64,000 nt of DNA from Bradyrhizobium zhanjiangense. Its GTDB lineage: Bacteria; Pseudomonadota; Alphaproteobacteria; Rhizobiales; Xanthobacteraceae. Under the pieces are notes generated by a model. It searched no databases and had not been told where the DNA came from. It saw nothing but the letters and a program-made list of their open reading frames with translations. Each line of letters opens with the position of its first letter. Position 1 is the first letter of the stretch. Shown here piece after piece: positions 1 through 64,000 of the stretch. A program made the position numbers and the translations under genes. The stretch spans positions 1,385,001 through 1,449,000 of the forward strand of contig NZ_CP022221.1 of NCBI RefSeq assembly GCF_004114935.1, in the 5' to 3' direction.

Positions 1-84
1 GGCTGAACATCAAGCCGGGCGATGACACCTTTCGGGTAGCTCCATCTCTCGCCAAACTGTGCAATCATAGCCGCGCTCAACGCA

Positions 85-112
85 AAAGCCCCGGAGACAT
101 CTCCGGGGCTTT
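85..112. terminator. bidirectional rho-independent terminator
   Basis: A perfect 12-bp stem (AAAGCCCCGGAG with its complement) encloses the loop ACAT. On the minus strand the stem is followed by a short T run, so it lies about 30 nt past the stop of the TRAP receptor gene and probably ends that transcript. A gene entering from the left edge could use it on the plus strand. In bases 1-84 I recognise no gene. Confidence 0.8.
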
Positions 113-142
113 CGTCGTTTCGCCGCTTGCCGCGCGATGCAG

Positions 143-1231
143 CTACGTCCGCGTCCGCATCCGCATCATGAAGCTGTCGAAGCTGAGCTCCGCGACCTGC
201 ATCCAGGCCAGCGACTCGCTGCGATAGGCGGTGAGGCTCGCATACATCTTGGCAAAATGCGGGTTGCTCTTGGCGAGATCGGCGTAGACCCCATTGGCCG
301 CGCCGTAGCAGGCTTCGAGCACCTCCTGCGGGAACGGCTTGAGGATCGCACCGGCAGCCAGCAGACGCTTCAGCGCCGGCGGATTGACCGAATCGTACTT
401 GCCCGTCACCCAGGTGAAGGTGTCCAGCGATGCCGCGCTGATTGCGGCCTGATAGTGCTTCGGCAGCGCATTCCACTTTTCGAGGTTCATGAGGTTGTGG
501 CCCTGACCGGTGCCTTCCCACCACCCCGGATAATAGTAGTACTTCGCCACCTTCACGAAGCCGAGCTTCTCGTCGTCATACGGCCCCACCCATTCGGCCG
601 CGTCGATCGTGCCCTTCTCCAGCGCTGGGTAGATGTCGCCGGCCGCGATCTGCTGCGGCACGCCACCGAGCTTCGAGATGATGGTGCCCGCGAAGCCGCC
701 GACGCGGAATTTCAGCCCCTTGAGATCATCGACGGTCTTGATCTCCTTGCGGAACCAGCCGCCCATCTGGGCGCCGGTCGAGCCTGTGGGCACGCCGATC
801 GCGTTATGCTCCTTCAGGAGCTCGTTCAGCATGTCCTGACCACCGCCCCAGATCAGCCAGGAAATGTGCTGGCGCGTGTTGAGCCCGAACGGCAGCGATG
901 TGCCGAAAGTGAAGGCGGGATTCTTGCCCCAATAATAATAGAGCGCGGTATTGCCGATCTCCACGGTGCCGTTCGAGACCGCGTCGAGCACCTGCAATCC
1001 CGGGACGATTTCGCCGGCGGCGAAGGGCTGGATCTGGAATTTATTGTCGGTGATCTCGGCGACGCGCTTGCAGAAATATTCGCAGCCGCCATAGAGCGTA
1101 TCCAGAGATTTCGGCCAGCTCGCCGCTAGGCGCCACTTCACCTCGGGCATCGATTGCGCGATAGCCGGTGCAGCAACTGCGCTTGCGGCAAGGCCCAGCC
1201 CGCCTGCCGTCAGGAATTTACGACGTTCCAT
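143..1231 (-). CDS. dctP: TRAP transporter periplasmic substrate-binding protein (DctP family)
   Basis: This is a 362-residue solute receptor for a tripartite ATP-independent periplasmic transporter. It starts with a twin-arginine type signal (MERRKFL, then a small-residue hydrophobic stretch ending in APAIAQ). The mature part has the DctP pattern, including a GLKFRVGGFAG segment of the kind containing the conserved substrate-carboxylate arginine, and a tyrosine-rich stretch near residue 240. A strong AGGAGG-type ribosome site precedes the ATG. The family binds organic acids, and this sequence resembles the 2-oxoacid-binding branch (inference). No DctQ or DctM membrane subunit is in the window. 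It is the last gene of the minus-strand cluster headed by the GntR regulator. Confidence 0.9.
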   Translation of the reverse strand: MERRKFLTAGGLGLAASAVAAPAIAQSMPEVKWRLAASWPKSLDTLYGGCEYFCKRVAEITDNKFQIQPFAAGEIVPGLQVLDAVSNGTVEIGNTALYYYWGKNPAFTFGTSLPFGLNTRQHISWLIWGGGQDMLNELLKEHNAIGVPTGSTGAQMGGWFRKEIKTVDDLKGLKFRVGGFAGTIISKLGGVPQQIAAGDIYPALEKGTIDAAEWVGPYDDEKLGFVKVAKYYYYPGWWEGTGQGHNLMNLEKWNALPKHYQAAISAASLDTFTWVTGKYDSVNPPALKRLLAAGAILKPFPQEVLEACYGAANGVYADLAKSNPHFAKMYASLTAYRSESLAWMQVAELSFDSFMMRMRTRT

Positions 1232-1411
1232 GCATTCCCTCCTGTGATGTCGAGTCCTCGACGAGGGGATCGCGATCTTGGCGCCGCTTTGTCTTCGTCG
1301 CTGGCTGACGTTTCTTGGTGTCCGAAATTCAAATGTCCCGGATCGCGGTCAGGATGGCGAAAGGGCAGCAGCAAAGCAAGCGCACATTTGGTTGCGCTGC
1401 CGGCGAGGCCC

Positions 1412-2725
1412 TCAATGCTGCGCTGCGAACGCGGCCTCCATGGCCTTGCGTGTTTTCACCGTCTCGTTTCCCGCATCGAACTCGACGTCGCTCCAGCGCA
1501 CCACCGCGCCATGCGCGACGTCATGCCTCAGCTTCACGCCGTGCGCGAGGCCGATCGGCAGCGCGCCGGTCTTCAGGCTCGCGGCCGCCGGTACCAGCTT
1601 GCCCCACACGGTGTAGCCGCCTTCGCCATCCAGCATCTCGCCGGCGCGCAAATTGCGTTTTGCCACAGCCGCGACATCGCCGCGGAAGCCGTTAGCTTGT
1701 CCGGTCGGCTCACCCCGCAGCGCCGCCGACAGCACCGAGATGTTCAGCTCCAGCCCGATCAGATGATAGGGCTTGTACATCGCCGCGAAACGACCGCTGG
1801 CGTCGGTCTTCAGGCCGTATTGCCTGAAGCAATCGGCAGCATAATCGTTCGGTGCCTCCAGCACGACATAGACGCCCCAACGCAGGTCGCGAAACACCGG
1901 CCGGCCGTCGCGCTCGAGTGAAGAGACCACTTCCACCACGCCCGATCGCTCCAGCACGCCGCCGCGCGAGCGCGGCCGCATGATGTGCGGCAGATCGTCA
2001 ACGCCGCAGGGCGGAAACAGCAAGCCGTCGGCGGGCACGTCGAGGGTGCAGGCATTGGCGATCGCGGCCATCTCGATCGCCGACTTGGTGCCGTCCAGGA
2101 AGGAGTTGAACATCTGCGGATTCATGCCGGCCGACTGCGCTTCGCTCGCGGTGAGGCCGTAATGCTGCCAGACGCCATCAGGCGTCACGTCGTGATAGGC
2201 CGGCAGATATTTTGTGCCCTTGCCGGCAGCGACGACGTGGAATCCCGTCGCGCGCGCCCAATCCACCATCTCCGCCGTCAGCGCCGGCTGATCGCCATAG
2301 GCGAGCGAATAGACCACGCCCGCTTTTCGCGCTTCCTCGGCGAGCAGGGGGCCCGCCAGCACGTCGGCCTCGACATTGACCATCACGATATGCTTGCCCG
2401 CCACAATCGCAGCGCGCGCATGCTTGATGCCGACGGCGGGATTGCCGGTCGCTTCCACCACCACGTCTATCGCGCCGCCGGCGATGGCGCGCGCACCGTC
2501 ATCGGTGAACGTGGTCGCGGCGATGCGGTCTGTATCCCAGCCGACAGTGCGGCAGGCCTCGCGTGCCCGGTCGCGGTCGATGTCGACGATGACAGGCACC
2601 TCCAGTCCCGGCGTGTGCGGCACCTGCGACAAAAACATCGAGCCGAATTTCCCGGCGCCGATCAGCGCGACGCGAACGGGTTTGCCGGCGGACGCGCGAG
2701 CTTGCAGGAGGCGGAAGAGGTTCAT
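1412..2725 (-). CDS. NAD(P)-dependent homoserine-dehydrogenase-like oxidoreductase with C-terminal SAF domain
   Basis: The 437-residue protein opens with a Rossmann nucleotide-binding motif (ALIGAGKFG, about residues 21-29). A homoserine-dehydrogenase/DapB-like dehydrogenase region follows, and the last 100 residues resemble a SAF domain (NLRAGEMLDGEGGYTVWG). Related proteins are often mislabelled as flagellar FlgA-like because of the SAF domain. Members usually sit in sugar or organic-acid catabolic operons. The substrate cannot be read from the sequence. An in-frame start 54 nt upstream exists, but the MNLFRLL start matches the family N-terminus better. It lies between the PhyH dioxygenase and the TRAP receptor, which suggests one catabolic pathway. 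Confidence 0.8.
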   Translation of the reverse strand: MNLFRLLQARASAGKPVRVALIGAGKFGSMFLSQVPHTPGLEVPVIVDIDRDRAREACRTVGWDTDRIAATTFTDDGARAIAGGAIDVVVEATGNPAVGIKHARAAIVAGKHIVMVNVEADVLAGPLLAEEARKAGVVYSLAYGDQPALTAEMVDWARATGFHVVAAGKGTKYLPAYHDVTPDGVWQHYGLTASEAQSAGMNPQMFNSFLDGTKSAIEMAAIANACTLDVPADGLLFPPCGVDDLPHIMRPRSRGGVLERSGVVEVVSSLERDGRPVFRDLRWGVYVVLEAPNDYAADCFRQYGLKTDASGRFAAMYKPYHLIGLELNISVLSAALRGEPTGQANGFRGDVAAVAKRNLRAGEMLDGEGGYTVWGKLVPAAASLKTGALPIGLAHGVKLRHDVAHGAVVRWSDVEFDAGNETVKTRKAMEAAFAAQH

Positions 2726-2783
2726 GTGGGTGTCCGAGAGTGCGTTGGCTGTTGCGCGACGCGAAGTGCGAAGTATCAACGTT

Positions 2784-2882
2784 CGTCATTCCGGAGCGAC
2801 GCGTCAGCGTCGAAGCCCGGAATCCATCGGGCCGCAGAAACTGCGGATAAATGGATTCCGGGCTCGCGACTTCGGAATGACA
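2784..2882. repeat. intergenic palindromic repeat, family A (GTCATTCCGG type)
   Basis: An imperfect inverted repeat whose arms begin GTCATTCCGG and end CGGAATGAC, with inner GCCCGGAATCCAT / ATGGATTCCGGGC. Copies of the same family lie near 16.1, 41.8 and 63.8 kb. It fills the gap between the oxidoreductase and the dioxygenase gene, so any operon transcript would contain a large hairpin here. Confidence 0.85.
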
Positions 2883-2884
2883 GG

Positions 2885-3685
2885 TTACTCCGCCGCCTGT
2901 CGCGGCGCACGTGCGAGCCGCAGCAGCGCGTCGTCATCCACCGTCTTGATCGGCGTGAAATCGCGATGTGCGATGTAGTCCGGCCGCGTCGGGGTGCGGA
3001 TGTAGTTCGAGACCGCGTTCAGCGTCAGATACACGATCTTGCGCGGATAGGGCGTGATGTTGCCGCTCGAACCGTGCACGAGATTGCCATGGAACATCAG
3101 CATGCCGCCGGGCTTGCCCGTGGGCGCCACGATGCCGCCCTGCTTGACGAGGCGCGTCACGGTGTCCTCGTCCAGCGTCCACAGCGGGTAGGACGTGGTG
3201 GCGAGGTCATGCGAGGCTTCGAGATCGCCGGCGTTCTGGCTGCGTGGCACCAGCATCAGCGGGCCGTTGATCGGCATCACTTCGTCGAGGAAGATCGCGA
3301 TGTTCATCGCGCGCGGCTCCGGCATGCCGTCGTCGCGCTTCCAGGTGCCGTAATCCTGGTGCCACTGCCAGACGTCGCCGGTGAAGGCCGATTTCGCGTT
3401 GATCTTGAACTGGTGCATGTAGACCGGCTCGCCGAACACCTGCTCGACCGGCTCGATCATGCGCGGATGCGCGCCCAGGATGCCGAAGGCCTCGTTGTAG
3501 AGATGCGCGGCAAAGGCGGTGCGCGGCGCGCCGCTCTTCTCGCGCCAGACCTCCGGCCGGTTGGCGTCGTAGATGCCGACCGCCTCGCGCGCGAGCAGTT
3601 CGACCTCCTCCGGCCTGAACAATTCGGGCAGGAACAGCCAGCCCTCGCGGTGGAAGAACTCCAATTGCTCCTGAGACAGTTTCAT
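2885..3685 (-). CDS. phytanoyl-CoA dioxygenase (PhyH) family Fe(II)/2-oxoglutarate oxygenase
   Basis: A 266-residue non-heme iron dioxygenase. The iron-binding HxD is visible in WQWHQDYGTWKR, and the distal histidine in MLMFHGNLVHGSSGN, followed by the 2-oxoglutarate-binding arginine region (PYPRKIVYL). The family hydroxylates small molecules such as phytanoyl-CoA, ectoine or unusual amino and organic acids. The substrate here is unknown but is probably linked to the neighbouring oxidoreductase and TRAP receptor. The start was chosen at MKLSQEQ because AGGAGG precedes it. An upstream in-frame extension reads through a palindromic repeat and overlaps the regulator gene, so it was discarded. 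Confidence 0.85.
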   Translation of the reverse strand: MKLSQEQLEFFHREGWLFLPELFRPEEVELLAREAVGIYDANRPEVWREKSGAPRTAFAAHLYNEAFGILGAHPRMIEPVEQVFGEPVYMHQFKINAKSAFTGDVWQWHQDYGTWKRDDGMPEPRAMNIAIFLDEVMPINGPLMLVPRSQNAGDLEASHDLATTSYPLWTLDEDTVTRLVKQGGIVAPTGKPGGMLMFHGNLVHGSSGNITPYPRKIVYLTLNAVSNYIRTPTRPDYIAHRDFTPIKTVDDDALLRLARAPRQAAE

Positions 3686-3724
3686 GGGGCGTCCTCCTTG
3701 GTTTTGTTTATTTGTTTTCTCTCT

Positions 3725-3806
3725 CGTCATGCCCGGGCTTGTCCCGGGCATCCACGTTCTTCGTCGAGCAAAGGCGTGGATGGCCGGGTCAAGCCCGGCC
3801 ATGACG
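3725..3806. repeat. intergenic palindromic repeat (GTCATGCCCGGG type)
   Basis: An inverted repeat with paired elements GTCATGCCCGGGCTTGTCCCG and GGGTCAAGCCCGGCCATGAC flanking a central CATCCACG / CGTGGATG pair. It sits between the GntR gene and the dioxygenase gene. It is of the common rhizobial intergenic type and distinct from family A. Confidence 0.8.
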
Positions 3807-3822
3807 GCGCAGGTGCAAATGA

Positions 3823-4500
3823 CTACGCCGCCGCCTCTTCCGTTGCCCTCAATCTCTCCTCGGTCATCCGTCCCGCCGTCTGCGCATGCGCCAGCGCCGC
3901 GCGTTCGGCGGCGTTCGCATCGCCCGCGAGAATGTGTTTGGCGATATCGGCATGCTCCGCCCAGGCGCTGCCGCGATAGTCGAGCTCGGACAGCACCGTC
4001 GCCATCGAGCGGCGCATGTGCGGCCATTGCGGCGCCATCGTCTCCTCGATCACGGGATTGCCGGCGAGCTGATAGATCGCGCGGTGAAAATCGACGTCGA
4101 GCACGATGAGCTCAGCAAGCGTCGTGTTGCGATCGATGCGGCGTCCGGCCGCAAGCGCCGCCTCCAGCCGCGCGCGAGCCGCGGCGTCAGTGGCTGCGCG
4201 CTCGGCGGCAAGCCGGGCGGCCAGCGCATCGATGGCGCCGCGCACCTCGTAGAGCTGGCGGATGCGTGAGGGGTCGAGCTGGGTCACCTCAAAGCCGCGC
4301 TTGCCGCTCTCGGCGACAAGGCCCTGCCGGTGCAACAGATGCAGTGCGTGCGACACCGGCTGGCGCGAGACGCCGAGCTTGTCGGCGAGCTCGTTCTGCC
4401 GGATGCGCTGTCCGGGCTGAAGGGTCCGGTCGGAGATCGCCTCCAGGATCCGGGCGTAGACCTGGTCGATCAGGTTCGGGAGCGGGTCGAGAGGGATCAC
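3823..4500 (-). CDS. GntR family transcriptional regulator, FadR/FCD subfamily
   Basis: A 225-residue regulator with an N-terminal winged helix (residues about 8-75; the RQNELADKLGVSRQPVSHALHLL recognition region is split here as RQNELADKLGVS then RQPVSHAL) and an all-helical FCD effector domain. That domain carries histidines suited to metal or carboxylate binding (DVDFHRAIYQLAGNP and AEHADIAKHILAGD). The start is GTG, with GGAG 8 nt upstream. It is the first gene of the minus-strand cluster with the dioxygenase, oxidoreductase and TRAP receptor. A perfect palindrome over its own start site indicates autorepression, relieved by a small organic acid (inference from the family). Confidence 0.9.
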   Translation of the reverse strand: MIPLDPLPNLIDQVYARILEAISDRTLQPGQRIRQNELADKLGVSRQPVSHALHLLHRQGLVAESGKRGFEVTQLDPSRIRQLYEVRGAIDALAARLAAERAATDAAARARLEAALAAGRRIDRNTTLAELIVLDVDFHRAIYQLAGNPVIEETMAPQWPHMRRSMATVLSELDYRGSAWAEHADIAKHILAGDANAAERAALAHAQTAGRMTEERLRATEEAAA

Positions 4501-4527
4501 GCCGGCAGCTCCGAGAGGCGCAAGAGG

Positions 4528-4547
4528 GAATACGGAATTCCGTATTC
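4528..4547. promoter_or_regulatory. perfect 20-bp palindromic operator for the GntR regulator
   Basis: GAATACGGAATTCCGTATTC is a perfect inverted repeat lying 28 bp before the GTG of the GntR gene, immediately after the predicted -10 element. FCD-type GntR repressors bind short AT-rich palindromes of this kind, so this is very likely the autoregulatory operator. Binding here would cover the transcription start. Confidence 0.75.
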
Positions 4548-4548
4548 G

Positions 4549-4577
4549 AAGCTACGCCGCGGGGTCGACCGCGTCAA
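4549..4577 (-). promoter_or_regulatory. sigma-70-like promoter of the GntR-headed cluster
   Basis: On the minus strand TTGACG (4577-4572), a 17-nt spacer and TAGCTT (4554-4549) form a promoter whose start would fall inside the 20-bp palindrome. The -35 is strong and the -10 weak. Confidence 0.5.
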
Positions 4578-4701
4578 GCGGTACCGGAGGGTGGCCCCGA
4601 CCTTCCTTTCGGAAGTTGCTAAGCTGTTGATATTGCTAGGGTCGTCTACTGTGCATGGGGTTGTTCTTCGAGAAAAATGATCTGGCCTGGGGCGATGCCA
4701 T

Positions 4702-5559
4702 CTAGCGCTCGAGCACCTCCACATCGAGCGTCGCAATTCGCTCGGCATCGGCCGTAGCATCGATCCCGGCGATCCGGCCGTCCCTGAAGCTGACGCGCAG
4801 CGCGATGCGCAGCTGGCCGCCGAGAACGACGGCGACGCCCATTTCGCCATCGACCAGCGCGGCCCGTGCCGCCTGAGCGCGGCCCTTGAAGGTCTGCGCG
4901 ACCGCGTCCGCGCCGCGGATCTCGGGCAGCGAGCCGAGCCGCACCGCGGCCTGGTCGGCGCGGAATACGACGTCGGGATCGAGCACCGCCAGCAGGCCCT
5001 CGAAATCGCCCTCGCGCGAAGCTTTGAGGAAGGCATCGACGACTCCGCGCTGGCGCGACAGATCCGTCTCCGGCACCGGCGCGCCCTGCACGCGCCGCCG
5101 CGCACGACTCGCCAGCTGCCGCGAGGCGTCAACGGAGCGGCCGACGATCGGCGCGATCTCCTCGAAGGGAACGGCGAACATGTCGTGCAGGACGAAGGCA
5201 AGCCGCTCCGCCGGCTGCAATGTCTCCAGCACGACCAGCAGTGCCGCGCCGACGGAATCGGCCATCTCCGCCTCGCGCTCCCGCGTCTCGTCGACCGGCT
5301 CGGGCACGTGCGGACCCATCGGCTCTTCCTTGCGCGACTTCCGTGCGCGCAGCATGTCGAGGCAGATTCGCGCCACCACAGTGGTCAGCCAGCCGCGCAG
5401 GTTCGCCACATCGGACATGTCGTAGCGGCTGACCCGCAGCCAGGCCTCCTGCACGGCATCCTCGACCTCAGCGCGGGAGCCCAGCATCCGGTAGGCGACC
5501 GCGCGCAGATGGTCCCGGCTGGCCTCGAACTGGCGGGTGAGAAGATTTTCTTCAGTCAT
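4702..5559 (-). CDS. sigJ: ECF sigma factor with C-terminal SnoaL-like domain (ECF41/SigJ type)
   Basis: A 285-residue extracytoplasmic-function sigma factor. Region 2 is at about residues 10-75 (AYRMLGSRAEVEDAVQEAWLR), region 4 at about 105-160 (LQPAERLAFVLHDMFAVPFEEIA), and a 110-residue SnoaL/NTF2-like extension completes it. ECF41-type factors lack a classical anti-sigma protein and are modulated by this extension. The conserved DGGGK motif of typical ECF41 extensions is not visible; the equivalent place reads RADQAAVRLG, so a related subgroup is possible. It is divergent from an AhpD/CMD gene, the hallmark partner of this family. GAGGG precedes the ATG. Confidence 0.9.
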   Translation of the reverse strand: MTEENLLTRQFEASRDHLRAVAYRMLGSRAEVEDAVQEAWLRVSRYDMSDVANLRGWLTTVVARICLDMLRARKSRKEEPMGPHVPEPVDETREREAEMADSVGAALLVVLETLQPAERLAFVLHDMFAVPFEEIAPIVGRSVDASRQLASRARRRVQGAPVPETDLSRQRGVVDAFLKASREGDFEGLLAVLDPDVVFRADQAAVRLGSLPEIRGADAVAQTFKGRAQAARAALVDGEMGVAVVLGGQLRIALRVSFRDGRIAGIDATADAERIATLDVEVLER

Positions 5560-5560
5560 C

Positions 5561-5587
5561 GGTCACATTCCCTCATCGCGATCCGTC
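5561..5587 (+). promoter_or_regulatory. ECF41-type promoter for the CMD gene
   Basis: GGTCACA (5561-5567), exactly 16 nt, then CGTC (5584-5587). The published ECF41 target, as I recall it, is TGTCACA-N16-CGTC, so 10 of 11 positions agree. The start would be near 5594, about 60 nt before the CMD start codon. Confidence 0.75.
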
Positions 5588-5595
5588 ATGCCCAT

Positions 5596-5622
5596 GACGA
5601 AGCCAATCCGGTCGATGTGACC
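5596..5622 (-). promoter_or_regulatory. ECF41-type promoter for the sigma factor gene itself
   Basis: Read on the minus strand: GGTCACA (5622-5616), exactly 16 nt, CGTC (5599-5596). This is the same sequence as the plus-strand promoter, in mirror image. It would give the sigma gene a leader of about 30 nt and positive autoregulation. Confidence 0.75.
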
Positions 5623-5655
5623 GGAACCTTCGAAATTCTCGAACGGAGACGCAAA

Positions 5656-6114
5656 ATGATGCACGCACGTATGAACCATCCGGTCATGGTCCTGCCGGAG
5701 GCGATGAATGTCCTTCAGTCCCTCGGCAATTTGACCAAACAGGTCCTGCCGGAAAAGCTCCTGGAACTGGTGCACCTGCGCGCCAGCCAGATCAATGGCT
5801 GCAGCGTCTGCGTCGACATGCATCCGAAGGTCGCGCGCAAGCTCGGTGAGACCGATGAACGCCTGTTCGCCGTGTCCGCCTGGCGCGAGGCGCCCTATTT
5901 CACCGAAGCCGAACGCGCGGCGCTGGCGCTGACCGAGGCGGTCACGCGTCTTGCCGATCGCGAGGATCCCGTGCCGGATGCGATCTGGAACGCGGCCGCC
6001 AAGCATTTTGACGAGCGCGAGCTCGCCACGCTGATCCTCTCGATCGCAACGATCAACGTCTGGAACCGGCTGAACGCGACGATCAAGATGCCGGTCGGCG
6101 TTTGGAAGGTGTGA
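5656..6114 (+). CDS. carboxymuconolactone decarboxylase / AhpD-like protein, ECF41 target
   Basis: A 152-residue CMD-domain protein with the AhpD-type redox motif CSVCVDMH (CxxCxxxH, about residues 49-56). This suggests a peroxidase or disulfide reductase rather than a true decarboxylase. It begins at MMHARMNHP, 10 nt after a GGAG ribosome site. A much longer open frame extends upstream but only overlaps the sigma gene in antisense. In the ECF41 family the sigma gene is typically paired with a CMD, oxidoreductase or epimerase gene, which together with the promoter match makes this the predicted target. Confidence 0.9.
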   Translation: MMHARMNHPVMVLPEAMNVLQSLGNLTKQVLPEKLLELVHLRASQINGCSVCVDMHPKVARKLGETDERLFAVSAWREAPYFTEAERAALALTEAVTRLADREDPVPDAIWNAAAKHFDERELATLILSIATINVWNRLNATIKMPVGVWKV

Positions 6115-6182
6115 GCACGTGTGAGGGAGGCACTGACCGTGCACTCCCTCGCCCCGCACGTGGGAAGAGGCAACGAGAGCGC

Positions 6183-6995
6183 CTACTCCGCCAAGAACCT
6201 GTTCACTGCCTCGCCGAACTCCAGCGGCGCCTGTTCGAACATCCAGTGGCCGGCGTTCGGGATCACCGCTGTCTTGCTGCCTTCGATGTGTTCGGCCAGC
6301 ACGCGCCACATCACCGACAGGCTTCCCGTCGTCGTGCCGCCGCCGATCAGCAGCGTCGGCGTCCTGATCGCCTGCGCATCAGCGAGTGTGTAGGGCCTGC
6401 GCTGCTCGTTGATCTGGCCGAGGAAGGTCAGTGCGTTGTCGCGGAGTTGCTGCTTGGCCGCCGCCGGCACGCGGCGCCAGGAGCCGGCGCCCTCGATGCC
6501 TTCGTAAAAATTCTGCAGCGCGCCCTCGATGTCGCCGGCGCGGATCATCTCGACCGATCGCGCGGTGCGTGCGGCGAGCGGCGGATGCGTCGGTGTGCCT
6601 GTGGGAACCGGCAAGCTGGCATCGAGATCGCCGCCCGGTTCGGCCAGCACCAGTTTTCGCAACAGATCCGGTCGGGCCTGCGCCACGCGGAAGGCGATGT
6701 GGCCGCCGCGCGAATGTCCCATCAGATCGACCGGTCCGGGCTGGACGTGCTCGATGAAGGCGATCGTATCAGCGACATGCTGGGCCATCTTGTAGTCGTC
6801 GCCGACGGCATCCCAATGCTCCGGAAAGAAGCGCCGCAGGCTGACCGAGATCACCCGATGGTTCTTCGACAGCGGGCCGAGCACCGAATACCAGGTGCGG
6901 AAATCCCCGAGCGTGCCGTGCACGCAGACCAGCGGCGGGCCGTCTCCGACTTCGAGATAGGCCATGTCGTAACTGTTGACGCGAAATGTCTGCAT
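6183..6995 (-). CDS. alpha/beta hydrolase fold protein (second of tandem pair)
   Basis: A 270-residue hydrolase with the oxyanion-hole HG (VCVHGTLGD), nucleophile elbow GHSRGG (about residue 95) and catalytic histidine in PNAGHWMFEQAP. The acid is probably an aspartate in the loop before the cap. It is about as long as, and clearly paralogous to, the hydrolase just upstream. Only 3 nt separate that gene's stop from this ATG, so they are co-transcribed. The substrate is unknown; esters and lactones are typical for the family. Confidence 0.85.
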   Translation of the reverse strand: MQTFRVNSYDMAYLEVGDGPPLVCVHGTLGDFRTWYSVLGPLSKNHRVISVSLRRFFPEHWDAVGDDYKMAQHVADTIAFIEHVQPGPVDLMGHSRGGHIAFRVAQARPDLLRKLVLAEPGGDLDASLPVPTGTPTHPPLAARTARSVEMIRAGDIEGALQNFYEGIEGAGSWRRVPAAAKQQLRDNALTFLGQINEQRRPYTLADAQAIRTPTLLIGGGTTTGSLSVMWRVLAEHIEGSKTAVIPNAGHWMFEQAPLEFGEAVNRFLAE

Positions 6996-6998
6996 GGG

Positions 6999-7817
6999 TC
7001 AGCTCGCCAGAAAATCCAGCACCACTTCGGAGTATTTTTGCGGTGCCTGCTCGAACATCGGGTGCGTCGCGTTCGGGATGACCGCCGTCTTTGAATAAGG
7101 CACATGCGCCGCGAGCGCGTGCAGCACCTTCGGCAGCAGGCCCTTGGTCCGCGCGCCCAGGATGAACAGCGTCGGCATTTTGATGGACTCCGCGTCCGCC
7201 TTCGAGAACGGCGGGCGATTGTCGCGGACCTGGCCGATCAGCGTCATCGCGTTGTCGCGCAAATTCTGCTTCACCATCGCCGGCAGTCGCGGCCAGGTGC
7301 CGGGGCCCTCCAGCGTGTCGACGAAGACGGCAAGGCCGCCGTCGACGTCGCCGGCTGCGATCTTCTCGGCCGAGGCCGAGAACCGCGCCAGCAGCGGCGA
7401 GGGGCCGCCGACATGATCGGGATCGAGGCTTGCATCGAGCTCGCCGCCGGGCTCGGCCAGGATCAGCCGCCGGAGCAGGTCCGGCCGCGCCTGCGCCACG
7501 CGGAAGCAGATGTGCCCGCCGCGGGAATGTCCCATCAGGTCGACCGGCCCGAGGTCGAGCTTCTCGATGAAGGCGATGACGTCGTCGACATGCTGGGCAA
7601 TCGAATAGGTGTCACCGAGGCCGTCCCATTGCGCCGGGAAGAAGTGCCTCAAGCTGACAGCGATCACCCGGTGTCGCTGCGTCAGCGGTCCGAGCACGCA
7701 ACCCCAGATGCGGAAGTCCGAGAGCGAGCCGTGCACGCAGACCAGCGGCGGGCCGCCTTTGTCCTCGCCCACGTCGAGATAGGGCATGTCGTATCCGTTG
7801 ACGTGGAGGCTTTGCAT
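6999..7817 (-). CDS. alpha/beta hydrolase fold protein (first of tandem pair)
   Basis: A 272-residue paralogue of the next gene downstream, sharing the N-terminus (MQSLHVNGYDMPYLDVG), VCVHGSLSDFR oxyanion region, GHSRGG nucleophile elbow and NATHPMFEQAP histidine motif. A recent tandem duplication is the simplest explanation. The catalytic set looks complete in both, so both should be active. The substrate is unknown. The ATG lies 137 bp from the divergent methyltransferase gene, and that gap should hold both promoters. Confidence 0.85.
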   Translation of the reverse strand: MQSLHVNGYDMPYLDVGEDKGGPPLVCVHGSLSDFRIWGCVLGPLTQRHRVIAVSLRHFFPAQWDGLGDTYSIAQHVDDVIAFIEKLDLGPVDLMGHSRGGHICFRVAQARPDLLRRLILAEPGGELDASLDPDHVGGPSPLLARFSASAEKIAAGDVDGGLAVFVDTLEGPGTWPRLPAMVKQNLRDNAMTLIGQVRDNRPPFSKADAESIKMPTLFILGARTKGLLPKVLHALAAHVPYSKTAVIPNATHPMFEQAPQKYSEVVLDFLAS

Positions 7818-7954
7818 TCTGGGCTCGCGCGAAGGAACAGGAACTCCTGTGCAAGATTCCCGGAAACCGGGTGGATCGCAACTATTTCCAAGCCTAGATT
7901 TCGCAGGAGATCAAAGAGGGGGCCTGCGACGAGAAGCAAGCCAGGAACCAAGCC

Positions 7955-8497
7955 ATGACCGACCAGCATTTTGCCCTGTTCGACACCAGGATCGGCCTGT
8001 GCGCCATCGCCTGGGGCCCGCGCGGCATCAACGGCACGCAATTGCCGATGGGCGGCGAGCAGAAGATCCGCACCCGTATCCATCAGCGCCATGCCGAGGC
8101 GACCGAAGCCGAGCCCACAGCCGAGGTGCAGCGGGCGATCGACCGCATCGTCAAGCTGCTCGCGGGCGAGCCGGATGATCTCACCGACATCCCGCTCGAT
8201 CTCGACGGCGTGCCCGAGTTCAATCGCGGCGTCTACGACATCGCCCGCACCATCCCGCCCGGCAAGACCATGACCTATGGCGACATTGCGAAGCAACTCG
8301 GCGGCGTCGAACTGTCGCGCGACGTCGGCCAGGCGCTCGGCCGCAACCCGTGCCCGATCGTCGTGCCCTGCCATCGCGTGCTGGCGGCCGGCAACAAGCC
8401 CGGCGGCTTCTCGGCGAATGGCGGCGTGGTGACGAAGCTGAAGATGCTCGAGATCGAAGGCGCGCTGGTGAACCACACGCCGAGCCTGTTTGATTGA
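7955..8497 (+). CDS. ogt: methylated-DNA--protein-cysteine S-methyltransferase
   Basis: A 180-residue O6-alkylguanine-DNA alkyltransferase. It removes alkyl groups from O6-guanine by irreversible transfer to its own cysteine. The active-site PCHR is at residues 138-141 (nucleophile Cys139). The DNA-binding helix-turn-helix precedes it (TMTYGDIAKQLGG) and the asparagine-hinge region (GRNPCPIVVPCHR) is intact. The N-terminal ribonuclease-like domain is normal in length. It is an isolated gene; no Ada-type regulatory domain is fused. Confidence 0.93.
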   Translation: MTDQHFALFDTRIGLCAIAWGPRGINGTQLPMGGEQKIRTRIHQRHAEATEAEPTAEVQRAIDRIVKLLAGEPDDLTDIPLDLDGVPEFNRGVYDIARTIPPGKTMTYGDIAKQLGGVELSRDVGQALGRNPCPIVVPCHRVLAAGNKPGGFSANGGVVTKLKMLEIEGALVNHTPSLFD

Positions 8498-8512
8498 GGT
8501 TGCGGGACGCGG

Positions 8513-8600
8513 AGGGTGGGTTAGCCGAAGGCGTAACCCACCTCTTCCGCCTCCGTGGAGACAAACAGTGGCGGGTTACGCTACGCTAACCCACCCTACG
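8513..8600. repeat. intergenic repeat, GGTGGGTTAGCG/CGCTAACCCACC type
   Basis: Two nested inverted pairs (GGGTGGGTTAGCC with GCGTAACCCACC, and GGCGGGTTACGC with GCGTAACCCACCCTACG-like ends) fill the gap between the convergent methyltransferase and acyl-CoA ligase genes. Transcribed, it may serve as a bidirectional terminator. Confidence 0.75.
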
Positions 8601-8608
8601 AACCCCCG

Positions 8609-10153
8609 CTAAATCTTCGCCGCCGTCTTCGGCCAATACTTGTCGCGCAGATGGCGTTTCACCAGCTTGCCCGTGGGCGTGCGCGGCAGCTCGGCCTCGA
8701 AATCGATCGAGCGCGGACACTTGATGGCGGAGAGGCGGTCCTTGCAATAGGCGATCAACTCGGCCCCAAGCGCCTTGCCGGCACGGCTCATGTCGTGCGG
8801 CTGCACCACCGCCTTCACCTCTTCGCCCATCTCCTCGTTCGGCACGCCGAACACGGCGACGTCGGCGACGTCAGGATGGGTGATGAGCACGTCCTCGGTC
8901 TCCTGCGGGTAGATGTTCACCCCGCCGGAGATGATCATGTAGGACTTGCGATCGGTGAGATAGAGGAAGCCGTCCTTGTCGAGATAACCGACGTCGCCGA
9001 GCGTCGACCAGCCCTTTGCGTTGTAGGCCTTCTTCGTCTTTTCGGGATCGTTGTGATAGGTGAAGGCCGGCGCGTCGGCGAAGTAGACGGTGCCGATCTC
9101 GCCCACCGGCTGCTCCTCGTCGTTCTCGTCCAGAATCTTCACCTTGCCGACCACGGCGCGGCCGACACTGCCGCGGTGCGTCAGCCAATCTTTCGAGCTG
9201 CAGACGGTGACGCCGTTGCCTTCCGAGCCGGCATAATACTCGATCAGGATCGGTCCCCACCATTCGATCATCTTGGCTTTGACGTCGACGGGGCAGGGTG
9301 CGGCGGCGTGGATCGCGCCCTCCAGCGTGGAGACATTGTATTTGGCGCGCACCTCGTCCGGCAGCTTCAGCATCCGCACGAACATGGTCGGCACCAGCTG
9401 CGACTGCGTGACCTTGTATTTCTCGACGAGCTTCAAAAATTCCTCGGCATCAAAATGCTCCATGATGATGGAGGTGCCGCCGAGCACGACTGCCATCATG
9501 TTGAAGCGCAATGGGGCCGCGTGATAGAGCGGCGCCGGAGAAAGGTAGATTGTGTCGGCGTTCATGCCGCACATGTTGGCGCAGAGCACGCGCAGGAATG
9601 CGTTCGGCTCGTCGATCGGCTTGCCCTCGAACGCCTTCTTGACGCCTTTGGGGCGGCCCGTGGTGCCGGACGAATACAGCATGTCGTAGCCGGCGACCTC
9701 GTCCGCGATCGGCGTCGTAGGCTGCGCGCCTGCTTCCTTGTCGTAGGAGCGGAAGCCCGGTAGCGGCTCGTCCATCATGTAGAAGATCGGCTCGCCGGCA
9801 GCGCCCTTGATCAGGCCCTTGATCTGGTCGGCGCATTTCGGCGTGGTGATCACGACCTTGGCGCCGCAATCCTTGACGATGTAGTCGATCTCGTCTTGCT
9901 TCAGATAGCGGCTGATCCCGGTGTAATAGAGCCCGCTGCGCTGTGCCGCCCAGCAGATCTCCATGAAGGCGAGCCGGTTCTCCATCAACAGCGCGATGTG
10001 GTCGCCGGCCTTGAGACCAAGCGAGCGGAAGAGATGCGCGCCCTGGTTCGAGAGTTCGTCGAGCTCGCGATAGGTGATCGCCTTGCCGGTGCCGGCCATC
10101 TGATAGGCGATCTTGTTCGGCGTTGTCTTCGCGTAGACGGATGGATGAGTCAT
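8609..10153 (-). CDS. acyl-CoA synthetase (AMP-dependent, ANL superfamily)
   Basis: A 514-residue ligase that activates a carboxylic acid through an acyl-adenylate to the CoA thioester. Visible motifs: the phosphate loop YSSGTTGRPKG, the YYAGSEGNG adenylate-binding segment, the GDVGYLDKDGFLYLTDR hinge region, and the C-terminal catalytic lysine in PRTPTGKLVKR. The start at MTHPSVYAK was chosen because the longer frame reads back through a palindromic repeat. It follows the thiolase gene on the same strand. With the divergent TetR, SDR, crotonase and dehydrogenase genes it belongs to an acyl-CoA degradation region. The chain or ring specificity is not readable. Confidence 0.88.
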   Translation of the reverse strand: MTHPSVYAKTTPNKIAYQMAGTGKAITYRELDELSNQGAHLFRSLGLKAGDHIALLMENRLAFMEICWAAQRSGLYYTGISRYLKQDEIDYIVKDCGAKVVITTPKCADQIKGLIKGAAGEPIFYMMDEPLPGFRSYDKEAGAQPTTPIADEVAGYDMLYSSGTTGRPKGVKKAFEGKPIDEPNAFLRVLCANMCGMNADTIYLSPAPLYHAAPLRFNMMAVVLGGTSIIMEHFDAEEFLKLVEKYKVTQSQLVPTMFVRMLKLPDEVRAKYNVSTLEGAIHAAAPCPVDVKAKMIEWWGPILIEYYAGSEGNGVTVCSSKDWLTHRGSVGRAVVGKVKILDENDEEQPVGEIGTVYFADAPAFTYHNDPEKTKKAYNAKGWSTLGDVGYLDKDGFLYLTDRKSYMIISGGVNIYPQETEDVLITHPDVADVAVFGVPNEEMGEEVKAVVQPHDMSRAGKALGAELIAYCKDRLSAIKCPRSIDFEAELPRTPTGKLVKRHLRDKYWPKTAAKI

Positions 10154-10175
10154 GAAAGTTGGTCTCGCAACAACA

Positions 10176-10308
10176 AAGGTGTCATCCCGGCGAAAGCCGG
10201 GATCCACAACCACCGAACTAAATTGTTGAAACGCGGTGTCGCCCCAGCTCGCCCCTACCACAGACTCTTGTGGTTATGCGTCCCGGCTTTCGCCGGGACG
10301 ACACCTTT
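10176..10308. repeat. intergenic palindromic repeat (GTGTCATCCCGGCGAAAG type)
   Basis: The outer arms AAAGGTGTCATCCCGGCGAA and its near-complement ending GGGACGACACCTTT pair over about 130 nt, with an inner copy of GATCCAC. It lies between the thiolase and acyl-CoA ligase genes, so a long hairpin would form in any shared transcript. Confidence 0.85.
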
Positions 10309-10330
10309 AGTGTGGCAACTGCAACGGCGC

Positions 10331-11503
10331 TTACAGCCGCTCCACGATCGTGACGTTGGCCATGCCGCCGCCCTCGCACATGGTCTGGAGGCCGTAGCGC
10401 TTGCCGCGCTGATGCAGGGCGTGGACCAGCGTGGTCATCAGCTTGGTGCCGGAGCCGCCGAGGGGGTGGCCGAGCGCGATCGCACCGCCGTTGACGTTGA
10501 GACGCTCCGGATCGGCGCCGGTGGTCTTGAGCCAGGCGGTCGGTACCGAGGCAAAGGCCTCGTTGACCTCAAACAGATCGATGTCGCCGATCTTCATGCC
10601 GGCCTTCTCCAGCGCGCGCTTGGTCGCGTGCAGCGGAGCGTCCAGCATGATGACGGGATCGCCGCCGGTCATGGTCATGTGGTGGATGCGCGCGAGCGGC
10701 TTGACCCCGAGCTGCTTTAGGCCGCGCTCATTCACCACCATGACGCCGGAGGCGCCGTCGCAGATCTGGCTGGCGCTCGCCGCTGTGAGCTTGCCGTTCT
10801 CGGCGATCAGCTTGACACCCCTGATGCCTTCGATCGTTGCATCGAAACGGATGCCTTCGTCGATGTGATGGGTGTCCTTGCTGCCGTCGGCGCGGGTGAT
10901 CTCCAGCGGCACGATCTCCTTCTTGAAGTGACCCGCTTGCGTCGCCGCGATCGCGCGCTGATGGCTGCCAAAGGAGTATTCGTCGAGCTCATCCTTGGAG
11001 AGGCCGTACTTCTCCGCCATCATCTCCGCGCCGGTGAACTGGCTGAACATGATGTTCGGATATTTCTTCTCGATACCCGGGCTCTTGTAATTGCCAAAAC
11101 CGTTCTTGGCCGGGAGCTGTGACGACAGGCCCATTGGCACCCGCGTCATCGATTCCACGCCGGCGGCGATCACCACGTCCATCGCGCCGGACATCACAGC
11201 TTGCGCGGCGAAGTGCAGCGCCTGCTGCGAGGAGCCGCACTGGCGGTCGATCGAGGTGCCCGGCACGCTCTCCGGCAGTTTTGACGCCATCACCGCGTTG
11301 CGTGCGATGTTGTTGGACTGCTCGCCGACCTGCATCACGCAGCCCATGATCACGTCCTCGACCAGGGCTGGATCGACCTTGGTGCGGTCGACCAGCTCGT
11401 CCAGCACCTTGGCGGCGAGATCGGCCGGATGCCAGCCGGCGAGGCGGCCCCCCTTGCGCCCGCCGGCGGTGCGCGCAGCGGCGACGATGTAAGCCTCGGC
11501 CAT
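10331..11503 (-). CDS. acetyl-CoA acetyltransferase / 3-ketoacyl-CoA thiolase
   Basis: A 390-residue thiolase that cleaves 3-oxoacyl-CoA with CoA, or condenses two acetyl-CoA. The nucleophilic cysteine is in IDRQCGSSQQA (about residue 88). The catalytic histidine is in ALGHPLGGSG and the second cysteine in MCEGGGMANV near the C-terminus, so all three active-site residues are present. It is transcribed away from the TetR regulator, with the acyl-CoA ligase behind it. Its context favours degradation over PHB synthesis (inference). Confidence 0.9.
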   Translation of the reverse strand: MAEAYIVAAARTAGGRKGGRLAGWHPADLAAKVLDELVDRTKVDPALVEDVIMGCVMQVGEQSNNIARNAVMASKLPESVPGTSIDRQCGSSQQALHFAAQAVMSGAMDVVIAAGVESMTRVPMGLSSQLPAKNGFGNYKSPGIEKKYPNIMFSQFTGAEMMAEKYGLSKDELDEYSFGSHQRAIAATQAGHFKKEIVPLEITRADGSKDTHHIDEGIRFDATIEGIRGVKLIAENGKLTAASASQICDGASGVMVVNERGLKQLGVKPLARIHHMTMTGGDPVIMLDAPLHATKRALEKAGMKIGDIDLFEVNEAFASVPTAWLKTTGADPERLNVNGGAIALGHPLGGSGTKLMTTLVHALHQRGKRYGLQTMCEGGGMANVTIVERL

Positions 11504-11570
11504 GTCGGTTTCTCCCTGAATTCTTGATTGGGTTGGTTGTCGGGGACGGATTTAAGGGACGCGAGATCGT

Positions 11571-11590
11571 TTAGTCAATCGATCAATTAA
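11571..11590. promoter_or_regulatory. candidate operator/promoter between thiolase and TetR genes
   Basis: The stretch TTAGTCAATCGATCAATTAA is a partial palindrome around ATCGAT (14 of 20 positions symmetric). On the minus strand it contains TTGACT, which sits 18 nt before TAAATC (11554-11549), a plausible thiolase promoter. A TetR dimer bound here could control both directions. Confidence 0.4.
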
Positions 11591-11654
11591 CTCTTGTGAT
11601 AGGGCGCTGCTTGGGCTTATCTGCGCGCCTCACGAGGCATGTTCAGGGATCTCT

Positions 11655-12314
11655 GTGGCTACCAGCGTACCGACCAAGCTCCCCAGCGGGAAGAATTCCA
11701 CGGCAGAGAAATTGCTCGTGGCCGCGAGCGAGCTGATGATCGAACGCTCCTCGATCGAGATCTCGCTCTCCGACATCGCCCAGAAGTCCGGCGCCAATGC
11801 CGCGCTGGTCAAATACCATTTCGGTAACAAGGACGGCCTGCTGCTGGCGCTGCTGGAGCGCAACGCCGCGACCGAACTGTCCAATCTCGAATATCTGCTG
11901 GCGCAGCCGATCACGCCGACCGCTAAGCTGAAGCTGCATATCGGCGGTATCATCCGCGCCTATTACCGGTTCCCCTATATGAACCGGCTGATCCACTATC
12001 TCCTGCATGAGACCAAGCCGGAATGCGCAGATGAGGTGTCGAAATTCTTCGTCGCGCCGCTGCTGGACTTCCACCGCCGCCTGCTCGCCGACGGCGTCAG
12101 CCGCGGCGAGTTCCGCGCCACCGATCCTGTGCTGTTCTACACCAGCCTGATCGGCGCTTGCGATCACCTGTTCTTCGGCCGGCACGCAATGTCTCGCGCG
12201 ACCGGCGTCGGCCCGGTCACCGACGAAGTCTGCCGGCAATACATCAAGCACATGGAAACGCTGATTTGCGGCGGCATCCTCACGCAAGCCGAGGAAGCTG
12301 CCGCGGCCGGATGA
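11655..12314 (+). CDS. TetR family transcriptional regulator
   Basis: A 219-residue regulator with an N-terminal helix-turn-helix (residues about 17-65; ISLSDIAQKSGANAALVKYHF is the recognition region, split here as ISLSDIAQKSGA then NAALVKYHF) and a helical ligand domain. The start codon is GTG, preceded by CAGGGA; the nearby ATG is out of frame. It is divergent from the thiolase/ligase pair and runs into SDR and crotonase genes. Such regulators usually sense acyl-CoA thioesters and repress their own neighbourhood (family knowledge; the ligand is inferred). Confidence 0.88.
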   Translation: MATSVPTKLPSGKNSTAEKLLVAASELMIERSSIEISLSDIAQKSGANAALVKYHFGNKDGLLLALLERNAATELSNLEYLLAQPITPTAKLKLHIGGIIRAYYRFPYMNRLIHYLLHETKPECADEVSKFFVAPLLDFHRRLLADGVSRGEFRATDPVLFYTSLIGACDHLFFGRHAMSRATGVGPVTDEVCRQYIKHMETLICGGILTQAEEAAAAG

Positions 12315-12367
12315 TCCGGCTGAACCTTCAAGTCCAGAGAAGAAACGCCCAAGGAAAGGTACAAGCG

Positions 12368-13126
12368 ATGCAGTTGAAAGACGTAGCCGTTCTCATCACC
12401 GGCGGCGGTTCGGGCCTGGGTGCCGCGACCGCCCGCGCCATGGCCGCCAAGGGCGCCAAGATCGGCGTGATCGACCAGAGCAAGGAAAACGCCGAGAAGG
12501 TCGCCGCCGAGGTGAAGGGCGTCGCGCTCCATGCCGACGTCACCAGCGAGGAGCAGATCAAGGCGGCGATCGCCAAGGCGGAAGCCGCGCATGGCGTCGC
12601 GCGCGTGCTGATGAACTGCGCCGGCATAGGCGGCTCGCAGCGCATCGTCGGTCGCGACGGCGTCTACCCGCTGGAAAAGTTCGCGCGCATCATCAATGTC
12701 AATTTGATCGGCACGTTCAACTGCCTGCGGCTGTTCGCCGAGCGTCTCGTCACGATCGAGCCGGTCGGTGAAGAGCGCGGCGTCATCGTCAACACCGCGT
12801 CGGTCGCCGCTTACGAAGGTCAGATCGGCCAGATCGCCTATTCGGCGTCGAAGGGCGGCGTCGTTGGCCTGACGCTGCCGGCGGCGCGCGACCTCGCCAG
12901 CCAGAAAATCCGCGTCAACACCATCGCGCCCGGCTTGTTCTTCACACCGCTGCTGATGGGCCTCAACGAAGAGGCCCGCAAGAGCCTCGGCGCGCAGGTG
13001 CCGCATCCCTCGCGTCTCGGCGATGCCGCCGAATACGGCATGCTCGCGGTCCACATCGTCGAGAACCCGATGCTCAACGGCGAGACCATCCGCCTCGACG
13101 GCGCCATTCGCATGGCGCCGCGGTAA
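12368..13126 (+). CDS. short-chain dehydrogenase, 3-hydroxyacyl-CoA dehydrogenase (HSD17B10-like)
   Basis: A 252-residue SDR with the TGGGSGLG cofactor motif, NCAG, Ser in NTASVAAYEG and the YSASKGG catalytic Tyr/Lys. The extended loop and the end AIRMAPR match the type-2 3-hydroxyacyl-CoA dehydrogenase group, which oxidises 3-hydroxyacyl-CoA to 3-oxoacyl-CoA with NAD. AAGGAAAGG precedes the chosen ATG; an upstream in-frame extension overlaps the regulator gene. It is 53 nt after tetR and probably in its operon. Together with the crotonase, dehydrogenases and thiolase it completes a beta-oxidation set. Confidence 0.88.
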   Translation: MQLKDVAVLITGGGSGLGAATARAMAAKGAKIGVIDQSKENAEKVAAEVKGVALHADVTSEEQIKAAIAKAEAAHGVARVLMNCAGIGGSQRIVGRDGVYPLEKFARIINVNLIGTFNCLRLFAERLVTIEPVGEERGVIVNTASVAAYEGQIGQIAYSASKGGVVGLTLPAARDLASQKIRVNTIAPGLFFTPLLMGLNEEARKSLGAQVPHPSRLGDAAEYGMLAVHIVENPMLNGETIRLDGAIRMAPR

Positions 13127-13137
13127 GCGGCGCTTCT

Positions 13138-13292
13138 TACCCTCCCCTGGAGGGGGAGGGTCGGCGCGAAGCGCCGGGGTGGGGTGATCTCTCCACTCGG
13201 GCACTGTTCGGTGGGGAGAGACTGTCACCCTACCCCGTCTCACATTTCGCTGCGCGCAATGTGAGCCGACCCTCCCCCTCCAGGGGAGGGTG
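13138..13292. repeat. intergenic palindromic repeat (CCCTCCCCTGGAGGGGGAGGG type)
   Basis: A long inverted repeat: the left end TACCCTCCCCTGGAGG pairs with the right end CCTCCAGGGGAGGGT, with internal GGCGCGAAGCGCC and GGGGTGATC elements. Related members lie near 58.1 and 62.5 kb. It separates the SDR and crotonase genes. Confidence 0.85.
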
Positions 13293-13325
13293 GCAGTCCG
13301 GCCCATGACCGATGTGCGAGGTCCC

Positions 13326-14132
13326 ATGTCCCAACCGCTGCTGATCGAGCATGACGACGGCGTCGACCGGGTGACGCTCAATCGTCCTGACAGCCTCAAC
13401 GCGCTCGATCCCGCGCTGATCGATGCTCTCAACGTCTATTTCCAAAGCCTGCAGCGCAACCGCGACACGCGCGTGGTGGTGTTGCGCGGCGCCGGCAAGA
13501 ATTTCTGCGCGGGCCTCGATCTCAAGGCCGCAATGGCGCGCCGCGCTGGTCAGCAGGAGCCACCCGGTGTGACCGAGTCGCTCGACTCGCAGCGGCGCAT
13601 CGCCGACATCGTGATGCTGATGCGGCGTTGCCCGCAGCCGATCCTGGCACTGGTGCAGGGCGCCGCGGCCGGTGGCGGCTTCGCGCTGGCGCTGGCGTCC
13701 GACATCCGCATTGCGACGACATCGGCGCGGATGAACTGCGCTTTCATCAAGCTCGGCCTCGGCGGCTGCGACATCGGCACCAGCTATTTCCTGCCGCGCC
13801 TCGTCGGTGTGTCCGTGGCATCGGAATTGATCCTGACCGGGCGCTTCATCGGCGCTGAGCGCGCGCTGGCGGTCGGGCTTGTCTCGGAGGTCGTCGACGA
13901 GGACAAGCTCGATGACGCGGCCGCGCCTTATATCGACGCGATGATGACGGCCTCGCCCGTGGGGCTGCGTCTGTCCAAGGAATGTCTCAACATGAGCGTC
14001 GATGCCGGTTCGCTGGAAGCTGCGATTGCGATGGAGGACCGCAACCAAGTCCTGTGCAGTCGTTCCGAGGAGTTTTCGGAAGGCATCAGGGCCTTCCTTG
14101 AGAAGCGAAAGCCTGTCTATATCAAGCGCTGA
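13326..14132 (+). CDS. enoyl-CoA hydratase/isomerase (crotonase) family protein
   Basis: A 268-residue crotonase. The oxyanion-hole motifs are GKNFCAGLDLKAA (about residues 58-70) and GAAAGGGFALALASDIRIA (about 113-131). The usual catalytic glutamate positions are replaced (KLGLGGCDIGTSYFLP), as in the ECH branch that includes hydratases and isomerases of unusual substrates, so the exact reaction is open. The start at MSQPLL is favoured by GAGG just upstream; an ATG 21 nt earlier is possible. It is followed after 43 nt by the feruloyl-CoA-synthetase-like gene, a pairing known from phenylpropenoic acid degradation. Confidence 0.85.
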   Translation: MSQPLLIEHDDGVDRVTLNRPDSLNALDPALIDALNVYFQSLQRNRDTRVVVLRGAGKNFCAGLDLKAAMARRAGQQEPPGVTESLDSQRRIADIVMLMRRCPQPILALVQGAAAGGGFALALASDIRIATTSARMNCAFIKLGLGGCDIGTSYFLPRLVGVSVASELILTGRFIGAERALAVGLVSEVVDEDKLDDAAAPYIDAMMTASPVGLRLSKECLNMSVDAGSLEAAIAMEDRNQVLCSRSEEFSEGIRAFLEKRKPVYIKR

Positions 14133-14175
14133 ACGAGAATGATCCGCAAAGGACAATAATTCCGGGAGACGCAAA

Positions 14176-16046
14176 ATGAGTGGAAGCGCGGCGGCAGTAA
14201 TGACGAAGCCCGCCTTTCGCAAGGTCCAGTGGCTCGCGCGCGACATCGAGGTCGAGCGCCGTGGCGACGGCACGCTGGTGCTGAAGTCGCGCATTCCGCT
14301 GCAAGCTTACGAGAAGCATATCCCGGCGTCGCTGGCGAAGTGGGCGAAGGAAGCGCCCGAGCGCATCTGGCTTGCGCAGCGTGGCGGCCCGAACCGCGAA
14401 TGGAGAAAAGTCTCCTACAGCGAAGCCAAGCGGACCGCCGATGCACTGACGCAAGGCTTGCTCAATCTCGGGCTTGACGGTCGCCCGGTTGCGATCCTCT
14501 CCGGCAATTCGATCGAGCATGCGCTGATGACGCAGGCCGCGATGCAGGCGCGCGCGCCGGCGGCACCGGTATCGCCGGCCTACTCTTTGATGAGTCACGA
14601 TCACGTCAAGCTGAAATACCTGTTCGACCTGATCAAGCCGGCCGTCGTGATGGTGCAGGACGGCCCGACCTTCGAGAAGGCCCTGAAGGCGCTCGATCTC
14701 ACCGGCGTCACCGTCGTTCATGTCGTGCGACCCTGCGACGGCATCAAGAGCGTCAGCTTTGCCGAGCTCGCGGCGACGCCGGTCACGAGGGATGTCGAGA
14801 CGTCGATCGCGAAGATCACGCCGCAGACCATCGGCAAGCTGCTCTTCACCTCCGGCTCGACCGGCATGCCCAAAGCCGTCATAAACACCCAGGAGATGAT
14901 GTGCGCCAATGCGGCCATGATGATGCAGGTGCGGCCGCGTACGCCGGGCGGCCCGCTGCCGACCGTGCTCGACTGGATGCCCTGGAATCACACCATGGGC
15001 GGCAATGCGGCATTCCACCCCGTGCTGGTCGAAGGCGGTACGCTCCATATCGACGACGGCCGGCCGGTGCCGGGCCAGTTCGAGGAGACCTTGCGTAATT
15101 TGCACGAGATCTCGCCGACCTATTACGCCAACGTGCCGGCCGGCTATGCCGCGCTCGCGGCGGCGATGGAGAAGGACGACGCGCTGTGTCGCTCCTTCTT
15201 CAAGAACCTCTCGATCATGGCTTATGGCGGTGGCGGCTGCCGGACGATCTCTACGACCGCATGCAGGCGCTGGCGGTGAAGACGACCGGCGAGCGCATCG
15301 TGTTCTACACCGGGTGGGGCTCGACCGAGACCGCGCCGACCTCGACCGGCACCTATTGGGACACCGAGCGCGTCGGCCTGATCGGCCTGCCGTTCCCCGG
15401 AGTCGAACTGAAGATGGTGCCGTGCGGCTCGAAATACGAGCTGCGCCTGCGCGGCGTCAACGTCACATCAGGCTATTTCGGCCAGCCGGAGCTGACGAAG
15501 AAGATGTTCGACGAGGAAGGCTTCTACTGTATCGGCGATGCCGGCATTTTCGTCGACGATGCCGATCCGGTGCAGGGCATCATCTTTGCCGGGCGCGTGG
15601 TGGAGGATTTCAAGCTCACCACGGGCACCTTCGTGCATGTCGGCTCGCTCCGTACCGATGCGATCGCGGTGACGACGCCCGTCGTGCATGACGCGCTGGT
15701 CGCGGGACAGGATCGCGCCTTCATCGGCCTGCTTGCCTGGCCAAACCTGCATGCCTGCCGCCAGCTCGTCGGCAATCCTGACCTGAGCTTTGCGGATGCG
15801 GTGAAGCACCCTGAGATCATGGCCTGCTTCAGGCGCGGGCTGGAGACGCACAACCGAGAGTGCGAAGGCGCCAGCAGTCGCGTCATCGCGCGCGCCATGT
15901 TGATGGTCGAACCGCCTTCGATCGACGGCAACGAGCTCACCGACAAGGGTTATATCAACCAGCGCGCCGGCTTAGAGCGCCGCGCAGCGCTGGTGGAGCG
16001 GCTTTATGCGGACAAGCCGGATGAAGATGTGATCGTGCTGCGATGA
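14176..16046 (+). pseudogene. feruloyl-CoA synthetase-like acyl-CoA ligase, interrupted by a frameshift
   Basis: Two overlapping frames encode one ANL ligase. The first (14176 to about 15236) carries LFTSGSTGMPKAVINTQ and DWMPWNHTMGGN and ends with the adenylation core (SIMAYGGGG). The second (from about 15237) resumes at LPDDLYDRMQ and carries YTGWGSTETAPTS, the GDAGIFVDD hinge and a C-terminal domain. A single missing base within 15226-15236 (a G/C-rich GGCGGTGGCGG run) restores a protein of about 620 residues, normal for feruloyl-CoA-synthetase-type ligases. It may be a true pseudogene or a sequencing error. It sits between the crotonase and the dehydrogenases. Activation of hydroxycinnamates is inferred. 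Confidence 0.85.
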
Positions 16047-16064
16047 ATGCACAACTCTCTCACC

Positions 16065-16192
16065 TCGTCATTCCCCGGGGGCGCGCAGCGCGAACTTTGA
16101 TGCGCAATTGCGCATCAGCGAATCCATCGGGCCGCATTGACGCGGTGGAATGGATTCCGGGCTCGCGACTTCGTTGCGCCCCAGAATGACGG
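16065..16192. repeat. intergenic palindromic repeat, family A
   Basis: Begins CGTCATTCCCCGGGGGCGCG and ends CGCCCCAGAATGACGG, with the central pair GAATCCATCGGGC / AATGGATTCCGGGC. It carries an extra inner hairpin, TGATGCGCAATTGCGCATCA, which is itself a perfect palindrome. It lies between the ligase and the first dehydrogenase gene. Confidence 0.85.
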
Positions 16193-16229
16193 CATCAATG
16201 AATGACAACGAATAAAAAGGTAGCCCGCC

Positions 16230-17357
16230 ATGAACTTCGATTTCTCCGACGACCAGAAGCAGCTCCGCGACCAGGCGCGCAAATTCCTCACCGAGAAGTG
16301 CTCGCCCAAGGCGGTGCGCATCGTGCTCGACGGCAAGGCGCCCTATGACAAGGCACTTTGGAAGGGTCTCGCCGAAATGGGATTTCTCGGCGTCGCGATC
16401 CCGGAAGAATTCGGCGGTGCGGGTGCCGGTCATCTCGAGCTCTGCGTGATCGCGGAGGAGATGGGCCGGGCCAATGCGCCGGTGCCGTTCTCCTCGACCG
16501 TGTATCTTGCCGCCGAAGCGCTGCTGATCGCCGGCAGCGACGCGCAAAAGAAGAAGTGGCTGCCCGCGATTGCTTCGGGCGAAGCGATCGGCACGCTGGC
16601 GCTGTTCGAGGGCAAGGGCAATCCGTCACCGAAGAATGTGAAGGTGACGGCCGCGAATGGCATGCTCAACGGCGTCAAGAAGCCGGTGGCCGATGGCGCC
16701 ATCGCCGACTTCGCCGTGGTTGCCGCGCGCACGGGATCGAGTGGACGTGAGAATGATATCTCGCTGTTCTTGGTCGATCTCAAAGACGCGGGTGTTGAGG
16801 TGAAAAGTCTCACCAATCTCGACCCTACCCGTGGGCAGGCCGAGATCTCCTTCAAAGACTGCAAGGCCGAGCCGCTAGGTGCTGCCGGCGACGGCTGGAG
16901 CATCCTCACCCAGGTGCTCGACCGCGCCGCGGTGTTGTGCGCGTTCGAGCAGGTCGGCGGCGCCGACCGCGCCCTGGAGATGGGCCGAGACTACGCGCTC
17001 GACCGCATCGCCTTCGGCCGTCAGATCGGTTCGTTCCAGGCCATCAAGCACATGCTCGCCGACATGTATGTCTCGGCGACGCTGGCACGCTCCAACAGCT
17101 ATTACGGTGCCTGGGCGCTCTCGACCAACGCTGCCGAATTGCCGGAAGCGGCGGCGGCCGCGCGGATCAGCGCGACGCAGGCCTTCCAGCACTGTGCCAA
17201 GAACAACATCCAGGTTCACGGCGGCATGGGTTTTACCTGGGAATTCGACTGCCACATGTACTACCGCCGCGCCAACGCCATGGCGCTCGGGCTCGGCAGC
17301 CTCACCTATTGGGAAGACCAGTTGATCGACCGCATGCGGAAGAAGAACGCGGCGTAA
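16230..17357 (+). CDS. acyl-CoA dehydrogenase family protein (short subunit type)
   Basis: A 375-residue FAD-dependent acyl-CoA dehydrogenase. The N-terminal helical domain starts MNFDFSDDQKQLRDQARKFL, the FAD site is around FGRQIGSFQAIKHMLADM, and the C-terminus has HGGMGFTWEFDCHMYYRRA. The EGT-type catalytic glutamate motif of classical dehydrogenases is not visible near the end (ANAMALGLGSLTYWED). This is typical of subunits that work as heteromers in the FadE28/29-like group. It is followed after 15 nt by a larger dehydrogenase, supporting a two-component enzyme (inference). Confidence 0.88.
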   Translation: MNFDFSDDQKQLRDQARKFLTEKCSPKAVRIVLDGKAPYDKALWKGLAEMGFLGVAIPEEFGGAGAGHLELCVIAEEMGRANAPVPFSSTVYLAAEALLIAGSDAQKKKWLPAIASGEAIGTLALFEGKGNPSPKNVKVTAANGMLNGVKKPVADGAIADFAVVAARTGSSGRENDISLFLVDLKDAGVEVKSLTNLDPTRGQAEISFKDCKAEPLGAAGDGWSILTQVLDRAAVLCAFEQVGGADRALEMGRDYALDRIAFGRQIGSFQAIKHMLADMYVSATLARSNSYYGAWALSTNAAELPEAAAAARISATQAFQHCAKNNIQVHGGMGFTWEFDCHMYYRRANAMALGLGSLTYWEDQLIDRMRKKNAA

Positions 17358-17372
17358 GCGAGGAGCAACGTT

Positions 17373-18620
17373 ATGAACTTCGACGACACCCCGCAGGAAG
17401 CCGAATTCCGCGCCACCGCCCGCGCCTGGATCGGTGCCAACGCACCCAAGCAATACGAGGACGAGCTGCGCAAATCCTCGCTCGGCCGCACGCAGCTCAA
17501 GAACGCGAACATTCTCGAGGTCGCAAAGGCCTGGCAGAAGAAGAAGGCCGATGCCGGCTGGGCCTGCTTGCATTGGCCGAAGGAATATGGCGGCCGCGGG
17601 TCGTCGCCGATCGAGCGGGTGATCTGGCAGCAGGAGGAGGGTCCGTTCGGAAAGCTCTCCCACATGTTCATCATCGGCCACGGCATGTGCGGGCCGACCA
17701 TGATGGCGTTCGCGCGCGAGGAGCATAAGCGGGCCTATCTGCCGCCGCTTGCCTCCGGCGAGAAGGTGTGGTGCCAGCTGTTTTCCGAGCCAGCCGGCGG
17801 CTCGGACGTCGCGGGCCTGCGCACGCGTGCCGAGAAGGACGGTGACGAGTGGGTCATCAACGGGCAGAAGATCTGGACCTCGGGCGCGCATTACTCGGAC
17901 TACGGCATTCTCCTGACCCGTACCGACCCCACCGTGCCCAAGCACAAGGGCCTCACCATGTTCTTTCTGGACATGAAGAGTCCGGGCGTCGAGGTCAGGC
18001 CGATCAAGCAGGCGAGCGGCGCCTCCGATTTCAACGAAGTCTATTTCACCAATGTCCGCATCCCTGACCACCAGCGCCTCGGCGAAGTCGGTGACGGCTG
18101 GAACGTCTCGCTGACCACGCTGATGAACGAGCGCATGTCGATCGGCGCCGGCGTTTCGACCGGCTTTCCGGAGCTGTTCGAGTATTGCTCCAGCCTGATG
18201 CTCGACGATGGACCTGCGATCGAGGATCGCGCGGTGCGCGCGAAGCTCGCGAACTGGGCGGTGAAGGCGAGCGGCCTGCGCTACACCAGCATGCGCGCGA
18301 TCTCGGCGCTGTCGAAGGGCGAGCGGCCGGGTCCGGAGAATTCCATCGGCAAGCTGGTGGCGGGCTCCATGATCCAGGACGTCGCGACCTACGCGCTGGA
18401 TCTGCAAGGCGCGGCTGGCGTCGTCAGCGGCCCCGAAGACGCCGAAGTGGCTGGCCGCTTCCAGGCGATGCTGCTGCGCGCACCGGGTACGCGCGTCGAA
18501 GGCGGCACCGACGAGATCATGCGCAACATCATCGCCGAGCGGGTGCTGGGCCTGCCGGGCGATATCCGTGTCGACAAGGACGTGCCGTTCAACAAGATCC
18601 CGACGAAGGGAAGAGGTTAG
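17373..18620 (+). CDS. acyl-CoA dehydrogenase family protein (large subunit type), copy 1
   Basis: A 415-residue acyl-CoA dehydrogenase, closely related to the next gene. Landmarks: HWPKEYGGRG, the substrate/FAD loop CQLFSEPAGGSDVAGLRTRA, and the C-terminal RVEGGTDEIMRNIIAERVLG. Glu376 falls where classical enzymes carry the catalytic base; the downstream paralogue has Ala there. It probably partners the 375-residue subunit encoded just before. It is in one operon with both neighbours (gaps of 15 and 9 nt). Confidence 0.9.
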   Translation: MNFDDTPQEAEFRATARAWIGANAPKQYEDELRKSSLGRTQLKNANILEVAKAWQKKKADAGWACLHWPKEYGGRGSSPIERVIWQQEEGPFGKLSHMFIIGHGMCGPTMMAFAREEHKRAYLPPLASGEKVWCQLFSEPAGGSDVAGLRTRAEKDGDEWVINGQKIWTSGAHYSDYGILLTRTDPTVPKHKGLTMFFLDMKSPGVEVRPIKQASGASDFNEVYFTNVRIPDHQRLGEVGDGWNVSLTTLMNERMSIGAGVSTGFPELFEYCSSLMLDDGPAIEDRAVRAKLANWAVKASGLRYTSMRAISALSKGERPGPENSIGKLVAGSMIQDVATYALDLQGAAGVVSGPEDAEVAGRFQAMLLRAPGTRVEGGTDEIMRNIIAERVLGLPGDIRVDKDVPFNKIPTKGRG

Positions 18621-18629
18621 AGGTCCGCC

Positions 18630-19874
18630 ATGAATTTCGACGATACGCCGCAAGAAGCCGGATTCCGCGAGACCGCGCGCAAATGGGTCGAGGCTAACGC
18701 GCCGAAGGAGCTGCATGCCGAGCTGTCAAAATCCTCGCTCGGCCGCATCCGGCTTGCCAAGCAGGACATCGTCGATGTCGGCAAGGCCTGGCAGAAGAAG
18801 AAGTTCGAAGCGGGCTGGGCCTGCCTGCACTGGCCGAAGGAATATGGCGGCCGCGGCGCGACGCCGATCGAGCGGGTGATCTGGCAGCAGGAAGAGGGCG
18901 TCTACGGCAAGCTGACCCAGCCGTTCCAGATCGGCGAGGGCATGTGCGGCCCGACCGTGATGGCCTTCGGCAGCGAGGACGCCAAGCGCCGGTATCTGCC
19001 GAAGCTCGCCTCGGGCGAGGAGATCTGGTGCCAGCTGTTCTCGGAGCCGTCGGCCGGCTCCGACGTTGCGGGTCTGCGCACCCGCGCGGAGAAGAAAGGC
19101 GACAACTGGATCGTCAACGGCCAGAAGATCTGGACCTCCGGCGCACATTACTCGGACTACGGCCTCTTGATTGCGCGCACCGATCCTGATGTCCCAAAAC
19201 ACAAGGGCCTCACCATGTTCTTCCTGGACATGAAGAGCCCGGGCGTCGAGGTGCGTCCGATCAAGCAGGCCAACGGCATGCAGGAGTTCAACGAGGTCTA
19301 TTTCACCGACGTCGTGATCCCCGACAGCCAGCGCCTCGGCGCCGTCGGCGAGGGCTGGAGCGTGTCGCTGACCACGCTGATGAACGAGCGCATGTCGATC
19401 GGCGCGCGGCTCGCAACCGGCGTGCCAGAAATGTTCGAGTTCTGCTCGAATCTGATGTTGGAGGATGGGCTTGCGATCGATGATCCGGCGGTGCGCTCAA
19501 AGCTTGCGAGCTGGGCGGTGAAGTCGAGCGGGCTGAAATACACCAGCTACCGCGCGATCTCGGCGCTGTCGAAGAGCGAGCGGCCGGGCCCGGAGAATTC
19601 TATCGGCAAGCTGGTGTCAGGCATGATGCTCCAGGACATCGCCACTTATGCCATGGACCTGCAGGGCGCAGCCGGCGTTCTCACCGGCAGCGACGAGGAG
19701 ACGTTGCAGGGCCAATTCCAGCAGATGCTGCTGTCCTCGCCTTCGATGCGCATCGCCGGCGGCACTGACGAAATTTTACGCAACATCATCGCCGAGCGGG
19801 TACTGGGTCTGCCAGGTGACATCCGCGTCGACAAGGACGTGCCGTACAACAAGATCCCGACCAAGGGACGTTGA
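18630..19874 (+). CDS. acyl-CoA dehydrogenase family protein (large subunit type), copy 2
   Basis: A 414-residue paralogue of the preceding gene, sharing nearly the whole framework (MNFDDTPQEAGFRETARKW, HWPKEYGGRG, SEPSAGSDVAGLRTRAEKK, and the end DVPYNKIPTKGR). At the position of Glu376 in copy 1 this protein has Ala (RIAGGTDEILRN). It therefore either uses another base, has a different partner, or is non-catalytic. It begins 9 nt after copy 1 and is the last gene of the run before a repeat. Confidence 0.9.
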   Translation: MNFDDTPQEAGFRETARKWVEANAPKELHAELSKSSLGRIRLAKQDIVDVGKAWQKKKFEAGWACLHWPKEYGGRGATPIERVIWQQEEGVYGKLTQPFQIGEGMCGPTVMAFGSEDAKRRYLPKLASGEEIWCQLFSEPSAGSDVAGLRTRAEKKGDNWIVNGQKIWTSGAHYSDYGLLIARTDPDVPKHKGLTMFFLDMKSPGVEVRPIKQANGMQEFNEVYFTDVVIPDSQRLGAVGEGWSVSLTTLMNERMSIGARLATGVPEMFEFCSNLMLEDGLAIDDPAVRSKLASWAVKSSGLKYTSYRAISALSKSERPGPENSIGKLVSGMMLQDIATYAMDLQGAAGVLTGSDEETLQGQFQQMLLSSPSMRIAGGTDEILRNIIAERVLGLPGDIRVDKDVPYNKIPTKGR

Positions 19875-19895
19875 TCTCACCTCTCGCTGTATCTT

Positions 19896-19990
19896 GTAGG
19901 GTGGGCAAAGCGAAGCGTGCCCACCATATGCAGATGCTCCGGGGTAAGTCTGTCGGTGGGCCCGGCGCTATGCGCCTTTGCCCACCCTAC
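19896..19990. repeat. intergenic repeat (GTAGGGTGGGCAAAGCG type)
   Basis: The left arm TAGGGTGGGCAAAGCG pairs with the right arm CGCCTTTGCCCACCCTA around a variable centre containing a second pair (GTGCCCACC / GGTGGGC). Another member lies at 26.1-26.2 kb. It separates the dehydrogenases from the nitroreductase gene. Confidence 0.85.
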
Positions 19991-20008
19991 CAAGAGCGCG
20001 AGCTAAAC

Positions 20009-20710
20009 ATGGATGCAAAAGTGAGCCAGACACAAGACCGCATCGGCGTGCTCGAAGAGCTCCTCAACGAGCGCTACTCCGTGCGTGCCTTTCTCCCGAA
20101 GGAAGTTGACCGTGCCATCATCGAGCATGTGCTGACCACCGCGCAGCGCACCGCGTCCTGGTGCAACAGCCAGCCCTGGCAGGTGATCATCGCCAGCGGC
20201 GCGGCCAAGGAGCGCTTTCGCCAGGCGATCTACAAGGAGGCCTCGGGCGGTCTCGGCGACGATTACGATTTCACCCCGCCGCGAGAATATGTCGGGGTCT
20301 ATCTCGAGCGCCGGCGCGAGAGCGGCTTTCAGCTCTACAATACGCTCGGCATCGTCCGCGGCGACAAGGCGGCCTATGCCAGGCAGGCGCTGGAGAACTA
20401 CAATTTCTTCGGCGCGCCGCATGTGGCGATCATTCACACCAATGAGCCGCTCGGCATCTATGGTGCGATCGATTGCGGCGCCTATGTCTCCAATTTCCTG
20501 CTGGCCGCGCAGGCGCTCGGGCTCGGCACCATTCCGCAGGCGGCGCTTGCGCGCCATTCCGGCTTGATCCGCCGTCACTTCAACCTGCCCGACGACCGCC
20601 GTGTCGTCTGCGGCATTTCGTTCGGCTATGCCGACCACGCGCACAGGGTCAACAGCTACCGCACCTCGCGAGCCAATGTCGCGGGCACCGTGACCTTCGT
20701 GGACGAGTGA
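20009..20710 (+). CDS. nitroreductase family protein
   Basis: A 233-residue FMN-dependent nitroreductase-fold protein. The FMN-binding pattern is seen in ERYSVRAFLPKEVDR (about residues 20-34) and TASWCNSQPWQVIIASG. The helical insert and C-terminal ISFGYADHAHRVNSYRT are typical of the group reducing nitroaromatics, quinones or enones. The start was set at MDAKVSQ because the longer frame reads through the preceding repeat. The physiological substrate is unknown. It lies tail-to-tail with ecfG, separated by a terminator hairpin. Confidence 0.88.
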   Translation: MDAKVSQTQDRIGVLEELLNERYSVRAFLPKEVDRAIIEHVLTTAQRTASWCNSQPWQVIIASGAAKERFRQAIYKEASGGLGDDYDFTPPREYVGVYLERRRESGFQLYNTLGIVRGDKAAYARQALENYNFFGAPHVAIIHTNEPLGIYGAIDCGAYVSNFLLAAQALGLGTIPQAALARHSGLIRRHFNLPDDRRVVCGISFGYADHAHRVNSYRTSRANVAGTVTFVDE

Positions 20711-20755
20711 TCGGCGCTGCAAGCTTGGCGCGATCACGTTTTTCGCACGCGCGCA

Positions 20756-20781
20756 AAGGCGGCCGCGCAAGCGGCCGTCTT
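20756..20781. terminator. bidirectional terminator hairpin between nitroreductase and ecfG
   Basis: AAGGCGGCCGC, loop GCAA, GCGGCCGTCTT: an 11-bp stem with one G-T wobble and a stable GNRA-like loop, placed between two convergent genes. The T run is short. Confidence 0.65.
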
Positions 20782-20812
20782 CATGCCGTCTCGATCCTGA
20801 TGATGCCTGCCG

Positions 20813-21361
20813 TCAGCCGCCGCTGCCGCCGATCACGGCCCGTACGGTCTCGTCGGGCCCAAAGTCCTCGGCGCCCTCGACATAGAGCAGCGCGGCGAGC
20901 TTCGAGCGGGCGCGGTTGACGCGGCTCTTGATCGTGCCGACCGCGCAGCCGCAGATCGAGGCCGCGTCCTCGTAGGAGAAGCCGGAGGCGCCGACCAGGA
21001 TCAGCGCTTCACGCTGGTCCTGTGGAAGCTTGTCGAGCGCCGTACGAAACTCCTCGAATTCGAGATGCGCATTTTGCGACGGCTGGGTCTTCAGTGTCTT
21101 GGCGTAGTTGCCTTCGGCGTCCTCGACCTCCCGCCGCCGCTTGCGATAGTCGGAGCGGAACAGGTTGCGCAGGATCGTGAACAGCCACGCCGGCAGGTTG
21201 GAGCCAGGCTGGAACGAGTCGATGTTGGCCAGCGCGCGGAGCAACGTCTCCTGCACCAAATCGTCGGCGCGGTCCGCATTGCCGCTGAGCGAGATGGCGA
21301 ACGCGCGTAAGCTCGGCACGGCCGCCAGGATGTCATTACGCAGGGAGTCCGTGAGAGGCAT
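20813..21361 (-). CDS. ecfG: general stress response sigma factor EcfG
   Basis: A 182-residue ECF sigma factor. Region 2 is in FAISLSGNADRADDLVQETLLRAL and region 4 in ALDKLPQDQREALILVGASGFSYEDAASICGCAVGTIKSRVNRAR, quoted here as landmarks ALDKLPQDQREAL and CGCAVGTIKSRVNRAR. The sequence and the nepR/phyR neighbourhood identify the alphaproteobacterial general stress sigma factor, which directs RNA polymerase to GGAAC-N16/17-CGTT promoters. Its ATG overlaps the nepR stop (TAATG), so the two are translationally coupled, giving stoichiometric sigma and anti-sigma. GGGAGG precedes the ATG. A matching promoter lies before sodB in this window. Confidence 0.93.
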   Translation of the reverse strand: MPLTDSLRNDILAAVPSLRAFAISLSGNADRADDLVQETLLRALANIDSFQPGSNLPAWLFTILRNLFRSDYRKRRREVEDAEGNYAKTLKTQPSQNAHLEFEEFRTALDKLPQDQREALILVGASGFSYEDAASICGCAVGTIKSRVNRARSKLAALLYVEGAEDFGPDETVRAVIGGSGG

Positions 21362-21594
21362 TAATCCCTCCCATTGTTGTTGTCGTTGGATCCACCCTCA
21401 TTTTCCACTTGGTGGGCCGCTCCCGGTGCATCAAGCTTCTTGATCAGTTCAGCGAACCGATCCGGAACCCCTTGCCGCACCACGTCGTCGTACATGGCGC
21501 GCAGCTGATGGCCGATCCGGGATTGGATCTCCGGAGTGAGCCCTCCCTTGCCGGGGGTCGTGCTTTTGCTGGCTTGAGACTTGAGATCTTTCAT
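21361..21594 (-). CDS. nepR: anti-sigma factor NepR
   Basis: A 77-residue NepR. The conserved core GLTPEIQSRIGHQLRAMYDDVVRQGVPDRF forms the two helices that clamp EcfG; key landmarks are IGHQLRAMYDD and VPDRFAELI. In unstressed cells NepR sequesters EcfG, and phosphorylated PhyR releases it by mimicking the sigma factor. The start at MKDLKSQ, preceded by GGAACAGG, gives the usual family length; a 28-residue upstream extension seems unlikely. It is the first gene of nepR-ecfG. Confidence 0.93.
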   Translation of the reverse strand: MKDLKSQASKSTTPGKGGLTPEIQSRIGHQLRAMYDDVVRQGVPDRFAELIKKLDAPGAAHQVENEGGSNDNNNGRD

Positions 21595-21676
21595 GGCCTG
21601 TTCCACGTTTCCCCGAGTTAAGTGACTGTAAAATCGAGAATTTTTCTCAACCGGGAGCCGTTCCCTGGATAGGCAC

Positions 21677-21701
21677 AATGCGAGTTGCGCGAAAAAGTTC
21701 C
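21677..21701 (-). promoter_or_regulatory. candidate EcfG-dependent promoter for nepR-ecfG
   Basis: On the minus strand GGAAC (21701-21697), 16 nt, CATT (21680-21677), against the consensus GGAAC-N16/17-CGTT. It would give positive autoregulation with a leader of about 75 nt. Confidence 0.5.
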
Positions 21702-21710
21702 GCCCAATAC

Positions 21711-21735
21711 GGAACTTTTCTCAGGCTGATGCGTA
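21711..21735 (+). promoter_or_regulatory. candidate EcfG-dependent promoter for phyR
   Basis: GGAAC (21711-21715), 16 nt, CGTA (21732-21735), back to back with the nepR promoter so that GTTCC and GGAAC form an inverted repeat 9 nt apart. phyR control by EcfG is known in related rhizobia. Confidence 0.5.
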
Positions 21736-21820
21736 ATCAGCCGAGCAGGGGAACCGGGCCCCCGCGTAACGCTGACCTCAGGGTAACCTCAAGTCTGGCC
21801 CGAAGATGAATGGAGTGGGG

Positions 21821-22627
21821 ATGTCCCGTTCACAGCTTGTTGCTGAACACTTGCCGTTGTTGCGCCGGTACGCACGCGCCCTGACGGGCAGCCAGGCCTC
21901 CGGTGACGCCTATGTCGCGGCCATGTTGGAAGCCATGCTTGGCGATCCATCAGTGCTCGACGAGAGCCATGGGCCGCGCGCCGGCCTGTTCCGGCTGTTC
22001 ACCCAGATCTGGAATTCCGTCTCCGTCAACGACGATGCCGAGGTGACGACCTTGCCGATGCCGCCTGAGAGGCGGTTGTCGAATATCACGCCACTGCCGC
22101 GGCAGGCCTTCCTGCTGCTCTCGCTCGAGGGCTTTTCGGAAGAGGAAGTCGCCTTCATCCTCGGCACCGACGTGGGCGAGACGCGGCGGCTCGCAGACGC
22201 TGCCGGTCGCGAGATGGCGGCTGAGATAGCCACCGACGTGCTGATCATCGAGGACGAGACTTTCATTGCCATGGACCTCGAGAGCCTGGTGAAGAATCTC
22301 GGCCACAACGTCGTCGGCGTCGCGCGCACCCATGCCGATGCGGTGGCGCTGGCCAAGAACAGGCGGCCCGGCCTGATCCTCGCCGACATCCAGCTCGCCG
22401 ACGGCTCGTCGGGCCTGGATGCCGTCAACGAGCTGCTCCGCACCTTCGAGGTGCCGGTGGTGTTCATCACCGCGTACCCCGAGCGCTTCCTCACCGGCGA
22501 GCGCCCCGAGCCGGCATTCCTGATCTCAAAACCGTTCCAGCCCGCGATGGTGTCGGCGGTGGCGAGTCAGGCGCTGTTCTTCCAGCGCAACTCGCGCAAC
22601 CGCACGCCCAAGGCGCCGGCAGCGTAA
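21821..22627 (+). CDS. phyR: general stress response regulator PhyR
   Basis: A 268-residue protein whose N-terminal half imitates an ECF sigma factor (region 2-like HLPLLRRYARALTGSQASGD and region 4-like PLPRQAFLLLSLEGFSEEEVAFIL). The C-terminal half is a response-regulator receiver (VLIIEDETFIAMDLE, phospho-acceptor Asp189 in LILADIQLADGSSG, and ISKPF with the conserved Lys). On phosphorylation the sigma-like domain binds NepR and frees EcfG. The start at MSRSQL has GGAG 6-9 nt upstream; an ATG 15 nt earlier is weaker. It is divergent from nepR-ecfG. No cognate HWE kinase is adjacent. Confidence 0.95.
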   Translation: MSRSQLVAEHLPLLRRYARALTGSQASGDAYVAAMLEAMLGDPSVLDESHGPRAGLFRLFTQIWNSVSVNDDAEVTTLPMPPERRLSNITPLPRQAFLLLSLEGFSEEEVAFILGTDVGETRRLADAAGREMAAEIATDVLIIEDETFIAMDLESLVKNLGHNVVGVARTHADAVALAKNRRPGLILADIQLADGSSGLDAVNELLRTFEVPVVFITAYPERFLTGERPEPAFLISKPFQPAMVSAVASQALFFQRNSRNRTPKAPAA

Positions 22628-22664
22628 CGGTGCGCTCGTAGTCTGAACGTTCGCAACGCATTTG

Positions 22665-22696
22665 ATCCGGCGTGCTGCAAGGCGCGCCGGATTTTT
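22665..22696 (+). terminator. rho-independent terminator of phyR
   Basis: ATCCGGCG and its exact complement CGCCGGAT enclose a 12-nt loop, followed directly by TTTTT. It starts 38 nt after the phyR stop. Confidence 0.85.
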
Positions 22697-22773
22697 CGTG
22701 TCCGCTTGCGGCGCTTGACGGCATCGCATTCGCCGCTCAAACCTCGTGCATCGACCCAATCGGAGATGTGCTC

Positions 22774-23388
22774 ATGGACCCGCAGCTGCTCGATCGCCTC
22801 GCCATCCGCGACCTCGTCGAGAACTGGGCGGTGTGGCGCGACGCCGGGGACTGGGAGCGCTTTGCGACGGTCTGGCATGAAGAAGGCTGGATGTCCGCCA
22901 CCTGGTTTCAGGGGCCGGCGCGGGATTTCATGCGCGTCAGCCAGGAGGGCTTCGCCAAGGGCGTGCGCATCCTGCATTTCCTCGGCGGCACCAGCATCGA
23001 CCTCAGCGGTGAGCGGGCCATCGCACAGACCAAGATGACGATCTCGCAGCGGGCTTTGGTGCACGACGTGCTCTGCGACGTCGTCTGTACCGGCCGCTTC
23101 TACGATTTCCTGGAGAAGCGGCAGGCCCGGTGGGGCATCGTTCGCCGCCAGCCGATCTACGAGAAGGACCGGATCGACCCGGTCGATCCCGCTGCGCCGC
23201 TTCAGCTCGACCAGAAAGCGCTCGCCGCGCTCCCCGAGGGCTATCGCCATCTCGCCTACATGCAGGAGCTGATCGGCTACAAGGTCAAGCGCGACATGCC
23301 GGGCATGATCGGGCCCGAGGTCGAGAAGCTCTATGGCGAGGGGCGGGACTGGCTGGCGGGACCGCCAAATAACGCAACGCAAAAGTGA
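22774..23388 (+). CDS. SnoaL-like (NTF2-fold) domain protein
   Basis: A 204-residue protein with a SnoaL_4/NTF2-like N-terminal region (LAIRDLVENWAVWRDAGDWERFATVWHEEGWM), shortened here to the landmark DLVENWAVWRDAGDWERF. Such folds occur in ring-hydroxylating dioxygenase small subunits, dehydratases and ketosteroid-isomerase-like enzymes. No catalytic assignment can be made. A CGGAG site precedes the ATG at MDPQLLDRL; a 34-residue upstream extension crosses the phyR terminator and was discarded. It is a single gene with a hairpin after its stop. Confidence 0.8.
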   Translation: MDPQLLDRLAIRDLVENWAVWRDAGDWERFATVWHEEGWMSATWFQGPARDFMRVSQEGFAKGVRILHFLGGTSIDLSGERAIAQTKMTISQRALVHDVLCDVVCTGRFYDFLEKRQARWGIVRRQPIYEKDRIDPVDPAAPLQLDQKALAALPEGYRHLAYMQELIGYKVKRDMPGMIGPEVEKLYGEGRDWLAGPPNNATQK

Positions 23389-23405
23389 GCCCCAGACAAA
23401 AGTAA

Positions 23406-23434
23406 GGCGCGACTGGCATCACCACAGTCGCGCC
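23406..23434. terminator. terminator-like hairpin after the SnoaL gene
   Basis: GGCGCGACTG and CAGTCGCGCC form a perfect 10-bp stem with a 9-nt loop, 17 nt past the stop codon. There is no T run on either strand, so it may act in mRNA stability rather than intrinsic termination. Confidence 0.6.
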
Positions 23435-23637
23435 CTACGTCGCCGGCTTATGGGGCAGGGGGGAATAGCCGGCTGCTGAGACGACTCCCGTCCGCAAAAG
23501 TCGTTCCAGGCCTTGCGAAATATTTTGCGGGCCTCTGGCATTTTTCGCACACGGTTAAGTGATCGTAACGGCCAAGAACCCCCGATCCTCCGCCCGCGTT
23601 GTTCCCGCGATCGCCATGGGGCGAGGGATCAATAGCC

Positions 23638-24069
23638 ATGTTACAGATTCAAAAGGTATTTTTGGGCGCCGTCGCGATTGCCGCCACGCTGGGTGCCGTG
23701 CAACTGGCCTCCGGCCATGATTTGGCCGACCGCTGGCAGGCGGTCGCCGACATCTCCAGCCAGAGCTCAAACTTCGCCCCGAGCCACAACGTCAATCGTG
23801 CCGGCAAGGCCGACCGGCTCGGCGAGATCAAGCCGGCACCGGTCGCCACCCGCACCGTGTCGATGCGGCTCAACGACCTCGCCGACACGTCGGTGTTGTT
23901 GCGGGTCCCCGCGGTGATCGAAACCGGCAATGCCAAGCCGCCGGTGCTGCTCCAGAACCAGAAGAACCAGAAGCAGGGCCGCAGCAAGCCGACGATCGCC
24001 TGCGAGCCGATGGTCAGCTCCCTGACCGAGATCGCCAAGCTGCTCCAGCCCGGCCGCTGTGTGACCTGA
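23638..24069 (+). CDS. small secreted hypothetical protein
   Basis: A 143-residue protein of unknown function. It has a Sec-type signal peptide (MLQIQKVFLGAVAIAATLGAVQLASG), landmark VFLGAVAIAATLGAV, and a polar, basic mature part with the motif SMRLNDLADTSVLLRVP. Two cysteines near the C-terminus (IACEPMVSS and GRCVT) could form a disulfide. A GCGAGGGATC ribosome site precedes the chosen ATG. Proteins of this kind are frequent and poorly characterised in Bradyrhizobium. The 200 bp before it hold a GTTA-N8-TAAC element and no other gene. Confidence 0.7.
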   Translation: MLQIQKVFLGAVAIAATLGAVQLASGHDLADRWQAVADISSQSSNFAPSHNVNRAGKADRLGEIKPAPVATRTVSMRLNDLADTSVLLRVPAVIETGNAKPPVLLQNQKNQKQGRSKPTIACEPMVSSLTEIAKLLQPGRCVT

Positions 24070-24131
24070 TCCGCGCCATTGGTCCGACCAAGGCTGCTCT
24101 GTCGCGACTTGCGGCCGAGCCTTCACATCCT

Positions 24132-24159
24132 CTTGATCCGCCGTTTCATCGCGCTATAT
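24132..24159 (+). promoter_or_regulatory. RpoH-type heat-shock promoter of htpG
   Basis: CTTG (24132-24135), 17 nt, GCTATAT (24153-24159), matching the alphaproteobacterial RpoH pattern CTTG-N17/18-CYTATNT at all but one position. It lies 36 nt before the htpG ATG. Confidence 0.6.
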
Positions 24160-24195
24160 CCGGGTTCCTCCCCTTTGATTTGACCGGGTAAGCGC

Positions 24196-26070
24196 ATGAC
24201 GACGTCAGATACGGCTGTGCACACGCAGCCTTTCCAGGCCGAAGTTTCCGAACTGCTGCACCTCATGGTGCACTCCGTTTATTCGGAAACCGACATCTTC
24301 CTCCGCGAGCTCATCTCCAATGCCTCCGATGCCTGCGACAAGCTGCGCTACGAGGCGATCGCCAGTCCGGACCTGCTCGGTGAGGGCGACGCGCTCAGGA
24401 TCCGCATCATCCCGAACAAGTCGGCCGGAACGCTCACGATCGCCGACAACGGCATCGGCATGGAGCGGCAGGAGCTGATCGATCATCTCGGCACCATCGC
24501 CCGCTCCGGCACCAAGGCGTTCGTATCGAAGCTGAAGGAAGCCAAGGACGGCCTCGGCCTGATCGGCCAGTTCGGCGTCGGCTTCTATTCCGCCTTCATG
24601 GTCGCCGAGAAGATCGACGTGGTCAGCCGCCGCGCCGGTGAGAGTGACGTCTGGACCTGGACGTCCTCCGGCGGCTCCGGATTCGAGATCGCCCGCGCCA
24701 GCGACGAGGACGCGGCGCGCGTGACGCGCGGCACCGAGATCGTCCTGCACCTGAAGGACGACGCCAAGAAATATCTCGAGACCTACGAGATCGAGCGCAT
24801 CGTCGGTGCCTATTCCGACAACATCCTGTTTCCCATCGAGCTCGTGCCTGGCGAAGGCGAGCCGCGCCAGATCAATTCGGCAAGCGCGCTGTGGCAACGC
24901 TCGAAATCCGAGCTGACGGCAGACGACTACAAGAAAGCCTATCAGCAGATCGCCTCCGCCTTCGACGATCCCGCGATGACGCTGCACTACCGCGCCGAGG
25001 GCCGCTATTCCTACGCAGTGCTGCTGTTCGCACCGTCGACGAAGCCGTTCGATCTGTTCGAGCCGAACCGCAAGGGCCGCGTCAAGCTCTACGTCCGCCG
25101 GGTCTTCATCACCGATGATGCCGATCTGCTGCCGGGCTACCTCCGCTTCATCCGTGGCGTCATCGACAGCGAGGATCTCCCGCTCAATATCTCTCGCGAG
25201 ATGCTCCAGAACAATCCGCAGCTCGCGCAGATCCGTAAAGCCGTGGCGACCCGCGTCGTGTCCGAGCTCGAAAGCCTCGCCGACAAGGACGCGGAGAATT
25301 TTGCCAAGATCTGGGACGCCTTCGGCGCGGTGCTGAAGGAAGGCATCTACGAGGATTTCGAGCGTCGCGAAAAGCTCCTGGCGCTGTCGCGCTTCACCAC
25401 GACGTCGGGTGAAAAGCGGTCGCTGAGGCAGGTTATCGCCGATTTCAAGCCGAACCAGACCGAGATCTATTATCTCGTCGGCGACAGCATCGAGCGACTG
25501 AAGTCCAATCCGCGGCTCGAGGCCGCGACTGCGCGCGGCATCGAGGTGCTGCTGCTGTCCGATCCGGTCGACGCCTTCTGGACCTCGATGCCCTCGGAGT
25601 TCGACGGCAAGCCGCTGAAATCGCTGAGCCAAGGCGATCTCAACCTCGACCTGATCCCGCGCCTCGACGACAAGGACGAGGCGAAGAAGGATGAGCCTGA
25701 GGCGGATGAAGCCGCCACCATCGCGGTGATCAAGGCCGCGCTCGGCGAGCGCGTCAGCGATGTCAAGGCCTCGACGCGCCTCACCAGCTCGGCCTCCTGC
25801 CTGGTTGCCGACAGCCAGGGGCCGAGCCGCGAGCTGGAGCGCATTCTGGCGCAGCAGAACCGGGGCATGAAGACCAAGCCGATCCTCGAGATCAATCTGC
25901 GCCATCCGCTGGTGACTGCGATCACCAAGGCGCAGGCCGGCTCCAAGGACGTCGACGATCTCAGCCTGCTGCTGCTCGAACAGGCCCAGATCCTGGACGG
26001 CGAATTGCCGGAAGATCCGGCGGCGTTTGCGGCGAGGCTGAACCGGCTGGTGTTGCAGGGACTGGGCTGA
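24196..26070 (+). CDS. htpG: molecular chaperone HtpG (Hsp90)
   Basis: A 624-residue cytosolic Hsp90. The N-terminal GHKL ATPase is intact: [17 protein letters not shown] (catalytic Glu), DNGIGM, and [12 protein letters not shown] lid motif. The middle domain follows ([18 protein letters not shown], with the ATP-contacting Arg) and then the C-terminal dimerisation domain. The length is normal and the C-terminal MEEVD of eukaryotes is absent, as expected. It is a single gene behind a heat-shock-type promoter. Roles include refolding of client proteins with DnaK. Confidence 0.96.
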
Positions 26071-26124
26071 CGCTCGCCCAACGTCGTTGCGATGGGGAAG
26101 CAGCTCGCCACGCACGCAGACCTC

Positions 26125-26244
26125 GTAGGGTGGGCAAAGCGACTTGTCCGCCATAGCTCGAAGAGCGACGGCGGAAGCGTGCCCTCCACATGCGCAGCGT
26201 GACCGGAATGGTGGGCACGGCGCTTTGCGCCTTTGCCCACCCTT
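26125..26244. repeat. intergenic repeat (GTAGGGTGGGCAAAGCG type), second copy
   Basis: Arms GTAGGGTGGGCAAAGCG and CGCCTTTGCCCACCCT match the copy at 19.9 kb, with a longer, diverged centre. It forms the left neighbour of the IS110 element. Confidence 0.85.
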
Positions 26245-26287
26245 GTAATAGCGCAATCAGATATTGTCGGCGTGTTCCGTGAGGAAT

Positions 26288-26318
26288 GGCCTGCCGCGGC
26301 TGCAACCCGCGGCAGGCC
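26288..26318 (+). other. strong hairpin in the IS110 left end (possible bridge-RNA structure)
   Basis: GGCCTGCCGCGG and CCGCGGCAGGCC form a perfect 12-bp stem around a 7-nt loop, about 130 bp before the transposase start. The element GGATCGCGCC occurs twice further on (near 26333 and 26371). A bridge-RNA role is inferred only from position. Confidence 0.4.
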
Positions 26319-26449
26319 GCTGGCGATCGGATCGCGCCCACCCTGAGCAGTTTGTGGCTGCCCCGTAGCAGGATCGCGCCAGCACCTTCATCGGACCCGG
26401 ATGGTTGCCGGAACAATCAGGTTCGCTTCACAAGGCAGGGTCGACGAAG

Positions 26450-27403
26450 ATGGCACAGACTAGCACGACGACAGCGGGAATCGATACGTCCAAGGCGAAG
26501 CTCGACATTGTAGTTCATGGTCGAGACGAGGGTTGGGAGGTCGCCAACGACCTTCCCGGTTGGCGGAAGCTGGTGCAGCTGCTGACCAAAGCTGGCGTCA
26601 AGCGAGTCGGGATCGAAGCGACCGGCGGTTACGAGCGTGGGGTAGTGGAGCATTTGCGTGCGGCCGGCGTCATCGTGCTGGTGCTGCAGCCGATCCAGGT
26701 CAAGGCGTTCGGCCGCTCCCGATTGCGTCGCGCCAAGAACGATACGCTGGATGCCGCGCTGATTGCTGCCTGCGCGGCATCGCTCGAAGAGGTGAGGAGT
26801 GCGCCGGATCCGCGCTTGGCGGAGCTCGCCGAGCAGCTCACCTTCCTCGAGCAGATCGAGGACGACATCAAGCGCTTCAAGACCCGGCTCGAGCATCTCG
26901 AGAAGCCTGGGCTACGCCGCATCGTGCTGGATGACATTGCCCGGTTGAAGGCAAGGCGGCTCTCCCAAATCCGTCACCTCGCCAAGCAACTACGTGCTCA
27001 CCACGATCTCGCTGTCCGCCTTGACCTGGTGATGAGCATTCCCGGGATCGGTGAGCGCACGGCACTGGCCCTCCTGGTCCGCATGCCTGAACTCGGCCGT
27101 GTCAGCCGGGAGGAAGTCGCAGCCCTTGCCGGGCTGGCTCCCTTCGACAACGATAGCGGGCAGTACAAGGGCCAACGCCGTATCGCCGGCGGCCGCGCTC
27201 GCCTGCGTCGCTCTCTGTTTGCGGCAGCCCTGCCTGCGGCCTTCCGCTGGAACAAGGCCGTCATGGCCCTCTATGCCCGCCTGACTGCGGCCGGAAAGGC
27301 TCACAATGCCGCTCTCATCGCATGCGCGCGCAAGCTGCTCATCTATGCCAACACCGTCGTGCAACGCGGAACGCCGTGGACTGAAAAACTCCTCGGCGTT
27401 TAA
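26450..27403 (+). CDS. IS110-family transposase (DEDD recombinase)
   Basis: A 317-residue transposase. The N-terminal RuvC-like DEDD domain shows GIDTSKAKLD (Asp12), GIEATGGYE and KNDTLDAALIA. A coiled-coil region (EQIEDDIKRFKTRLEHLEK) follows, and the C-terminal Transposase_20 domain has SIPGIGERTALALL and the APFDNDSGQYKGQRRIAGGR segment containing the serine nucleophile region. All motifs look intact, so the element may be active. IS110 enzymes insert without the usual DDE chemistry, guided by a bridge RNA in characterised members. The start at MAQTSTTT follows the family; a 15-residue extension is possible. Confidence 0.93.
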   Translation: MAQTSTTTAGIDTSKAKLDIVVHGRDEGWEVANDLPGWRKLVQLLTKAGVKRVGIEATGGYERGVVEHLRAAGVIVLVLQPIQVKAFGRSRLRRAKNDTLDAALIAACAASLEEVRSAPDPRLAELAEQLTFLEQIEDDIKRFKTRLEHLEKPGLRRIVLDDIARLKARRLSQIRHLAKQLRAHHDLAVRLDLVMSIPGIGERTALALLVRMPELGRVSREEVAALAGLAPFDNDSGQYKGQRRIAGGRARLRRSLFAAALPAAFRWNKAVMALYARLTAAGKAHNAALIACARKLLIYANTVVQRGTPWTEKLLGV

Positions 27404-27448
27404 TGGTTGCTACGACACCTGCAAGAGCGAAGCTGTTGCCTCATACTC

Positions 27449-27535
27449 CGTCATTGCGAGGAGCCCTCGCGACGAAGCAATCCAGAATCTCTCCGCGGAA
27501 AGACTCTGGATTGCTTCGCTGCGCTCGCAATGACG
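27449..27535. repeat. intergenic palindromic repeat, family B (CGTCATTGCGAG type)
   Basis: Arms CGTCATTGCGAGGAG and CGCTCGCAATGACG, with the inner pair GAAGCAATCCAGA / TCTGGATTGCTTC. A second member is at 63.6 kb. It lies between the IS110 transposase and the RND gene. Confidence 0.88.
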
Positions 27536-27551
27536 GAGGTCGTGGTTCGGC

Positions 27552-30500
27552 TCACTCCGCCGCATCCTTCTGCTTGTCCCTAGCTGCCTCCGCATCTGGC
27601 TTCCCCTCCATCCAGCGCGAAAGCAGGTTGGAGAATCGGTCGAGGTAGAGATAGACGATGGGGGTCGTGAACAGCGTCAGGGCCTGGCTCACCAGAAGGC
27701 CGCCGACCATGGCGTAGCCGAGCGGCTGGCGGATCTCGGCGCCGGTGCCGTGGCCGAGCATCAGCGGCACGCCGCCGAGCAGGGCCGCCATTGTCGTCAT
27801 CATGATCGGGCGGAAGCGCAGCAGCGCGGCCTGGCGGATCGACTGCTCAGGCGTCAAATGCTGCTCGCGCTCGGCGACGATGGCAAAGTCCACCATCATG
27901 ATCCCGTTCTTCTTGACGATGCCGATCAGGAGGATGACGCCGATCAGGGCGATGAGGCTGAAGTCGAAGCCGAAGATCATCAGGATCGCGATCGCGCCGA
28001 CGCCGGCCGACGGCAGCGTGGACAGGATGGTCAGCGGGTGGATGTAGCTCTCGTAGAGCACGCCCAGCACGAGATACACCACGACGAGCGCCGCGAGGAT
28101 CAGCATCGGCACGGTGCCGAGCGATTGCTGGAACGCCTGCGCGGTGCCCTGGAAGCTCGTCGATAGCGTCGGCGGCGCGCCCATCGCGCTGACCGCGCGC
28201 AGCACGGCATCGGTCGCCTGTCCTAAGGCCACGCCTTCGGCAAGGTTGAAGCTGATCGTGACCGCCGGAAACTGGCCCTGATGCGCGATCGCAAGCGGCC
28301 GCACCGGCACGTTGGTCCAGTTGCAGATCACCGAGAGCGGCACCTGCTCGCCGGTGAGCGGCGATTTGATGTAGAGCTTCTCGAGCGTATCGAGCTGCCC
28401 CTGCAGCGCCGGCGTGATCTCGAGCACGACGTGATAGCTGTTGGTCTGGGTGAAATACTGCGCGACCTGGCGCTGGCCGAAGGCGTCGTAGAGCGTGTCG
28501 TCGATCAATTGCGGCTGGATGCCGTAGCGTGCGGCGGTGTCGCGATTGATCCTAAGCTGCAGCGTCGTGCCCTCCGTCTGCTGGTCGGTGGCGACGTCGC
28601 GCAGTTGCGGCAGGCCCCTCATGCCGGCCAGGATCTTTGGCGCCCATTCGTTCAGCTCGGCGAGATTGGCGTCCTGGAGCGTGAACTCGAACTGGGTGCG
28701 GGTGGCGCGCCCTCCGAGCCGCACGTCCTGCGAGGCCTGCATATAGAGGCGTGCGCCCTCGACTTCGGCGAGTTTTGGCCGCAGCCTCGCGATAATTTGC
28801 TGTGCGCTGGCATCGCGCTCACCGATCGGCTTCAGAGTGACATACATGCGCCCCGAATTCAGCGCCGTGCCGCCGCCGCCGATGAACATCGCAATGGAAT
28901 CGACGGCAGGGTCGGCCTGCACGATGGCGTTGAGCTCCTCCTGCCGGCGCTTCATCTCGGCGAAGGAGATGTCCTGGGGCATCTCGGACACCGCGGTGAG
29001 GAAGCCGTTATCCTGCTGCGGGAAGAAGCCCTTCGGGATCACGATGAACAGCAGTGCCGAGAGCGCGACGGTGCCGAAGAAGATGAGAAGCGTGACGAAG
29101 CTGTGCCGCAGCGCGAGGTCCAGCCCGCGCTCGTAGGCGCCGAGCAGGCGCTCGAACATCCGCTCGCTCCACTGGTAGAAGCGGCCGCGCCGCGCCTCAT
29201 GGTCGGCGCGCAGGAAGCGCGAGGCCATCATCGGCGTCAGGGTCAGCGACACCACGAGCGAGACGAAGATCGCCATCGATAGCGTCACCGCGAATTCGCG
29301 GAACAGCCGGCCGATGATGCCACCCATCAGCAGCAGCGGGATCAGCACGGCGACCAGCGAGACGCTGATGGAAACGATGGTGAAGCCGATCTCGGCGGCG
29401 CCCTTGTACGCCGCGGCGAGTGGGCTCTCGCCCCGCTCGACATAGCGCGTGATGTTCTCCAGCATCACGATGGCATCGTCGACCACGAAGCCGACCGCAA
29501 TGGTCAGCGCCATCAGCGAGAGATTGTCCAGCGAATAGCCGAACACCCACATCAGCGAGCAGGCGCCGAGCAGAGCCAGCGGAACCGTGATGCTCGGGAT
29601 GATCGTGGCCCAGAAGCTGCGCAGGAAAATGAAGATCACCATCACCACGAGCGCGATGGTGATCATGAGCGTGATCTGCACGTCGTCGACCGCCGCGCGG
29701 ATGGTGATGGTGCGGTCGCTGATGATCTTGATCTTGATCGCGGGCGGGATCGCCGCGATCAGCCGCGGCAGTTTCTCCTTGATGCGGTCGACGGTCTCGA
29801 TGACGTTAGCGCCGGGTTGCTTGAAGATGACCAGGAACACGCCGCGCTTGCCGTCGGCCCAGGCCGCGGTCTTCATGTCCTCCGGCCCGGACACGGCCTC
29901 GCCGATGTCGCGGATCCGTAAAGGCGCGCCGTTGCGGTAGGCGACGATCACGTCCTTCCAGTGCGAGGCCTCGAGCAGCTGGTCGTTGGCGTAGATGGTA
30001 TAGGAGCGGCGCGTGCCGTCGATGTTGCCCTTCGGGCTGTCCGCGGTGGCGGCCGCGATCTGGCTGCGAACGTCCTCGAGCGACAATCCCTTGGCGACGA
30101 GCTTGGTCGGATCGATCTGGATGCGCACCGAGGGTTTTTGCTGCCCGCCGACGAACACCTGCGCCACGCCGGGGATCTGGCTGATCTGCTGGGCGAGCTG
30201 TGCGTCGGTGCGGTCGCTGACCGTGGTCAGCGGCAGCGTATCGGAGGTCGCCGACAGGATCATGATCGGCGAGTCCGCCGGGTTGACCTTGCGATAGGTC
30301 GGCGGCGAGGGCAGATTCTTCGGCAATTGTCCGCTCGCCGCGTTGATCGCGGCCTGCACGTCATTGGCGGCGGCGTCGATCAGGCGGTTGAGATCGAACT
30401 GGATGGTGATCGACGCCGAGCCCAGCGAGCTCGTCGAGGTCATCTGCGTGATGCCGGGGATCTGCGCGAGCTGGCGTTCGAGCGGCTGTGCCACCGAGGA

Positions 30501-30686
30501 GGCCATGGTTTCGGGACTGCCGCCCGGAAGTGACGCGGAAACCTGGATGGTCGGAAAGTCGACCTGGGGCAGCGGTGCAACCGGCAGCAGAGGATAGGCC
30601 ACGAGGCCTACGAACAAGATGCCCGCCATCAGCAGCGAGGTGCCGATCGGATAGCGGATGAACGGAGACGAAAAGCTCTCTTGCAT
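27552..30686 (-). CDS. RND multidrug efflux transporter permease (MdtB/MdtC-AcrB type)
   Basis: A 1044-residue inner-membrane proton/drug antiporter. The N-terminal helix begins SPFIRYPIGTSLLMAGILF. A periplasmic loop follows, then helices 2-6 with the proton-relay motif AVGFVVDDAIVMLENI (paired aspartates), a second periplasmic loop and C-terminal helices. The sequence is nearest the MdtC-like branch (inference). No membrane-fusion or outer-membrane partner is adjacent. It must therefore borrow partners, or its operon mates were lost or lie elsewhere. The gene downstream on the left is the IS110 element. Confidence 0.93.
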   Translation of the reverse strand: MQESFSSPFIRYPIGTSLLMAGILFVGLVAYPLLPVAPLPQVDFPTIQVSASLPGGSPETMASSVAQPLERQLAQIPGITQMTSTSSLGSASITIQFDLNRLIDAAANDVQAAINAASGQLPKNLPSPPTYRKVNPADSPIMILSATSDTLPLTTVSDRTDAQLAQQISQIPGVAQVFVGGQQKPSVRIQIDPTKLVAKGLSLEDVRSQIAAATADSPKGNIDGTRRSYTIYANDQLLEASHWKDVIVAYRNGAPLRIRDIGEAVSGPEDMKTAAWADGKRGVFLVIFKQPGANVIETVDRIKEKLPRLIAAIPPAIKIKIISDRTITIRAAVDDVQITLMITIALVVMVIFIFLRSFWATIIPSITVPLALLGACSLMWVFGYSLDNLSLMALTIAVGFVVDDAIVMLENITRYVERGESPLAAAYKGAAEIGFTIVSISVSLVAVLIPLLLMGGIIGRLFREFAVTLSMAIFVSLVVSLTLTPMMASRFLRADHEARRGRFYQWSERMFERLLGAYERGLDLALRHSFVTLLIFFGTVALSALLFIVIPKGFFPQQDNGFLTAVSEMPQDISFAEMKRRQEELNAIVQADPAVDSIAMFIGGGGTALNSGRMYVTLKPIGERDASAQQIIARLRPKLAEVEGARLYMQASQDVRLGGRATRTQFEFTLQDANLAELNEWAPKILAGMRGLPQLRDVATDQQTEGTTLQLRINRDTAARYGIQPQLIDDTLYDAFGQRQVAQYFTQTNSYHVVLEITPALQGQLDTLEKLYIKSPLTGEQVPLSVICNWTNVPVRPLAIAHQGQFPAVTISFNLAEGVALGQATDAVLRAVSAMGAPPTLSTSFQGTAQAFQQSLGTVPMLILAALVVVYLVLGVLYESYIHPLTILSTLPSAGVGAIAILMIFGFDFSLIALIGVILLIGIVKKNGIMMVDFAIVAEREQHLTPEQSIRQAALLRFRPIMMTTMAALLGGVPLMLGHGTGAEIRQPLGYAMVGGLLVSQALTLFTTPIVYLYLDRFSNLLSRWMEGKPDAEAARDKQKDAAE

Positions 30687-31110
30687 GCCCTGAGCCTGCA
30701 GACCGGCCGGCGCATCTTTCCCCGCGCAGGGCGGAGCCGCGCTCGAGAGCCCCGAGCGCGAATGTGCGTTTCCTTCAGCCCCTATGTCTATTGATTGCCC
30801 TGGAACGTCGTTGGTCCGGGGCCAGTGTTGTAACCGAAAGAGTAATCCGTTCGCTGCAGCCTGCGAACGGATTCCTGCTCCGGATGCTTGCGACCTTTGT
30901 CGAAGGAATGCTGTCGCGAGATATGCGTCCTGTGCAGGCCCGAAACGGAGCTCTTTTCCGCTTTTGCGTCGTTGCAGTGCCGTGTCTCATCCGTTTCGGC
31001 GCGTGTCACAAGCGGGAGAGGTATGAACAGGAACAATCGCTTCTTCCGCGCTGTTGTGCCATATCGAAATGAAATAACGCGTGCCGTTGCCACGATTCGA
31101 GGACTGCCCG
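30687..31110. other. 424-bp gap with a hairpin, no convincing gene
   Basis: Upstream of the RND gene and of the first DUF3551 gene. Short open frames here on both strands lack ribosome sites and family features. The only clear structure is AATCCGTTCGC / GCGAACGGATT, an 11-bp perfect stem with an 8-nt loop at 30844-30873. It could be an operator for a repressor of the RND gene or a terminator remnant; there is no T run. Confidence 0.5.
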
Positions 31111-31389
31111 ATGCGCCTGCCGATCCTGACCCTCACCGCCATTGCCACGCTTTTCATGGCGGCAGATGCCAGCGCCCAGACCTACGATCCGCGCTACCCG
31201 GTATGCATGCATGTCTACACGCCCGGCGGCTTCGCCGGTGGCGGCGGCGATTATTACGACTGCTCCTTCACTTCGCTGCCGCAATGCCGTGCCACGGCGT
31301 CAGGCCGCTCGGCCAGCTGCGACGTCAATCCCTATTACGCTTTCGATGAACCGCCGCCGCCGCGCCGGCGCTACAAGAAGGTGCACTAG
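31111..31389 (+). CDS. DUF3551 family small secreted protein, copy 1
   Basis: A 92-residue exported protein with a signal peptide (MRLPILTLTAIATLFMAADASA) and the DUF3551 core YDPRYPVCMHVYTP, YDCSFTSLPQCRATASGRSASC and NPYY. The four conserved cysteines should form two disulfides. The C-terminus is proline/arginine rich. Its function is unknown. The family is abundant in Bradyrhizobium and relatives. It is followed 34 nt later by a paralogue. Confidence 0.8.
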   Translation: MRLPILTLTAIATLFMAADASAQTYDPRYPVCMHVYTPGGFAGGGGDYYDCSFTSLPQCRATASGRSASCDVNPYYAFDEPPPPRRRYKKVH

Positions 31390-31423
31390 CGCTTCCGCGA
31401 TGCGACTTCCGAGGACCGATTTC

Positions 31424-31693
31424 ATGCGCCACTCATTCGGCCTGATCGCGACTTTCGGTGCCTTACTGGTAGCCGCGCCCTCACATGCGCAGACCTTTGA
31501 TCCGCGCTACCCCGTCTGCATGCACGTCTATTCCGGCTCAAACGGCGGCGGCGGGGACTGGTACGAGTGCTCCTTTGTCTCGGTACCGCAGTGCCGCGCC
31601 ACTGCGTCGGGCCGCGCCGCAACTTGCGATCTCAATCCATACTTTGCCGTCAACGTCCCGGCATCGCGCCCGCGTTATAGGCGAAATGGTTAG
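31424..31693 (+). CDS. DUF3551 family small secreted protein, copy 2
   Basis: An 89-residue paralogue of the preceding gene with its own signal peptide (MRHSFGLIATFGALLVAAPSHA) and the same core (FDPRYPVCMHVYSG, CSFVSVPQCRATASGRAATC, NPYF). GAGG precedes the chosen ATG; an ATG 24 nt upstream is less well placed. The tandem arrangement suggests duplication and co-expression. The following 235 bp hold no gene that I can recognise. Confidence 0.8.
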   Translation: MRHSFGLIATFGALLVAAPSHAQTFDPRYPVCMHVYSGSNGGGGDWYECSFVSVPQCRATASGRAATCDLNPYFAVNVPASRPRYRRNG

Positions 31694-31928
31694 CATCGGG
31701 CGGATTGCCGCGCGGTCTCGCCTGGGGCCTGCCGCTACCCCTTCCTGATCCCCGACAACTCCACCTTGTGCCAGCGATCGTCTCGGCCGGCAGCATGCCG
31801 CCGAACTCGCCCGCTTGGTAAAGGATCGCTAGCGTTAATCCCGCCCTAACCGGGTTTTAGCCTGTCTCTTAACATCTGGGCAGGCTCGCAGGTCTAAGCT
31901 GCCGGATCAGCAGACACGTCCCGAAAGA

Positions 31929-33743
31929 ATGAACGGCATGACCACCGGTGTCCTCGAGCAACAGAAAGCCGCGCGCGCCCCCTCGGCTTCGAAAATCTGG
32001 CTGAAGGCAATCGAGCTCACCGCGCGGATCGAGACGCTGCCGGGACGTCTGTTTGCGGACGTCGTCGACGATTGGGCGCAGCGCCAGCCCGATCGCGCAG
32101 CGCTGGTGACCGACGATGCCACTCTCGATTACGAAGGTCTGTCGAAGAGGATCAACCGCTATGCGCGCTGGGCTCGGTCGGCTGGCGTTGCCAAGGGCGA
32201 CACCGTTGCTCTGATCATGCCGAATGGCATCGACTATGTCGCGGCCTGGCTCGGCATCAGCCGTATCGGCGGCGTGGCTGCGCTGATCAACACCAAGCTC
32301 ATTGGGCAATCGCTCGCACATTGTGTCGACGTCGCAAAGCCGTCGCATGTCATCGTTGCGCATGAGCTGATGGAGATGTGGGACAGCGCAGCGCCGTACC
32401 TGAAGACGGACGCAAAAGTCTGGACCCATGGCGATGCCCGCGGCGAACGCGCGATCGACGTGGCGCTGGCCGCGCTCGAAGATGGAGCGCTCTCGCCGGA
32501 CGAACATGGCGACGTCACCATCGATGACCGCGCGCTGCTGATCTACACCTCGGGCACCACCGGCTTGCCGAAGGCCGCCAGCATCAGTCACCGCCGCATC
32601 CTCAATTGGGGCTTTTGGTTCGCCGGCCTCACCGGCGCGACGCCGCAGGACCGGCTCTACGATTGCCTGCCGCTGTTCCACTCGGTCGGTGGCATCGTCG
32701 CGCCCTGCAGCATGCTGGCTGCCGGCGGCTCGGTAGTGATTGCGGAGAAATTTTCGGCCTCGCATTTCTGGTCCGACATCGTCCGGCATGATTGCACGCT
32801 GTTCCAGTATATCGGCGAGCTCTGCCGTTATCTGCTCAAGGCGCCGCCGTCGGAATATGAGAACCGGCATCGTCTGCGGCTCGTCTGCGGCAACGGCCTG
32901 CGTGGCGACATCTGGGAAGACTTTCAGGCGCGCTTTTCCATTCCGGGCATCCTCGAGTTCTATGCTGCAACCGAGGGTAATTTCTCGCTGTTCAACGTCG
33001 AGGGCCAGCCGGGCGCGATCGGCCGCATCCCGCCGCTGCTCGCGCATCGCTTTCCCGCAAGCCTCGTCAAGCTCGATCCCGATACCGGCGCGCCGCTGCG
33101 CAACGAAGAAGGCTTTTGCATCGCCTGCGCCCGCGGTGAGGCCGGGGAAGCGATCGGCCGCATCGGCACCGCGGACCAGGGCGGCGGCCGTTTCGAGGGC
33201 TATACCGACGCTGGCGAGACCGAGAAGAAGATCCTGCGCGACGTCTTTGCCAGGGACGATGCCTGGTTTCGCACCGGCGACCTGATGCGGGTCGACGACA
33301 AGGGCTTCTTCCATTTCGTCGACCGCATCGGCGACACCTTCCGCTGGAAGGGCGAGAACGTCGCGACGTCGGAAGTGAACGATGCCGTGCGGGATTTCAC
33401 CGGCGTGATCGATGCCACCACCTACGGCGTCAGCATCCCCGGTACCGACGGCCGCGCCGGCATGAGCGCGCTTGTTGTGAATGAGGGCTTTGAGATCGCC
33501 GCACTGCCTGCGCATCTGGCGCAGCGCCTGCCGGCCTATGCCCGTCCCGTTTTCATTCGCATCTCTTGCGAGATCGATGCGACCGAGACCTTCAAGCAGA
33601 AGAAAGGCGACCTCGCGCGCGAAGGCTTCGATCCAGAGGCGATAACGGATCCGCTGTTCATGGTTGACCCGAAATCCGGCGCCTATGTCGCGCTTGACGC
33701 TGAGGCCTATGCGCAGATCGTGGACGGCGCGATCAGGTTGTAA
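31929..33743 (+). CDS. long-chain acyl-CoA synthetase (FATP/FadD6-like)
   Basis: A 604-residue ANL enzyme. Motifs: LLIYTSGTTGLPKAASISH phosphate loop (about residue 202), FYAATEGN, WFRTGDLMRVDDKGFFHFVDR, and the C-terminal lysine region ETFKQKKGDL. The YAATEGN and FRWKGENVATSEV motifs place it with very-long-chain acyl-CoA synthetases and fatty-acid transport proteins. It heads a cassette with an acyl carrier protein, a second adenylating enzyme and an SDR reductase, pointing to a dedicated acyl-lipid route rather than bulk beta-oxidation (inference). Confidence 0.88.
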   Translation: MNGMTTGVLEQQKAARAPSASKIWLKAIELTARIETLPGRLFADVVDDWAQRQPDRAALVTDDATLDYEGLSKRINRYARWARSAGVAKGDTVALIMPNGIDYVAAWLGISRIGGVAALINTKLIGQSLAHCVDVAKPSHVIVAHELMEMWDSAAPYLKTDAKVWTHGDARGERAIDVALAALEDGALSPDEHGDVTIDDRALLIYTSGTTGLPKAASISHRRILNWGFWFAGLTGATPQDRLYDCLPLFHSVGGIVAPCSMLAAGGSVVIAEKFSASHFWSDIVRHDCTLFQYIGELCRYLLKAPPSEYENRHRLRLVCGNGLRGDIWEDFQARFSIPGILEFYAATEGNFSLFNVEGQPGAIGRIPPLLAHRFPASLVKLDPDTGAPLRNEEGFCIACARGEAGEAIGRIGTADQGGGRFEGYTDAGETEKKILRDVFARDDAWFRTGDLMRVDDKGFFHFVDRIGDTFRWKGENVATSEVNDAVRDFTGVIDATTYGVSIPGTDGRAGMSALVVNEGFEIAALPAHLAQRLPAYARPVFIRISCEIDATETFKQKKGDLAREGFDPEAITDPLFMVDPKSGAYVALDAEAYAQIVDGAIRL

Positions 33744-33890
33744 CGCTGCGAAAAATCCGCAGATAGGTCCAATTTTATCTGAATTGTCCAAGAAGCCATT
33801 TACTTCTGTCGGGTAAACAGGCGGCCATGGGGAGGCGGTCAGCAAGAGCCGCCGCAACGCGAACGATCGATAACAACAAGCGAGCCAGCC

Positions 33891-34136
33891 ATGTCGGTAA
33901 GGTCTAAGGTCATTGAAGCGATCCAGCAGATCGCCAAGGAACAGCACGTCACGCTTCCTGCACTCTCGGACGATCTGTCCCTGCACGAGACGGGCTTCGA
34001 CTCGCTCGCCTTCGCGATCCTGGTCGCGCGTCTTGAGGACGAGACCGGCGTCGACCCCTTCACCATTTCCGAGGACGCAGCGTTCCCCGCCACCGTGGGC
34101 GATTTCGTGCGGGCCTACGAAAATGTCCCCGCGTGA
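33891..34136 (+). CDS. acyl carrier protein (stand-alone)
   Basis: An 81-residue four-helix carrier protein with the phosphopantetheine site GFDSLAFAIL (Ser38). It is distinct from the housekeeping AcpP (no DSLDTVE), so it serves a specialised pathway. It overlaps the next gene by 14 nt, implying translational coupling and a direct partnership with that adenylating enzyme. The 147 bp before it contain an inverted repeat CAATT-N7-AATTG (33770-33786). Confidence 0.88.
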   Translation: MSVRSKVIEAIQQIAKEQHVTLPALSDDLSLHETGFDSLAFAILVARLEDETGVDPFTISEDAAFPATVGDFVRAYENVPA

Positions 34137-35505
34137 GATCTTTGCGCTTCGCGACCATCTCGGCGCGGAGCTGAAGGGCCGCACGCTGTCAGATGCGCAG
34201 ACGAGCGTGTCGCTGACGGACATCCTGTCGCAGACGGTCCTCGGCGGCCGCCTGCGCGAATTGTCCGGCCGCTGTGTGCTGCTCAGGCTGTCCGACCAGC
34301 TCCGGTCGGGCCTTGCCATGATCGAGCTCGACGGCATCGCGCGTCGCATGCTGCTGTGCCCGCCCGATCTCAACCCGGCGCATCTCGATGCGTTGATCGC
34401 GGATGCCGGGATCGATGCCGTCGTGACTGACGAGCCGGATCGCTGGGCCAACACCGGCGTCGCGCTCATTGTCACTGCAGACCTGCCGCTCGAAGCGGCC
34501 GCGCCGGCGAAGACCGAACGTGCCACGGAATGGCTGATGCTGACTTCGGGTACGTCGGGCGTGCCCAAGATCGCCGGGCACACGCTGGAAGCACTCACCG
34601 GCGCAATCGTCGCCGAAGGCCCCGCGCGCGGACCTGCGCCGGTGTGGGCCACGTTCTACGACATCCGCCGCTATGGCGGGCTGCAAATCTTCCTCCGCGC
34701 CATCCTTTCCGCCGGCTCGATGGTGCTGTCGGACCCGCATGAGGCGCTGGCCGATCACGTCGCGCGGCTGAATGCGCGCGGCGTCTCGCATATCTCCGGC
34801 ACGCCCTCGCACTGGCGCAAGCTCCTGATGAGCGGCTCGGCGGCACAGTTCGCGCCGGGTTACGTCCGTCTCTCCGGCGAGATCGCCGATCAGGCGGTGC
34901 TGGACGGCTTGAAAGCGGCATTCCCCAAGGCCTCCGTCGGTCACGCCTATGCCTCGACCGAGGCCGGCGTCGGCTTCGCTGTCAATGACGGGCTGGAGGG
35001 TTTTCCGGCCGACTATCTCGGTAACCGCAATGGTGTCGAGATGAAGGTGGTCGACGGCTCGCTGCGCATCCGCTCGACGCGCACCGCGCACGCTTACATT
35101 GGCCGCAACGCTGCCGCGCTCACCGATGCGGACGGCTTTGTCGATAGCGGCGACATCGTCGAGCTGCGCGGCGATCGCTATTATTTCGTCGGCCGCCGCG
35201 GCGGCATCATCAATATCGGCGGGCTGAAGGTTCACCCCGAGGAGATCGAGGCGGTGATCAACCGCCATCCCGACGTGCGGATGTCACGGGCCAAATCCCG
35301 CCGCAGCCCGATCACCGGCGGCATCGTCGTCGCCGACGTGATCCTCGCCGACGGCTCCGATCCCGCGCGCGCGAAAGAGATCCGCGACCAGATCCTTGAC
35401 CAGTGCCGCGCCCAGCTCGCCTCGCACAAGGTGCCGGCGGTGATCCGTTTCGTCGAGGCGCTCGACGTCACTCCGGCCGGCAAACTGGCGCGCACCGATG
35501 CATAA
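34123..35505 (+). CDS. ANL-superfamily adenylating enzyme, probable acyl-ACP ligase
   Basis: A 460-residue adenylate-forming enzyme, shorter than usual acyl-CoA ligases because the N-terminal subdomain is reduced. Motifs: LMLTSGTSGVPKI, GHAYASTEAGVGF, DSGDIVELRGDRYYFVGRRGG, and the C-terminal catalytic lysine in TPAGKLAR. Its coupling to the carrier-protein gene suggests that it loads an acyl group onto that ACP (inference). The ATG lies inside the ACP gene; a longer frame reads antisense-like sequence through the whole ACP gene and was rejected. The next gene overlaps its stop by 8 nt. Confidence 0.85.
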   Translation: MSPREIFALRDHLGAELKGRTLSDAQTSVSLTDILSQTVLGGRLRELSGRCVLLRLSDQLRSGLAMIELDGIARRMLLCPPDLNPAHLDALIADAGIDAVVTDEPDRWANTGVALIVTADLPLEAAAPAKTERATEWLMLTSGTSGVPKIAGHTLEALTGAIVAEGPARGPAPVWATFYDIRRYGGLQIFLRAILSAGSMVLSDPHEALADHVARLNARGVSHISGTPSHWRKLLMSGSAAQFAPGYVRLSGEIADQAVLDGLKAAFPKASVGHAYASTEAGVGFAVNDGLEGFPADYLGNRNGVEMKVVDGSLRIRSTRTAHAYIGRNAAALTDADGFVDSGDIVELRGDRYYFVGRRGGIINIGGLKVHPEEIEAVINRHPDVRMSRAKSRRSPITGGIVVADVILADGSDPARAKEIRDQILDQCRAQLASHKVPAVIRFVEALDVTPAGKLARTDA

Positions 35506-36220
35506 TGTTCTCGTCACCGGCGGCAGCCGCGGCATTGGCCTTGCGATCGCAAGGCGCCTCGCCGGCGCTGGCTTCAACGTGATTGCCGCCGCACGGCGCG
35601 AGAGCGAGGAGCTCAAGGCCGCAATCGCCGCGTCTGAGGGACGCCTGCATTTCCGCGCCTGCGATCTCGCCGTGATCGACGCGATCCCCGCTTTCGCAAA
35701 GCTCGTCCGCGACGAATTCGGCCCGATCTACGGCCTCGTCAACAATGCCGGCCTCGGCACCGAAGGCCTGCTCGCCACCATGCACAATTCCGAGATCGAG
35801 GCGCTGGTGCAGCTCAACGTGCTGTCGCCGATCATCCTCACCAAATATGTCGCGCGGCAGATGATGGCCGATGGCGCCGGCCGCATCATCAACATCTCCT
35901 CGATCATCGCGACCACCGGCTATAATGGCCTCTCCGTCTACGGCGCCACCAAGGCGGCCGCGACCGGCTTCACCCGCTCGCTGGCGCGCGAGGTCGGCAA
36001 GCTCGGTATCACCGTGAATGCGATCGCGCCGGGATTCATCGACACCGAGCTGACGCACAATCTCTCCGACGAGGGACGCAAACGCATCGCCGGCCGCAGC
36101 GCACTGCGCCGCCTGCCGGAGACAGAGGACGTCGCGCGCATGGTGGAATATCTGCTCGGTGAGGGCGGCCGCAACGTCACCGGCACCGTCTTCACGATCG
36201 ACGCGGGGAATACGGCGTAG
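35498..36220 (+). CDS. SDR oxidoreductase, FabG-like 3-oxoacyl reductase
   Basis: A 240-residue short-chain dehydrogenase with TGGSRGIG, NNAG (VNNAGLGTEG), Ser in INISSIIATTGYNG and YGATKAA catalytic Tyr/Lys. It closely resembles FabG-type 3-oxoacyl-ACP reductases. It overlaps the adenylating enzyme gene and closes the cassette. With the ACP it probably reduces an ACP-bound or CoA-bound acyl intermediate. No ketosynthase is present nearby, so chain extension would have to occur elsewhere. Confidence 0.88.
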   Translation: MHNVLVTGGSRGIGLAIARRLAGAGFNVIAAARRESEELKAAIAASEGRLHFRACDLAVIDAIPAFAKLVRDEFGPIYGLVNNAGLGTEGLLATMHNSEIEALVQLNVLSPIILTKYVARQMMADGAGRIINISSIIATTGYNGLSVYGATKAAATGFTRSLAREVGKLGITVNAIAPGFIDTELTHNLSDEGRKRIAGRSALRRLPETEDVARMVEYLLGEGGRNVTGTVFTIDAGNTA

Positions 36221-36244
36221 CGGAACTCTGTCGCCGCAATAGAT

Positions 36245-36287
36245 TTGATCCGGCTCAATTTGAATTCACCGGATTTGGTCGTATGAT
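36245..36287 (+). promoter_or_regulatory. FixK/FNR-type box with -10 element
   Basis: TTGA-N6-TCAA (36245-36258, TTGATCCGGCTCAA) followed by TATGAT (36282-36287). The centre-to-centre distance of 33 bp is right for a class II FNR-family promoter. Transcription would start near 36293, about 53 nt before a small ORF. Confidence 0.6.
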
Positions 36288-36345
36288 GCCCCGCAATCGG
36301 TTGGGTTACGTCAATCGATCTGCCCTAATCGACAGGGAGCAGTCC

Positions 36346-36546
36346 ATGACCGCTTCGAATCTGGGCCGGGCGTCAGCAGAGCAGTCTTGCTCGAGGCCGG
36401 ACGATGTCCATTGCCAGCCGATGTCGCATCAGAATTCCGGTGATCACGGCCACGAAATGTATCCGCAGCAATTCGTGCGGCTGGTCGGCTGTCACGATGT
36501 CCCCGCGTCAACGGTGCGCAAGCGTCAGGACGAGAAGCTGCACTAA
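36346..36546 (+). CDS. small hypothetical protein, predicted FixK-controlled
   Basis: A 66-residue hydrophilic protein with no family that I recognise. It has several histidines (HCQPMSHQNSGDHGHEMYP) and three cysteines, which would suit metal binding, but no ordered motif. Support for a real gene comes from AGGGAG 7 nt before the ATG and a FixK-type promoter at the right distance. It ends 4 nt before the convergent ribbon-helix-helix gene. Confidence 0.55.
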   Translation: MTASNLGRASAEQSCSRPDDVHCQPMSHQNSGDHGHEMYPQQFVRLVGCHDVPASTVRKRQDEKLH

Positions 36547-36550
36547 CCAC

Positions 36551-36946
36551 TCACCTCTGATGCTTCGGCAAGTCAATTCGTTCATGTGAGAACTCCGGCG
36601 GCCCCTCGGTGAGGCGGCGGATGCGGCGCTCGCGTTCGTCTGCCGGCAATGCGGGATCAAGCAGTGCGTCGATCTCGTGCACGGCGATGTATTCAATCTG
36701 CGTGGCGTCCGATGTGATCGCGTGCGCTGATGCCGGTTCGGCAGGCGCGATCTTCAGCGCCAGTTCGACGAGCTTGCAGATTGCATCCGAGCGGGTCAGC
36801 TGATGGGCTTCAGCCCAGGCATCGACGGCGGCGGTCAGCCGTTCCGGCATCTTCACCGCGCTGATTGCGTCGAGGCCCGTGCGCCGGCGTACGGGTGAGG
36901 TCGAGTCCTTGTTGCCGATGTCGGACACTTCGATGATCCCGGGCAT
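36551..36946 (-). CDS. ribbon-helix-helix domain protein
   Basis: A 131-residue protein. The central segment AVKMPERLTAAVDAWAEAHQLTRSDAICKLVELAL has the beta-helix-helix pattern of CopG/Arc-type DNA-binding domains (landmarks VKMPERL and TRSDAICKLVELAL). The C-terminal part is acidic and unassigned. No toxin gene is adjacent, so a toxin-antitoxin role is not supported; an autonomous regulator is possible. A perfect FixK/FNR box is centred 52 bp before its start codon on this strand. Confidence 0.65.
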   Translation of the reverse strand: MPGIIEVSDIGNKDSTSPVRRRTGLDAISAVKMPERLTAAVDAWAEAHQLTRSDAICKLVELALKIAPAEPASAHAITSDATQIEYIAVHEIDALLDPALPADERERRIRRLTEGPPEFSHERIDLPKHQR

Positions 36947-36991
36947 TCATTTTCGATAAATCAAGAGTAAACGCCTTTTGCGGTGTGTCGT

Positions 36992-37005
36992 TTGATGTCG
37001 ATCAA
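36992..37005. promoter_or_regulatory. perfect FixK/FNR box between RHH and DUF3095 genes
   Basis: TTGAT-GTCG-ATCAA is the full palindromic FNR/FixK site. On the minus strand TACTCT (36969-36964) lies 32 bp from its centre, giving a class II promoter with a leader of about 11 nt for the ribbon-helix-helix gene. The DUF3095 gene starts 160 bp away on the other side. Confidence 0.6.
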
Positions 37006-37164
37006 TGACAAACTGCAGCACTGCATCGCGGTGCGAGCTTGTTGTCCGGCTCCATTTCGGCCAATGATCGGGACGTCGCGGAGAGGCCGGCCGGCGAACC
37101 CGGATCGATCCTGCCACGTATCTACTTTTCGCAACGCGCCATCCCAACCGTCCGGCATCACCCG

Positions 37165-38310
37165 ATGACATCAGGCGAATCCTTCTACAGCGGCATTCCG
37201 GTCTTCCGTGGTTTCACCAGCCTGATGGACCCGGTGCTGTATGCGCCGCTGCCGGACGACTGGAGCGTCGGCGTTGCCGACATCGTCGATTCGACCAAGG
37301 CTATCGCGGCGCAGCGCTACAAGGCGGTGAACATGGCCGGCGCCGCCGTGATCGCGGCGGTGACCAACGCGTTGGAGGGGCGCGAATTCCCCTTCGTGTT
37401 CGGCGGCGACGGTGCCAGCTTTGCGGTCGCGCCTCACGATCTCGAACTGGCCCGCGACGCGCTGGCGGCGACCGCGACCTGGGTGCGTGAGGATCTTGAT
37501 CTGAAGATGCGCGTCGCCCTGGTGCCGGTCAGCGCCATCCGTGCGCAGGGCCTCGACGTACGCGTCGCACGCTTCGGTCCGTCGGCGAACCTGTCCTATG
37601 CGATGTTCTCCGGCGGCGGCCTCGCCTGGGCCGACGCCGCGATGAAGCGCGGCGAGTTCGCGGTGACCGAGGCGCCGGACGGCACGCAGCCCGATCTCTC
37701 CGGCCTGTCCTGCCGCTTCGAGGTGATGCCGGCGTCACGCGGATTGATCCTGTCGGTGCTGGTGATGCCGGCGCGTGGCGCTGACCCGCTGGCTTTCCGC
37801 AAGGTGATCGAGGACATCATCCATCTCGTCGAGCGCAGTCCGGATGGCGGCCGCCCGGTGCCGGCGCAGGGGCCGCCGCTGAAATGGCCGCCGCAGGGGC
37901 TGGATTATGAAGCCCGCAGCAGGCGCGGCGGCCCGCTGCTTGCCCGCCGGGCCGCCGTCCTGGCCTACACGTTGTTCGCCTATCTGATCATGCGCTTCGA
38001 CATCAAGGTCGGCGGCTTCGTGCCAAACGTCTACAAGCGTCAGGTGGTCGAGAACTCGGACTTCAGGAAATATGACGACGGATTGCGCATGATCCTCGAC
38101 TGTACGAACGAGCTCGAACGCGCGCTGAGCGATCGTCTCGCTGCGGCCGCGCGCGAGGGCATCGTGCGCTACGGCCTCTATCAGCAGGACGCTGCGATGA
38201 TGACCTGCTTCACGCCCTCGGCGCTGCGCAGCGACCACGTCCATTTCATCGACGGCGCGCGGGGCGGCTATGCCTCGGCTGCGACGGCGTTGAAGGCAAT
38301 GACGACGTGA
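37165..38310 (+). CDS. DUF3095 protein, class III nucleotidyl cyclase-like
   Basis: A 381-residue protein with a cyclase-type palm signature. VADIVDSTKAI (Asp39) resembles the first metal site of class III adenylyl cyclases, and FVFGGDGASFAV (Asp82, 43 residues later) resembles the second. The C-terminal half carries MRFDIKVGGFVPNVYK and DNSDFRKYDDGLRMILDC-like segments typical of DUF3095. Whether it makes cAMP, another nucleotide or nothing is unknown. The start at MTSGESF has no strong ribosome site; an upstream in-frame start exists but gives an atypical N-terminus. Confidence 0.75.
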   Translation: MTSGESFYSGIPVFRGFTSLMDPVLYAPLPDDWSVGVADIVDSTKAIAAQRYKAVNMAGAAVIAAVTNALEGREFPFVFGGDGASFAVAPHDLELARDALAATATWVREDLDLKMRVALVPVSAIRAQGLDVRVARFGPSANLSYAMFSGGGLAWADAAMKRGEFAVTEAPDGTQPDLSGLSCRFEVMPASRGLILSVLVMPARGADPLAFRKVIEDIIHLVERSPDGGRPVPAQGPPLKWPPQGLDYEARSRRGGPLLARRAAVLAYTLFAYLIMRFDIKVGGFVPNVYKRQVVENSDFRKYDDGLRMILDCTNELERALSDRLAAAAREGIVRYGLYQQDAAMMTCFTPSALRSDHVHFIDGARGGYASAATALKAMTT

Positions 38311-38317
38311 GCGGCGG

Positions 38318-38752
38318 CTATCGCCCCGCGCGCGTCCAGGTCTCGCCGCCGCAGAGGGCGCCGACGCAGCCCTCGACGCGCAGCGAATCCGCGCCCGTCA
38401 CGCTGATACTGCTCGCATAGGTGCTGCCGTCGTCGGCATTGTAGATCTGGCCCGACCATTTGTTCGGAGCTGACGGCTGCATGCCGCTGAACAATGGCAG
38501 GCCGATCATCGGACGCCTGGCGAGCGCGGGATTGGGATTCTTGGTGTCGGTCGCGGGCTGACCGGTCGCGGTGTCCATGGGTTCGCGCAGCCAGACGATG
38601 TGGCCGCAGATGCCGCCGCCGCATTTGCTGATCTTCACGCGCGCATCACCTGCCTGGGTGAGCCAGGTCCCGTCGGCGCTCTGCGCATGGGCGCTCGTCG
38701 CGCCAAGCAGCGCAGCCAGGACGACGAAGGGAATCGCGAATCTTCTGAACAT
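38318..38752 (-). CDS. DUF2147 family secreted protein
   Basis: A 144-residue exported protein. The signal peptide is MFRRFAIPFVVLAALLGATSAHA (landmark FVVLAALLGATSAHA). The lipocalin-like DUF2147 core follows: DGTWLTQAGDARVKISKCGGGICGHIVWLRE (landmark ISKCGGGICGHIVWL), MIGLPLFSGMQPSAPNKWSGQIYN and VEGCVGALCGGETWTR. The two cysteine pairs are conserved in the family. The function is unknown. A longer frame upstream lacks a signal peptide and was not used. Confidence 0.85.
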   Translation of the reverse strand: MFRRFAIPFVVLAALLGATSAHAQSADGTWLTQAGDARVKISKCGGGICGHIVWLREPMDTATGQPATDTKNPNPALARRPMIGLPLFSGMQPSAPNKWSGQIYNADDGSTYASSISVTGADSLRVEGCVGALCGGETWTRAGR

Positions 38753-38861
38753 GGAGAGAGCCCCGAAAATGAAAGGCGCCTCCATAGCAGTCCGGCAGGA
38801 TAGTGCAACGCTGGATGGAATCACATTCCTGCGCTTACTGTCTGCGCTTGTTCGCCTGCGC

Positions 38862-40247
38862 TCATTTGCCCCAGTGCACGAAGGCGACCGAGACGGCGGT
38901 CGAGAGCCCGAACAGGACCATGGCGCCGCCGACCAGAGCGAACAAGGTCCAGGCCGGCGCCTGCATCGTCATGAGGCCGACGCCGCCGATCGCGACGATC
39001 AGGAGCCGCACTGTGGAGGCAAGCACGGGCCCGCCGACGCGCGCCGCGCCTTGTGAGGAGAAGTACAACGATACGCCCATGCCGAAAAACACGAAGGCCG
39101 GACCTGCCCAGTGGAAATAGCTGTACGCGGCGGCGGTAACGCCCGGATCCCGCGTGAACAGCGCGACCCACAGCGACGGATCGAGCGCGATCGCGAGGCC
39201 GATCAGGCCGACCGTGAGTCCGGAGGCGGCGGCCGCGGTCCAGGCCACGCGCCGCGCGCGCTTCCGATGTCCGGCGCCGATCGCCATGCCGACCATCGGC
39301 ACCGATGCGATGCCGAAGGCGAAGGTGATCGGGATCAGCAAGAATTCCAGCCGCGAGCCGATGCCGTAGCCGGCCAGCATCTCGGTGCCGAAGGTCGCGA
39401 GGATTTTTGTGAAGATCAGAATGGTGAGCACGGTCTGGAGCGGCGACAGGCAGGCCACCGCGCCCACTTTCAGAATGTCCACGAACATCGCGCGCTCGAA
39501 ATGGAAGGCGCGGAAGTCGAGCGGCAGCCTGCTGCGGCCGGACAAGAGGTACCAGAGCAAGAAGATCGCGGCACAGCTGAACGCGATCAGCTGGCCGCTC
39601 GCGACGCCGGGCATGCCGAATTGCTTCACGCCGAACAGGCCAAGCCCCAGCGTGCCGCCGAGTGCGACCTGGAGCAGGCTCGCCCCGATCAACGTCATCG
39701 AAGGCAGACGCATGTCGCCGGTGCCGCGGATCACCGAGGCCAGCGTATTGACGAGCCAGATCGCGACCGCGCCGGAGAACAGCACCTGCGAGTAGCCGCT
39801 GGCCTCCTCCAGCACGCGCTCGCGGCCGCCGAGCAGCGCGAAGAACGAGCGGCCGAAGATGAGCATCATCACCGTGAAGAACAGGCCGCCGCAGAGGCCG
39901 ATGATGGCGGCATGCAGCGCCAGCGTCGCGGCGCGGTCGCGATCTCCTGCGCCGAGCGCGCGGCTGATCGCGGAGGAGACGCCGCCGCCCATCGCGCCCG
40001 CGCTCATCATCTGCGTCAGCATCGCGAACGGAAACACCAGCGCGATCGCGGCGAGCGGGATGGTGCCGAGCCGACCGATATAGGACGTCTCTGCGATCGC
40101 AACCAGCGTGCTGCCGACCATCGCGATCATGTTTGGGATCGCGAGCCGCAGCAATGTCGGCAGAATCGGCGCCGTCAGCAGGTTGGCGATGGGGGAGGCG
40201 ACCGGCGCAAGCGGCGGGACGGCGTCTGCAGGGGCGTCGATCGTCAT
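38862..40247 (-). CDS. MATE family efflux transporter
   Basis: A 461-residue multidrug and toxin extrusion protein with about 12 transmembrane segments in two homologous halves (for example LAIPNMIAMVGSTLVAIAETSYIGRLG, landmark AETSYIGRLG, and the second-half FGIASVPMVGMAIGAGHRKRARR). It exports cationic compounds with Na+ or H+ influx. The preferred ATG is MTIDAPADA; a GTG 6 nt upstream is also open. A single gene; the substrate is unknown. Confidence 0.92.
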   Translation of the reverse strand: MTIDAPADAVPPLAPVASPIANLLTAPILPTLLRLAIPNMIAMVGSTLVAIAETSYIGRLGTIPLAAIALVFPFAMLTQMMSAGAMGGGVSSAISRALGAGDRDRAATLALHAAIIGLCGGLFFTVMMLIFGRSFFALLGGRERVLEEASGYSQVLFSGAVAIWLVNTLASVIRGTGDMRLPSMTLIGASLLQVALGGTLGLGLFGVKQFGMPGVASGQLIAFSCAAIFLLWYLLSGRSRLPLDFRAFHFERAMFVDILKVGAVACLSPLQTVLTILIFTKILATFGTEMLAGYGIGSRLEFLLIPITFAFGIASVPMVGMAIGAGHRKRARRVAWTAAAASGLTVGLIGLAIALDPSLWVALFTRDPGVTAAAYSYFHWAGPAFVFFGMGVSLYFSSQGAARVGGPVLASTVRLLIVAIGGVGLMTMQAPAWTLFALVGGAMVLFGLSTAVSVAFVHWGK

Positions 40248-40329
40248 GTTCACCGGGCGGAATATTAAATGATGGTCGACATATTATAGGGTGTGAGGCG
40301 GCCGGCGCAGCCCTCCGCTCACGCAGGGC

Positions 40330-40857
40330 TCACCAGGGCAGGCCGCATAGGTCGATGGTGCCTAGCGTCGGCGCCCGGACGATGTCGAAGACGTAGGGTG
40401 CCATGTAGTCGAAGCGGATTCGTCCCTCCGGCTGCTCGCAATAGACCTCGCCCTTGAAGGGCTGCCATCGGCGCGCCTCGTAGAACGCGAAATTGTGCGG
40501 CTCGCAGAACAACAGCGCGAAGCGCACCGCCTCGTTGGCGCGCATAGTGTGCACCGCCGCGTCGATCGCCATGGTTGCATAGCCGCGACCGCGCCGGTCC
40601 TCGCGGGTACAGACGCCTCCGATGCCGCCGACATGGACCTTCTGTCCGTTCCAGGTGACGGTCCGGAAGTAGACGCCGACATGGCAGACGAGGCCGTCGT
40701 CGGGCGTGTCGAGCAGCACGCGAAGATGAGCGTTATCCCATTTGACGTGAGCCCAAGGCTTATCCGCAACCATGTGTGGGCCCCAGATTGCCTGGTGCAG
40801 CGGCTCTGCGATCGGCCACGAGGCGTCGCCGTTCAAAATGTCGATCTCGATGCTCAT
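40330..40857 (-). CDS. GNAT family N-acetyltransferase
   Basis: A 175-residue acetyltransferase with the acetyl-CoA-binding motif A (VHVGGIGGVCTREDRRGRGYATMAIDAA; key landmark CTREDRRGRGYATM) and motif B (ALLFCEPHNFAFYEARRW). The N-terminal segment WPIAEPLHQAIWGPHMVADKPWAHVKW resembles the NodA/aminoglycoside-type fold, but the acceptor is unknown. It is divergent from sodB across 245 bp that contain the sodB promoter. Confidence 0.85.
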   Translation of the reverse strand: MSIEIDILNGDASWPIAEPLHQAIWGPHMVADKPWAHVKWDNAHLRVLLDTPDDGLVCHVGVYFRTVTWNGQKVHVGGIGGVCTREDRRGRGYATMAIDAAVHTMRANEAVRFALLFCEPHNFAFYEARRWQPFKGEVYCEQPEGRIRFDYMAPYVFDIVRAPTLGTIDLCGLPW

Positions 40858-41041
40858 GGCTCTGTCTTTCGCAAGGTCGGTCCGTGGTGCATTCGTTCTG
40901 CCATAAGCGCCTCAAAGGCAATGATATTTTGCATCACGCCACCAAGGCCGCGCGAATGTCCGCGTGCTGCGACGATTTTATGCAATCGTGCCAAGCGTTC
41001 GCATCACGCATTTTCGCAAATTGGCGGTATTTAACGACGCA

Positions 41042-41067
41042 GGAACCTTCTATAAGGGGTGACCGTT
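41042..41067 (+). promoter_or_regulatory. EcfG-type general stress promoter of sodB
   Basis: GGAAC (41042-41046), 17 nt, CGTT (41064-41067): a full match to the alphaproteobacterial general stress consensus GGAAC-N16/17-CGTT. The start would be near 41074, giving a leader of about 29 nt. Confidence 0.75.
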
Positions 41068-41102
41068 AGAACTCGTTCCCCACCAGTTGCGGACAAGAAG
41101 CC

Positions 41103-41699
41103 ATGACCTTTACGCTGCCCCCTCTCCCTTACGCCTATGACGCCCTCGGCCAGTATATGTCGAAGGAGACGCTGGAATATCATCACGACAAGCATCATCA
41201 GGCCTACGTCACCAACGGCAACAACGCGCTCAAGGGGACCGAATGGGAAGGCAAATCCCTTGAAGAGATCGTCAAGGGCTCGTTCGGCAAGAACCCCGCG
41301 GTGTTCAACAATGCCGGCCAGCACTACAACCACATCCACTTCTGGAGCTGGATGAAGCCCAATGGCGGCGGCACCAAGCTGCCCGGCAAGCTCGAGAAGA
41401 AGATCAACGAGGACCTCGGCGGCTTCGATAAATTCAAGACCGACTTCCAGGCGGCCGGCGTCGGCCAGTTCGGCTCCGGCTGGTGCTGGCTCCAGGTCAA
41501 GAACGGCAAGCTCGAGATCTCCAAGACCCCGAACGGCGAGAATCCGCTGGTGCACGGCGCCACCCCGATCCTCGGCTGCGACGTCTGGGAGCACTCCTAC
41601 TACATCGACTATCGCAACCGCCGTCCGGACTATCTCAAGGCGTTCGTCGAGAACCTCGTGAACTGGGAATACGTCGAGTCTCTGTTCGAGAAGGCGTAG
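41103..41699 (+). CDS. sodB: superoxide dismutase, iron type
   Basis: A 198-residue Fe/Mn-family superoxide dismutase converting superoxide to hydrogen peroxide and oxygen in the cytoplasm. The metal ligands are His27, His77, Asp160 and His164 (LEYHHDKHHQAYV, YNHIHFW, CDVWEHSYY). Gln73 in the N-terminal domain supports the iron rather than manganese type. GGACAAGAAG precedes the ATG. An EcfG promoter upstream and a hairpin terminator downstream make it a single-gene unit in the general stress regulon (inference). Confidence 0.95.
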   Translation: MTFTLPPLPYAYDALGQYMSKETLEYHHDKHHQAYVTNGNNALKGTEWEGKSLEEIVKGSFGKNPAVFNNAGQHYNHIHFWSWMKPNGGGTKLPGKLEKKINEDLGGFDKFKTDFQAAGVGQFGSGWCWLQVKNGKLEISKTPNGENPLVHGATPILGCDVWEHSYYIDYRNRRPDYLKAFVENLVNWEYVESLFEKA

Positions 41700-41708
41700 G
41701 CATTTGGA

Positions 41709-41812
41709 GTCATTCCGGGGCGCGCCAAGCGCGCGCCCGGAATCCATTTGTCCACTCGGGATGACGCCCGATGGATTCCGGGTTCGGCGCTGACGCGCCG
41801 CCCCGGAATGAC
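41709..41812. repeat. intergenic palindromic repeat, family A
   Basis: Arms GTCATTCCGGGGCGCGCC and GCGCCGCCCCGGAATGAC, with inner CCCGGAATCCAT / ATGGATTCCGGG. It begins 10 nt after the sodB stop and precedes a second, intrinsic terminator. Confidence 0.88.
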
Positions 41813-41824
41813 AGAGTAGAGAAG

Positions 41825-41851
41825 GGCGGTCGCATGCGCGGCCGCCTTTTT
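41825..41851 (+). terminator. rho-independent terminator after sodB
   Basis: GGCGGTCGC and GCGGCCGCC pair over nine positions with one mismatch, followed by TTTTT. Confidence 0.75.
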
Positions 41852-41965
41852 GCTGTGCGGAATTGCCCTGCGCGGTGCGCGTATCGGCCTGTGATCGTTC
41901 CGTTTGCATCGCATGGGCAGCCCCCTTAAGCAGGATGGGCATCACCCTCGATCCGACCGAGCCCG

Positions 41966-42577
41966 TTGTCAGAACCTTCCCCGAAAGACCCGGCGTCTGC
42001 CGAGGACGCGGACTCCGAGCCGCGGCCGGGGCGTGCGCGCAAGCCGATCGGCTGGTCGACCATCATCATCGCGGCCCTGGTGGCGGTGAGCGCGGGTCTG
42101 GTCTGGCGGCGTGACGGCACCGATGGTGTTCTCGACATTCTCACCCACGACCTCTCGCTGTTCGGCGGTATCCTGCCGCGCGTGCTCGCCGGTTGCCTGC
42201 TTGGTGCGTTCATCTCGGAAATCCTGCCGCACGAAAAAGTCTCGCGCTCGCTCGGGCCGAAATCCGGCCTGATGGGGCTTCTGATCGGCACCGCCTTCGG
42301 CGCGATCCTGCCCGGCGGTCCCTTCACCGCCTATCCGGTGGCGAGCGCGCTGCTCGCGGTCGGTGCCGATTTCGGCGCCACCATCGCCATGGTCGTGAGC
42401 TGGACCCTGATCGGCTACGGCCGGGCGGTGGCCTGGGAAATCCCGATCATGGGCACCGATTTCACGCTGTGGCGGATCGTGATCTCGCTGCCGCTGCCGG
42501 TGCTCGCCGGCGCGCTCGGCCGCTCCGTCTATGTCCGGCTCTATCCGAAGCCGATCCCGAAGGGCGACGAGACGTGA
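41966..42577 (+). CDS. UPF0718-type permease, first half
   Basis: A 203-residue membrane protein with about four to five transmembrane segments and the family motif GTAFGAILPGGPFTAYPVASALL (landmark ILPGGPFTAYP). Together with the next gene it makes up the two repeats of the YraQ/DUF318 permease fold. The only usable in-frame start is TTG at 41966; no ATG or GTG follows the upstream stop at 41927. The transported substrate is unknown, although some relatives are tied to metal or arsenic handling. It overlaps the second half by 4 nt. Confidence 0.7.
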   Translation: MSEPSPKDPASAEDADSEPRPGRARKPIGWSTIIIAALVAVSAGLVWRRDGTDGVLDILTHDLSLFGGILPRVLAGCLLGAFISEILPHEKVSRSLGPKSGLMGLLIGTAFGAILPGGPFTAYPVASALLAVGADFGATIAMVVSWTLIGYGRAVAWEIPIMGTDFTLWRIVISLPLPVLAGALGRSVYVRLYPKPIPKGDET

Positions 42578-43074
42578 GCGCCGCGCTCCTGATCGACATC
42601 CTGTTGTGGGGCTCGGTGTTCGGCGTCGGCCTGATCGCCTTCCGCCGCAGCCCTGCCGTGTTCAAGGCTTCTCTGCGCGAAGGCTCGATGGACTTCATCA
42701 ACATCGTGCCGCGGATCGCGCTGGGGGTGATCGGCTCCGGCTACATCGCCGCCATCATCCCGCAAGAGGTGATCACCGGCTGGCTCGGGCCGGACAGCGG
42801 CTGGCTTGGGGTCGCGTCTGCCGTGGTCGCCGGCGCCGCCACGCCGGGCGGGCCTGTGATCGGCTTCTCTATCGGCACGGTGGCGCTGAAGTCCGGCGGC
42901 GGGGTGCCTCAGGTGGTTGCCTATGTCGTCGCCTGGGCCCTGTTCGCGTTCCAGCGGGTGATCCTGTGGGAGATCCCGTTCATGCCGGCCCGTTTCGTCT
43001 GGTTCCGCTGCGCGGTGTCGGTGCCGTTCCCGTTCGTAGCGGCCGCCATCGCCATGCTGATCGACCGGCCCTGA
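42574..43074 (+). CDS. UPF0718-type permease, second half
   Basis: A 166-residue membrane protein, GTG start overlapping the previous TGA (GTGA). It has about four to five transmembrane segments and the mirrored family motif VVAGAATPGGPVIGFSIGTVAL (landmark AATPGGPVIGF). The two halves presumably assemble as one transporter. A zinc-uptake operon begins 43 bp downstream, but the Zur-type box lies after this gene, so the permease is probably not part of that regulon. Confidence 0.75.
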   Translation: MSAALLIDILLWGSVFGVGLIAFRRSPAVFKASLREGSMDFINIVPRIALGVIGSGYIAAIIPQEVITGWLGPDSGWLGVASAVVAGAATPGGPVIGFSIGTVALKSGGGVPQVVAYVVAWALFAFQRVILWEIPFMPARFVWFRCAVSVPFPFVAAAIAMLIDRP

Positions 43075-43096
43075 GCCCGGCGTGGACAGGCGCAAT

Positions 43097-43109
43097 GTTA
43101 TAATATAAC
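43097..43109. promoter_or_regulatory. Zur-type operator overlapping a -10 element
   Basis: GTTATA-A-TATAAC is a perfect 6-1-6 palindrome like alphaproteobacterial Zur boxes, and TATAAT (43099-43104) lies within it. Zinc-loaded Zur would block the promoter of the zinc operon. The first ORF starts only 8 nt after the box. Confidence 0.75.
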
Positions 43110-43117
43110 GTCTCGGG

Positions 43118-43342
43118 ATGGTTCCTGCCGCGTCTCACGCCCATCATCACGACCATTCCCACGACCACGCCCATTCGCACGGGCACGACCACACTCATGC
43201 CCATGTCCATGACGCGGCTTCGCCGCATCCGGCCCAGGCGGCGCCGTGGTCGATCCTGCGCATGACCATGGCGGGGCGCCTCGCGGCCGCGCTCGCTGTC
43301 TGCGCCGTGCTCTGGGGCATGGTCTTCCTGGCGATGAGGTGA
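43118..43342 (+). CDS. histidine-rich single-span membrane peptide
   Basis: A 74-residue protein. Residues 7-33 are mostly His and Asp in HxH repeats (HAHHHDHSHDHAHSHGHDH), and one transmembrane helix follows (AGRLAAALAVCAVLWGMVFLAM). A metal buffer or donor for the ZnuABC importer at the membrane is plausible. The start lies 8 nt after the Zur box without a clear ribosome site, so translation may be leaderless. It ends 2 nt before the znuC start. Confidence 0.7.
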   Translation: MVPAASHAHHHDHSHDHAHSHGHDHTHAHVHDAASPHPAQAAPWSILRMTMAGRLAAALAVCAVLWGMVFLAMR

Positions 43343-43344
43343 CC

Positions 43345-44100
43345 ATGGCACAGCTAGCCTTCCATAACGTCACGCTCGGCTATGACCGGCATCCGGCCGT
43401 GCATCATCTCAATGGCGAGGTCGCACCCGGTGCACTGGTCGCCGTGATTGGCCCGAACGGCGCCGGCAAATCGACGTTGCTGCGCGGCATCGTCGGCATC
43501 CTCAAGCCGCTCGACGGCAGCATACATCTCGGAGGCCGCGACAGCAGGGACATCGCCTACCTGCCGCAAAGCGCGGAGATCGACCGCAGCTTTCCGATCT
43601 CGGTGTTCGATTTCGTCGGCACCGGGCTGTGGCGCGGGACCGGCCTGTTCGGCGGCATAGGCAAGGCTGCGCGGCAAAAAATCCTGCGCGCGATCGCCGC
43701 CGTTGGTCTCAACGGGTTCGAGAACCGCCCGATCGGCACGCTCTCCGGCGGCCAGATGCAGCGCGTGCTGTTCGCGCGGGTGCTGCTCCAGGACGCGACC
43801 TTGATCGTGCTCGACGAGCCCTTCAACGCCATCGACAGCAAGACCACGGCCGATCTGCTCGCGCTGGTGAAGGAGTGGCACACCGAGGGCCGCACCGTGC
43901 TGGCCGCGTTGCATGACATGGAGATGGTGCGCATCCATTTCAGCGAGACGCTGGTGCTGGCGCGCGGCCCCGTGGCGTGGGGACCGACGGCCGAGGTGCT
44001 GACGCCGGAGAATTTGATGGTCGCGATGCGGATGTGCGAGGCCTTCGACGACAGTGCGGCGGCCTGCGCGGCCGACTACGGGCGTTCGCAGGCGGCGTGA
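43345..44100 (+). CDS. znuC: zinc ABC transporter ATP-binding protein
   Basis: A 251-residue ATPase with Walker A GPNGAGKST, signature LSGGQMQR, Walker B LIVLDEPFNAID and the switch His in LHDMEM. It powers uptake of Zn2+ (Mn2+ in some relatives) with the permease and binding protein that follow. Zinc specificity is inferred from the Zur-type box, the His-rich peptide and the CobW protein. AGGTGA precedes the ATG. Confidence 0.9.
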   Translation: MAQLAFHNVTLGYDRHPAVHHLNGEVAPGALVAVIGPNGAGKSTLLRGIVGILKPLDGSIHLGGRDSRDIAYLPQSAEIDRSFPISVFDFVGTGLWRGTGLFGGIGKAARQKILRAIAAVGLNGFENRPIGTLSGGQMQRVLFARVLLQDATLIVLDEPFNAIDSKTTADLLALVKEWHTEGRTVLAALHDMEMVRIHFSETLVLARGPVAWGPTAEVLTPENLMVAMRMCEAFDDSAAACAADYGRSQAA

Positions 44101-44106
44101 TCGCAA

Positions 44107-44976
44107 ATGGCCTATGATGCGCTGATCGGTCCGTTCACCGAATTCGAGTTCATGCGGCGGGCACTCGCCGCCGTGATCGCGCTGTCGCTGGCGGGCGCGC
44201 CGATCGGCGTGTTCCTGATGCTGCGGCGGATGAGTCTCGTCGGCGATGCCATGGCGCATGCGATCCTGCCGGGCGCCGCCATCGGCTTCCTGCTCTCCGG
44301 GCTCAACCTGTTCGCGATGACCGCCGGCGGCCTGATCGCCGGCTTTGCGGTCGCGATCCTCGCCGGTGTGGTCGCACGCTCGACCGGGCTGAAGGAGGAC
44401 GCTTCGCTGGCCACCTTCTATCTGGCCTCGCTCGCGCTCGGCGTCACCATCGTTTCGATCAAGGGCACCAATATCGATCTGTTGCATGTGCTGTTCGGCA
44501 ACATCCTCGCGATGGACGACCAGACGCTGCTGGTGGTGGCCTTCAACGCCACGGTGACGCTGCTCGTGCTCGCCGTGATCTACCGCCCGCTGGTGGTCGA
44601 GAGCGTCGATCCCTTGTTCCTGCGCACGGTGAGCCGCGCCGGGGGGCCTGCGCATCTCGCTTTCCTCGCGCTCGTCGTGATCAACCTCGTCAACGGCTTT
44701 CAGGCACTCGGCACGCTGCTTGCGGTCGGCCTCATGATCCTGCCGGCCGGCATTGCGCGGTTCTGGTCGCGCGATCTCACCGCCATGATCTGCATCGCGG
44801 TCGTCGCTGCCGCCGTCTCGGGCTATGCCGGCCTCGTGCTGTCGTTCCAGACCCGCGTGCCGTCGGGCCCTGCGATCATTCTCGTGGCGACGGCGCTCTA
44901 CGTGGCTTCCGTCCTGTTCGGCCGCGTCGGCGGTATCGTCCGGCAATTGTTTCCCGGCCGGCATCTGGAAGCGTGA
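44107..44976 (+). CDS. znuB: zinc ABC transporter permease
   Basis: A 289-residue ABC-3 family permease with about eight transmembrane segments (FMRRALAAVIALSLAGAPIGVFLMLRRMSLVGDAMAHAILPG; landmark RRMSLVGDAMAHAILPG, the typical metal-permease motif). It starts 6 nt after znuC, and its TGA overlaps the GTG that precedes the znuA ATG. It forms the transmembrane channel of the zinc importer. Confidence 0.9.
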   Translation: MAYDALIGPFTEFEFMRRALAAVIALSLAGAPIGVFLMLRRMSLVGDAMAHAILPGAAIGFLLSGLNLFAMTAGGLIAGFAVAILAGVVARSTGLKEDASLATFYLASLALGVTIVSIKGTNIDLLHVLFGNILAMDDQTLLVVAFNATVTLLVLAVIYRPLVVESVDPLFLRTVSRAGGPAHLAFLALVVINLVNGFQALGTLLAVGLMILPAGIARFWSRDLTAMICIAVVAAAVSGYAGLVLSFQTRVPSGPAIILVATALYVASVLFGRVGGIVRQLFPGRHLEA

Positions 44977-44978
44977 CG

Positions 44979-45842
44979 ATGCGGCTCATCCTGCTTTGTG
45001 CGCTGTTGCTGATCGCCCCGCCACTGCACGCCACAGAGCGGCTCAACGTGGTCGCGAGCTTCTCGATCCTCGCCGATTTCGTCCGCAATGTCGGTGGTAG
45101 CAGGATCAATCTGACCACGCTGGTCGGCGCCGACAGCGATGTCCACGTCTACACGCCTGCACCGAGCGATGCGAAGCGAATCGCGGATGCAAATCTCGTC
45201 ATCGTCAACGGGCTCGGCCTCGAGGGGTGGCTGCCGCGGCTCGTGCAGTCCTCGGGCAGCAAGGCGACGGTCGTGACTGCGAGCACCGGTATCACGCCCC
45301 TGAAATTGGGTTCGGCCGCCGATCCCCACGCCTGGCAGTCCATCCCCAACGCCAAGGTCTATGTCACCGACATCGCCAATGCACTCGCCGCGGCCGCCCC
45401 GGATGACGCGGAGTTCTTCCGCGCCCAGGCCAAAGCCTATTTGGAAAAGCTCGAAACCCTGGACCGCGAGGTCCGCGAGGCCGTGGCCAAGATCCCACTG
45501 GAGCGGCGCAAGGTGATCTCCACCCACGACGCCTTCGGCTATTTTTCCGCCGAATACGGTATCCAGTTCATCGCCCCCTTGGGTGTCTCCACGGAGACCG
45601 AACCCAGCGCGCGCGACATCGCCGCGATCATCGGCCAGATCAAGGCCCAGAAAATCCCGGCCGTGTTCCTGGAAAATATCAGCGACGACCGGCTGATCCG
45701 GCGGATCGCGGCCGAGACCGGGGCAAAGGTCGGCGGGACCTTGATTTCCGACGGTTTGACCGGCGAAAAGGGGCCTGCACCCACTTACATTGACATGGTC
45801 AGGCACAATATAAAGGCCCTGACCAGCGCGCTTGACCACTAG
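44979..45842 (+). CDS. znuA: zinc ABC transporter substrate-binding protein
   Basis: A 287-residue cluster A-I metal-binding protein. A signal peptide (MRLILLCALLLIAPPLHA) is followed by the metal-ligand regions DVHVYTPAPSD, ADPHAWQSIPNAKVY, STHDAFGYFSAEYG and a C-terminal ISDGL aspartate. The usual long His-rich loop of E. coli ZnuA is absent; the His-rich peptide encoded at the operon start may replace it (inference). A GTG two codons earlier is an alternative start. Confidence 0.88.
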   Translation: MRLILLCALLLIAPPLHATERLNVVASFSILADFVRNVGGSRINLTTLVGADSDVHVYTPAPSDAKRIADANLVIVNGLGLEGWLPRLVQSSGSKATVVTASTGITPLKLGSAADPHAWQSIPNAKVYVTDIANALAAAAPDDAEFFRAQAKAYLEKLETLDREVREAVAKIPLERRKVISTHDAFGYFSAEYGIQFIAPLGVSTETEPSARDIAAIIGQIKAQKIPAVFLENISDDRLIRRIAAETGAKVGGTLISDGLTGEKGPAPTYIDMVRHNIKALTSALDH

Positions 45843-45897
45843 GGCAGGGGCCACCCCGCCTCGCGTCGCGCGAAAAGCCTTAAAGTCCGGAGTTGTT

Positions 45898-46947
45898 ATG
45901 TCTGAAGCGACTGCCCCAAAAATTCCCGTGACCGTACTGACCGGCTATCTCGGCGCCGGCAAGACCACGCTTTTGAACCGCATCCTGTCGGAGAACCACG
46001 GCAAGAAATACGCCGTCATCGTCAACGAATTCGGCGAAATCGGCATCGACAACGACCTCATCATCGGCGCCGATGAGGAAGTGTTCGAGATGAACAACGG
46101 CTGCATCTGCTGCACCGTGCGCGGCGACCTCGTGCGCATCATGGACGGCTTGATGAAGCGCAAGGGCAAGTTCGACGCCATCATCGTCGAGACCACCGGC
46201 CTTGCCGATCCGGCGCCGGTCGCCCAGACCTTCTTCGTCGACGAGGACGTGCAGAAGAACGCGCGGCTCGATGCGGTTGTAACTGTGGCGGACGCAAAGT
46301 GGTTGTCCGACCGGCTCAAGGACGCGCCCGAGGCCAAGAACCAGATCGCCTTTGCCGACGTGATCGTGCTGAACAAGACCGACCTTGTCAACAAGGGCGA
46401 GCTCGCCGAGGTCGAGGCCCGCATCCGCGGCATCAACCCCTATGCGAAGCTGCATCGCACCGAGCGCTGCTCGGTGGCGCTGGCCGACGTGCTCGATCGC
46501 GGCGCGTTCGACCTCGACCGCATCCTCGACATCGAGCCTGATTTCCTTGAGGCCGACGATCATGACCACGACCATGATCATCATCACCATGGCCACGACC
46601 ATCACAACCACCATGATCACGGCCATGGCCTGAAGCACTATCACGACGAGGACATGCAATCGCTAGCGCTCAAGACCGACAAGCCGCTCGATCCCAACGT
46701 GTTCATGCCCTGGCTCCAGAACCTGGTGCAGATCGAGGGCGGCAAGATCCTGCGCTCCAAGGGCATCCTCGCCTTCCACGACGATGACGACCGCTACGTC
46801 TTCCAGGGCGTCCACATGATGCTGGAGGGCGACCACCAGCGGAAGTGGAAGGAGGGCGAGCCGCGCGAGAGCCGCCTCATCTTCATCGGCCGCGAACTGC
46901 CGGAAGAAGCCATCCGCAAGGGTTTTGAGAGCTGCATCGTCTCGTGA
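45898..46947 (+). CDS. CobW/COG0523 family GTPase, zinc-metallochaperone type
   Basis: A 349-residue GTPase. Walker A is GYLGAGKTT (residues 16-24), the metal-binding GCICC is at 68-72, and NKTD gives guanine specificity. A His-rich loop (about residues 222-250, DHDHDHDHHHHGHDHHNHH) and a C-terminal CobW_C domain follow. COG0523 members controlled by Zur deliver zinc to client enzymes under limitation. The operon position supports that over cobalamin synthesis. GGAG precedes the ATG. The stop overlaps the next start (GTGATGA). Confidence 0.9.
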   Translation: MSEATAPKIPVTVLTGYLGAGKTTLLNRILSENHGKKYAVIVNEFGEIGIDNDLIIGADEEVFEMNNGCICCTVRGDLVRIMDGLMKRKGKFDAIIVETTGLADPAPVAQTFFVDEDVQKNARLDAVVTVADAKWLSDRLKDAPEAKNQIAFADVIVLNKTDLVNKGELAEVEARIRGINPYAKLHRTERCSVALADVLDRGAFDLDRILDIEPDFLEADDHDHDHDHHHHGHDHHNHHDHGHGLKHYHDEDMQSLALKTDKPLDPNVFMPWLQNLVQIEGGKILRSKGILAFHDDDDRYVFQGVHMMLEGDHQRKWKEGEPRESRLIFIGRELPEEAIRKGFESCIVS

Positions 46948-47966
46948 TGAAAGAGTTTACGCCGGCTCCCGACTCCGCCTCGATCGTCTCCGTCACCGAC
47001 CGCGTCAAGCCGGTCGCGCTCGGCATGGCCGTGACCTCAGTGCATTTCCTCGCCGATCGGGCCGCCTTCGTCGGCGGCGAGGAGAATGTCGCGTTGGTCG
47101 ATGCCAAGGGCGAGATCAGCAAGGTCGCCGTGCACAGCGGCGGCATCCTCTCGACCGCCTCCGACGGCAAGCGCCTCGTCATGGGCGGCGACGACGGCAA
47201 GGTCGTGTCGCTCGACGCCAAGGGCGAGGTGACCCTGCTCGCCACCGATCCGAAGCGGCGCTGGATCGACGCGGTGGCGCTGCATCCAGATGGCGCCTTC
47301 GCCTGGTCGGCCGGCAAGACGGCGACCGTCAAGAGCGGCAAGACCGAGGAGAAGTCGATCGAGGTGCCCTCGACCGTCGGTGGGCTTGCCTTCGCACCAA
47401 AAGGCCTCCGGCTCGCGATCGCGCATTACAACGGCGCGACGCTGTGGTTTCCCAACATGGCTGCCACAGCCGAATTCCTGCCCTGGGCCGGCTCGCATCT
47501 CGGCGTCACTTTCAGCCCGGACAACAAGTTCCTGGTCACTGCGATGCACGAGGCGGCGCTGCATGGCTGGCGGCTCGCCGACAACAGGCACATGCGCATG
47601 ACCGGTTATCCCGGCCGCGTCCGCTCGATGTCCTGGAGCGCCGGCGGCAAGGCGCTGGCGACCTCGGGCGCCGACACCGTGATCCTGTGGCCGTTCGCCG
47701 GCAAGGACGGTCCGATGGGCAAGGAGCCCGCGATGCTCGCGCCGCTGCAAGCGCGCGTCGCGGTGGTGGCCTGCCACCCCAAGAACGACATCCTCGCCGC
47801 CGGCTACAGCGACGGCACCGTGCTGATGGTGCGGCTGGAGGACGGCGCGGAGATCCTGGTCCGCCGCAACGGCACCCCGCCGGTCGCCGGACTCGCCTGG
47901 AACGCCAAGGGCACGCTGCTGGCGTTCGCGGATGAAAATGGGGACGGCGGCCTGCTGGAGCTTTAA
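46947..47966 (+). CDS. WD40-repeat protein of the zinc operon
   Basis: A 339-residue beta-propeller of about seven degenerate WD repeats (for example LATSGADTVILWPF, VAVVACHPKNDILAAGYSDGTVLMVRL and VAGLAWNAKGTLLAFADENGDGG). It has no signal peptide and no catalytic domain, so it is a cytosolic scaffold. It is translationally coupled to the CobW GTPase gene, and similar WD40 genes accompany CobW-type genes in other alphaproteobacteria as I recall. A partner or client-recognition subunit for the GTPase is a reasonable guess. Confidence 0.85.
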   Translation: MKEFTPAPDSASIVSVTDRVKPVALGMAVTSVHFLADRAAFVGGEENVALVDAKGEISKVAVHSGGILSTASDGKRLVMGGDDGKVVSLDAKGEVTLLATDPKRRWIDAVALHPDGAFAWSAGKTATVKSGKTEEKSIEVPSTVGGLAFAPKGLRLAIAHYNGATLWFPNMAATAEFLPWAGSHLGVTFSPDNKFLVTAMHEAALHGWRLADNRHMRMTGYPGRVRSMSWSAGGKALATSGADTVILWPFAGKDGPMGKEPAMLAPLQARVAVVACHPKNDILAAGYSDGTVLMVRLEDGAEILVRRNGTPPVAGLAWNAKGTLLAFADENGDGGLLEL

Positions 47967-47996
47967 TCTGTCATGGTTCCCGCCGTATAGGGGGCC

Positions 47997-48713
47997 ATGC
48001 GGTTTCTGACGACCTTCCAGCTTGCCGATTTTGCGGACACGCTGATCAGCCTATTGACGGCCTTCGTGCTGGGGACGCTGATCGGCGCCGAGCGACAGTA
48101 CCGCCAGCGCACGGCGGGCCTGCGTACCAATGTGCTGGTCGCGGTCGGCGCCGCCGCCTTTGTCGATCTCGCCATGCATCTGACCGGCGCCGACGGCGCG
48201 GTGCGGGTGATCTCCTATGTCGTCTCCGGCATCGGCTTCCTCGGCGCCGGTGTCATCATGAAGCAGGGCATGGACGTGCGCGGGCTCAATACGGCCGCGA
48301 CGCTATGGGCCTCGGCCGCGGTCGGCTCCTGTGCCGGCGCCGACATGGTCGCGCAGGCGGCGGCGCTGACCGTGTTCGTCATTGCCGGCAACACGCTGCT
48401 GCGCCCGCTGGTCAATGCCATCAACCGCATTCCGCTGAATGAGCGTGCACTGGAGGCGACCTACTATTTCAAGCTGGCGGTCGCGGCCGACGCTCTGCCT
48501 GACATGCGCGACCGCCTCGTCGAGAGGTTGGAAGCCGCGAAATATTCGGTCGCTGATATCGATGTGGCCGAGATCGGCGACGACATCCTGGAGATCGTCG
48601 CAAAGCTGGTTGCGACCGCGGTCGATCCGAACGAGCTGAACGCGGTGGCGACGGATCTCCAGCATCTTCCAGGCGTGCGCCACGCCACCTGGGAAGTCAG
48701 CACCACGGATTGA
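47997..48713 (+). CDS. mgtC: MgtC/SapB family protein
   Basis: A 238-residue membrane protein. The N-terminal MgtC domain has about five transmembrane segments (LLTAFVLGTLIGAERQYRQRTAGLRTNVLVAVGAA; landmark IGAERQYRQRTAGLRTN; then SGIGFLGAGVIM), and a C-terminal ACT-like cytosolic domain follows. MgtC proteins help growth at low Mg2+ and modulate the F-ATPase or K+ homeostasis in some bacteria. AGGGGG precedes the ATG. It is 30 bp after the zinc operon and could be read through from it. Confidence 0.9.
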   Translation: MRFLTTFQLADFADTLISLLTAFVLGTLIGAERQYRQRTAGLRTNVLVAVGAAAFVDLAMHLTGADGAVRVISYVVSGIGFLGAGVIMKQGMDVRGLNTAATLWASAAVGSCAGADMVAQAAALTVFVIAGNTLLRPLVNAINRIPLNERALEATYYFKLAVAADALPDMRDRLVERLEAAKYSVADIDVAEIGDDILEIVAKLVATAVDPNELNAVATDLQHLPGVRHATWEVSTTD

Positions 48714-48814
48714 GCGCGGCGTTCTGGCGCGCCGGCGTGCGGTTCCCACCTTGCCAGGCTCGGAACCCGCGCGCGGCCATTTCGTTGATTCCGCGGACAA
48801 ATGCGGTGATCGAC

Positions 48815-49144
48815 ATGACAGGCTATGACAAGCGCAGACTGAGACTCGACCTGATAATCGCCTCTTCGCTGTTCGCAGCGGGCGTCGTGGTATCGGGCCT
48901 GTCGCTGGCGCAGATTCGCGCCGAGAGCCGGATGCAGATGGCGCAGGCAACGCCACCGCTCCAGGGCACCCCGTCCGACGATCAGAGCAAGACGCCCGCG
49001 GAGTCCAAGCCCGGCGGTGATCGCCCGACTACGCCGGCCCCCGAGCCCGCACGGCCCGATTCCCAGACGCAGGGCGCGGCGACCAAGCCCACGCTGCCGC
49101 CCGCTCCAGCCGAGAAGGTCGCGCCGCCGATTGAGAAGAAGTAG
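48815..49144 (+). CDS. small membrane-anchored proline-rich hypothetical protein
   Basis: A 109-residue protein with an N-terminal signal anchor (LDLIIASSLFAAGVVVSGLSLAQI) and a low-complexity, Pro/Ala/Lys-rich remainder ending PAPAEKVAPPIEKK. No family was recognised. The ribosome site is weak, and a longer in-frame version overlaps the end of mgtC, so the start is uncertain. Such tails are common in periplasmic linker proteins. Confidence 0.5.
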   Translation: MTGYDKRRLRLDLIIASSLFAAGVVVSGLSLAQIRAESRMQMAQATPPLQGTPSDDQSKTPAESKPGGDRPTTPAPEPARPDSQTQGAATKPTLPPAPAEKVAPPIEKK

Positions 49145-49175
49145 CTGTGCGGCCGTGCTGATCGTCACATACTCG

Positions 49176-49280
49176 GTGTCATCCCCCGCGAAGGCGGGGG
49201 ATCCAGTATTCCAGAGAAGGAGCGTGGATACGGAGAGGCCGCGGCGTACTGGATGCCCCGGCCAAGCCGGGGCATGACAG
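49176..49280. repeat. intergenic palindromic repeat (GTGTCATCCCCCGCGAAGGCG type)
   Basis: A composite inverted repeat: GTCATCCCCCGCGAAGGCGG at the left and GCCCCGGCCAAGCCGGGGCATGAC at the right enclose ATCCAGTATTCC / GTACTGGAT. It is located between two convergent genes. Confidence 0.8.
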
Positions 49281-49301
49281 TGTACTCAGGGCGAACCGCC
49301 C

Positions 49302-50744
49302 TCACCGCACCAGAATATTCCGGAACTGCCAGGGATCGCTCGTATCGATATCTTCCGGGAACAGTCCCGGGCGATCCGTCAGCGGCGTCCAGTCGGTGTA
49401 CAAACCCTTCACCGGGCCGAGATAGGGCAGCTGGATTTCCAAGAGACGATCGAAATCCATCTCGTCGGCTTCGACGATGCCTTCGTTCGGGTTCTCCAGC
49501 GCCCACACCATGCCGCCGAGCACGGCGGAGGTCACTTGCAGGCCGGTGGCGTTCTGGTAGGGCGCGAGCTTGCGGGTCTCTTCGATGGAGAGCTGCGAGC
49601 CGTACCAGTAGGCATTGTTGTCGTGGCCGAACAGCAGCACGCCGAGCTCGTCGATGCCATCGACGATTTCGTTCTCATCGAGGATGTGGTGCTTGTCCTG
49701 CATCTTCGCCGCGCGGCCGAACATTTCATGCAGCGACAGCACAGCATCGTCGGCCGGGTGATAGGCATAATGGCAGGTCGGCCGGTAGATCGCCGTGCCC
49801 GATGCGTCACGCACCGTGAAGTAATCGGCAATCGAGATCGACTCGTTGTGGGTAACGAGGAAACCATATTGCGCGCCGCGGGTCGGGCACCAGGTGCGCA
49901 CGCGCGTGTTGGCGCCGGGCTGCATCAGATAGATGGCGGCGCCGCAGCCGGCTTCGTGGGTCCGCGCATTCTCGGGCATCCACTTTTCATGGGTGCCCCA
50001 ACCGAGTTCTGAGGGCTGCACGCCTTCCGACAGGAAGCCTTCCACCGACCAGGTGTTGACGAAGACGTCGGGCTCCTTCGGCTTCTTGGAGCGCTGGGTG
50101 TCGCGTTCGGCGATGTGGATGCCCTTGACGCCGGCCTGCCGCATCAGGTCCGCCCATTCGGCTTTGGTCTTCGGCTTGGGGGCATTGAGCTTCAGATCAG
50201 CGGCGACGTTGAGCAGCGCCTGCTTGACGAAAAAGGAGACCATGCCGGGATTGGCGCCACAGCAGGAGACGGCCGTCGTCGAGCCCTTAGGCCGCGCCTT
50301 CTTGGCGGCCAGCGTCACTTCGCGAAGAGCGTAGTTGGAGCGCGCTTCCGGGCCCTTCGAAGCGTCGAAATAGAAGCCGAGCCAGGGCTCGTTGACCGTG
50401 TCGATGTAGAGCGCGCCAAGTTCGTTGCAGAGCTCCATGATGTCGGTGGAGCCGGTATCGACCGAGAGATTGACGCAAAAGCCCTGGCCGCCGCCTTCGG
50501 TGAGCAGCGGGGTCAGCAAGTCCCGATAATTGTCCTTGGTCACGCCCTTCTGGATGAAGCGGACATTGTGCTTCTCGCAATGCGCCTTGCGGCCCTCATC
50601 CTTGGGATCGATCACGGTGACGCGCGACTTGTCGTAATCGAGATGCCGCTCGATCAGCGGCAACGTGCCTTTGCCGATGGAGCCGAAGCCGACCATGACG
50701 ATGGGACCGGTGATCTTCGCGTAGATCTGCGAGGCGGGACTCAT
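49302..50744 (-). CDS. hss: homospermidine synthase
   Basis: A 480-residue NAD-dependent enzyme that joins two putrescine molecules (or putrescine and spermidine) to sym-homospermidine, the main long polyamine of rhizobia. The Rossmann motif VMVGFGSIGKGTLPLIERH is at the N-terminus (landmark GFGSIGKG). The saccharopine-dehydrogenase-like catalytic part includes NEPWLGFYFD and CCGANPGMVSFF. The start at MSPASQ has GGAGA upstream. It lies downstream of the ornithine decarboxylase gene on the same strand, giving ornithine to putrescine to homospermidine in one module. Confidence 0.93.
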   Translation of the reverse strand: MSPASQIYAKITGPIVMVGFGSIGKGTLPLIERHLDYDKSRVTVIDPKDEGRKAHCEKHNVRFIQKGVTKDNYRDLLTPLLTEGGGQGFCVNLSVDTGSTDIMELCNELGALYIDTVNEPWLGFYFDASKGPEARSNYALREVTLAAKKARPKGSTTAVSCCGANPGMVSFFVKQALLNVAADLKLNAPKPKTKAEWADLMRQAGVKGIHIAERDTQRSKKPKEPDVFVNTWSVEGFLSEGVQPSELGWGTHEKWMPENARTHEAGCGAAIYLMQPGANTRVRTWCPTRGAQYGFLVTHNESISIADYFTVRDASGTAIYRPTCHYAYHPADDAVLSLHEMFGRAAKMQDKHHILDENEIVDGIDELGVLLFGHDNNAYWYGSQLSIEETRKLAPYQNATGLQVTSAVLGGMVWALENPNEGIVEADEMDFDRLLEIQLPYLGPVKGLYTDWTPLTDRPGLFPEDIDTSDPWQFRNILVR

Positions 50745-50792
50745 GGGATGGTTTCTCCGGAACGTGCTGGCAGACAATGGGTGAGGGGTGGA

Positions 50793-51182
50793 TCAGACGC
50801 TACGCCGCTTGGCGGTGACTTCGATCTCGACCTTCATCTCGGGCTTGTAGAGCGCCGAGACGACGAGAAGCGTTGCAGCCGGGCGGATGTCGCCGAGGAC
50901 TTCGCCGCAGACAGCGAAATGCGCGTCGGCATCTTTGACGTCGGTGAGGTAGTAGGTCACGCGGACGATGTCGGCCATCTCGAAGCCGCCCTCCTTCAGG
51001 GCGGCTTCGATGGTCTTGAAGCAGTTGCGTGACTGGCTCGTGACATCGGCCGGCATTGTCATGGTGGTGTAGTCATAGCCCGTGGTTCCCGCGACGAAGG
51101 CGAACTCGCCGTCGATCACGGCGCGGCTGTAGCCGGCGGTCTTCTCGAACGGGGAGCCAGTGGAAATCAGGCGACGGGACAT
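50793..51182 (-). CDS. RidA/YjgF family protein
   Basis: A 129-residue Rid-family protein (MSRRLISTGSPFEKTAGYSRAVIDGEFAFVAGTTGYD; landmark SPFEKTAGYSRAV). RidA enzymes hydrolyse reactive enamines and imines produced by PLP enzymes. The classical Arg105 that binds the substrate carboxylate is not evident in the C-terminal part (LYKPEMKVEIEVTAKRRSV), so this may be a non-archetypal Rid subgroup. Its place between two polyamine genes suggests a role in that pathway (inference). Confidence 0.82.
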   Translation of the reverse strand: MSRRLISTGSPFEKTAGYSRAVIDGEFAFVAGTTGYDYTTMTMPADVTSQSRNCFKTIEAALKEGGFEMADIVRVTYYLTDVKDADAHFAVCGEVLGDIRPAATLLVVSALYKPEMKVEIEVTAKRRSV

Positions 51183-51331
51183 GCTCTCGGACCTCGACTG
51201 AAGGGGGATGTTTTGCGGGGTTAAAGGGGGTTTCTCGGGCTCGCGCAACCCCAAAGGAACAGGCATCAAGTCAGGCGCAGCCTGGTATGGCCGCTGGATG
51301 CGGCTTCGGTCGTTGCCATCATGGCAATCTC

Positions 51332-51919
51332 TTAGGCCGCGTGCGCCTGGAGAGCGCGAACCGCCCTCCGTTTGGACAGAGCCGCTCCGGTCGGAACGAT
51401 CATCCCTTCGGCGCGGTCGAGCGCGCCTTCCGCGAACTCGATCGCCAGCAGCCGGTCGCGCTCGAATGGGCCGGGCAGCGACAGCGCACCGGTCTTGTCG
51501 GCCGAGAAGCCGAAGCGGGCGTAATAGGGGGCATCGCCGAGCAGGATCACCGCAGCATGCCCGCGCGCCCGGGCGGCGGCCAGCGCTTGATGCATCAGCG
51601 CGGCGCCGATCCCGAGCTCGCGGCTGGCAGGGTCGACCGCCAGCGGTCCGAGAACCAGAGCGGGCCTGCCTCCGGCGCTGACGTGCCACAGCCGCACGGT
51701 TCCCACGAGCTGTCCCTCGCGCACGGCCGACAGGGCAAGGCCTGCGGCAGGCGCGCGTCCGTCGCGCAGACGCTGGCAGGTCCGGCCATGGCGGTTCTCG
51801 CCAAAGCAGGCATCGAGCAGCGCTTCACGCATCGCGACGTCGCCAGCGCGCTCGCTGCGGATCGCAAACGGAGCGGCTTTCGAGGTGAGGGCGATCTGTG
51901 GCTTCCGAGGAGCAGTCAT
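51332..51919 (-). CDS. GNAT family N-acetyltransferase
   Basis: A 195-residue acetyltransferase of the YhbS-like type. The acetyl-CoA loop is in GPLAVDPASRELGIGAALMHQALAAARARGHAAVILLGD (landmark SRELGIGAALMHQAL), followed by YYARFGFSADKTGALSLPGPFERDRLLAIE. The acceptor is unknown; in this module acetylation of a polyamine or its precursor is possible but unproven. The gene lies between ridA and the decarboxylase gene on the same strand. Confidence 0.85.
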   Translation of the reverse strand: MTAPRKPQIALTSKAAPFAIRSERAGDVAMREALLDACFGENRHGRTCQRLRDGRAPAAGLALSAVREGQLVGTVRLWHVSAGGRPALVLGPLAVDPASRELGIGAALMHQALAAARARGHAAVILLGDAPYYARFGFSADKTGALSLPGPFERDRLLAIEFAEGALDRAEGMIVPTGAALSKRRAVRALQAHAA

Positions 51920-51997
51920 GGCGCGTCAGTCCCCGCTTGAACCGACGTGAGCGAGCGCGCCGGTCCAAGACGTCGTCAGAAATCGAAATGTGAGGGA

Positions 51998-52018
51998 GGA
52001 GCCGGCTCGGCCGGCTCC
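51998..52018. terminator. hairpin after the ornithine decarboxylase gene
   Basis: GGAGCCGGC, loop TCG, GCCGGCTCC: a perfect 9-bp stem 32 nt past the decarboxylase stop. There is no long T run, so termination may be partial and allow read-through to the genes beyond. Confidence 0.55.
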
Positions 52019-52049
52019 CGGGTTCGTCAGGCCTCGAAAGAGAGGCGGA

Positions 52050-53192
52050 TCAGATGTGGTAGGTCTTCAGCGGCGGGATGCCGTTGAACGCCACCGACGA
52101 GTAGGTCGACGTATAGGCCCCGGTGCCCTCGATCAGCACCTTGTCGCCGATCTCGAGCGTCACGGGGAGCGGATACGGGGTCTTCTCGTACAGCACGTCG
52201 GCGCTGTCGCAGGTCGGCCCTGCAAGCACGCACGGCGTCATGTCCGCGCCGTCGTGACAGGTGCGGATGGCGTACCGGATCGACTCGTCCATGGTCTCGG
52301 CGAGGCCGCCGAACTTGCCGATGTCCAGGTACACCCAGCGCACTTCGTCCTCGTCGCTCTTCTTCGAGATGAGCACGACCTCGGATTCGATGATGCCGGC
52401 GTTGCCCACCATGCCGCGGCCCGGCTCGATGATGGTCTCCGGGATCTGGTTGCCGAAGTGCTTGCGCAGCGCGCGGAAGATCGACCGGCCATAGGTGACG
52501 ACCGGCGGCACGTCCTTCAGGTACTTGGTCGGGAAGCCGCCGCCCATGTTGACCATGGACAGGTTGATGCCGCGCTCGGCACAGTCGCGGAACACCTGCG
52601 AGGCCATCGCCAGCGCACGGTCCCACGCCTTCACCTTGCGCTGCTGCGAGCCGACATGGAAGGAGATGCCGTACGGCTCCAAGCGAAGGCGCTTGGCGAG
52701 GTCGAGCACCTCGACCGCCATCTCCGGATCGCAGCCGAACTTGCGCGACAGCGGCCATTCGGCGCCGGCGCAGTCATAGAGGATGCGGCAAAACACCTTT
52801 GCGCCGGGGGCGGCACGGGCGACCTTCTCGACCTCGGCGGCGCAGTCCACGGCGAACAGCCGAATGCCGAGCGCGAAGGCGCGCGCGATGTCGCGCTCCT
52901 TCTTGATCGTGTTGCCGAAGGAGATGCGATCCGGCGCCGCACCCGCGGCCAGCGCCATCTCGATCTCGGCGACCGTCGCGGTGTCGAAGCAGGAGCCCAT
53001 GGAGGCGAGCAGGGCCAGCACTTCCGGCGCCGGGTTCGCCTTGACGGCGTAGAACACGCGGCTGTCGGGCAGCGCCTTGGCGAAGCTCTGGTAATTGTCG
53101 CGCACGACCTCGAGGTCGACGACGAGGCACGGCTCGGTGTCGAGGCCATCCTTGCGGCGATTGCGCAGGAATTCCTGGATACGTTCGGTCAT
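52050..53192 (-). CDS. ornithine/lysine decarboxylase, fold type III
   Basis: A 380-residue PLP-dependent decarboxylase that makes putrescine from ornithine (cadaverine from lysine in bifunctional members). The PLP lysine is Lys51 in VFYAVKANP. The glycine loop is NMGGGFPTKYL, EPGRGMVGNAG binds the phosphate, and the active-site cysteine is in GPTCDSADVLYE from the other subunit. The start at MTERIQEFL has GGAG upstream. The mRNA leader is more than 500 nt and highly structured, in line with the speF RNA motif known before such genes in alphaproteobacteria. Confidence 0.93.
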   Translation of the reverse strand: MTERIQEFLRNRRKDGLDTEPCLVVDLEVVRDNYQSFAKALPDSRVFYAVKANPAPEVLALLASMGSCFDTATVAEIEMALAAGAAPDRISFGNTIKKERDIARAFALGIRLFAVDCAAEVEKVARAAPGAKVFCRILYDCAGAEWPLSRKFGCDPEMAVEVLDLAKRLRLEPYGISFHVGSQQRKVKAWDRALAMASQVFRDCAERGINLSMVNMGGGFPTKYLKDVPPVVTYGRSIFRALRKHFGNQIPETIIEPGRGMVGNAGIIESEVVLISKKSDEDEVRWVYLDIGKFGGLAETMDESIRYAIRTCHDGADMTPCVLAGPTCDSADVLYEKTPYPLPVTLEIGDKVLIEGTGAYTSTYSSVAFNGIPPLKTYHI

Positions 53193-53730
53193 AGCACTCT
53201 CCAACGGTCCCAGCGACGGGAGCCGTATCAACGTGACGTCTGATGAGAGTGCTTCGGCCACATCGCGCGATGGAGGCGCGTTGAGGCCAAACGACTCAAA
53301 CCAGACTGTGCTGCCGTGGATTGGTTGGGAGAGATTCCCACCCGCTCACCTGGCAATGAAGGACAAGCCTTTTCAGTAGCCCGCGCCGGCGTTGGACTGC
53401 CGGTAGAGACCAAAAAAGCCCGATCCGTCGTTGCTTTAAGTCGCGTCCCCCGTTGAGAGCGGGGTGCGCCGGTTCGCCTCCGGCTGCCAGTCACGGTTGC
53501 AAAGAGCGAAGTCACCTTCGACATGGCATCTCTTTGAGAGAGATGCTGGGCGCTCCGGGTTTGCTTCGGTCGCTCGACTTTTCAGTCCTCGACTTCCGCA
53601 CTTCCGAAGAGCCCCTCGGCTTCTTCACCCCTTGGCGGCTGTCCGGCCTCTTGTCCGGATACCTACCGACTGACACACGACCACAGGCACGTGCGAAATT
53701 GGGCAAATCCGCACATAAGCGTTTTGACTC
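53193..53730 (-). ncRNA. structured 5' leader of the ornithine decarboxylase gene, probable speF RNA motif
   Basis: More than 500 nt with no supported gene. Read on the minus strand it holds a series of hairpins: CCGG pair near 53645-53660; GCATCTCT / AGAGATGC with a 5-nt loop (53526-53546); CGAAG / CTTCG (53507-53520); CCGG / CCGG near 53470-53485; and CCCCG / CGGGG near 53448-53464. It then reads GGGCTTTTTTGG (53421-53410). A conserved leader called speF is described upstream of this decarboxylase in alphaproteobacteria, and position and length fit. An open frame of 98 codons (53524-53228) runs through part of it. Confidence 0.65.
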
Positions 53731-53865
53731 TGCTTCGCAAGAATTTTTTTAGGCTGAGAACAGAATTGCCTAACACCTGCTTGCGCAGTGTTGCGCGAGC
53801 GACGCGGAAGATGAACGCGCGTTAAGTTTTCTGCGCAGCGCGCGTGCCTCGCGCGCGACGACGCG

Positions 53866-54120
53866 TCAGCGGCGCTTCGTGAATGGCTCGACGCGCTGAG
53901 CTCCGCGGATGAACGCGGTCATCACCAGCACGCCGAGTGTGAACAGCACGGCCTGAAGGATGTGCGCGCCCTGATCGCCGAGCCCGAACAGGATCGCGAG
54001 CGCCCAGCCGCCGGCAAACGCCGCGCCGAACACCTCCGCGCCAATCAGGATGGCGGCGCTGATGACGGTGATGACGCTCGGCCAGGCGATCTGGCGGGAA
54101 GAGGAGGCAGGCGCGTTCAT
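53866..54120 (-). CDS. small two-helix membrane protein, hypothetical
   Basis: An 84-residue protein with two predicted transmembrane helices (VITVISAAILIGAEVFGAAFAGGWALAILFGL; landmark VISAAILIGAEVFGAAFAG; and ILQAVLFTLGVLVMTAFI) and a basic tail. No family is recognised with certainty. The start at MNAPASS gives the shortest form with a polar N-terminus; a 29-residue extension is unlikely. The 105 bp between this gene and the decarboxylase leader contain GC-rich repeats only. Confidence 0.65.
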   Translation of the reverse strand: MNAPASSSRQIAWPSVITVISAAILIGAEVFGAAFAGGWALAILFGLGDQGAHILQAVLFTLGVLVMTAFIRGAQRVEPFTKRR

Positions 54121-54257
54121 GAGCTCAGGGATCCCGTGTCTTCGAGGGCCGCAATCTCCCCGAAAAGGCGGCCGGGAGCAAGGGCAAACGGCCCAAAAAA
54201 GCCCCATCGCGTGCTATAGCTGGCTGCAACAAATCGGCTCAAAAATCGGGACTTGTG

Positions 54258-56339
54258 ATGTCAGAACTGCGCCAAACTACGGACGCCGAGACCAACCCGC
54301 TGCTGAGGGCCTGGGTGACGCCGTTCGCGACCCCGCCTTTCGACGAGATCAAGCCGGAGCACTTCCTCCCGGCCTACGAGCAGGCCTTCGCCGATCACTC
54401 CGCCGAGATCGCGGCGATCACCAACGATCCGGCCGCGCCCGACTTCGCCAACACCATCACGGCACTGGAGCGCTCGGGCAAGCTCTTGAGCAAGGTCGCG
54501 GCGGTCTTCTACGACCTCGTCTCGGCGCATTCCAACCCGGCCATCCTGGAGATTGACAAGGAGGTCTCCTTGCGGATGGCACGGCACTGGAATCCGATCA
54601 TGATGAACGCCGTGCTGTTTGGCCGCATCGCCCAGCTGCACGAGAACCGCGCCAATCTCGGTCTCACGCCCGAGCAGCTGCGCCTGTTAGAGCGCACCTA
54701 CACCCGCTTCCACCGTTCCGGTGCCGGCCTCTCCGACGAGGCCAAGACGCGGATGGCGGAGATCAACGAGAGGCTCGCCCAGCTCGGCACCAGCTTCAGC
54801 CATCACCTGCTCGGCGACGAGCAGGACTGGGTCCTGGAGCTCGGGGAGGCCGACCGCCAGGGCCTGCCGGAGAGCTTCGTCGCCGGTGCCAAGGCTGCGG
54901 CAGAAGAGCGCGGCATGGAAGGTAAGGCCATCGTCACGCTGTCGCGCTCCTCGGTCGAACAGTTCCTGAAGAGCTCGGCGCGGCGCGACCTGCGCGAGAA
55001 GGTCTACAAGGCCTTCACCGCGCGGGGCGACAACGGCAACGCCAATGACAACAACGCAACCATCGTCGAGATCCTGAAGCTGCGGGAGGAAAGCGCCAAG
55101 CTCCTGGGCTACCCGACCTTCGCCGCCTACCGGCTCGAAGATTCCATGGCCAAGACGCCGGAAGCGGTGCGTGGCCTTTTGGAACGGGTCTGGAAGCCGG
55201 CGAGGGCGCGCGCGCTCGCCGACCGCGACGACATGCAGGCGCTGATCACGGCCGAGGGCGGCAATTTCAAGCTCGCCCCATGGGATTGGCGCTTCTACGC
55301 CGAGAAGCTGCGCCTTCAGCGTGCCAATTTCGACGACGCGGCGATCAAGCCGTATCTTTCGCTCGACCACATGATCGCCGCCGCCTTCGACTGCGCCACG
55401 CGCCTGTTCGGCATCACTTTCGAGGAGCGCAAGGACGTTCCGGTCTGGCACCCGGACGTCCGGGTCTGGGAGGTGAAGGGCGGGGACGGCAAGCACAAGG
55501 CGCTGTTCTATGGCGACTACTTCGCCCGGCCCTCGAAGCGGTCCGGCGCCTGGATGACCTCGCTGCGCGACCAGCAGAAGCTCGACGGCGACGTCGCGCC
55601 GCTGGTTCTCAATATCTGCAATTTTGCCAAGGGAGCCGGGGGCGAGCCTTCGCTGCTGTCGCCCGACGACGCACGCACCCTGTTCCACGAGTTCGGCCAC
55701 GGCCTGCACGGCATGCTCTCCAACGTCACCTATCCCTCGCTGTCGGGTACCTCCGTGTTCACCGACTTCGTCGAGCTGCCGTCCCAGCTCTACGAGCACT
55801 GGCAGGAGCGGCCCGAGGTGCTGCAAAAGTTCGCCCGCCACTACCAGACCGGCGAGCCCCTGCCGGACGACCTCCTGCAACGCTTCCTTGCCGCGCGAAA
55901 ATTCAACCAGGGTTTTGCCACGGTCGAGTTCGTCTCCTCGGCGCTGGTCGATCTCGAATTCCACACCCAGCCGGCTTCCGCCGCGCAGGACGTGCGCGCC
56001 TTCGAGAGACAAGAGCTGGAGAAGATCGGCATGCCCGAGGAAATTTCGCTACGTCACCGTCCCACGCAATTTGGCCACATCTTCACCGGCGATCATTATG
56101 CTGCCGGCTACTACAGCTACATGTGGTCGGAGGTGATGGACGCCGACGCCTTCGGCGCGTTCGAGGAGGCCGGCGACATCTTCGATCCTGCGGTCGCCAA
56201 GCGCCTGCACGACGACATCTACGCCTCGGGCGGATCGGTCGATCCGGAGGCCGCCTATGAGGCCTTCCGCGGCCGCCCCCCGGAGCCCGACGCGCTGCTG
56301 CGCCGCCGCGGGCTGCTCGACGACGCCAAGGCGGCCTGA
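54258..56339 (+). CDS. M3 family oligopeptidase (peptidyl-dipeptidase/oligopeptidase A type)
   Basis: A 693-residue zinc metallopeptidase of the thimet-oligopeptidase fold. The active-site motif HEFGH is at residues 477-481, with the third ligand in the expected downstream helix (ELPSQLYEHW). The C-terminal substrate-binding region is HIFTGDHYAAGYYSYMWSEVMDADAF. It degrades short peptides in the cytosol. Its length and C-terminus are complete. The stop overlaps the next start codon (TGATG), which is unusual because the two proteins have unrelated functions. Confidence 0.92.
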   Translation: MSELRQTTDAETNPLLRAWVTPFATPPFDEIKPEHFLPAYEQAFADHSAEIAAITNDPAAPDFANTITALERSGKLLSKVAAVFYDLVSAHSNPAILEIDKEVSLRMARHWNPIMMNAVLFGRIAQLHENRANLGLTPEQLRLLERTYTRFHRSGAGLSDEAKTRMAEINERLAQLGTSFSHHLLGDEQDWVLELGEADRQGLPESFVAGAKAAAEERGMEGKAIVTLSRSSVEQFLKSSARRDLREKVYKAFTARGDNGNANDNNATIVEILKLREESAKLLGYPTFAAYRLEDSMAKTPEAVRGLLERVWKPARARALADRDDMQALITAEGGNFKLAPWDWRFYAEKLRLQRANFDDAAIKPYLSLDHMIAAAFDCATRLFGITFEERKDVPVWHPDVRVWEVKGGDGKHKALFYGDYFARPSKRSGAWMTSLRDQQKLDGDVAPLVLNICNFAKGAGGEPSLLSPDDARTLFHEFGHGLHGMLSNVTYPSLSGTSVFTDFVELPSQLYEHWQERPEVLQKFARHYQTGEPLPDDLLQRFLAARKFNQGFATVEFVSSALVDLEFHTQPASAAQDVRAFERQELEKIGMPEEISLRHRPTQFGHIFTGDHYAAGYYSYMWSEVMDADAFGAFEEAGDIFDPAVAKRLHDDIYASGGSVDPEAAYEAFRGRPPEPDALLRRRGLLDDAKAA

Positions 56340-56977
56340 TGCGTATGCGCGCCCTGTTCGGATGGCTGCTCGCCGCCGCGATGACGCTGGCAGCGGGCGC
56401 GGCGAGCGCGCATCCGCATGTCTGGATCACCGCGACCAGCGAGCTGCTCTATGCCGCCGACGGCAGCATCACCGGCGTGCGTCACGCCTGGACGTTCGAC
56501 GACATGTTCTCGGCCTATGCGGTGCAGGGGCTCGAGAGCAAGACCAAGGGCGCCTATACGCGCGAGGAGCTCGGGCCGCTGGCGCAGACCAATGTCGAGT
56601 CGCTCAGGGAATACGCCTACTTCACCTTTGCGCGAGCCGACGGCAAGAAGGAGCGTTTCCAGGAGCCGGTCGACTACTTCCTTGATTACAAGGATACGGT
56701 GCTGACCCTCCACTTCACGCTGCCGCTGAAGGCCCCGGTCAAGCCCAAGCAGCTGGTGCTCGAAGTGTTCGACCGCTCCTTCTTCATCGACTTCCAGATG
56801 GCCAAGGACAATCCGGTGAAGCTGGTCGGCGCTCCCGCGGGCTGCCAGATGAAGCTCGAGCGGCCGAACGACGGCACCGCGAGCGCGCAGAAGCTCAATG
56901 AGCAGACCTTCCTGAATGGCGAAAATTCGAATTTCGGCATGATGTTCGCCAACAAGATCGCGGTGGATTGCCCTTGA
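56339..56977 (+). CDS. DUF1007 family periplasmic protein
   Basis: A 212-residue exported protein. The signal peptide is MRMRALFGWLLAAAMTLAAGAASA and the mature protein begins with the conserved metal-binding-like HPHVWI. DUF1007 proteins are regularly encoded beside NicO/RcnA-type nickel-cobalt exporters and probably act with them in the periplasm. It is coupled to both the peptidase gene before it (TGATG) and the exporter gene after it (4-nt overlap). Confidence 0.85.
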   Translation: MRMRALFGWLLAAAMTLAAGAASAHPHVWITATSELLYAADGSITGVRHAWTFDDMFSAYAVQGLESKTKGAYTREELGPLAQTNVESLREYAYFTFARADGKKERFQEPVDYFLDYKDTVLTLHFTLPLKAPVKPKQLVLEVFDRSFFIDFQMAKDNPVKLVGAPAGCQMKLERPNDGTASAQKLNEQTFLNGENSNFGMMFANKIAVDCP

Positions 56978-58089
56978 AACCGCAACTCTCCCAGTTCGCG
57001 CGCGGGCTTCTCACCTGCGTTGCCGCTCTGCTGGTCGTGTCCGTGGCCGACGCCGCGCCCCACGATCTTCTCGCGCAAAACCCGTTCGGCGCGCCGCGGC
57101 CGGTGCAGGCCGCCGAACCGGAGGCCAGCGGCCTCATCGGCTGGCTGCTGAGTAAACAGTCGGAATTCTATCGCCAGATGTCGGCGACCATCCGCGCCGC
57201 CAAGTCGGACGGATCGGCGGTGTGGACGCTGCTGTTCATCTCCTTTGCCTATGGCATCTTCCACGCCGCTGGCCCCGGCCATGGCAAGGCGGTGATCGCC
57301 TCCTATCTCGTTGCCAACCGCGAAACCGCGCGGCGCGGCATTGTGCTGTCGTTCGCTTCGGCGCTGATGCAGTCGCTGGTGGCGATCCTGATCGTCGGCG
57401 TGTCGGCCTGGCTGCTGAATGCGACCGCCAAGACCATGTGCAAGGCGGAAGGCGCGATCGAGATCGCGAGCTATGGCCTGATTGGACTGTTCGGGCTGAG
57501 GCTGGTCTGGGTCAAGGGCGGTGCGTTCATCCGCGCGCTGCAGGCCGCCCACCCGGTGCCGGCGATCGCCGGCGTGCCGCACGACCACCATGATCACGAT
57601 CATCACCATCATCATGATGCCCACGACCATCATGGCCACGCTCATCACCACCACGATCACGGTCACGCCCATCACCATGGGCACGACCACGTCCATGACG
57701 AGCATTGCGGCCATTCCCATGGTCCCACCCCGAGCGAGCTCGCCGGCCCCGGCGGCTGGCGGCGCGGGTTCGCCGCGATCCTGACCGTCGGCATCCGCCC
57801 CTGCTCGGGCGCGATCCTGGTCTTGGTGTTCGCGCTGGCGCAGGGCCTGCTCTGGGCCGGCATCGCCGCGACCTTCCTGATGGGATTGGGCACCGCGATC
57901 ACGGTCGCCGCGATCGCAATCGTTGCCGTCTCCGCCAAGGACATCGCCGCCCGCCTGAGCGGAGCGCGCGACGGCAGTGGCGCGTTGTTCATGCGCGGCA
58001 TCGAATTCGGCGCCGCCGGCCTGGTACTGCTGTTCGGTGTCGGCCTGCTGTTCGGCTACATCGCCGCCGAACGGACGACGTGCTTTTGA
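56974..58089 (+). CDS. nickel/cobalt exporter, NicO/RcnA family
   Basis: A 371-residue membrane transporter with a signal-like first helix, about six further helices, the conserved AYGIFHAAGPGHGKAVIASYL region (landmark HAAGPGHGKAV) and a long cytosolic His/Asp loop (about residues 203-248). GIRPCSGAILVLVFAL follows. RcnA-type proteins expel Ni2+ and Co2+. The start is TTG at 56974, chosen because GGTGG lies 7 nt upstream and it overlaps the previous TGA as TTGA; the TTG at 56968 is too close to that site. Confidence 0.88.
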   Translation: MKPQLSQFARGLLTCVAALLVVSVADAAPHDLLAQNPFGAPRPVQAAEPEASGLIGWLLSKQSEFYRQMSATIRAAKSDGSAVWTLLFISFAYGIFHAAGPGHGKAVIASYLVANRETARRGIVLSFASALMQSLVAILIVGVSAWLLNATAKTMCKAEGAIEIASYGLIGLFGLRLVWVKGGAFIRALQAAHPVPAIAGVPHDHHDHDHHHHHDAHDHHGHAHHHHDHGHAHHHGHDHVHDEHCGHSHGPTPSELAGPGGWRRGFAAILTVGIRPCSGAILVLVFALAQGLLWAGIAATFLMGLGTAITVAAIAIVAVSAKDIAARLSGARDGSGALFMRGIEFGAAGLVLLFGVGLLFGYIAAERTTCF

Positions 58090-58096
58090 GCTTTTT

Positions 58097-58245
58097 CCCC
58101 CTCTCCCCTTGCGGGAGAGGGTGGCTCGCCGCGTAGCGGCGAGACGGGTGAGGGGTCTGTCTCCTCACGAGCAGTCTTGCGAATGGGATAGAACCCCTCA
58201 TCCGGCGCTTCGCGCCACCTTCTCCCGCAAGGGAGAAGGATGAAA
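58097..58245. repeat. intergenic palindromic repeat (CCCTCTCCCCTTGCGGGAGAGG type)
   Basis: The left arm CCTCTCCCCTTGCGGGAGAGG is itself a hairpin, and pairs overall with the right CCTTCTCCCGCAAGGGAGAAGG. Between them are CTCGCCGCGTAGCGGCGAG, GGGTGAGGGG and CCCCTCATCCGGCGCTTCGC. It lies between convergent genes. Confidence 0.85.
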
Positions 58246-58246
58246 G

Positions 58247-58645
58247 TCACACCGGCAGAAACCGCTTCAAGGCCGGCATGAAGAAGATCCCGAGATTGAT
58301 CGCAAAGCCGATGCTCCAGAGGATCGAGCGCAGCGTCGGCCGGTTGCCGAGATAGGTCAGCACATAGGCGATCCGCACGATCAGGAACAGCGCCGCGAGC
58401 TCATCGATCAGCCGCTGCGGCGAGTCCCTGTATTCGGCGAGCAGCACCGCGAAGGCGAAGAACGGAAAGGTCTCGATGCCGTTCTGGTGCGCACCGAGCG
58501 CACGCTGCGCGATGGCATCCGCATAGAAGGCGGGGTCGCGCGGCCGGGAATTGTCGAACGTGCGAAACCTGATCCATTTGATCGAGGCGATCGTCGAGAG
58601 ATAAAGCAGCAGCGCTCCCAGGACGCACCATTCCGCGAGTGTCAT
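58247..58645 (-). CDS. MAPEG family membrane protein
   Basis: A 132-residue four-helix membrane protein of the MAPEG (membrane-associated proteins in eicosanoid and glutathione metabolism) family. Typical features: ALGAHQNGIETFPFFAFAVLLAEY, with the conserved Gln-Asn, and VRIAYVLTYLGNRPTLRSILW. Bacterial members are mostly uncharacterised and may be glutathione transferases. GGGAGGGAAG precedes the chosen ATG; the longer frame is not supported. Confidence 0.88.
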   Translation of the reverse strand: MTLAEWCVLGALLLYLSTIASIKWIRFRTFDNSRPRDPAFYADAIAQRALGAHQNGIETFPFFAFAVLLAEYRDSPQRLIDELAALFLIVRIAYVLTYLGNRPTLRSILWSIGFAINLGIFFMPALKRFLPV

Positions 58646-58724
58646 CTTCCCTCCCGTGGGTAGCGACCCTAGCGAAACCGGCCTCATCTTGACAAGTTCA
58701 GACCAACGCGCGAGGCACAGAGCC

Positions 58725-59762
58725 ATGACCAGCGTCGTCCCCGTCGAAAGCGCGAAACCGGCCGCCCAATCCGCCCTGCCGCGCGTCGGCGTACTCCTGA
58801 TCAATCTCGGCACGCCCGACACGGCCGATGCGCCCGGCGTGCGGGTCTATCTGAAGGAGTTCCTCTCGGATGCCCGCGTCATCGAGGACCAGGGCCTGCT
58901 CTGGAAGCTGGTGCTGAACGGGATCATCCTGCGCAGCCGTCCCCGCACCAAGGCGCTGGACTACCGCAAGATCTGGAACAATGAGCGCAACGAGTCGCCG
59001 CTGAAGACCATCACGCGCTCGCAAGCCGACAAGCTCGCGGTCGCGCTGTCGGATCGCGGTCATGTGGTCGTGGACTGGGCGATGCGCTACGGCAATCCCT
59101 CGATCAAAGCGGGCATCGATGCGCTGATCGCGAAGGGCTGCGAGCGCATCCTCGCCGTGCCGCTCTATCCGCAATATTCCGCCTCGACCTCGGCGACCGT
59201 CTGCGACGAGGTGTTCCGCGTGCTCGCCCGCCTACGTAACCAGCCGACGTTGCGGGTGACGCCGCCTTATTACGAGGATGCGACCTATATCGAGGCGCTC
59301 GCGACCTCGATCGAGACGCATCTGGCGAGCCTGCCGTTCAAGCCGGAGTTGATCGTCGCCTCCTTCCACGGCATGCCGAAATCCTATGTCGACAAGGGCG
59401 ATCCTTATCAGCAGCACTGTATCGCCACGACGGAGGCGCTGCGCCGCCGGCTCGGCATGGACGAGACAAAGCTGCTGCTGACCTTCCAGTCTCGTTTCGG
59501 CAATGACGAGTGGCTTCAGCCGTATACGGACAAAACCATGGAGCGTCTGGCGAAAGACGGCGTGCGCCGCATCGCGGTGGTGACGCCGGGCTTTTCCGCC
59601 GACTGCCTGGAGACGCTGGAGGAGATCGCGCAGGAGAACGCCGAGATCTTCAAGCACAATGGCGGTGAGCAGTTTTCCGCGATCCCCTGCCTCAACAATA
59701 GCGAGCCTGGCATGGACGTGATCCGCGCTCTCGTGCTGCGCGAGCTTCAGGGCTGGATTTGA
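58725..59762 (+). CDS. hemH: ferrochelatase
   Basis: A 345-residue enzyme that inserts Fe2+ into protoporphyrin IX at the end of haem synthesis. Landmarks: VLLINLGTPD, AMRYGNPSI, PLYPQYSASTSATV, the metal/proton histidine in VASFHGMPKSYVDKGDPY, QSRFGNDEWLQPYTD, and TPGFSADCLETLEEI with the catalytic glutamate. The start at MTSVVPVES has GAGGC upstream. The next gene overlaps or follows within 12 nt. I see no Irr-type box upstream. Confidence 0.95.
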   Translation: MTSVVPVESAKPAAQSALPRVGVLLINLGTPDTADAPGVRVYLKEFLSDARVIEDQGLLWKLVLNGIILRSRPRTKALDYRKIWNNERNESPLKTITRSQADKLAVALSDRGHVVVDWAMRYGNPSIKAGIDALIAKGCERILAVPLYPQYSASTSATVCDEVFRVLARLRNQPTLRVTPPYYEDATYIEALATSIETHLASLPFKPELIVASFHGMPKSYVDKGDPYQQHCIATTEALRRRLGMDETKLLLTFQSRFGNDEWLQPYTDKTMERLAKDGVRRIAVVTPGFSADCLETLEEIAQENAEIFKHNGGEQFSAIPCLNNSEPGMDVIRALVLRELQGWI

Positions 59763-59773
59763 TGGTGTGCCCC

Positions 59774-60751
59774 ATGAATCGCCGCGAGCTCCTGGCGCTT
59801 CTTGGGATGATCGCGGCACTGCCGGCCTCAGTGCAAGCGCAGCAGCCGGATGCGACGCGCCGGCTCGGCGTGCTCTCGGTCACCGCCGCCGAGGATGCGA
59901 TCGGGCAGGCGCGCAGCACCATCCTGGTCGAGGCACTCGCCGGCCATGGCTGGAAGGAGCGCGATAATCTGCGGATCGACTGGCGCAGCGGCGGCGGCGA
60001 CCGGGCGCGGATTGCGCGCCTTGCGGACGAGCTGGTCGCACTCAAGCCCGACATCCTGCTCGCGGTCGGCACGCCCTCGGTGGAGGAGCTGCGCCAGCGC
60101 ACCGCGACGATCCCCATCGTGTTCGCCGTCGTCACCGATCCCGTCAGTCAGGGTTTTGTCAAAAACCTCGCGCATCCCGGCGGCAACGTCACCGGCTTCA
60201 CCGATTATGACGGCCCGCTCGCCGGCAAATGGCTGGAGATGCTGACGCAGATCACGCCGCCCGTCCACCGCGTCTTCGTCGTCTACAATCCCGCCACCGC
60301 GCCGTTCGCGCCCCTGATGCTGCGCACCATTGAAGAGGCGGCGCGGACACTTCACGTGACCATCGAGCCCGCGCCGGTGAACGACGCCGGCTCGATCGCC
60401 GCACTGGCCTCGCGGAAGGACGGCGGCCTCTTGGTCCTGCCGGACTTCTTCACCATGGCCAACCGCGCAGATCTGCTTGCGGCGATCGCGGAGGCGCGCG
60501 TGCCCGCGGTGTTCTGGAGCCGCACCTTCGTCGAGGAGGGCGGGCTGATGTCCTACAGCACCGACAGCGCCGAGCAGCTGCGCCGCGCCGCTTCCTATAT
60601 CGATCGTATCCTCAAGGGAGCGCCGGCGGCCGATCTGCCGGTCCAGAATCCCACCAAGTTCGAGCTGACGATCAATCTGAACACGGCCAAAGCGCTTGGC
60701 GTCACGCTTCCGGCCGGCCTGCTCGCAATCGCGGACGACGTCATCGAGTGA
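59774..60751 (+). CDS. ABC transporter substrate-binding protein (ABC_sub_bind/DUF534 type)
   Basis: A 325-residue periplasmic binding protein. Signal peptide MNRRELLALLGMIAALPASVQA; the core RRLGVLSVTAAED, LLAVGTPSVEELRQRTATIPIVFAVVTDPVSQGFVKNLAHPGGNVTGF (landmark AHPGGNVTGF) and LPAGLLAIADDVIE at the end are typical. The family includes receptors for tryptophan-like and other small ligands. No permease or ATPase gene is adjacent, so it is an orphan receptor. An ATG at 59762, overlapping the hemH stop, is the alternative start. Confidence 0.85.
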   Translation: MNRRELLALLGMIAALPASVQAQQPDATRRLGVLSVTAAEDAIGQARSTILVEALAGHGWKERDNLRIDWRSGGGDRARIARLADELVALKPDILLAVGTPSVEELRQRTATIPIVFAVVTDPVSQGFVKNLAHPGGNVTGFTDYDGPLAGKWLEMLTQITPPVHRVFVVYNPATAPFAPLMLRTIEEAARTLHVTIEPAPVNDAGSIAALASRKDGGLLVLPDFFTMANRADLLAAIAEARVPAVFWSRTFVEEGGLMSYSTDSAEQLRRAASYIDRILKGAPAADLPVQNPTKFELTINLNTAKALGVTLPAGLLAIADDVIE

Positions 60752-60980
60752 AGCCGTCCGCGGCGGATGGCATGGCCGGATGTGTTAATATTTGTCGGTA
60801 GGTCTGCGCCGCTCGCTTTCAAGAGCCTTCCGCAAATACATATCGTGAGCATTCCCTCTCCGCGTGTCTTGTGCAGAATCGCGCTGATGCCGACGTTACT
60901 CGCGACCGCTGAACCGGTGGGGTCGCGATCCCGACCAATGACAGCGCGGGGAAAGGCTTTTTTCCCGGCTTGGAGGACAT

Positions 60981-61982
60981 ATGAGCGGTTTCGATATTTT
61001 CGCGATTGTTCTGGTTTTGCTCGTCATCGTCACGCTGGTAGCCGGCGTGAAGACGGTGCCGCAGGGTTATGACTGGACCATCGAACGGTTCGGCAAATAC
61101 ACCCAGACCTTGAGCCCCGGGCTCAATCTGATCGTGCCCTATTTCGACCGCGTCGGGCGCAAGATCAACATGATGGAGCAGGTGATCGACATTCCCGAGC
61201 AGGAGGTGATCACCAAGGACAACGCCACCGTGACGGTGGACGGCGTCGCCTTCTACCAGGTGTTCGATGCCGCCAAGGCGAGCTACGAAGTCGCCAACCT
61301 CAACCAGGCGATCACGGTCCTGACCATGACCAACATCCGCTCCGTGATGGGCTCGATGGATCTCGACCAGGTGTTGTCGCATCGCGACGAGATCAACGAG
61401 CGCCTGCTCCGCGTCGTCGACGCCGCGGTCTCGCCCTGGGGCGTCAAGGTCAACCGCATCGAGATCAAGGACATCGTGCCGCCGGCCGATCTCGTCGAAG
61501 CCATGGGCCGGCAGATGAAGGCCGAGCGCGTCAAGCGCGCCGACATCCTCGCCGCCGAAGGCCAGCGCCAATCGGAAATCCTGCGCGCCGAGGGTGCCAA
61601 GCAGGGCCAGATCCTGCAGGCCGAGGGCCGGCGCGAGGCCGCCTTCCGCGATGCCGAGGCGCGCGAGCGTCTGGCCGAAGCCGAGGCCAAGGCGACGCAG
61701 GCGGTGTCGGAAGCCATCTCCAAGGGCGACGTTGCCGCGTTGAACTATTTCATCGCCGACAAATATATCAAGGCGTTCGGCCAGTTCGCGGAGGCGCCGA
61801 ACCAGAAGATCATTATGCTGCCGGTGGAAGCCACCAGCATGCTGGGCTCGCTCGCCGGCATCGGCGAGATCGCCAAGGCGACGTTCGGCGAGAGTGCCGC
61901 GTCCGCCGCCGCCGCTCGCCGTCCCGGCTCAGTGCCGCCGACCGGCGGCACGCCGCCGGCGGTGCCCCCGCGGCAGGGGTAA
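60981..61982 (+). CDS. SPFH domain protein (stomatin/QmcA-like)
   Basis: A 333-residue membrane-scaffold protein. One N-terminal transmembrane helix (FDIFAIVLVLLVIVTLVAGV) is followed by the SPFH/band-7 domain (GLNLIVPYFDRVGRKINMMEQVIDIPEQEVITKDN; landmark DIPEQEVITKDN), an Ala/Glu-rich coiled coil (about residues 180-235) and a low-complexity tail. It probably forms membrane microdomains and works with the NfeD protein encoded next. TTGGAGGA precedes the ATG. The 229 bp upstream contain a GGGAAA / TTTCCC hairpin and no gene. Confidence 0.92.
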   Translation: MSGFDIFAIVLVLLVIVTLVAGVKTVPQGYDWTIERFGKYTQTLSPGLNLIVPYFDRVGRKINMMEQVIDIPEQEVITKDNATVTVDGVAFYQVFDAAKASYEVANLNQAITVLTMTNIRSVMGSMDLDQVLSHRDEINERLLRVVDAAVSPWGVKVNRIEIKDIVPPADLVEAMGRQMKAERVKRADILAAEGQRQSEILRAEGAKQGQILQAEGRREAAFRDAEARERLAEAEAKATQAVSEAISKGDVAALNYFIADKYIKAFGQFAEAPNQKIIMLPVEATSMLGSLAGIGEIAKATFGESAASAAAARRPGSVPPTGGTPPAVPPRQG

Positions 61983-61984
61983 AG

Positions 61985-62033
61985 CGCATGCCTCGGAAAA
62001 GTGGACACCGGTTTTCCGACAAGGGCATGCGCC
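61985..62033. repeat. nested intergenic inverted repeat (GCGCATGCC type)
   Basis: The outer arms GCGCATGCC and GGCATGCGC enclose an inner pair GGAAAA / TTTTCC around a CCGG. It lies within the 70-bp gap between the SPFH and NfeD genes, where it may set their expression ratio. Confidence 0.8.
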
Positions 62034-62052
62034 AAAATAAAGAGGTCGTGTC

Positions 62053-62496
62053 ATGACCAACATGTTCGCATCGCTCGGCACCTGGAATTGGCTGATCTTC
62101 GGCTTCATCCTGATGGCACTGGAGGTGCTGGCGCCCGGCGTGTTTCTGTTTTGGCTTGGCCTCGCCGCGCTGCTGGTCGGCCTGATCTCATTCGCTGTCG
62201 CCGTGTCCTGGCAGATCCAGCTCGTGATGTTCGCGGTCTTCGCTGTCGCCACCGTACCGTTGTGGCGCCGCCTCGCCCGGCCGAAGCCGGACGCAAGCAC
62301 GAGCCCGTTCCTGAACAAGCGCACCGAGGCGCTGTTAGGGCGCGAGTTCACGCTGGAGAAGCCGATCATCGACGGCAGCGGCACCGTGCGTATCGGTGAC
62401 ACGGTGTGGCGTGTTGCCGGCCCGGATACACCGGCGGGGACAAGGGTGAAGGTGGTGCAGGTGGACGGCGCGAATTTGACGGTGGCAGCGGCGTGA
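62053..62496 (+). CDS. NfeD family protein
   Basis: A 147-residue protein with three hydrophobic segments (WNWLIFGFILMALEVLAPGVFLFWLGLAALLVGLI; landmark MALEVLAPGVFLFWLG) and a C-terminal OB-fold (GREFTLEKPIIDGSGTVRIGDTVWRV). Short NfeD proteins of this kind, without the protease domain, are nearly always encoded beside SPFH proteins, as here. The pair is thought to organise membrane rafts and protein quality control. Confidence 0.9.
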   Translation: MTNMFASLGTWNWLIFGFILMALEVLAPGVFLFWLGLAALLVGLISFAVAVSWQIQLVMFAVFAVATVPLWRRLARPKPDASTSPFLNKRTEALLGREFTLEKPIIDGSGTVRIGDTVWRVAGPDTPAGTRVKVVQVDGANLTVAAA

Positions 62497-62500
62497 GATT

Positions 62501-62645
62501 CTTTGCCTCTCCCCGGGGAGAGGCCGGATTGCATCGCAGATGCAATCCGGGTGAGGGGGAGCCTCCGCGAGTCTTCACTGCTTCCGTCCGCGCGGAGGCT
62601 CCCCCTCACCCCGACCCTCTCCCCGCAAGCGGGGAGAGGGAGAAG
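62501..62645. repeat. intergenic repeat (CCTCTCCCCGGGGAGAGG type), overlapping the hxlR 3' end
   Basis: Contains the hairpins CCTCTCCCCGGGGAGAGG and CCGGATTGCATCGCAGATGCAATCCGG, and an outer pair GTGAGGGGGAGCCTCCGCG / CGCGGAGGCTCCCCCTCAC. The right part is read in frame as the C-terminus of the HxlR regulator. Confidence 0.85.
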
Positions 62646-62970
62646 AGCCTTTCCACCTCTCCGCAAACCGGTGCAGCGGCATGAACGTCTCGCACAATTC
62701 TCGCCCCAGCGGCGTCAGCCCGTAGCCTCCGGCCTCGCCCAACTCCACGAATCCTGCCTCGCGCAGCTCCGTTAGCCGCGCCTGCAGCACCGTCGGCGAA
62801 GCTTCGTCGCAGGCGGAGCGCAAGCCGCGGGAGGTGAGGGGCTCGCCGCGCAACTCCCACAGGATCCGCAGGCTCCAGCGCCGCCCCAGGAGGTCGAGCA
62901 GCGCCATGATCGGCCGCCCGGTGCGCGAGCCGCGCACGCTGCGCGATCTGGTAGTGGCCTGCTTCGACAT
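62575..62970 (-). CDS. HxlR family transcriptional regulator
   Basis: A 131-residue winged-helix regulator (ALLDLLGRRWSLRILWELRGEPLTSRGLRSACDEASPTVLQARLTELREAGF; landmarks LLGRRWSLRILWELRG and TVLQARLTELREAGFV). The last 20 or so residues (KGSSPSPRLRGEGRGEGEPP) are encoded by an intergenic repeat and do not belong to the family. The start at MSKQATTR has AAGAGGCG upstream; an ATG 18 nt earlier abuts the operator. It is divergent from a CMD-family gene, and two GCTACA palindromes in between are probable HxlR sites. Confidence 0.85.
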   Translation of the reverse strand: MSKQATTRSRSVRGSRTGRPIMALLDLLGRRWSLRILWELRGEPLTSRGLRSACDEASPTVLQARLTELREAGFVELGEAGGYGLTPLGRELCETFMPLHRFAERWKGSSPSPRLRGEGRGEGEPPRGRKQ

Positions 62971-62988
62971 CGTCGCCTCTTGCGTCAT

Positions 62989-63027
62989 GCTACAGATAAT
63001 GTAGCTTATCGCTACAATAATTGTAGC
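62989..63027. promoter_or_regulatory. twin palindromic operators between hxlR and the CMD gene
   Basis: GCTACA-N5-TGTAGC occurs twice, at 62989-63005 and 63011-63027, with centres 22 bp apart (two helical turns). Each is a perfect inverted repeat, suited to two HxlR dimers on one face of the DNA. They lie between the two divergent start codons. Confidence 0.75.
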
Positions 63028-63041
63028 AAACGAGATGGCCC

Positions 63042-63599
63042 ATGTCCCAGCCGATGCCGCGTATCGCGCCGCTCGATCCGCCTTATCCCCAGGAGATCCA
63101 GGCGCAGTTCGATCGCATCATGCGCGGCGCGCCCCCGCTGCTGCTGTTCCGGGTGATGGCGGGCTGCGCTCGCGCCTGGGACAAGTTTCGCGCCGGCGGC
63201 CTGCTCGATCCCGGCCCGCTCTCGCTGCGCCAACGCGAGATCGTCATCGACCGCACCTGCGCGCTGAACCAATGCGAGTACGAATGGGGCGTGCATGTTG
63301 CGATCTTTGCGGGGCCCGCAAAGCTCACCGAGGATGAATTACGCGCGACCGTGTTCGGCGATGCGACGTCGCCGTGCTGGTCGGTGGCTGAGCAGGCGCT
63401 GATCGCGGCCGTCGACGCGCTGCATCACCGTGCGATGTTGAGTGACGCCGAGTTTGCCGCGCTGTCCGCGCATTACGATGAGGCGCAGATCCTGGAGATC
63501 ATGCTGTTGTGCGGCTTCTACCGCACGGTGTCGTATCTGGCGAACGGCTTGAGGCTGCCGTTGGAGGAGAGCGCGGCGCGGTTTCCGGCACCGCTCTAA
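63042..63599 (+). CDS. carboxymuconolactone decarboxylase family protein
   Basis: A 185-residue CMD-domain protein with the central signature LRQREIVIDRTCALNQCEYEWGVHVAIF (landmark CALNQCEYEWGVH). The cysteine before EYEWGVH is kept but a full CxxC is not, unlike the ECF41-linked CMD at 5.7 kb. Close relatives are annotated as 4-carboxymuconolactone decarboxylase-like proteins of unknown substrate. It lies divergent from hxlR behind the twin operators, so it is the predicted target of that regulator. Confidence 0.85.
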   Translation: MSQPMPRIAPLDPPYPQEIQAQFDRIMRGAPPLLLFRVMAGCARAWDKFRAGGLLDPGPLSLRQREIVIDRTCALNQCEYEWGVHVAIFAGPAKLTEDELRATVFGDATSPCWSVAEQALIAAVDALHHRAMLSDAEFAALSAHYDEAQILEIMLLCGFYRTVSYLANGLRLPLEESAARFPAPL

Positions 63600-63603
63600 C
63601 CGC

Positions 63604-63683
63604 CGTCATTGCGAGCGCAGCGAAGCAATCCAGAGTCTTTCCGCACTGCAGTCTGGATTGCTTCGCTGCGCTCGCAATGACGG
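63604..63683. repeat. intergenic palindromic repeat, family B
   Basis: Arms CGTCATTGCGAGCGCAGCG and CGCTGCGCTCGCAATGACG form a near-perfect 35-bp stem including GAAGCAATCCAGA / TCTGGATTGCTTC. It matches the copy at 27.5 kb and is the more symmetric of the two. Confidence 0.9.
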
Positions 63684-63712
63684 AGGAGAGAGAGGAGCAC
63701 TACACTCTCACT

Positions 63713-63818
63713 GTCATTCCGGGGCGCGACGTAGTCGCGAGCCCGGAATCCATTGGGCAGCGACTCGGAGTGGAATGGATTCCGGGCTCGCGCCCAAGCG
63801 GGCGCGCCCCGGAATGAC
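63713..63818. repeat. intergenic palindromic repeat, family A
   Basis: Arms GTCATTCCGGGGCGCG and CGCGCCCCGGAATGAC, with inner GCGAGCCCGGAATCCATT / AATGGATTCCGGGCTCGCG. It stands directly beside a family B repeat, between the CMD gene and the 3' end of kdsD. Confidence 0.9.
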
Positions 63819-63836
63819 GATGTGGAGGCAGCGGCC

Positions 63837-64000
63837 CTACGCCACGCCCGCCCGCAACAGATCGTGCAGATGCACGATGCCGACCACCTTGTTTGCCTCG
63901 GTGACGACCAGCGTGGTGATCTTGCGGGTGTTCAGCACCTCGATCATCTCGGTCGCGAGCATCGAGGGCGGCACCGTCTTCGGCTCCCTCGTCATGATCT
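63837..64000 (-). CDS. kdsD: arabinose-5-phosphate isomerase, C-terminal CBS part (partial)
   Basis: The last 54 codons of a minus-strand gene that runs off the right edge. The encoded IMTREPKTVPPSMLATEMIE, TTLVVTEANKVVGIVHLHDL and final LLRAGVA are the second CBS motif and typical end of KdsD/KpsF isomerases, which make D-arabinose 5-phosphate for KDO of lipopolysaccharide. The catalytic SIS domain lies outside the window. Confidence 0.8.
   Translation of the reverse strand, partial: IMTREPKTVPPSMLATEMIEVLNTRKITTLVVTEANKVVGIVHLHDLLRAGVA

What the first reader, a model, noticed from the sequence alone, without database searches (positions are those of the whole stretch)
5561..5622. Two identical ECF41-type promoters in mirror image between the sigma gene and its CMD partner
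GGTCACA-N16-CGTC is present on both strands (5561-5587 and 5622-5596) with exactly the same spacer length, and the two -10 elements form the near-palindrome CGTCATGC/CCATGACG. Each transcript starts inside or next to the other promoter, so one polymerase would exclude the other. This predicts mutually exclusive firing and positive autoregulation of a sigma factor without a classical anti-sigma protein. The plus-strand -35 element also lies between the ribosome site and ATG of the sigma gene. The two motifs are directly visible; the consensus TGTCACA-N16-CGTC is recalled from work on ECF41 factors.
Basis: partly seen in the sequence, partly recalled or inferred. Interest (0 to 1): 0.75.

Follow-up and report, generated by a model that had tools for sequence, protein, structure and literature searches.

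The report
Interlocked two-way sigma-factor promoter
A 62-base stretch between a sigma factor gene and its neighbour carries two facing copies of the same promoter, and the same near bp-precise arrangement recurs beside related sigma genes in several bacterial phyla, which suggests one DNA switch that makes the regulator and its target in opposite directions, one at a time.

Summary
In detail: GGTCACA-N16-CGTC lies at 5561-5587 (+) and 5622-5596 (-), facing, with 8 bp between the -10 elements. It is conserved: 99 of 99 Bradyrhizobium ortholog loci examined and 15 of 16 Rhizobiaceae-sample loci have both motifs and a gap of exactly 8. Protein-found loci in the Actinomycetota, Chloroflexota and Acidobacteriota samples are mirrored in 34 of 78, with gap 8-11 in 32 of 34. 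Published start-site data put +1 at the ninth base after CGTC, so at gap 8 each -10 is predicted to be the other transcript's +1 to +4, and both promoters melt the same DNA. Best reading: one bidirectional promoter, read in either direction by its own sigma factor. That both motifs occur at divergent ECF41 loci was already reported; the fixed interlock was not found in the papers searched. The sigma lacks ECF41 signature motifs. No transcription data exist here.

The parts
5561..5567 (+). -35 element GGTCACA of the CMD-directed promoter; also lies between the sigma gene's ribosome site and its ATG
   Evidence: GTCAC and the facing layout in 99/99 loci, with first and last base varying in a few
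5584..5587 (+). -10 element CGTC of the CMD-directed promoter; its complement is the predicted +1 to +4 of the sigma transcript
   Evidence: the +1 position is inferred from published S. meliloti data
5588..5595 (.). 8-bp gap between the two opposed -10 elements
   Evidence: 8 in 99/99 Bradyrhizobium loci, 15/16 Rhizobiaceae-sample loci, 106/119 in the genome scan
5596..5599 (-). -10 element CGTC of the sigma-directed promoter (reads GACG on +); predicted +1 to +4 of the CMD transcript
5616..5622 (-). -35 element GGTCACA of the sigma-directed promoter (TGTCACA in the second Bradyrhizobium subgroup)
5585..5598 (.). predicted common melted region (-11 to +3) of both promoters
   Evidence: arithmetic; bubble limits recalled
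4702..5559 (-). ECF sigma factor gene, 285 aa, with a SnoaL_2-like C-terminal extension; lacks the ECF41 NPDKL and DGGG motifs
   Evidence: (closest solved structure SigJ, 5xe7, E 2.5e-44); NCBIfam SigJ model matched below its cut-off (240.9 against 271)
5656..6114 (+). carboxymuconolactone decarboxylase / AhpD-like gene, 152 aa, CxxC (CSVC) present
   Evidence: CSVC read from the translation printed
5570..5574 (-). likely ribosome site (GAGGG) of the sigma gene, inside the CMD promoter's spacer
   Evidence: read; inference

Best explanation
The 62 bp at 5561-5622 is a single bidirectional promoter read by the neighbouring sigma factor's own RNA polymerase holoenzyme. It consists of two complete ECF41-type promoters facing each other and interlocked at their -10 elements. 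The polymerase binds in one of two orientations, set by which -35 its sigma region 4 holds. Rightward it makes CMD mRNA (predicted start G at 5596); leftward it makes sigma mRNA (predicted start G at 5587). Each -10 (CGTC) is the complement of the other transcript's +1 to +4, and both orientations melt the same ~14 bp (5585-5598), so only one polymerase can sit there at a time. Transcripts diverge without overlap. The design gives positive autoregulation, a set ratio of regulator to target, and, at high activity, a brake because the target promoter competes with the sigma's own. Shown by sequence: motifs, spacers, gap, conservation. Inferred: start sites, recognition by this sigma, mutual exclusion, ratio and brake.
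For: Both arms, both 16-nt spacers and the 8-bp gap in 99/99 Bradyrhizobium loci, with 76 different 62-bp cores. Gap 8 in 106/119 stretches when 0-30 was allowed; 104 of the 106 adjoin a related sigma gene. Published start sites: the S. meliloti ECF41-type motif lies 9 nt before the start, a G. In 33 promoter-like sites at classic ECF41 loci base 8 after CGTC is a pyrimidine in 26 and base 9 a purine in 29, an initiator at the same place. A test of the interlock: base 1 after CGTC, which pairs with the other transcript's -1, is a purine on both arms in 43 of 43 gap-8 representatives against 18 of 33 classic sites (Fisher 4e-7 per arm). In the protein-found set outside Alphaproteobacteria it is 28 of 28 arms at gap 8 but 16 of 26 at gap 9. 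Arms carry the same -10 variant in 25 of 34 mirrored loci, as expected if one sigma reads both. Strong symmetry is confined to the promoter elements. In 23 of 104 loci the core lies an estimated 12-443 nt from the sigma start and the gap is still 8. Competition for one bidirectional site and lower noise were shown for E. coli promoters (PMC12825309, abstract and discussion).
Against: No start sites, binding or expression data for any mirrored locus were available here. The gap is not universally 8: among 34 mirrored protein-found loci outside Alphaproteobacteria it is 8 in 14, 9 in 13, 11 in 3, 10 in 2, 4 in 1 and 16 in 1, so exact coincidence of -10 and +1 is not obligatory; and at gap 11 the base-1 purine also holds (6 of 6 arms; gap 10: 1 of 4). 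44 of 78 such loci are not mirrored (one, L397, has no upstream sequence). Of 37 further sigma paralogs in genomes picked by the scan, not themselves picked, 7 are mirrored (gap 8 in 5, 9 in 2). Eleven Bradyrhizobium paralogs of 38-55% identity show none. In 9 of 34 the two -10s differ in their first base. The E. coli work found no competition at basal activity.
Confidence: 0.72

Rival explanations
1. Two independent autoregulatory promoters that merely ended up close together; the fixed gap reflects common descent of a cassette or pinned leader lengths, not any interplay.
For: Each 27-bp promoter is itself length-constrained, so only 8 of 62 bp are free. The sigma-side -35 lies an estimated 0-3 nt from the sigma start in 66 of 104 loci. 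Cassette transfer is plausible: a Rhizobium etli plasmid carries the module, and 194 plasmid records hold a related sigma gene.
Against: 23 of 104 gap-8 loci have the core displaced an estimated 12-443 nt from the sigma start. Intergenic length varies from 91 to 141 bp in Bradyrhizobium while the gap stays 8. Free positions of 43 representatives, chosen to differ, average 36% identity, yet the gap holds. The base-1 purine constraint holds at gap 8 and relaxes at gap 9, though not at gap 11. The four divergent classic ECF41 loci seen use back-to-back promoters.
Confidence: 0.18
2. The 62-bp dyad is mainly an operator for a dimeric regulator that represses or activates both genes.
For: Two-fold symmetry at -35 and -10 elements; the 16-bp inner sequence is a perfect inverted repeat in the window.
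Against: Strong symmetry is confined to the known promoter elements; most spacer positions are near expectation and inner bases 29-31 at or below it. Gaps of 8, 9 and 11 bp put the halves in different phase. The half-site alone stands upstream of single ECF41 target genes. The neighbourhoods were not searched for another regulator gene.
Confidence: 0.05
3. Only the CMD-directed promoter works; the sigma-directed copy is a vestige or is used by another factor.
For: In the studied ECF41 systems the partner gene is the main detected target (PMC3426412, section 25). 4 of 48 Actinomycetota and 1 of 3 Acidobacteriota sample loci keep only the partner-directed motif.
Against: The sigma-directed motif is as conserved as the other. 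More protein-found loci keep only the sigma-directed motif (8 Actinomycetota, 6 Chloroflexota, 1 Acidobacteriota), so that direction looks selected by itself.
Confidence: 0.05

Closest known systems
ECF41 promoters at divergent ECF/COE loci (Wecke et al. 2012, PMC3426412; abstract, sections 20, 24 and 25 and found passages read)
   Same: Same -35/-10/spacer; same gene pair (SnoaL-tailed ECF and CMD). Table 4 already counts 55 divergent loci with the motif before the ECF gene in 36 and before the COE gene in 41, and the text says that often both genes carry it.
   Different: The sections read do not mention facing promoters or a fixed distance; 'overlap' occurs once in the main text, about genes. 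Its supplement was not readable. The four divergent classic ECF41 loci seen here are back-to-back.
Bidirectional promoters of the Grainger laboratory (Warman et al. 2021, recalled and cited in PMC12825309; of the 2026 paper the abstract, found passages and discussion were read)
   Same: One short DNA site that RNA polymerase can engage in two orientations, with divergent starts a few bp apart (18 bp commonest, 10 and 23 also common).
   Different: There a -10 is shared through its own symmetry. Here two complete ECF promoters, both with -35 elements, are interlocked, starts are predicted 9 bp apart, the presumed reader is the product of one of the two genes, and the layout recurs across phyla.
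Mycobacterium tuberculosis SigJ (ECF41; PDB 5xe7)
   Same: Closest solved structure to the window's sigma, E 2.5e-44; SnoaL_2 tail.
   Different: The window's sigma lacks the ECF41 NPDKL and DGGG motifs and scores below the NCBIfam SigJ cut-off.

Membership tests
ECF41-type promoter | -35 TGTCACA, spacer 16 +/- 1, -10 CGTC (Wecke 2012) | tested here: met
   Met by both arms except the first base (G for T) in the window; TGTCACA on the sigma-directed arm of the second Bradyrhizobium subgroup
ECF41-type promoter | start site about 9 nt after CGTC, purine | tested here: inconclusive
   Sequence compatible (G at 5596 and 5587); no transcript data for this locus
ECF41 sigma factor | sigma2-sigma4 plus SnoaL_2-like C-terminal extension | tested here: met
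   SnoaL_2 at 24.7 bits, below the 27 cut-off; aligned with SigJ to residue 265
ECF41 sigma factor | signature motifs: GPWLPEP-type linker and NPDKL (named in PMC7730460, passages) and DGGGK (recalled) | tested here: not met
   Window: GPHVPEP, no DGGG, no NPDK. Mirrored-locus rows 0/213 for NPDK and DGGG, 38/213 for GP..PEP; 28 classic relatives 23, 27 and 21. After removing near-copies 0/99 against 23/24 for both. Not filed as ECF41; other SnoaL groups (ECF56, 205, 294, 295) are named in PMC8999054 (passages) but could not be tested
ECF41 locus | neighbouring COE gene, no anti-sigma gene | tested here: inconclusive
   CMD with CxxC directly divergent. The wider surroundings were not searched for an anti-sigma gene
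bidirectional promoter | two opposed promoters whose polymerase sites overlap so that one binding event excludes the other | tested here: inconclusive
   Geometry met (62 bp in all); occupancy not measured
bidirectional promoter | divergent starts mapped on both strands | not testable with these tools
   No RNA data held

The most novel reading that the evidence does not exclude
An interlocked promoter: the -10 element of each direction is the initiator (+1 to +4) of the other, both directions use one and the same melted bubble, and a sigma factor thereby writes its own mRNA and its target's from one site, with direction chosen at random per binding event. This would be a bp-locked ratio device and built-in brake on positive feedback, kept by selection in at least four phyla and with exchangeable partner genes.
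Probability: 0.45. Interest if true: 0.75.

Novelty: new variant of a known kind. Interest (0 to 1): 0.62.

Why it matters
ECF sigma factors without an anti-sigma protein need some other check on positive feedback. If the promoter itself supplies it, by making target and regulator compete for one site, that is a simple cis-encoded control. It would also be a bidirectional promoter whose geometry looks selected across phyla. It makes the open question of whether bacterial bidirectional promoters are adaptive directly testable with a 62-bp part and one protein.

Tried and rejected
Single-motif search for further targets in the window's genome: 37 hits against 39 for the control, so no regulon claim. 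A strong T/G asymmetry of the first -35 base between the two directions was suspected; among 43 representatives it is mild (G 0.47/T 0.40 partner-directed, G 0.23/T 0.60 sigma-directed) and was dropped. The first impression that the gap is always 8 was dropped after protein-based sampling. The column-shuffle control is uninformative (the mean cannot change) and is not used. EcfQ of B. japonicum was considered as a possible ortholog and dropped: a section heading puts it in class 33 (PMC3420878, abstract, outline and found passages). A hairpin in the CMD leader (5608-5624) was seen by eye and dropped because position 52, T in the window, is C in 95% of subgroup A. The FastTree has 63 of 151 inner branches under 80 support; it is used only to say that the mirrored label is clustered (19 changes against a shuffled mean of 45), not for its history.

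Limits of the samples: 99 of about 130 strong ortholog rows were fetched (31 not). In one search one Actinomycetota locus (L416) had no sigma hit and was dropped, and L397 has no upstream sequence but is counted as not mirrored. Of the rows without a locus 20 were fetched; of the rows without a locus none. Where a locus had two pairs the gap nearest 8 was taken (L395, L396). Distances to sigma starts are extrapolated from alignment to the window's protein. The 213 mirrored rows hold repeats of the same loci (181 distinct proteins); one of 29 classic loci fell out there for a short alignment. Group names of the samples follow the title of the locus used as centre.

Full report
What is there. 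A 285-aa ECF sigma gene (5559-4702, minus) and a 152-aa CMD/AhpD-like gene (5656-6114, plus) diverge from a 96-bp gap. In it, GGTCACA-N16-CGTC runs right from 5561 and left from 5622, with 8 bp (5588-5595) between the -10 elements. The facing pair occurs once in the genome, whereas the single motif is at background (37 against 39).

Conservation near the window. Of about 130 strong ortholog rows in 265 genus genomes I examined 99 loci. All 99 have a divergent CMD gene, both motifs, both 16-nt spacers and the 8-bp gap, although the estimated ATG-to-ATG distance varies from 91 to 141 bp and there are 76 different cores. Eleven further fetched loci around sigma paralogs (38-55% identity) have no mirrored pair; two of them keep a sigma-directed motif near the start.

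Conservation far from the window. The gap is 8 in 106, 9 in 5, 11 in 3, and 10, 5, 21, 23, 24 once each. The 80 listed titles include Streptomyces, Actinoplanes, Kribbella, Rhizobium, Caulobacter, Terriglobus, Ktedonobacter and a Myxococcales assembly, all with gap 8. In 104 of the 106 gap-8 stretches a sigma gene related to the window's starts next to the core. CMD is the divergent partner in 68 of 104. Ten of the other 36 partners, picked by me for a clear open frame, are NmrA/NAD-binding (3), glyoxalase (3), MFS, ABC transporter, TrmO and PNPOx proteins. So partners change while the core stays.

Unbiased sampling. The scan requires CGTC on both arms, so I also sampled by protein. Rhizobiaceae sample: 15 of 16 mirrored, all gap 8 (the sixteenth is a 38% relative without motifs nearby). 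Actinomycetota 17 of 48, Chloroflexota 16 of 27, Acidobacteriota 1 of 3. In these 34 the gap is 8 (14), 9 (13), 11 (3), 10 (2), 4 (1), 16 (1), out of a permitted -10 to 100, and the spacers are 16/16 in 32. Of 37 sigma paralogs in scan-picked genomes that were not themselves picked, 7 are mirrored, gap 8 in 5 and 9 in 2. Hence exact 8 is the rule in the alphaproteobacterial samples and commonest for CGTC arms, 8-11 is the wider rule, and many relatives are not mirrored: they have only the sigma-directed motif, only the other, none, or both in a non-interlocked arrangement.

Control loci. Twenty-nine ECF41-like loci from other Alphaproteobacteria (33-48% identity) and one S. meliloti plasmid locus mostly carry the motif singly; four divergent ones (L246, L251, L256, L259) have it back-to-back, -35 elements nearest each other. 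Of 33 promoter-like sites there, GACG follows at +1 to +4 in one. A facing GACG is therefore not part of an ordinary ECF41 promoter.

Where transcripts start. One S. meliloti study says that the motif lies 9 nt upstream of the start of an ECF41-type operon (PMC3616915, passages). A second prints the promoter, TGTCACA-N16-CGTC-N8-G, ending at what I take to be the start, since its lower-case starts are last letters and boldface is lost (PMC6180224, section 6 with Table 1; counted). Wecke et al. mapped a G start in two further species. In my 33 classic sites base 8 is a pyrimidine in 26 and base 9 a purine in 29, the usual -1/+1 pattern at the same distance. With gap 8, base 9 is the first G of the opposing GACG. 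Each -10 is then the other's +1 to +4, and the -11 to +3 regions of both promoters are the same 14 bp, 5585-5598 (bubble limits recalled). This makes a prediction: the base after each CGTC must pair with the other transcript's -1 pyrimidine and so be a purine. It is a purine on both arms in 43 of 43 divergent representatives, against 18 of 33 classic sites. In the protein-found set it is 28 of 28 arms at gap 8, 16 of 26 at gap 9, 1 of 4 at gap 10 and 6 of 6 at gap 11. The gap-11 result does not follow from the model, and the loci are not fully independent (L386, L390 and L391 share the gap sequence).

How it most likely works. The cognate sigma-polymerase binds this site in one of two orientations and makes either sigma or CMD mRNA. 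This gives positive autoregulation and co-induction of the target, with competition when activity is high. All of this is inference from sequence. For bidirectional promoters in E. coli, competition appears only above an activity threshold and can lower noise (PMC12825309, abstract, passages and discussion). In the window the sigma mRNA would have a 28-nt leader and the CMD mRNA a 60-nt leader, and the sigma gene's leader and the CMD promoter's -35 and spacer share the same bases.

Family. The promoter is ECF41-type. The sigma protein is an SnoaL-tailed relative of SigJ but lacks NPDKL and DGGG, as do all 213 mirrored-locus rows examined. I therefore do not file it as ECF41; its group number in the newer classification is undetermined.

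What is already in print. Wecke et al. reported that divergent ECF/COE loci often carry the motif before both genes. I found no report of the facing, interlocked layout or its fixed distance in the listings of searches or in the parts of papers read. These cover open-licence PMC text only, and supplements were not readable.

Noticed in passing
window 4529-4546: Perfect 18-bp palindrome AATACGGAATTCCGTATT just upstream of a GntR-like gene (4500-3823, minus); probable autoregulatory operator (family by eye from the translation).
   Followed up: partly
window 6183-6995 and 6999-7817 (minus): Tandem pair of alpha/beta-hydrolase-like genes, 60% identical, next to the CMD gene; family name by eye.
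   Followed up: partly
window 5568-5557 (minus): The sigma leader reads AUGUGACCG-AUG: a start-stop AUG-UGA directly before the true start, a by-product of the -35 motif followed by T (T at that base in 70% of 43 representatives).
   Followed up: no
L292, L296, L307, L386, L390, L391: Mirrored loci whose two -10 elements are both TGTC with the gap still 8: paired change of both arms, as if the sigma's -10 preference shifted.
   Followed up: partly
L068 and others of the Bradyrhizobium subgroup with TGTCACA on the sigma-directed arm, position 57 after the sigma start: A third motif-like site TGTGACA-N15-17-CGTC towards CMD is present in most loci of this subgroup; possible second CMD promoter.
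   Followed up: no
L332, L407, L410: Some Actinomycetota-sample relatives have the two promoters back-to-back with about 8-9 bp between the -35 elements instead of facing: an alternative compact layout.
   Followed up: no
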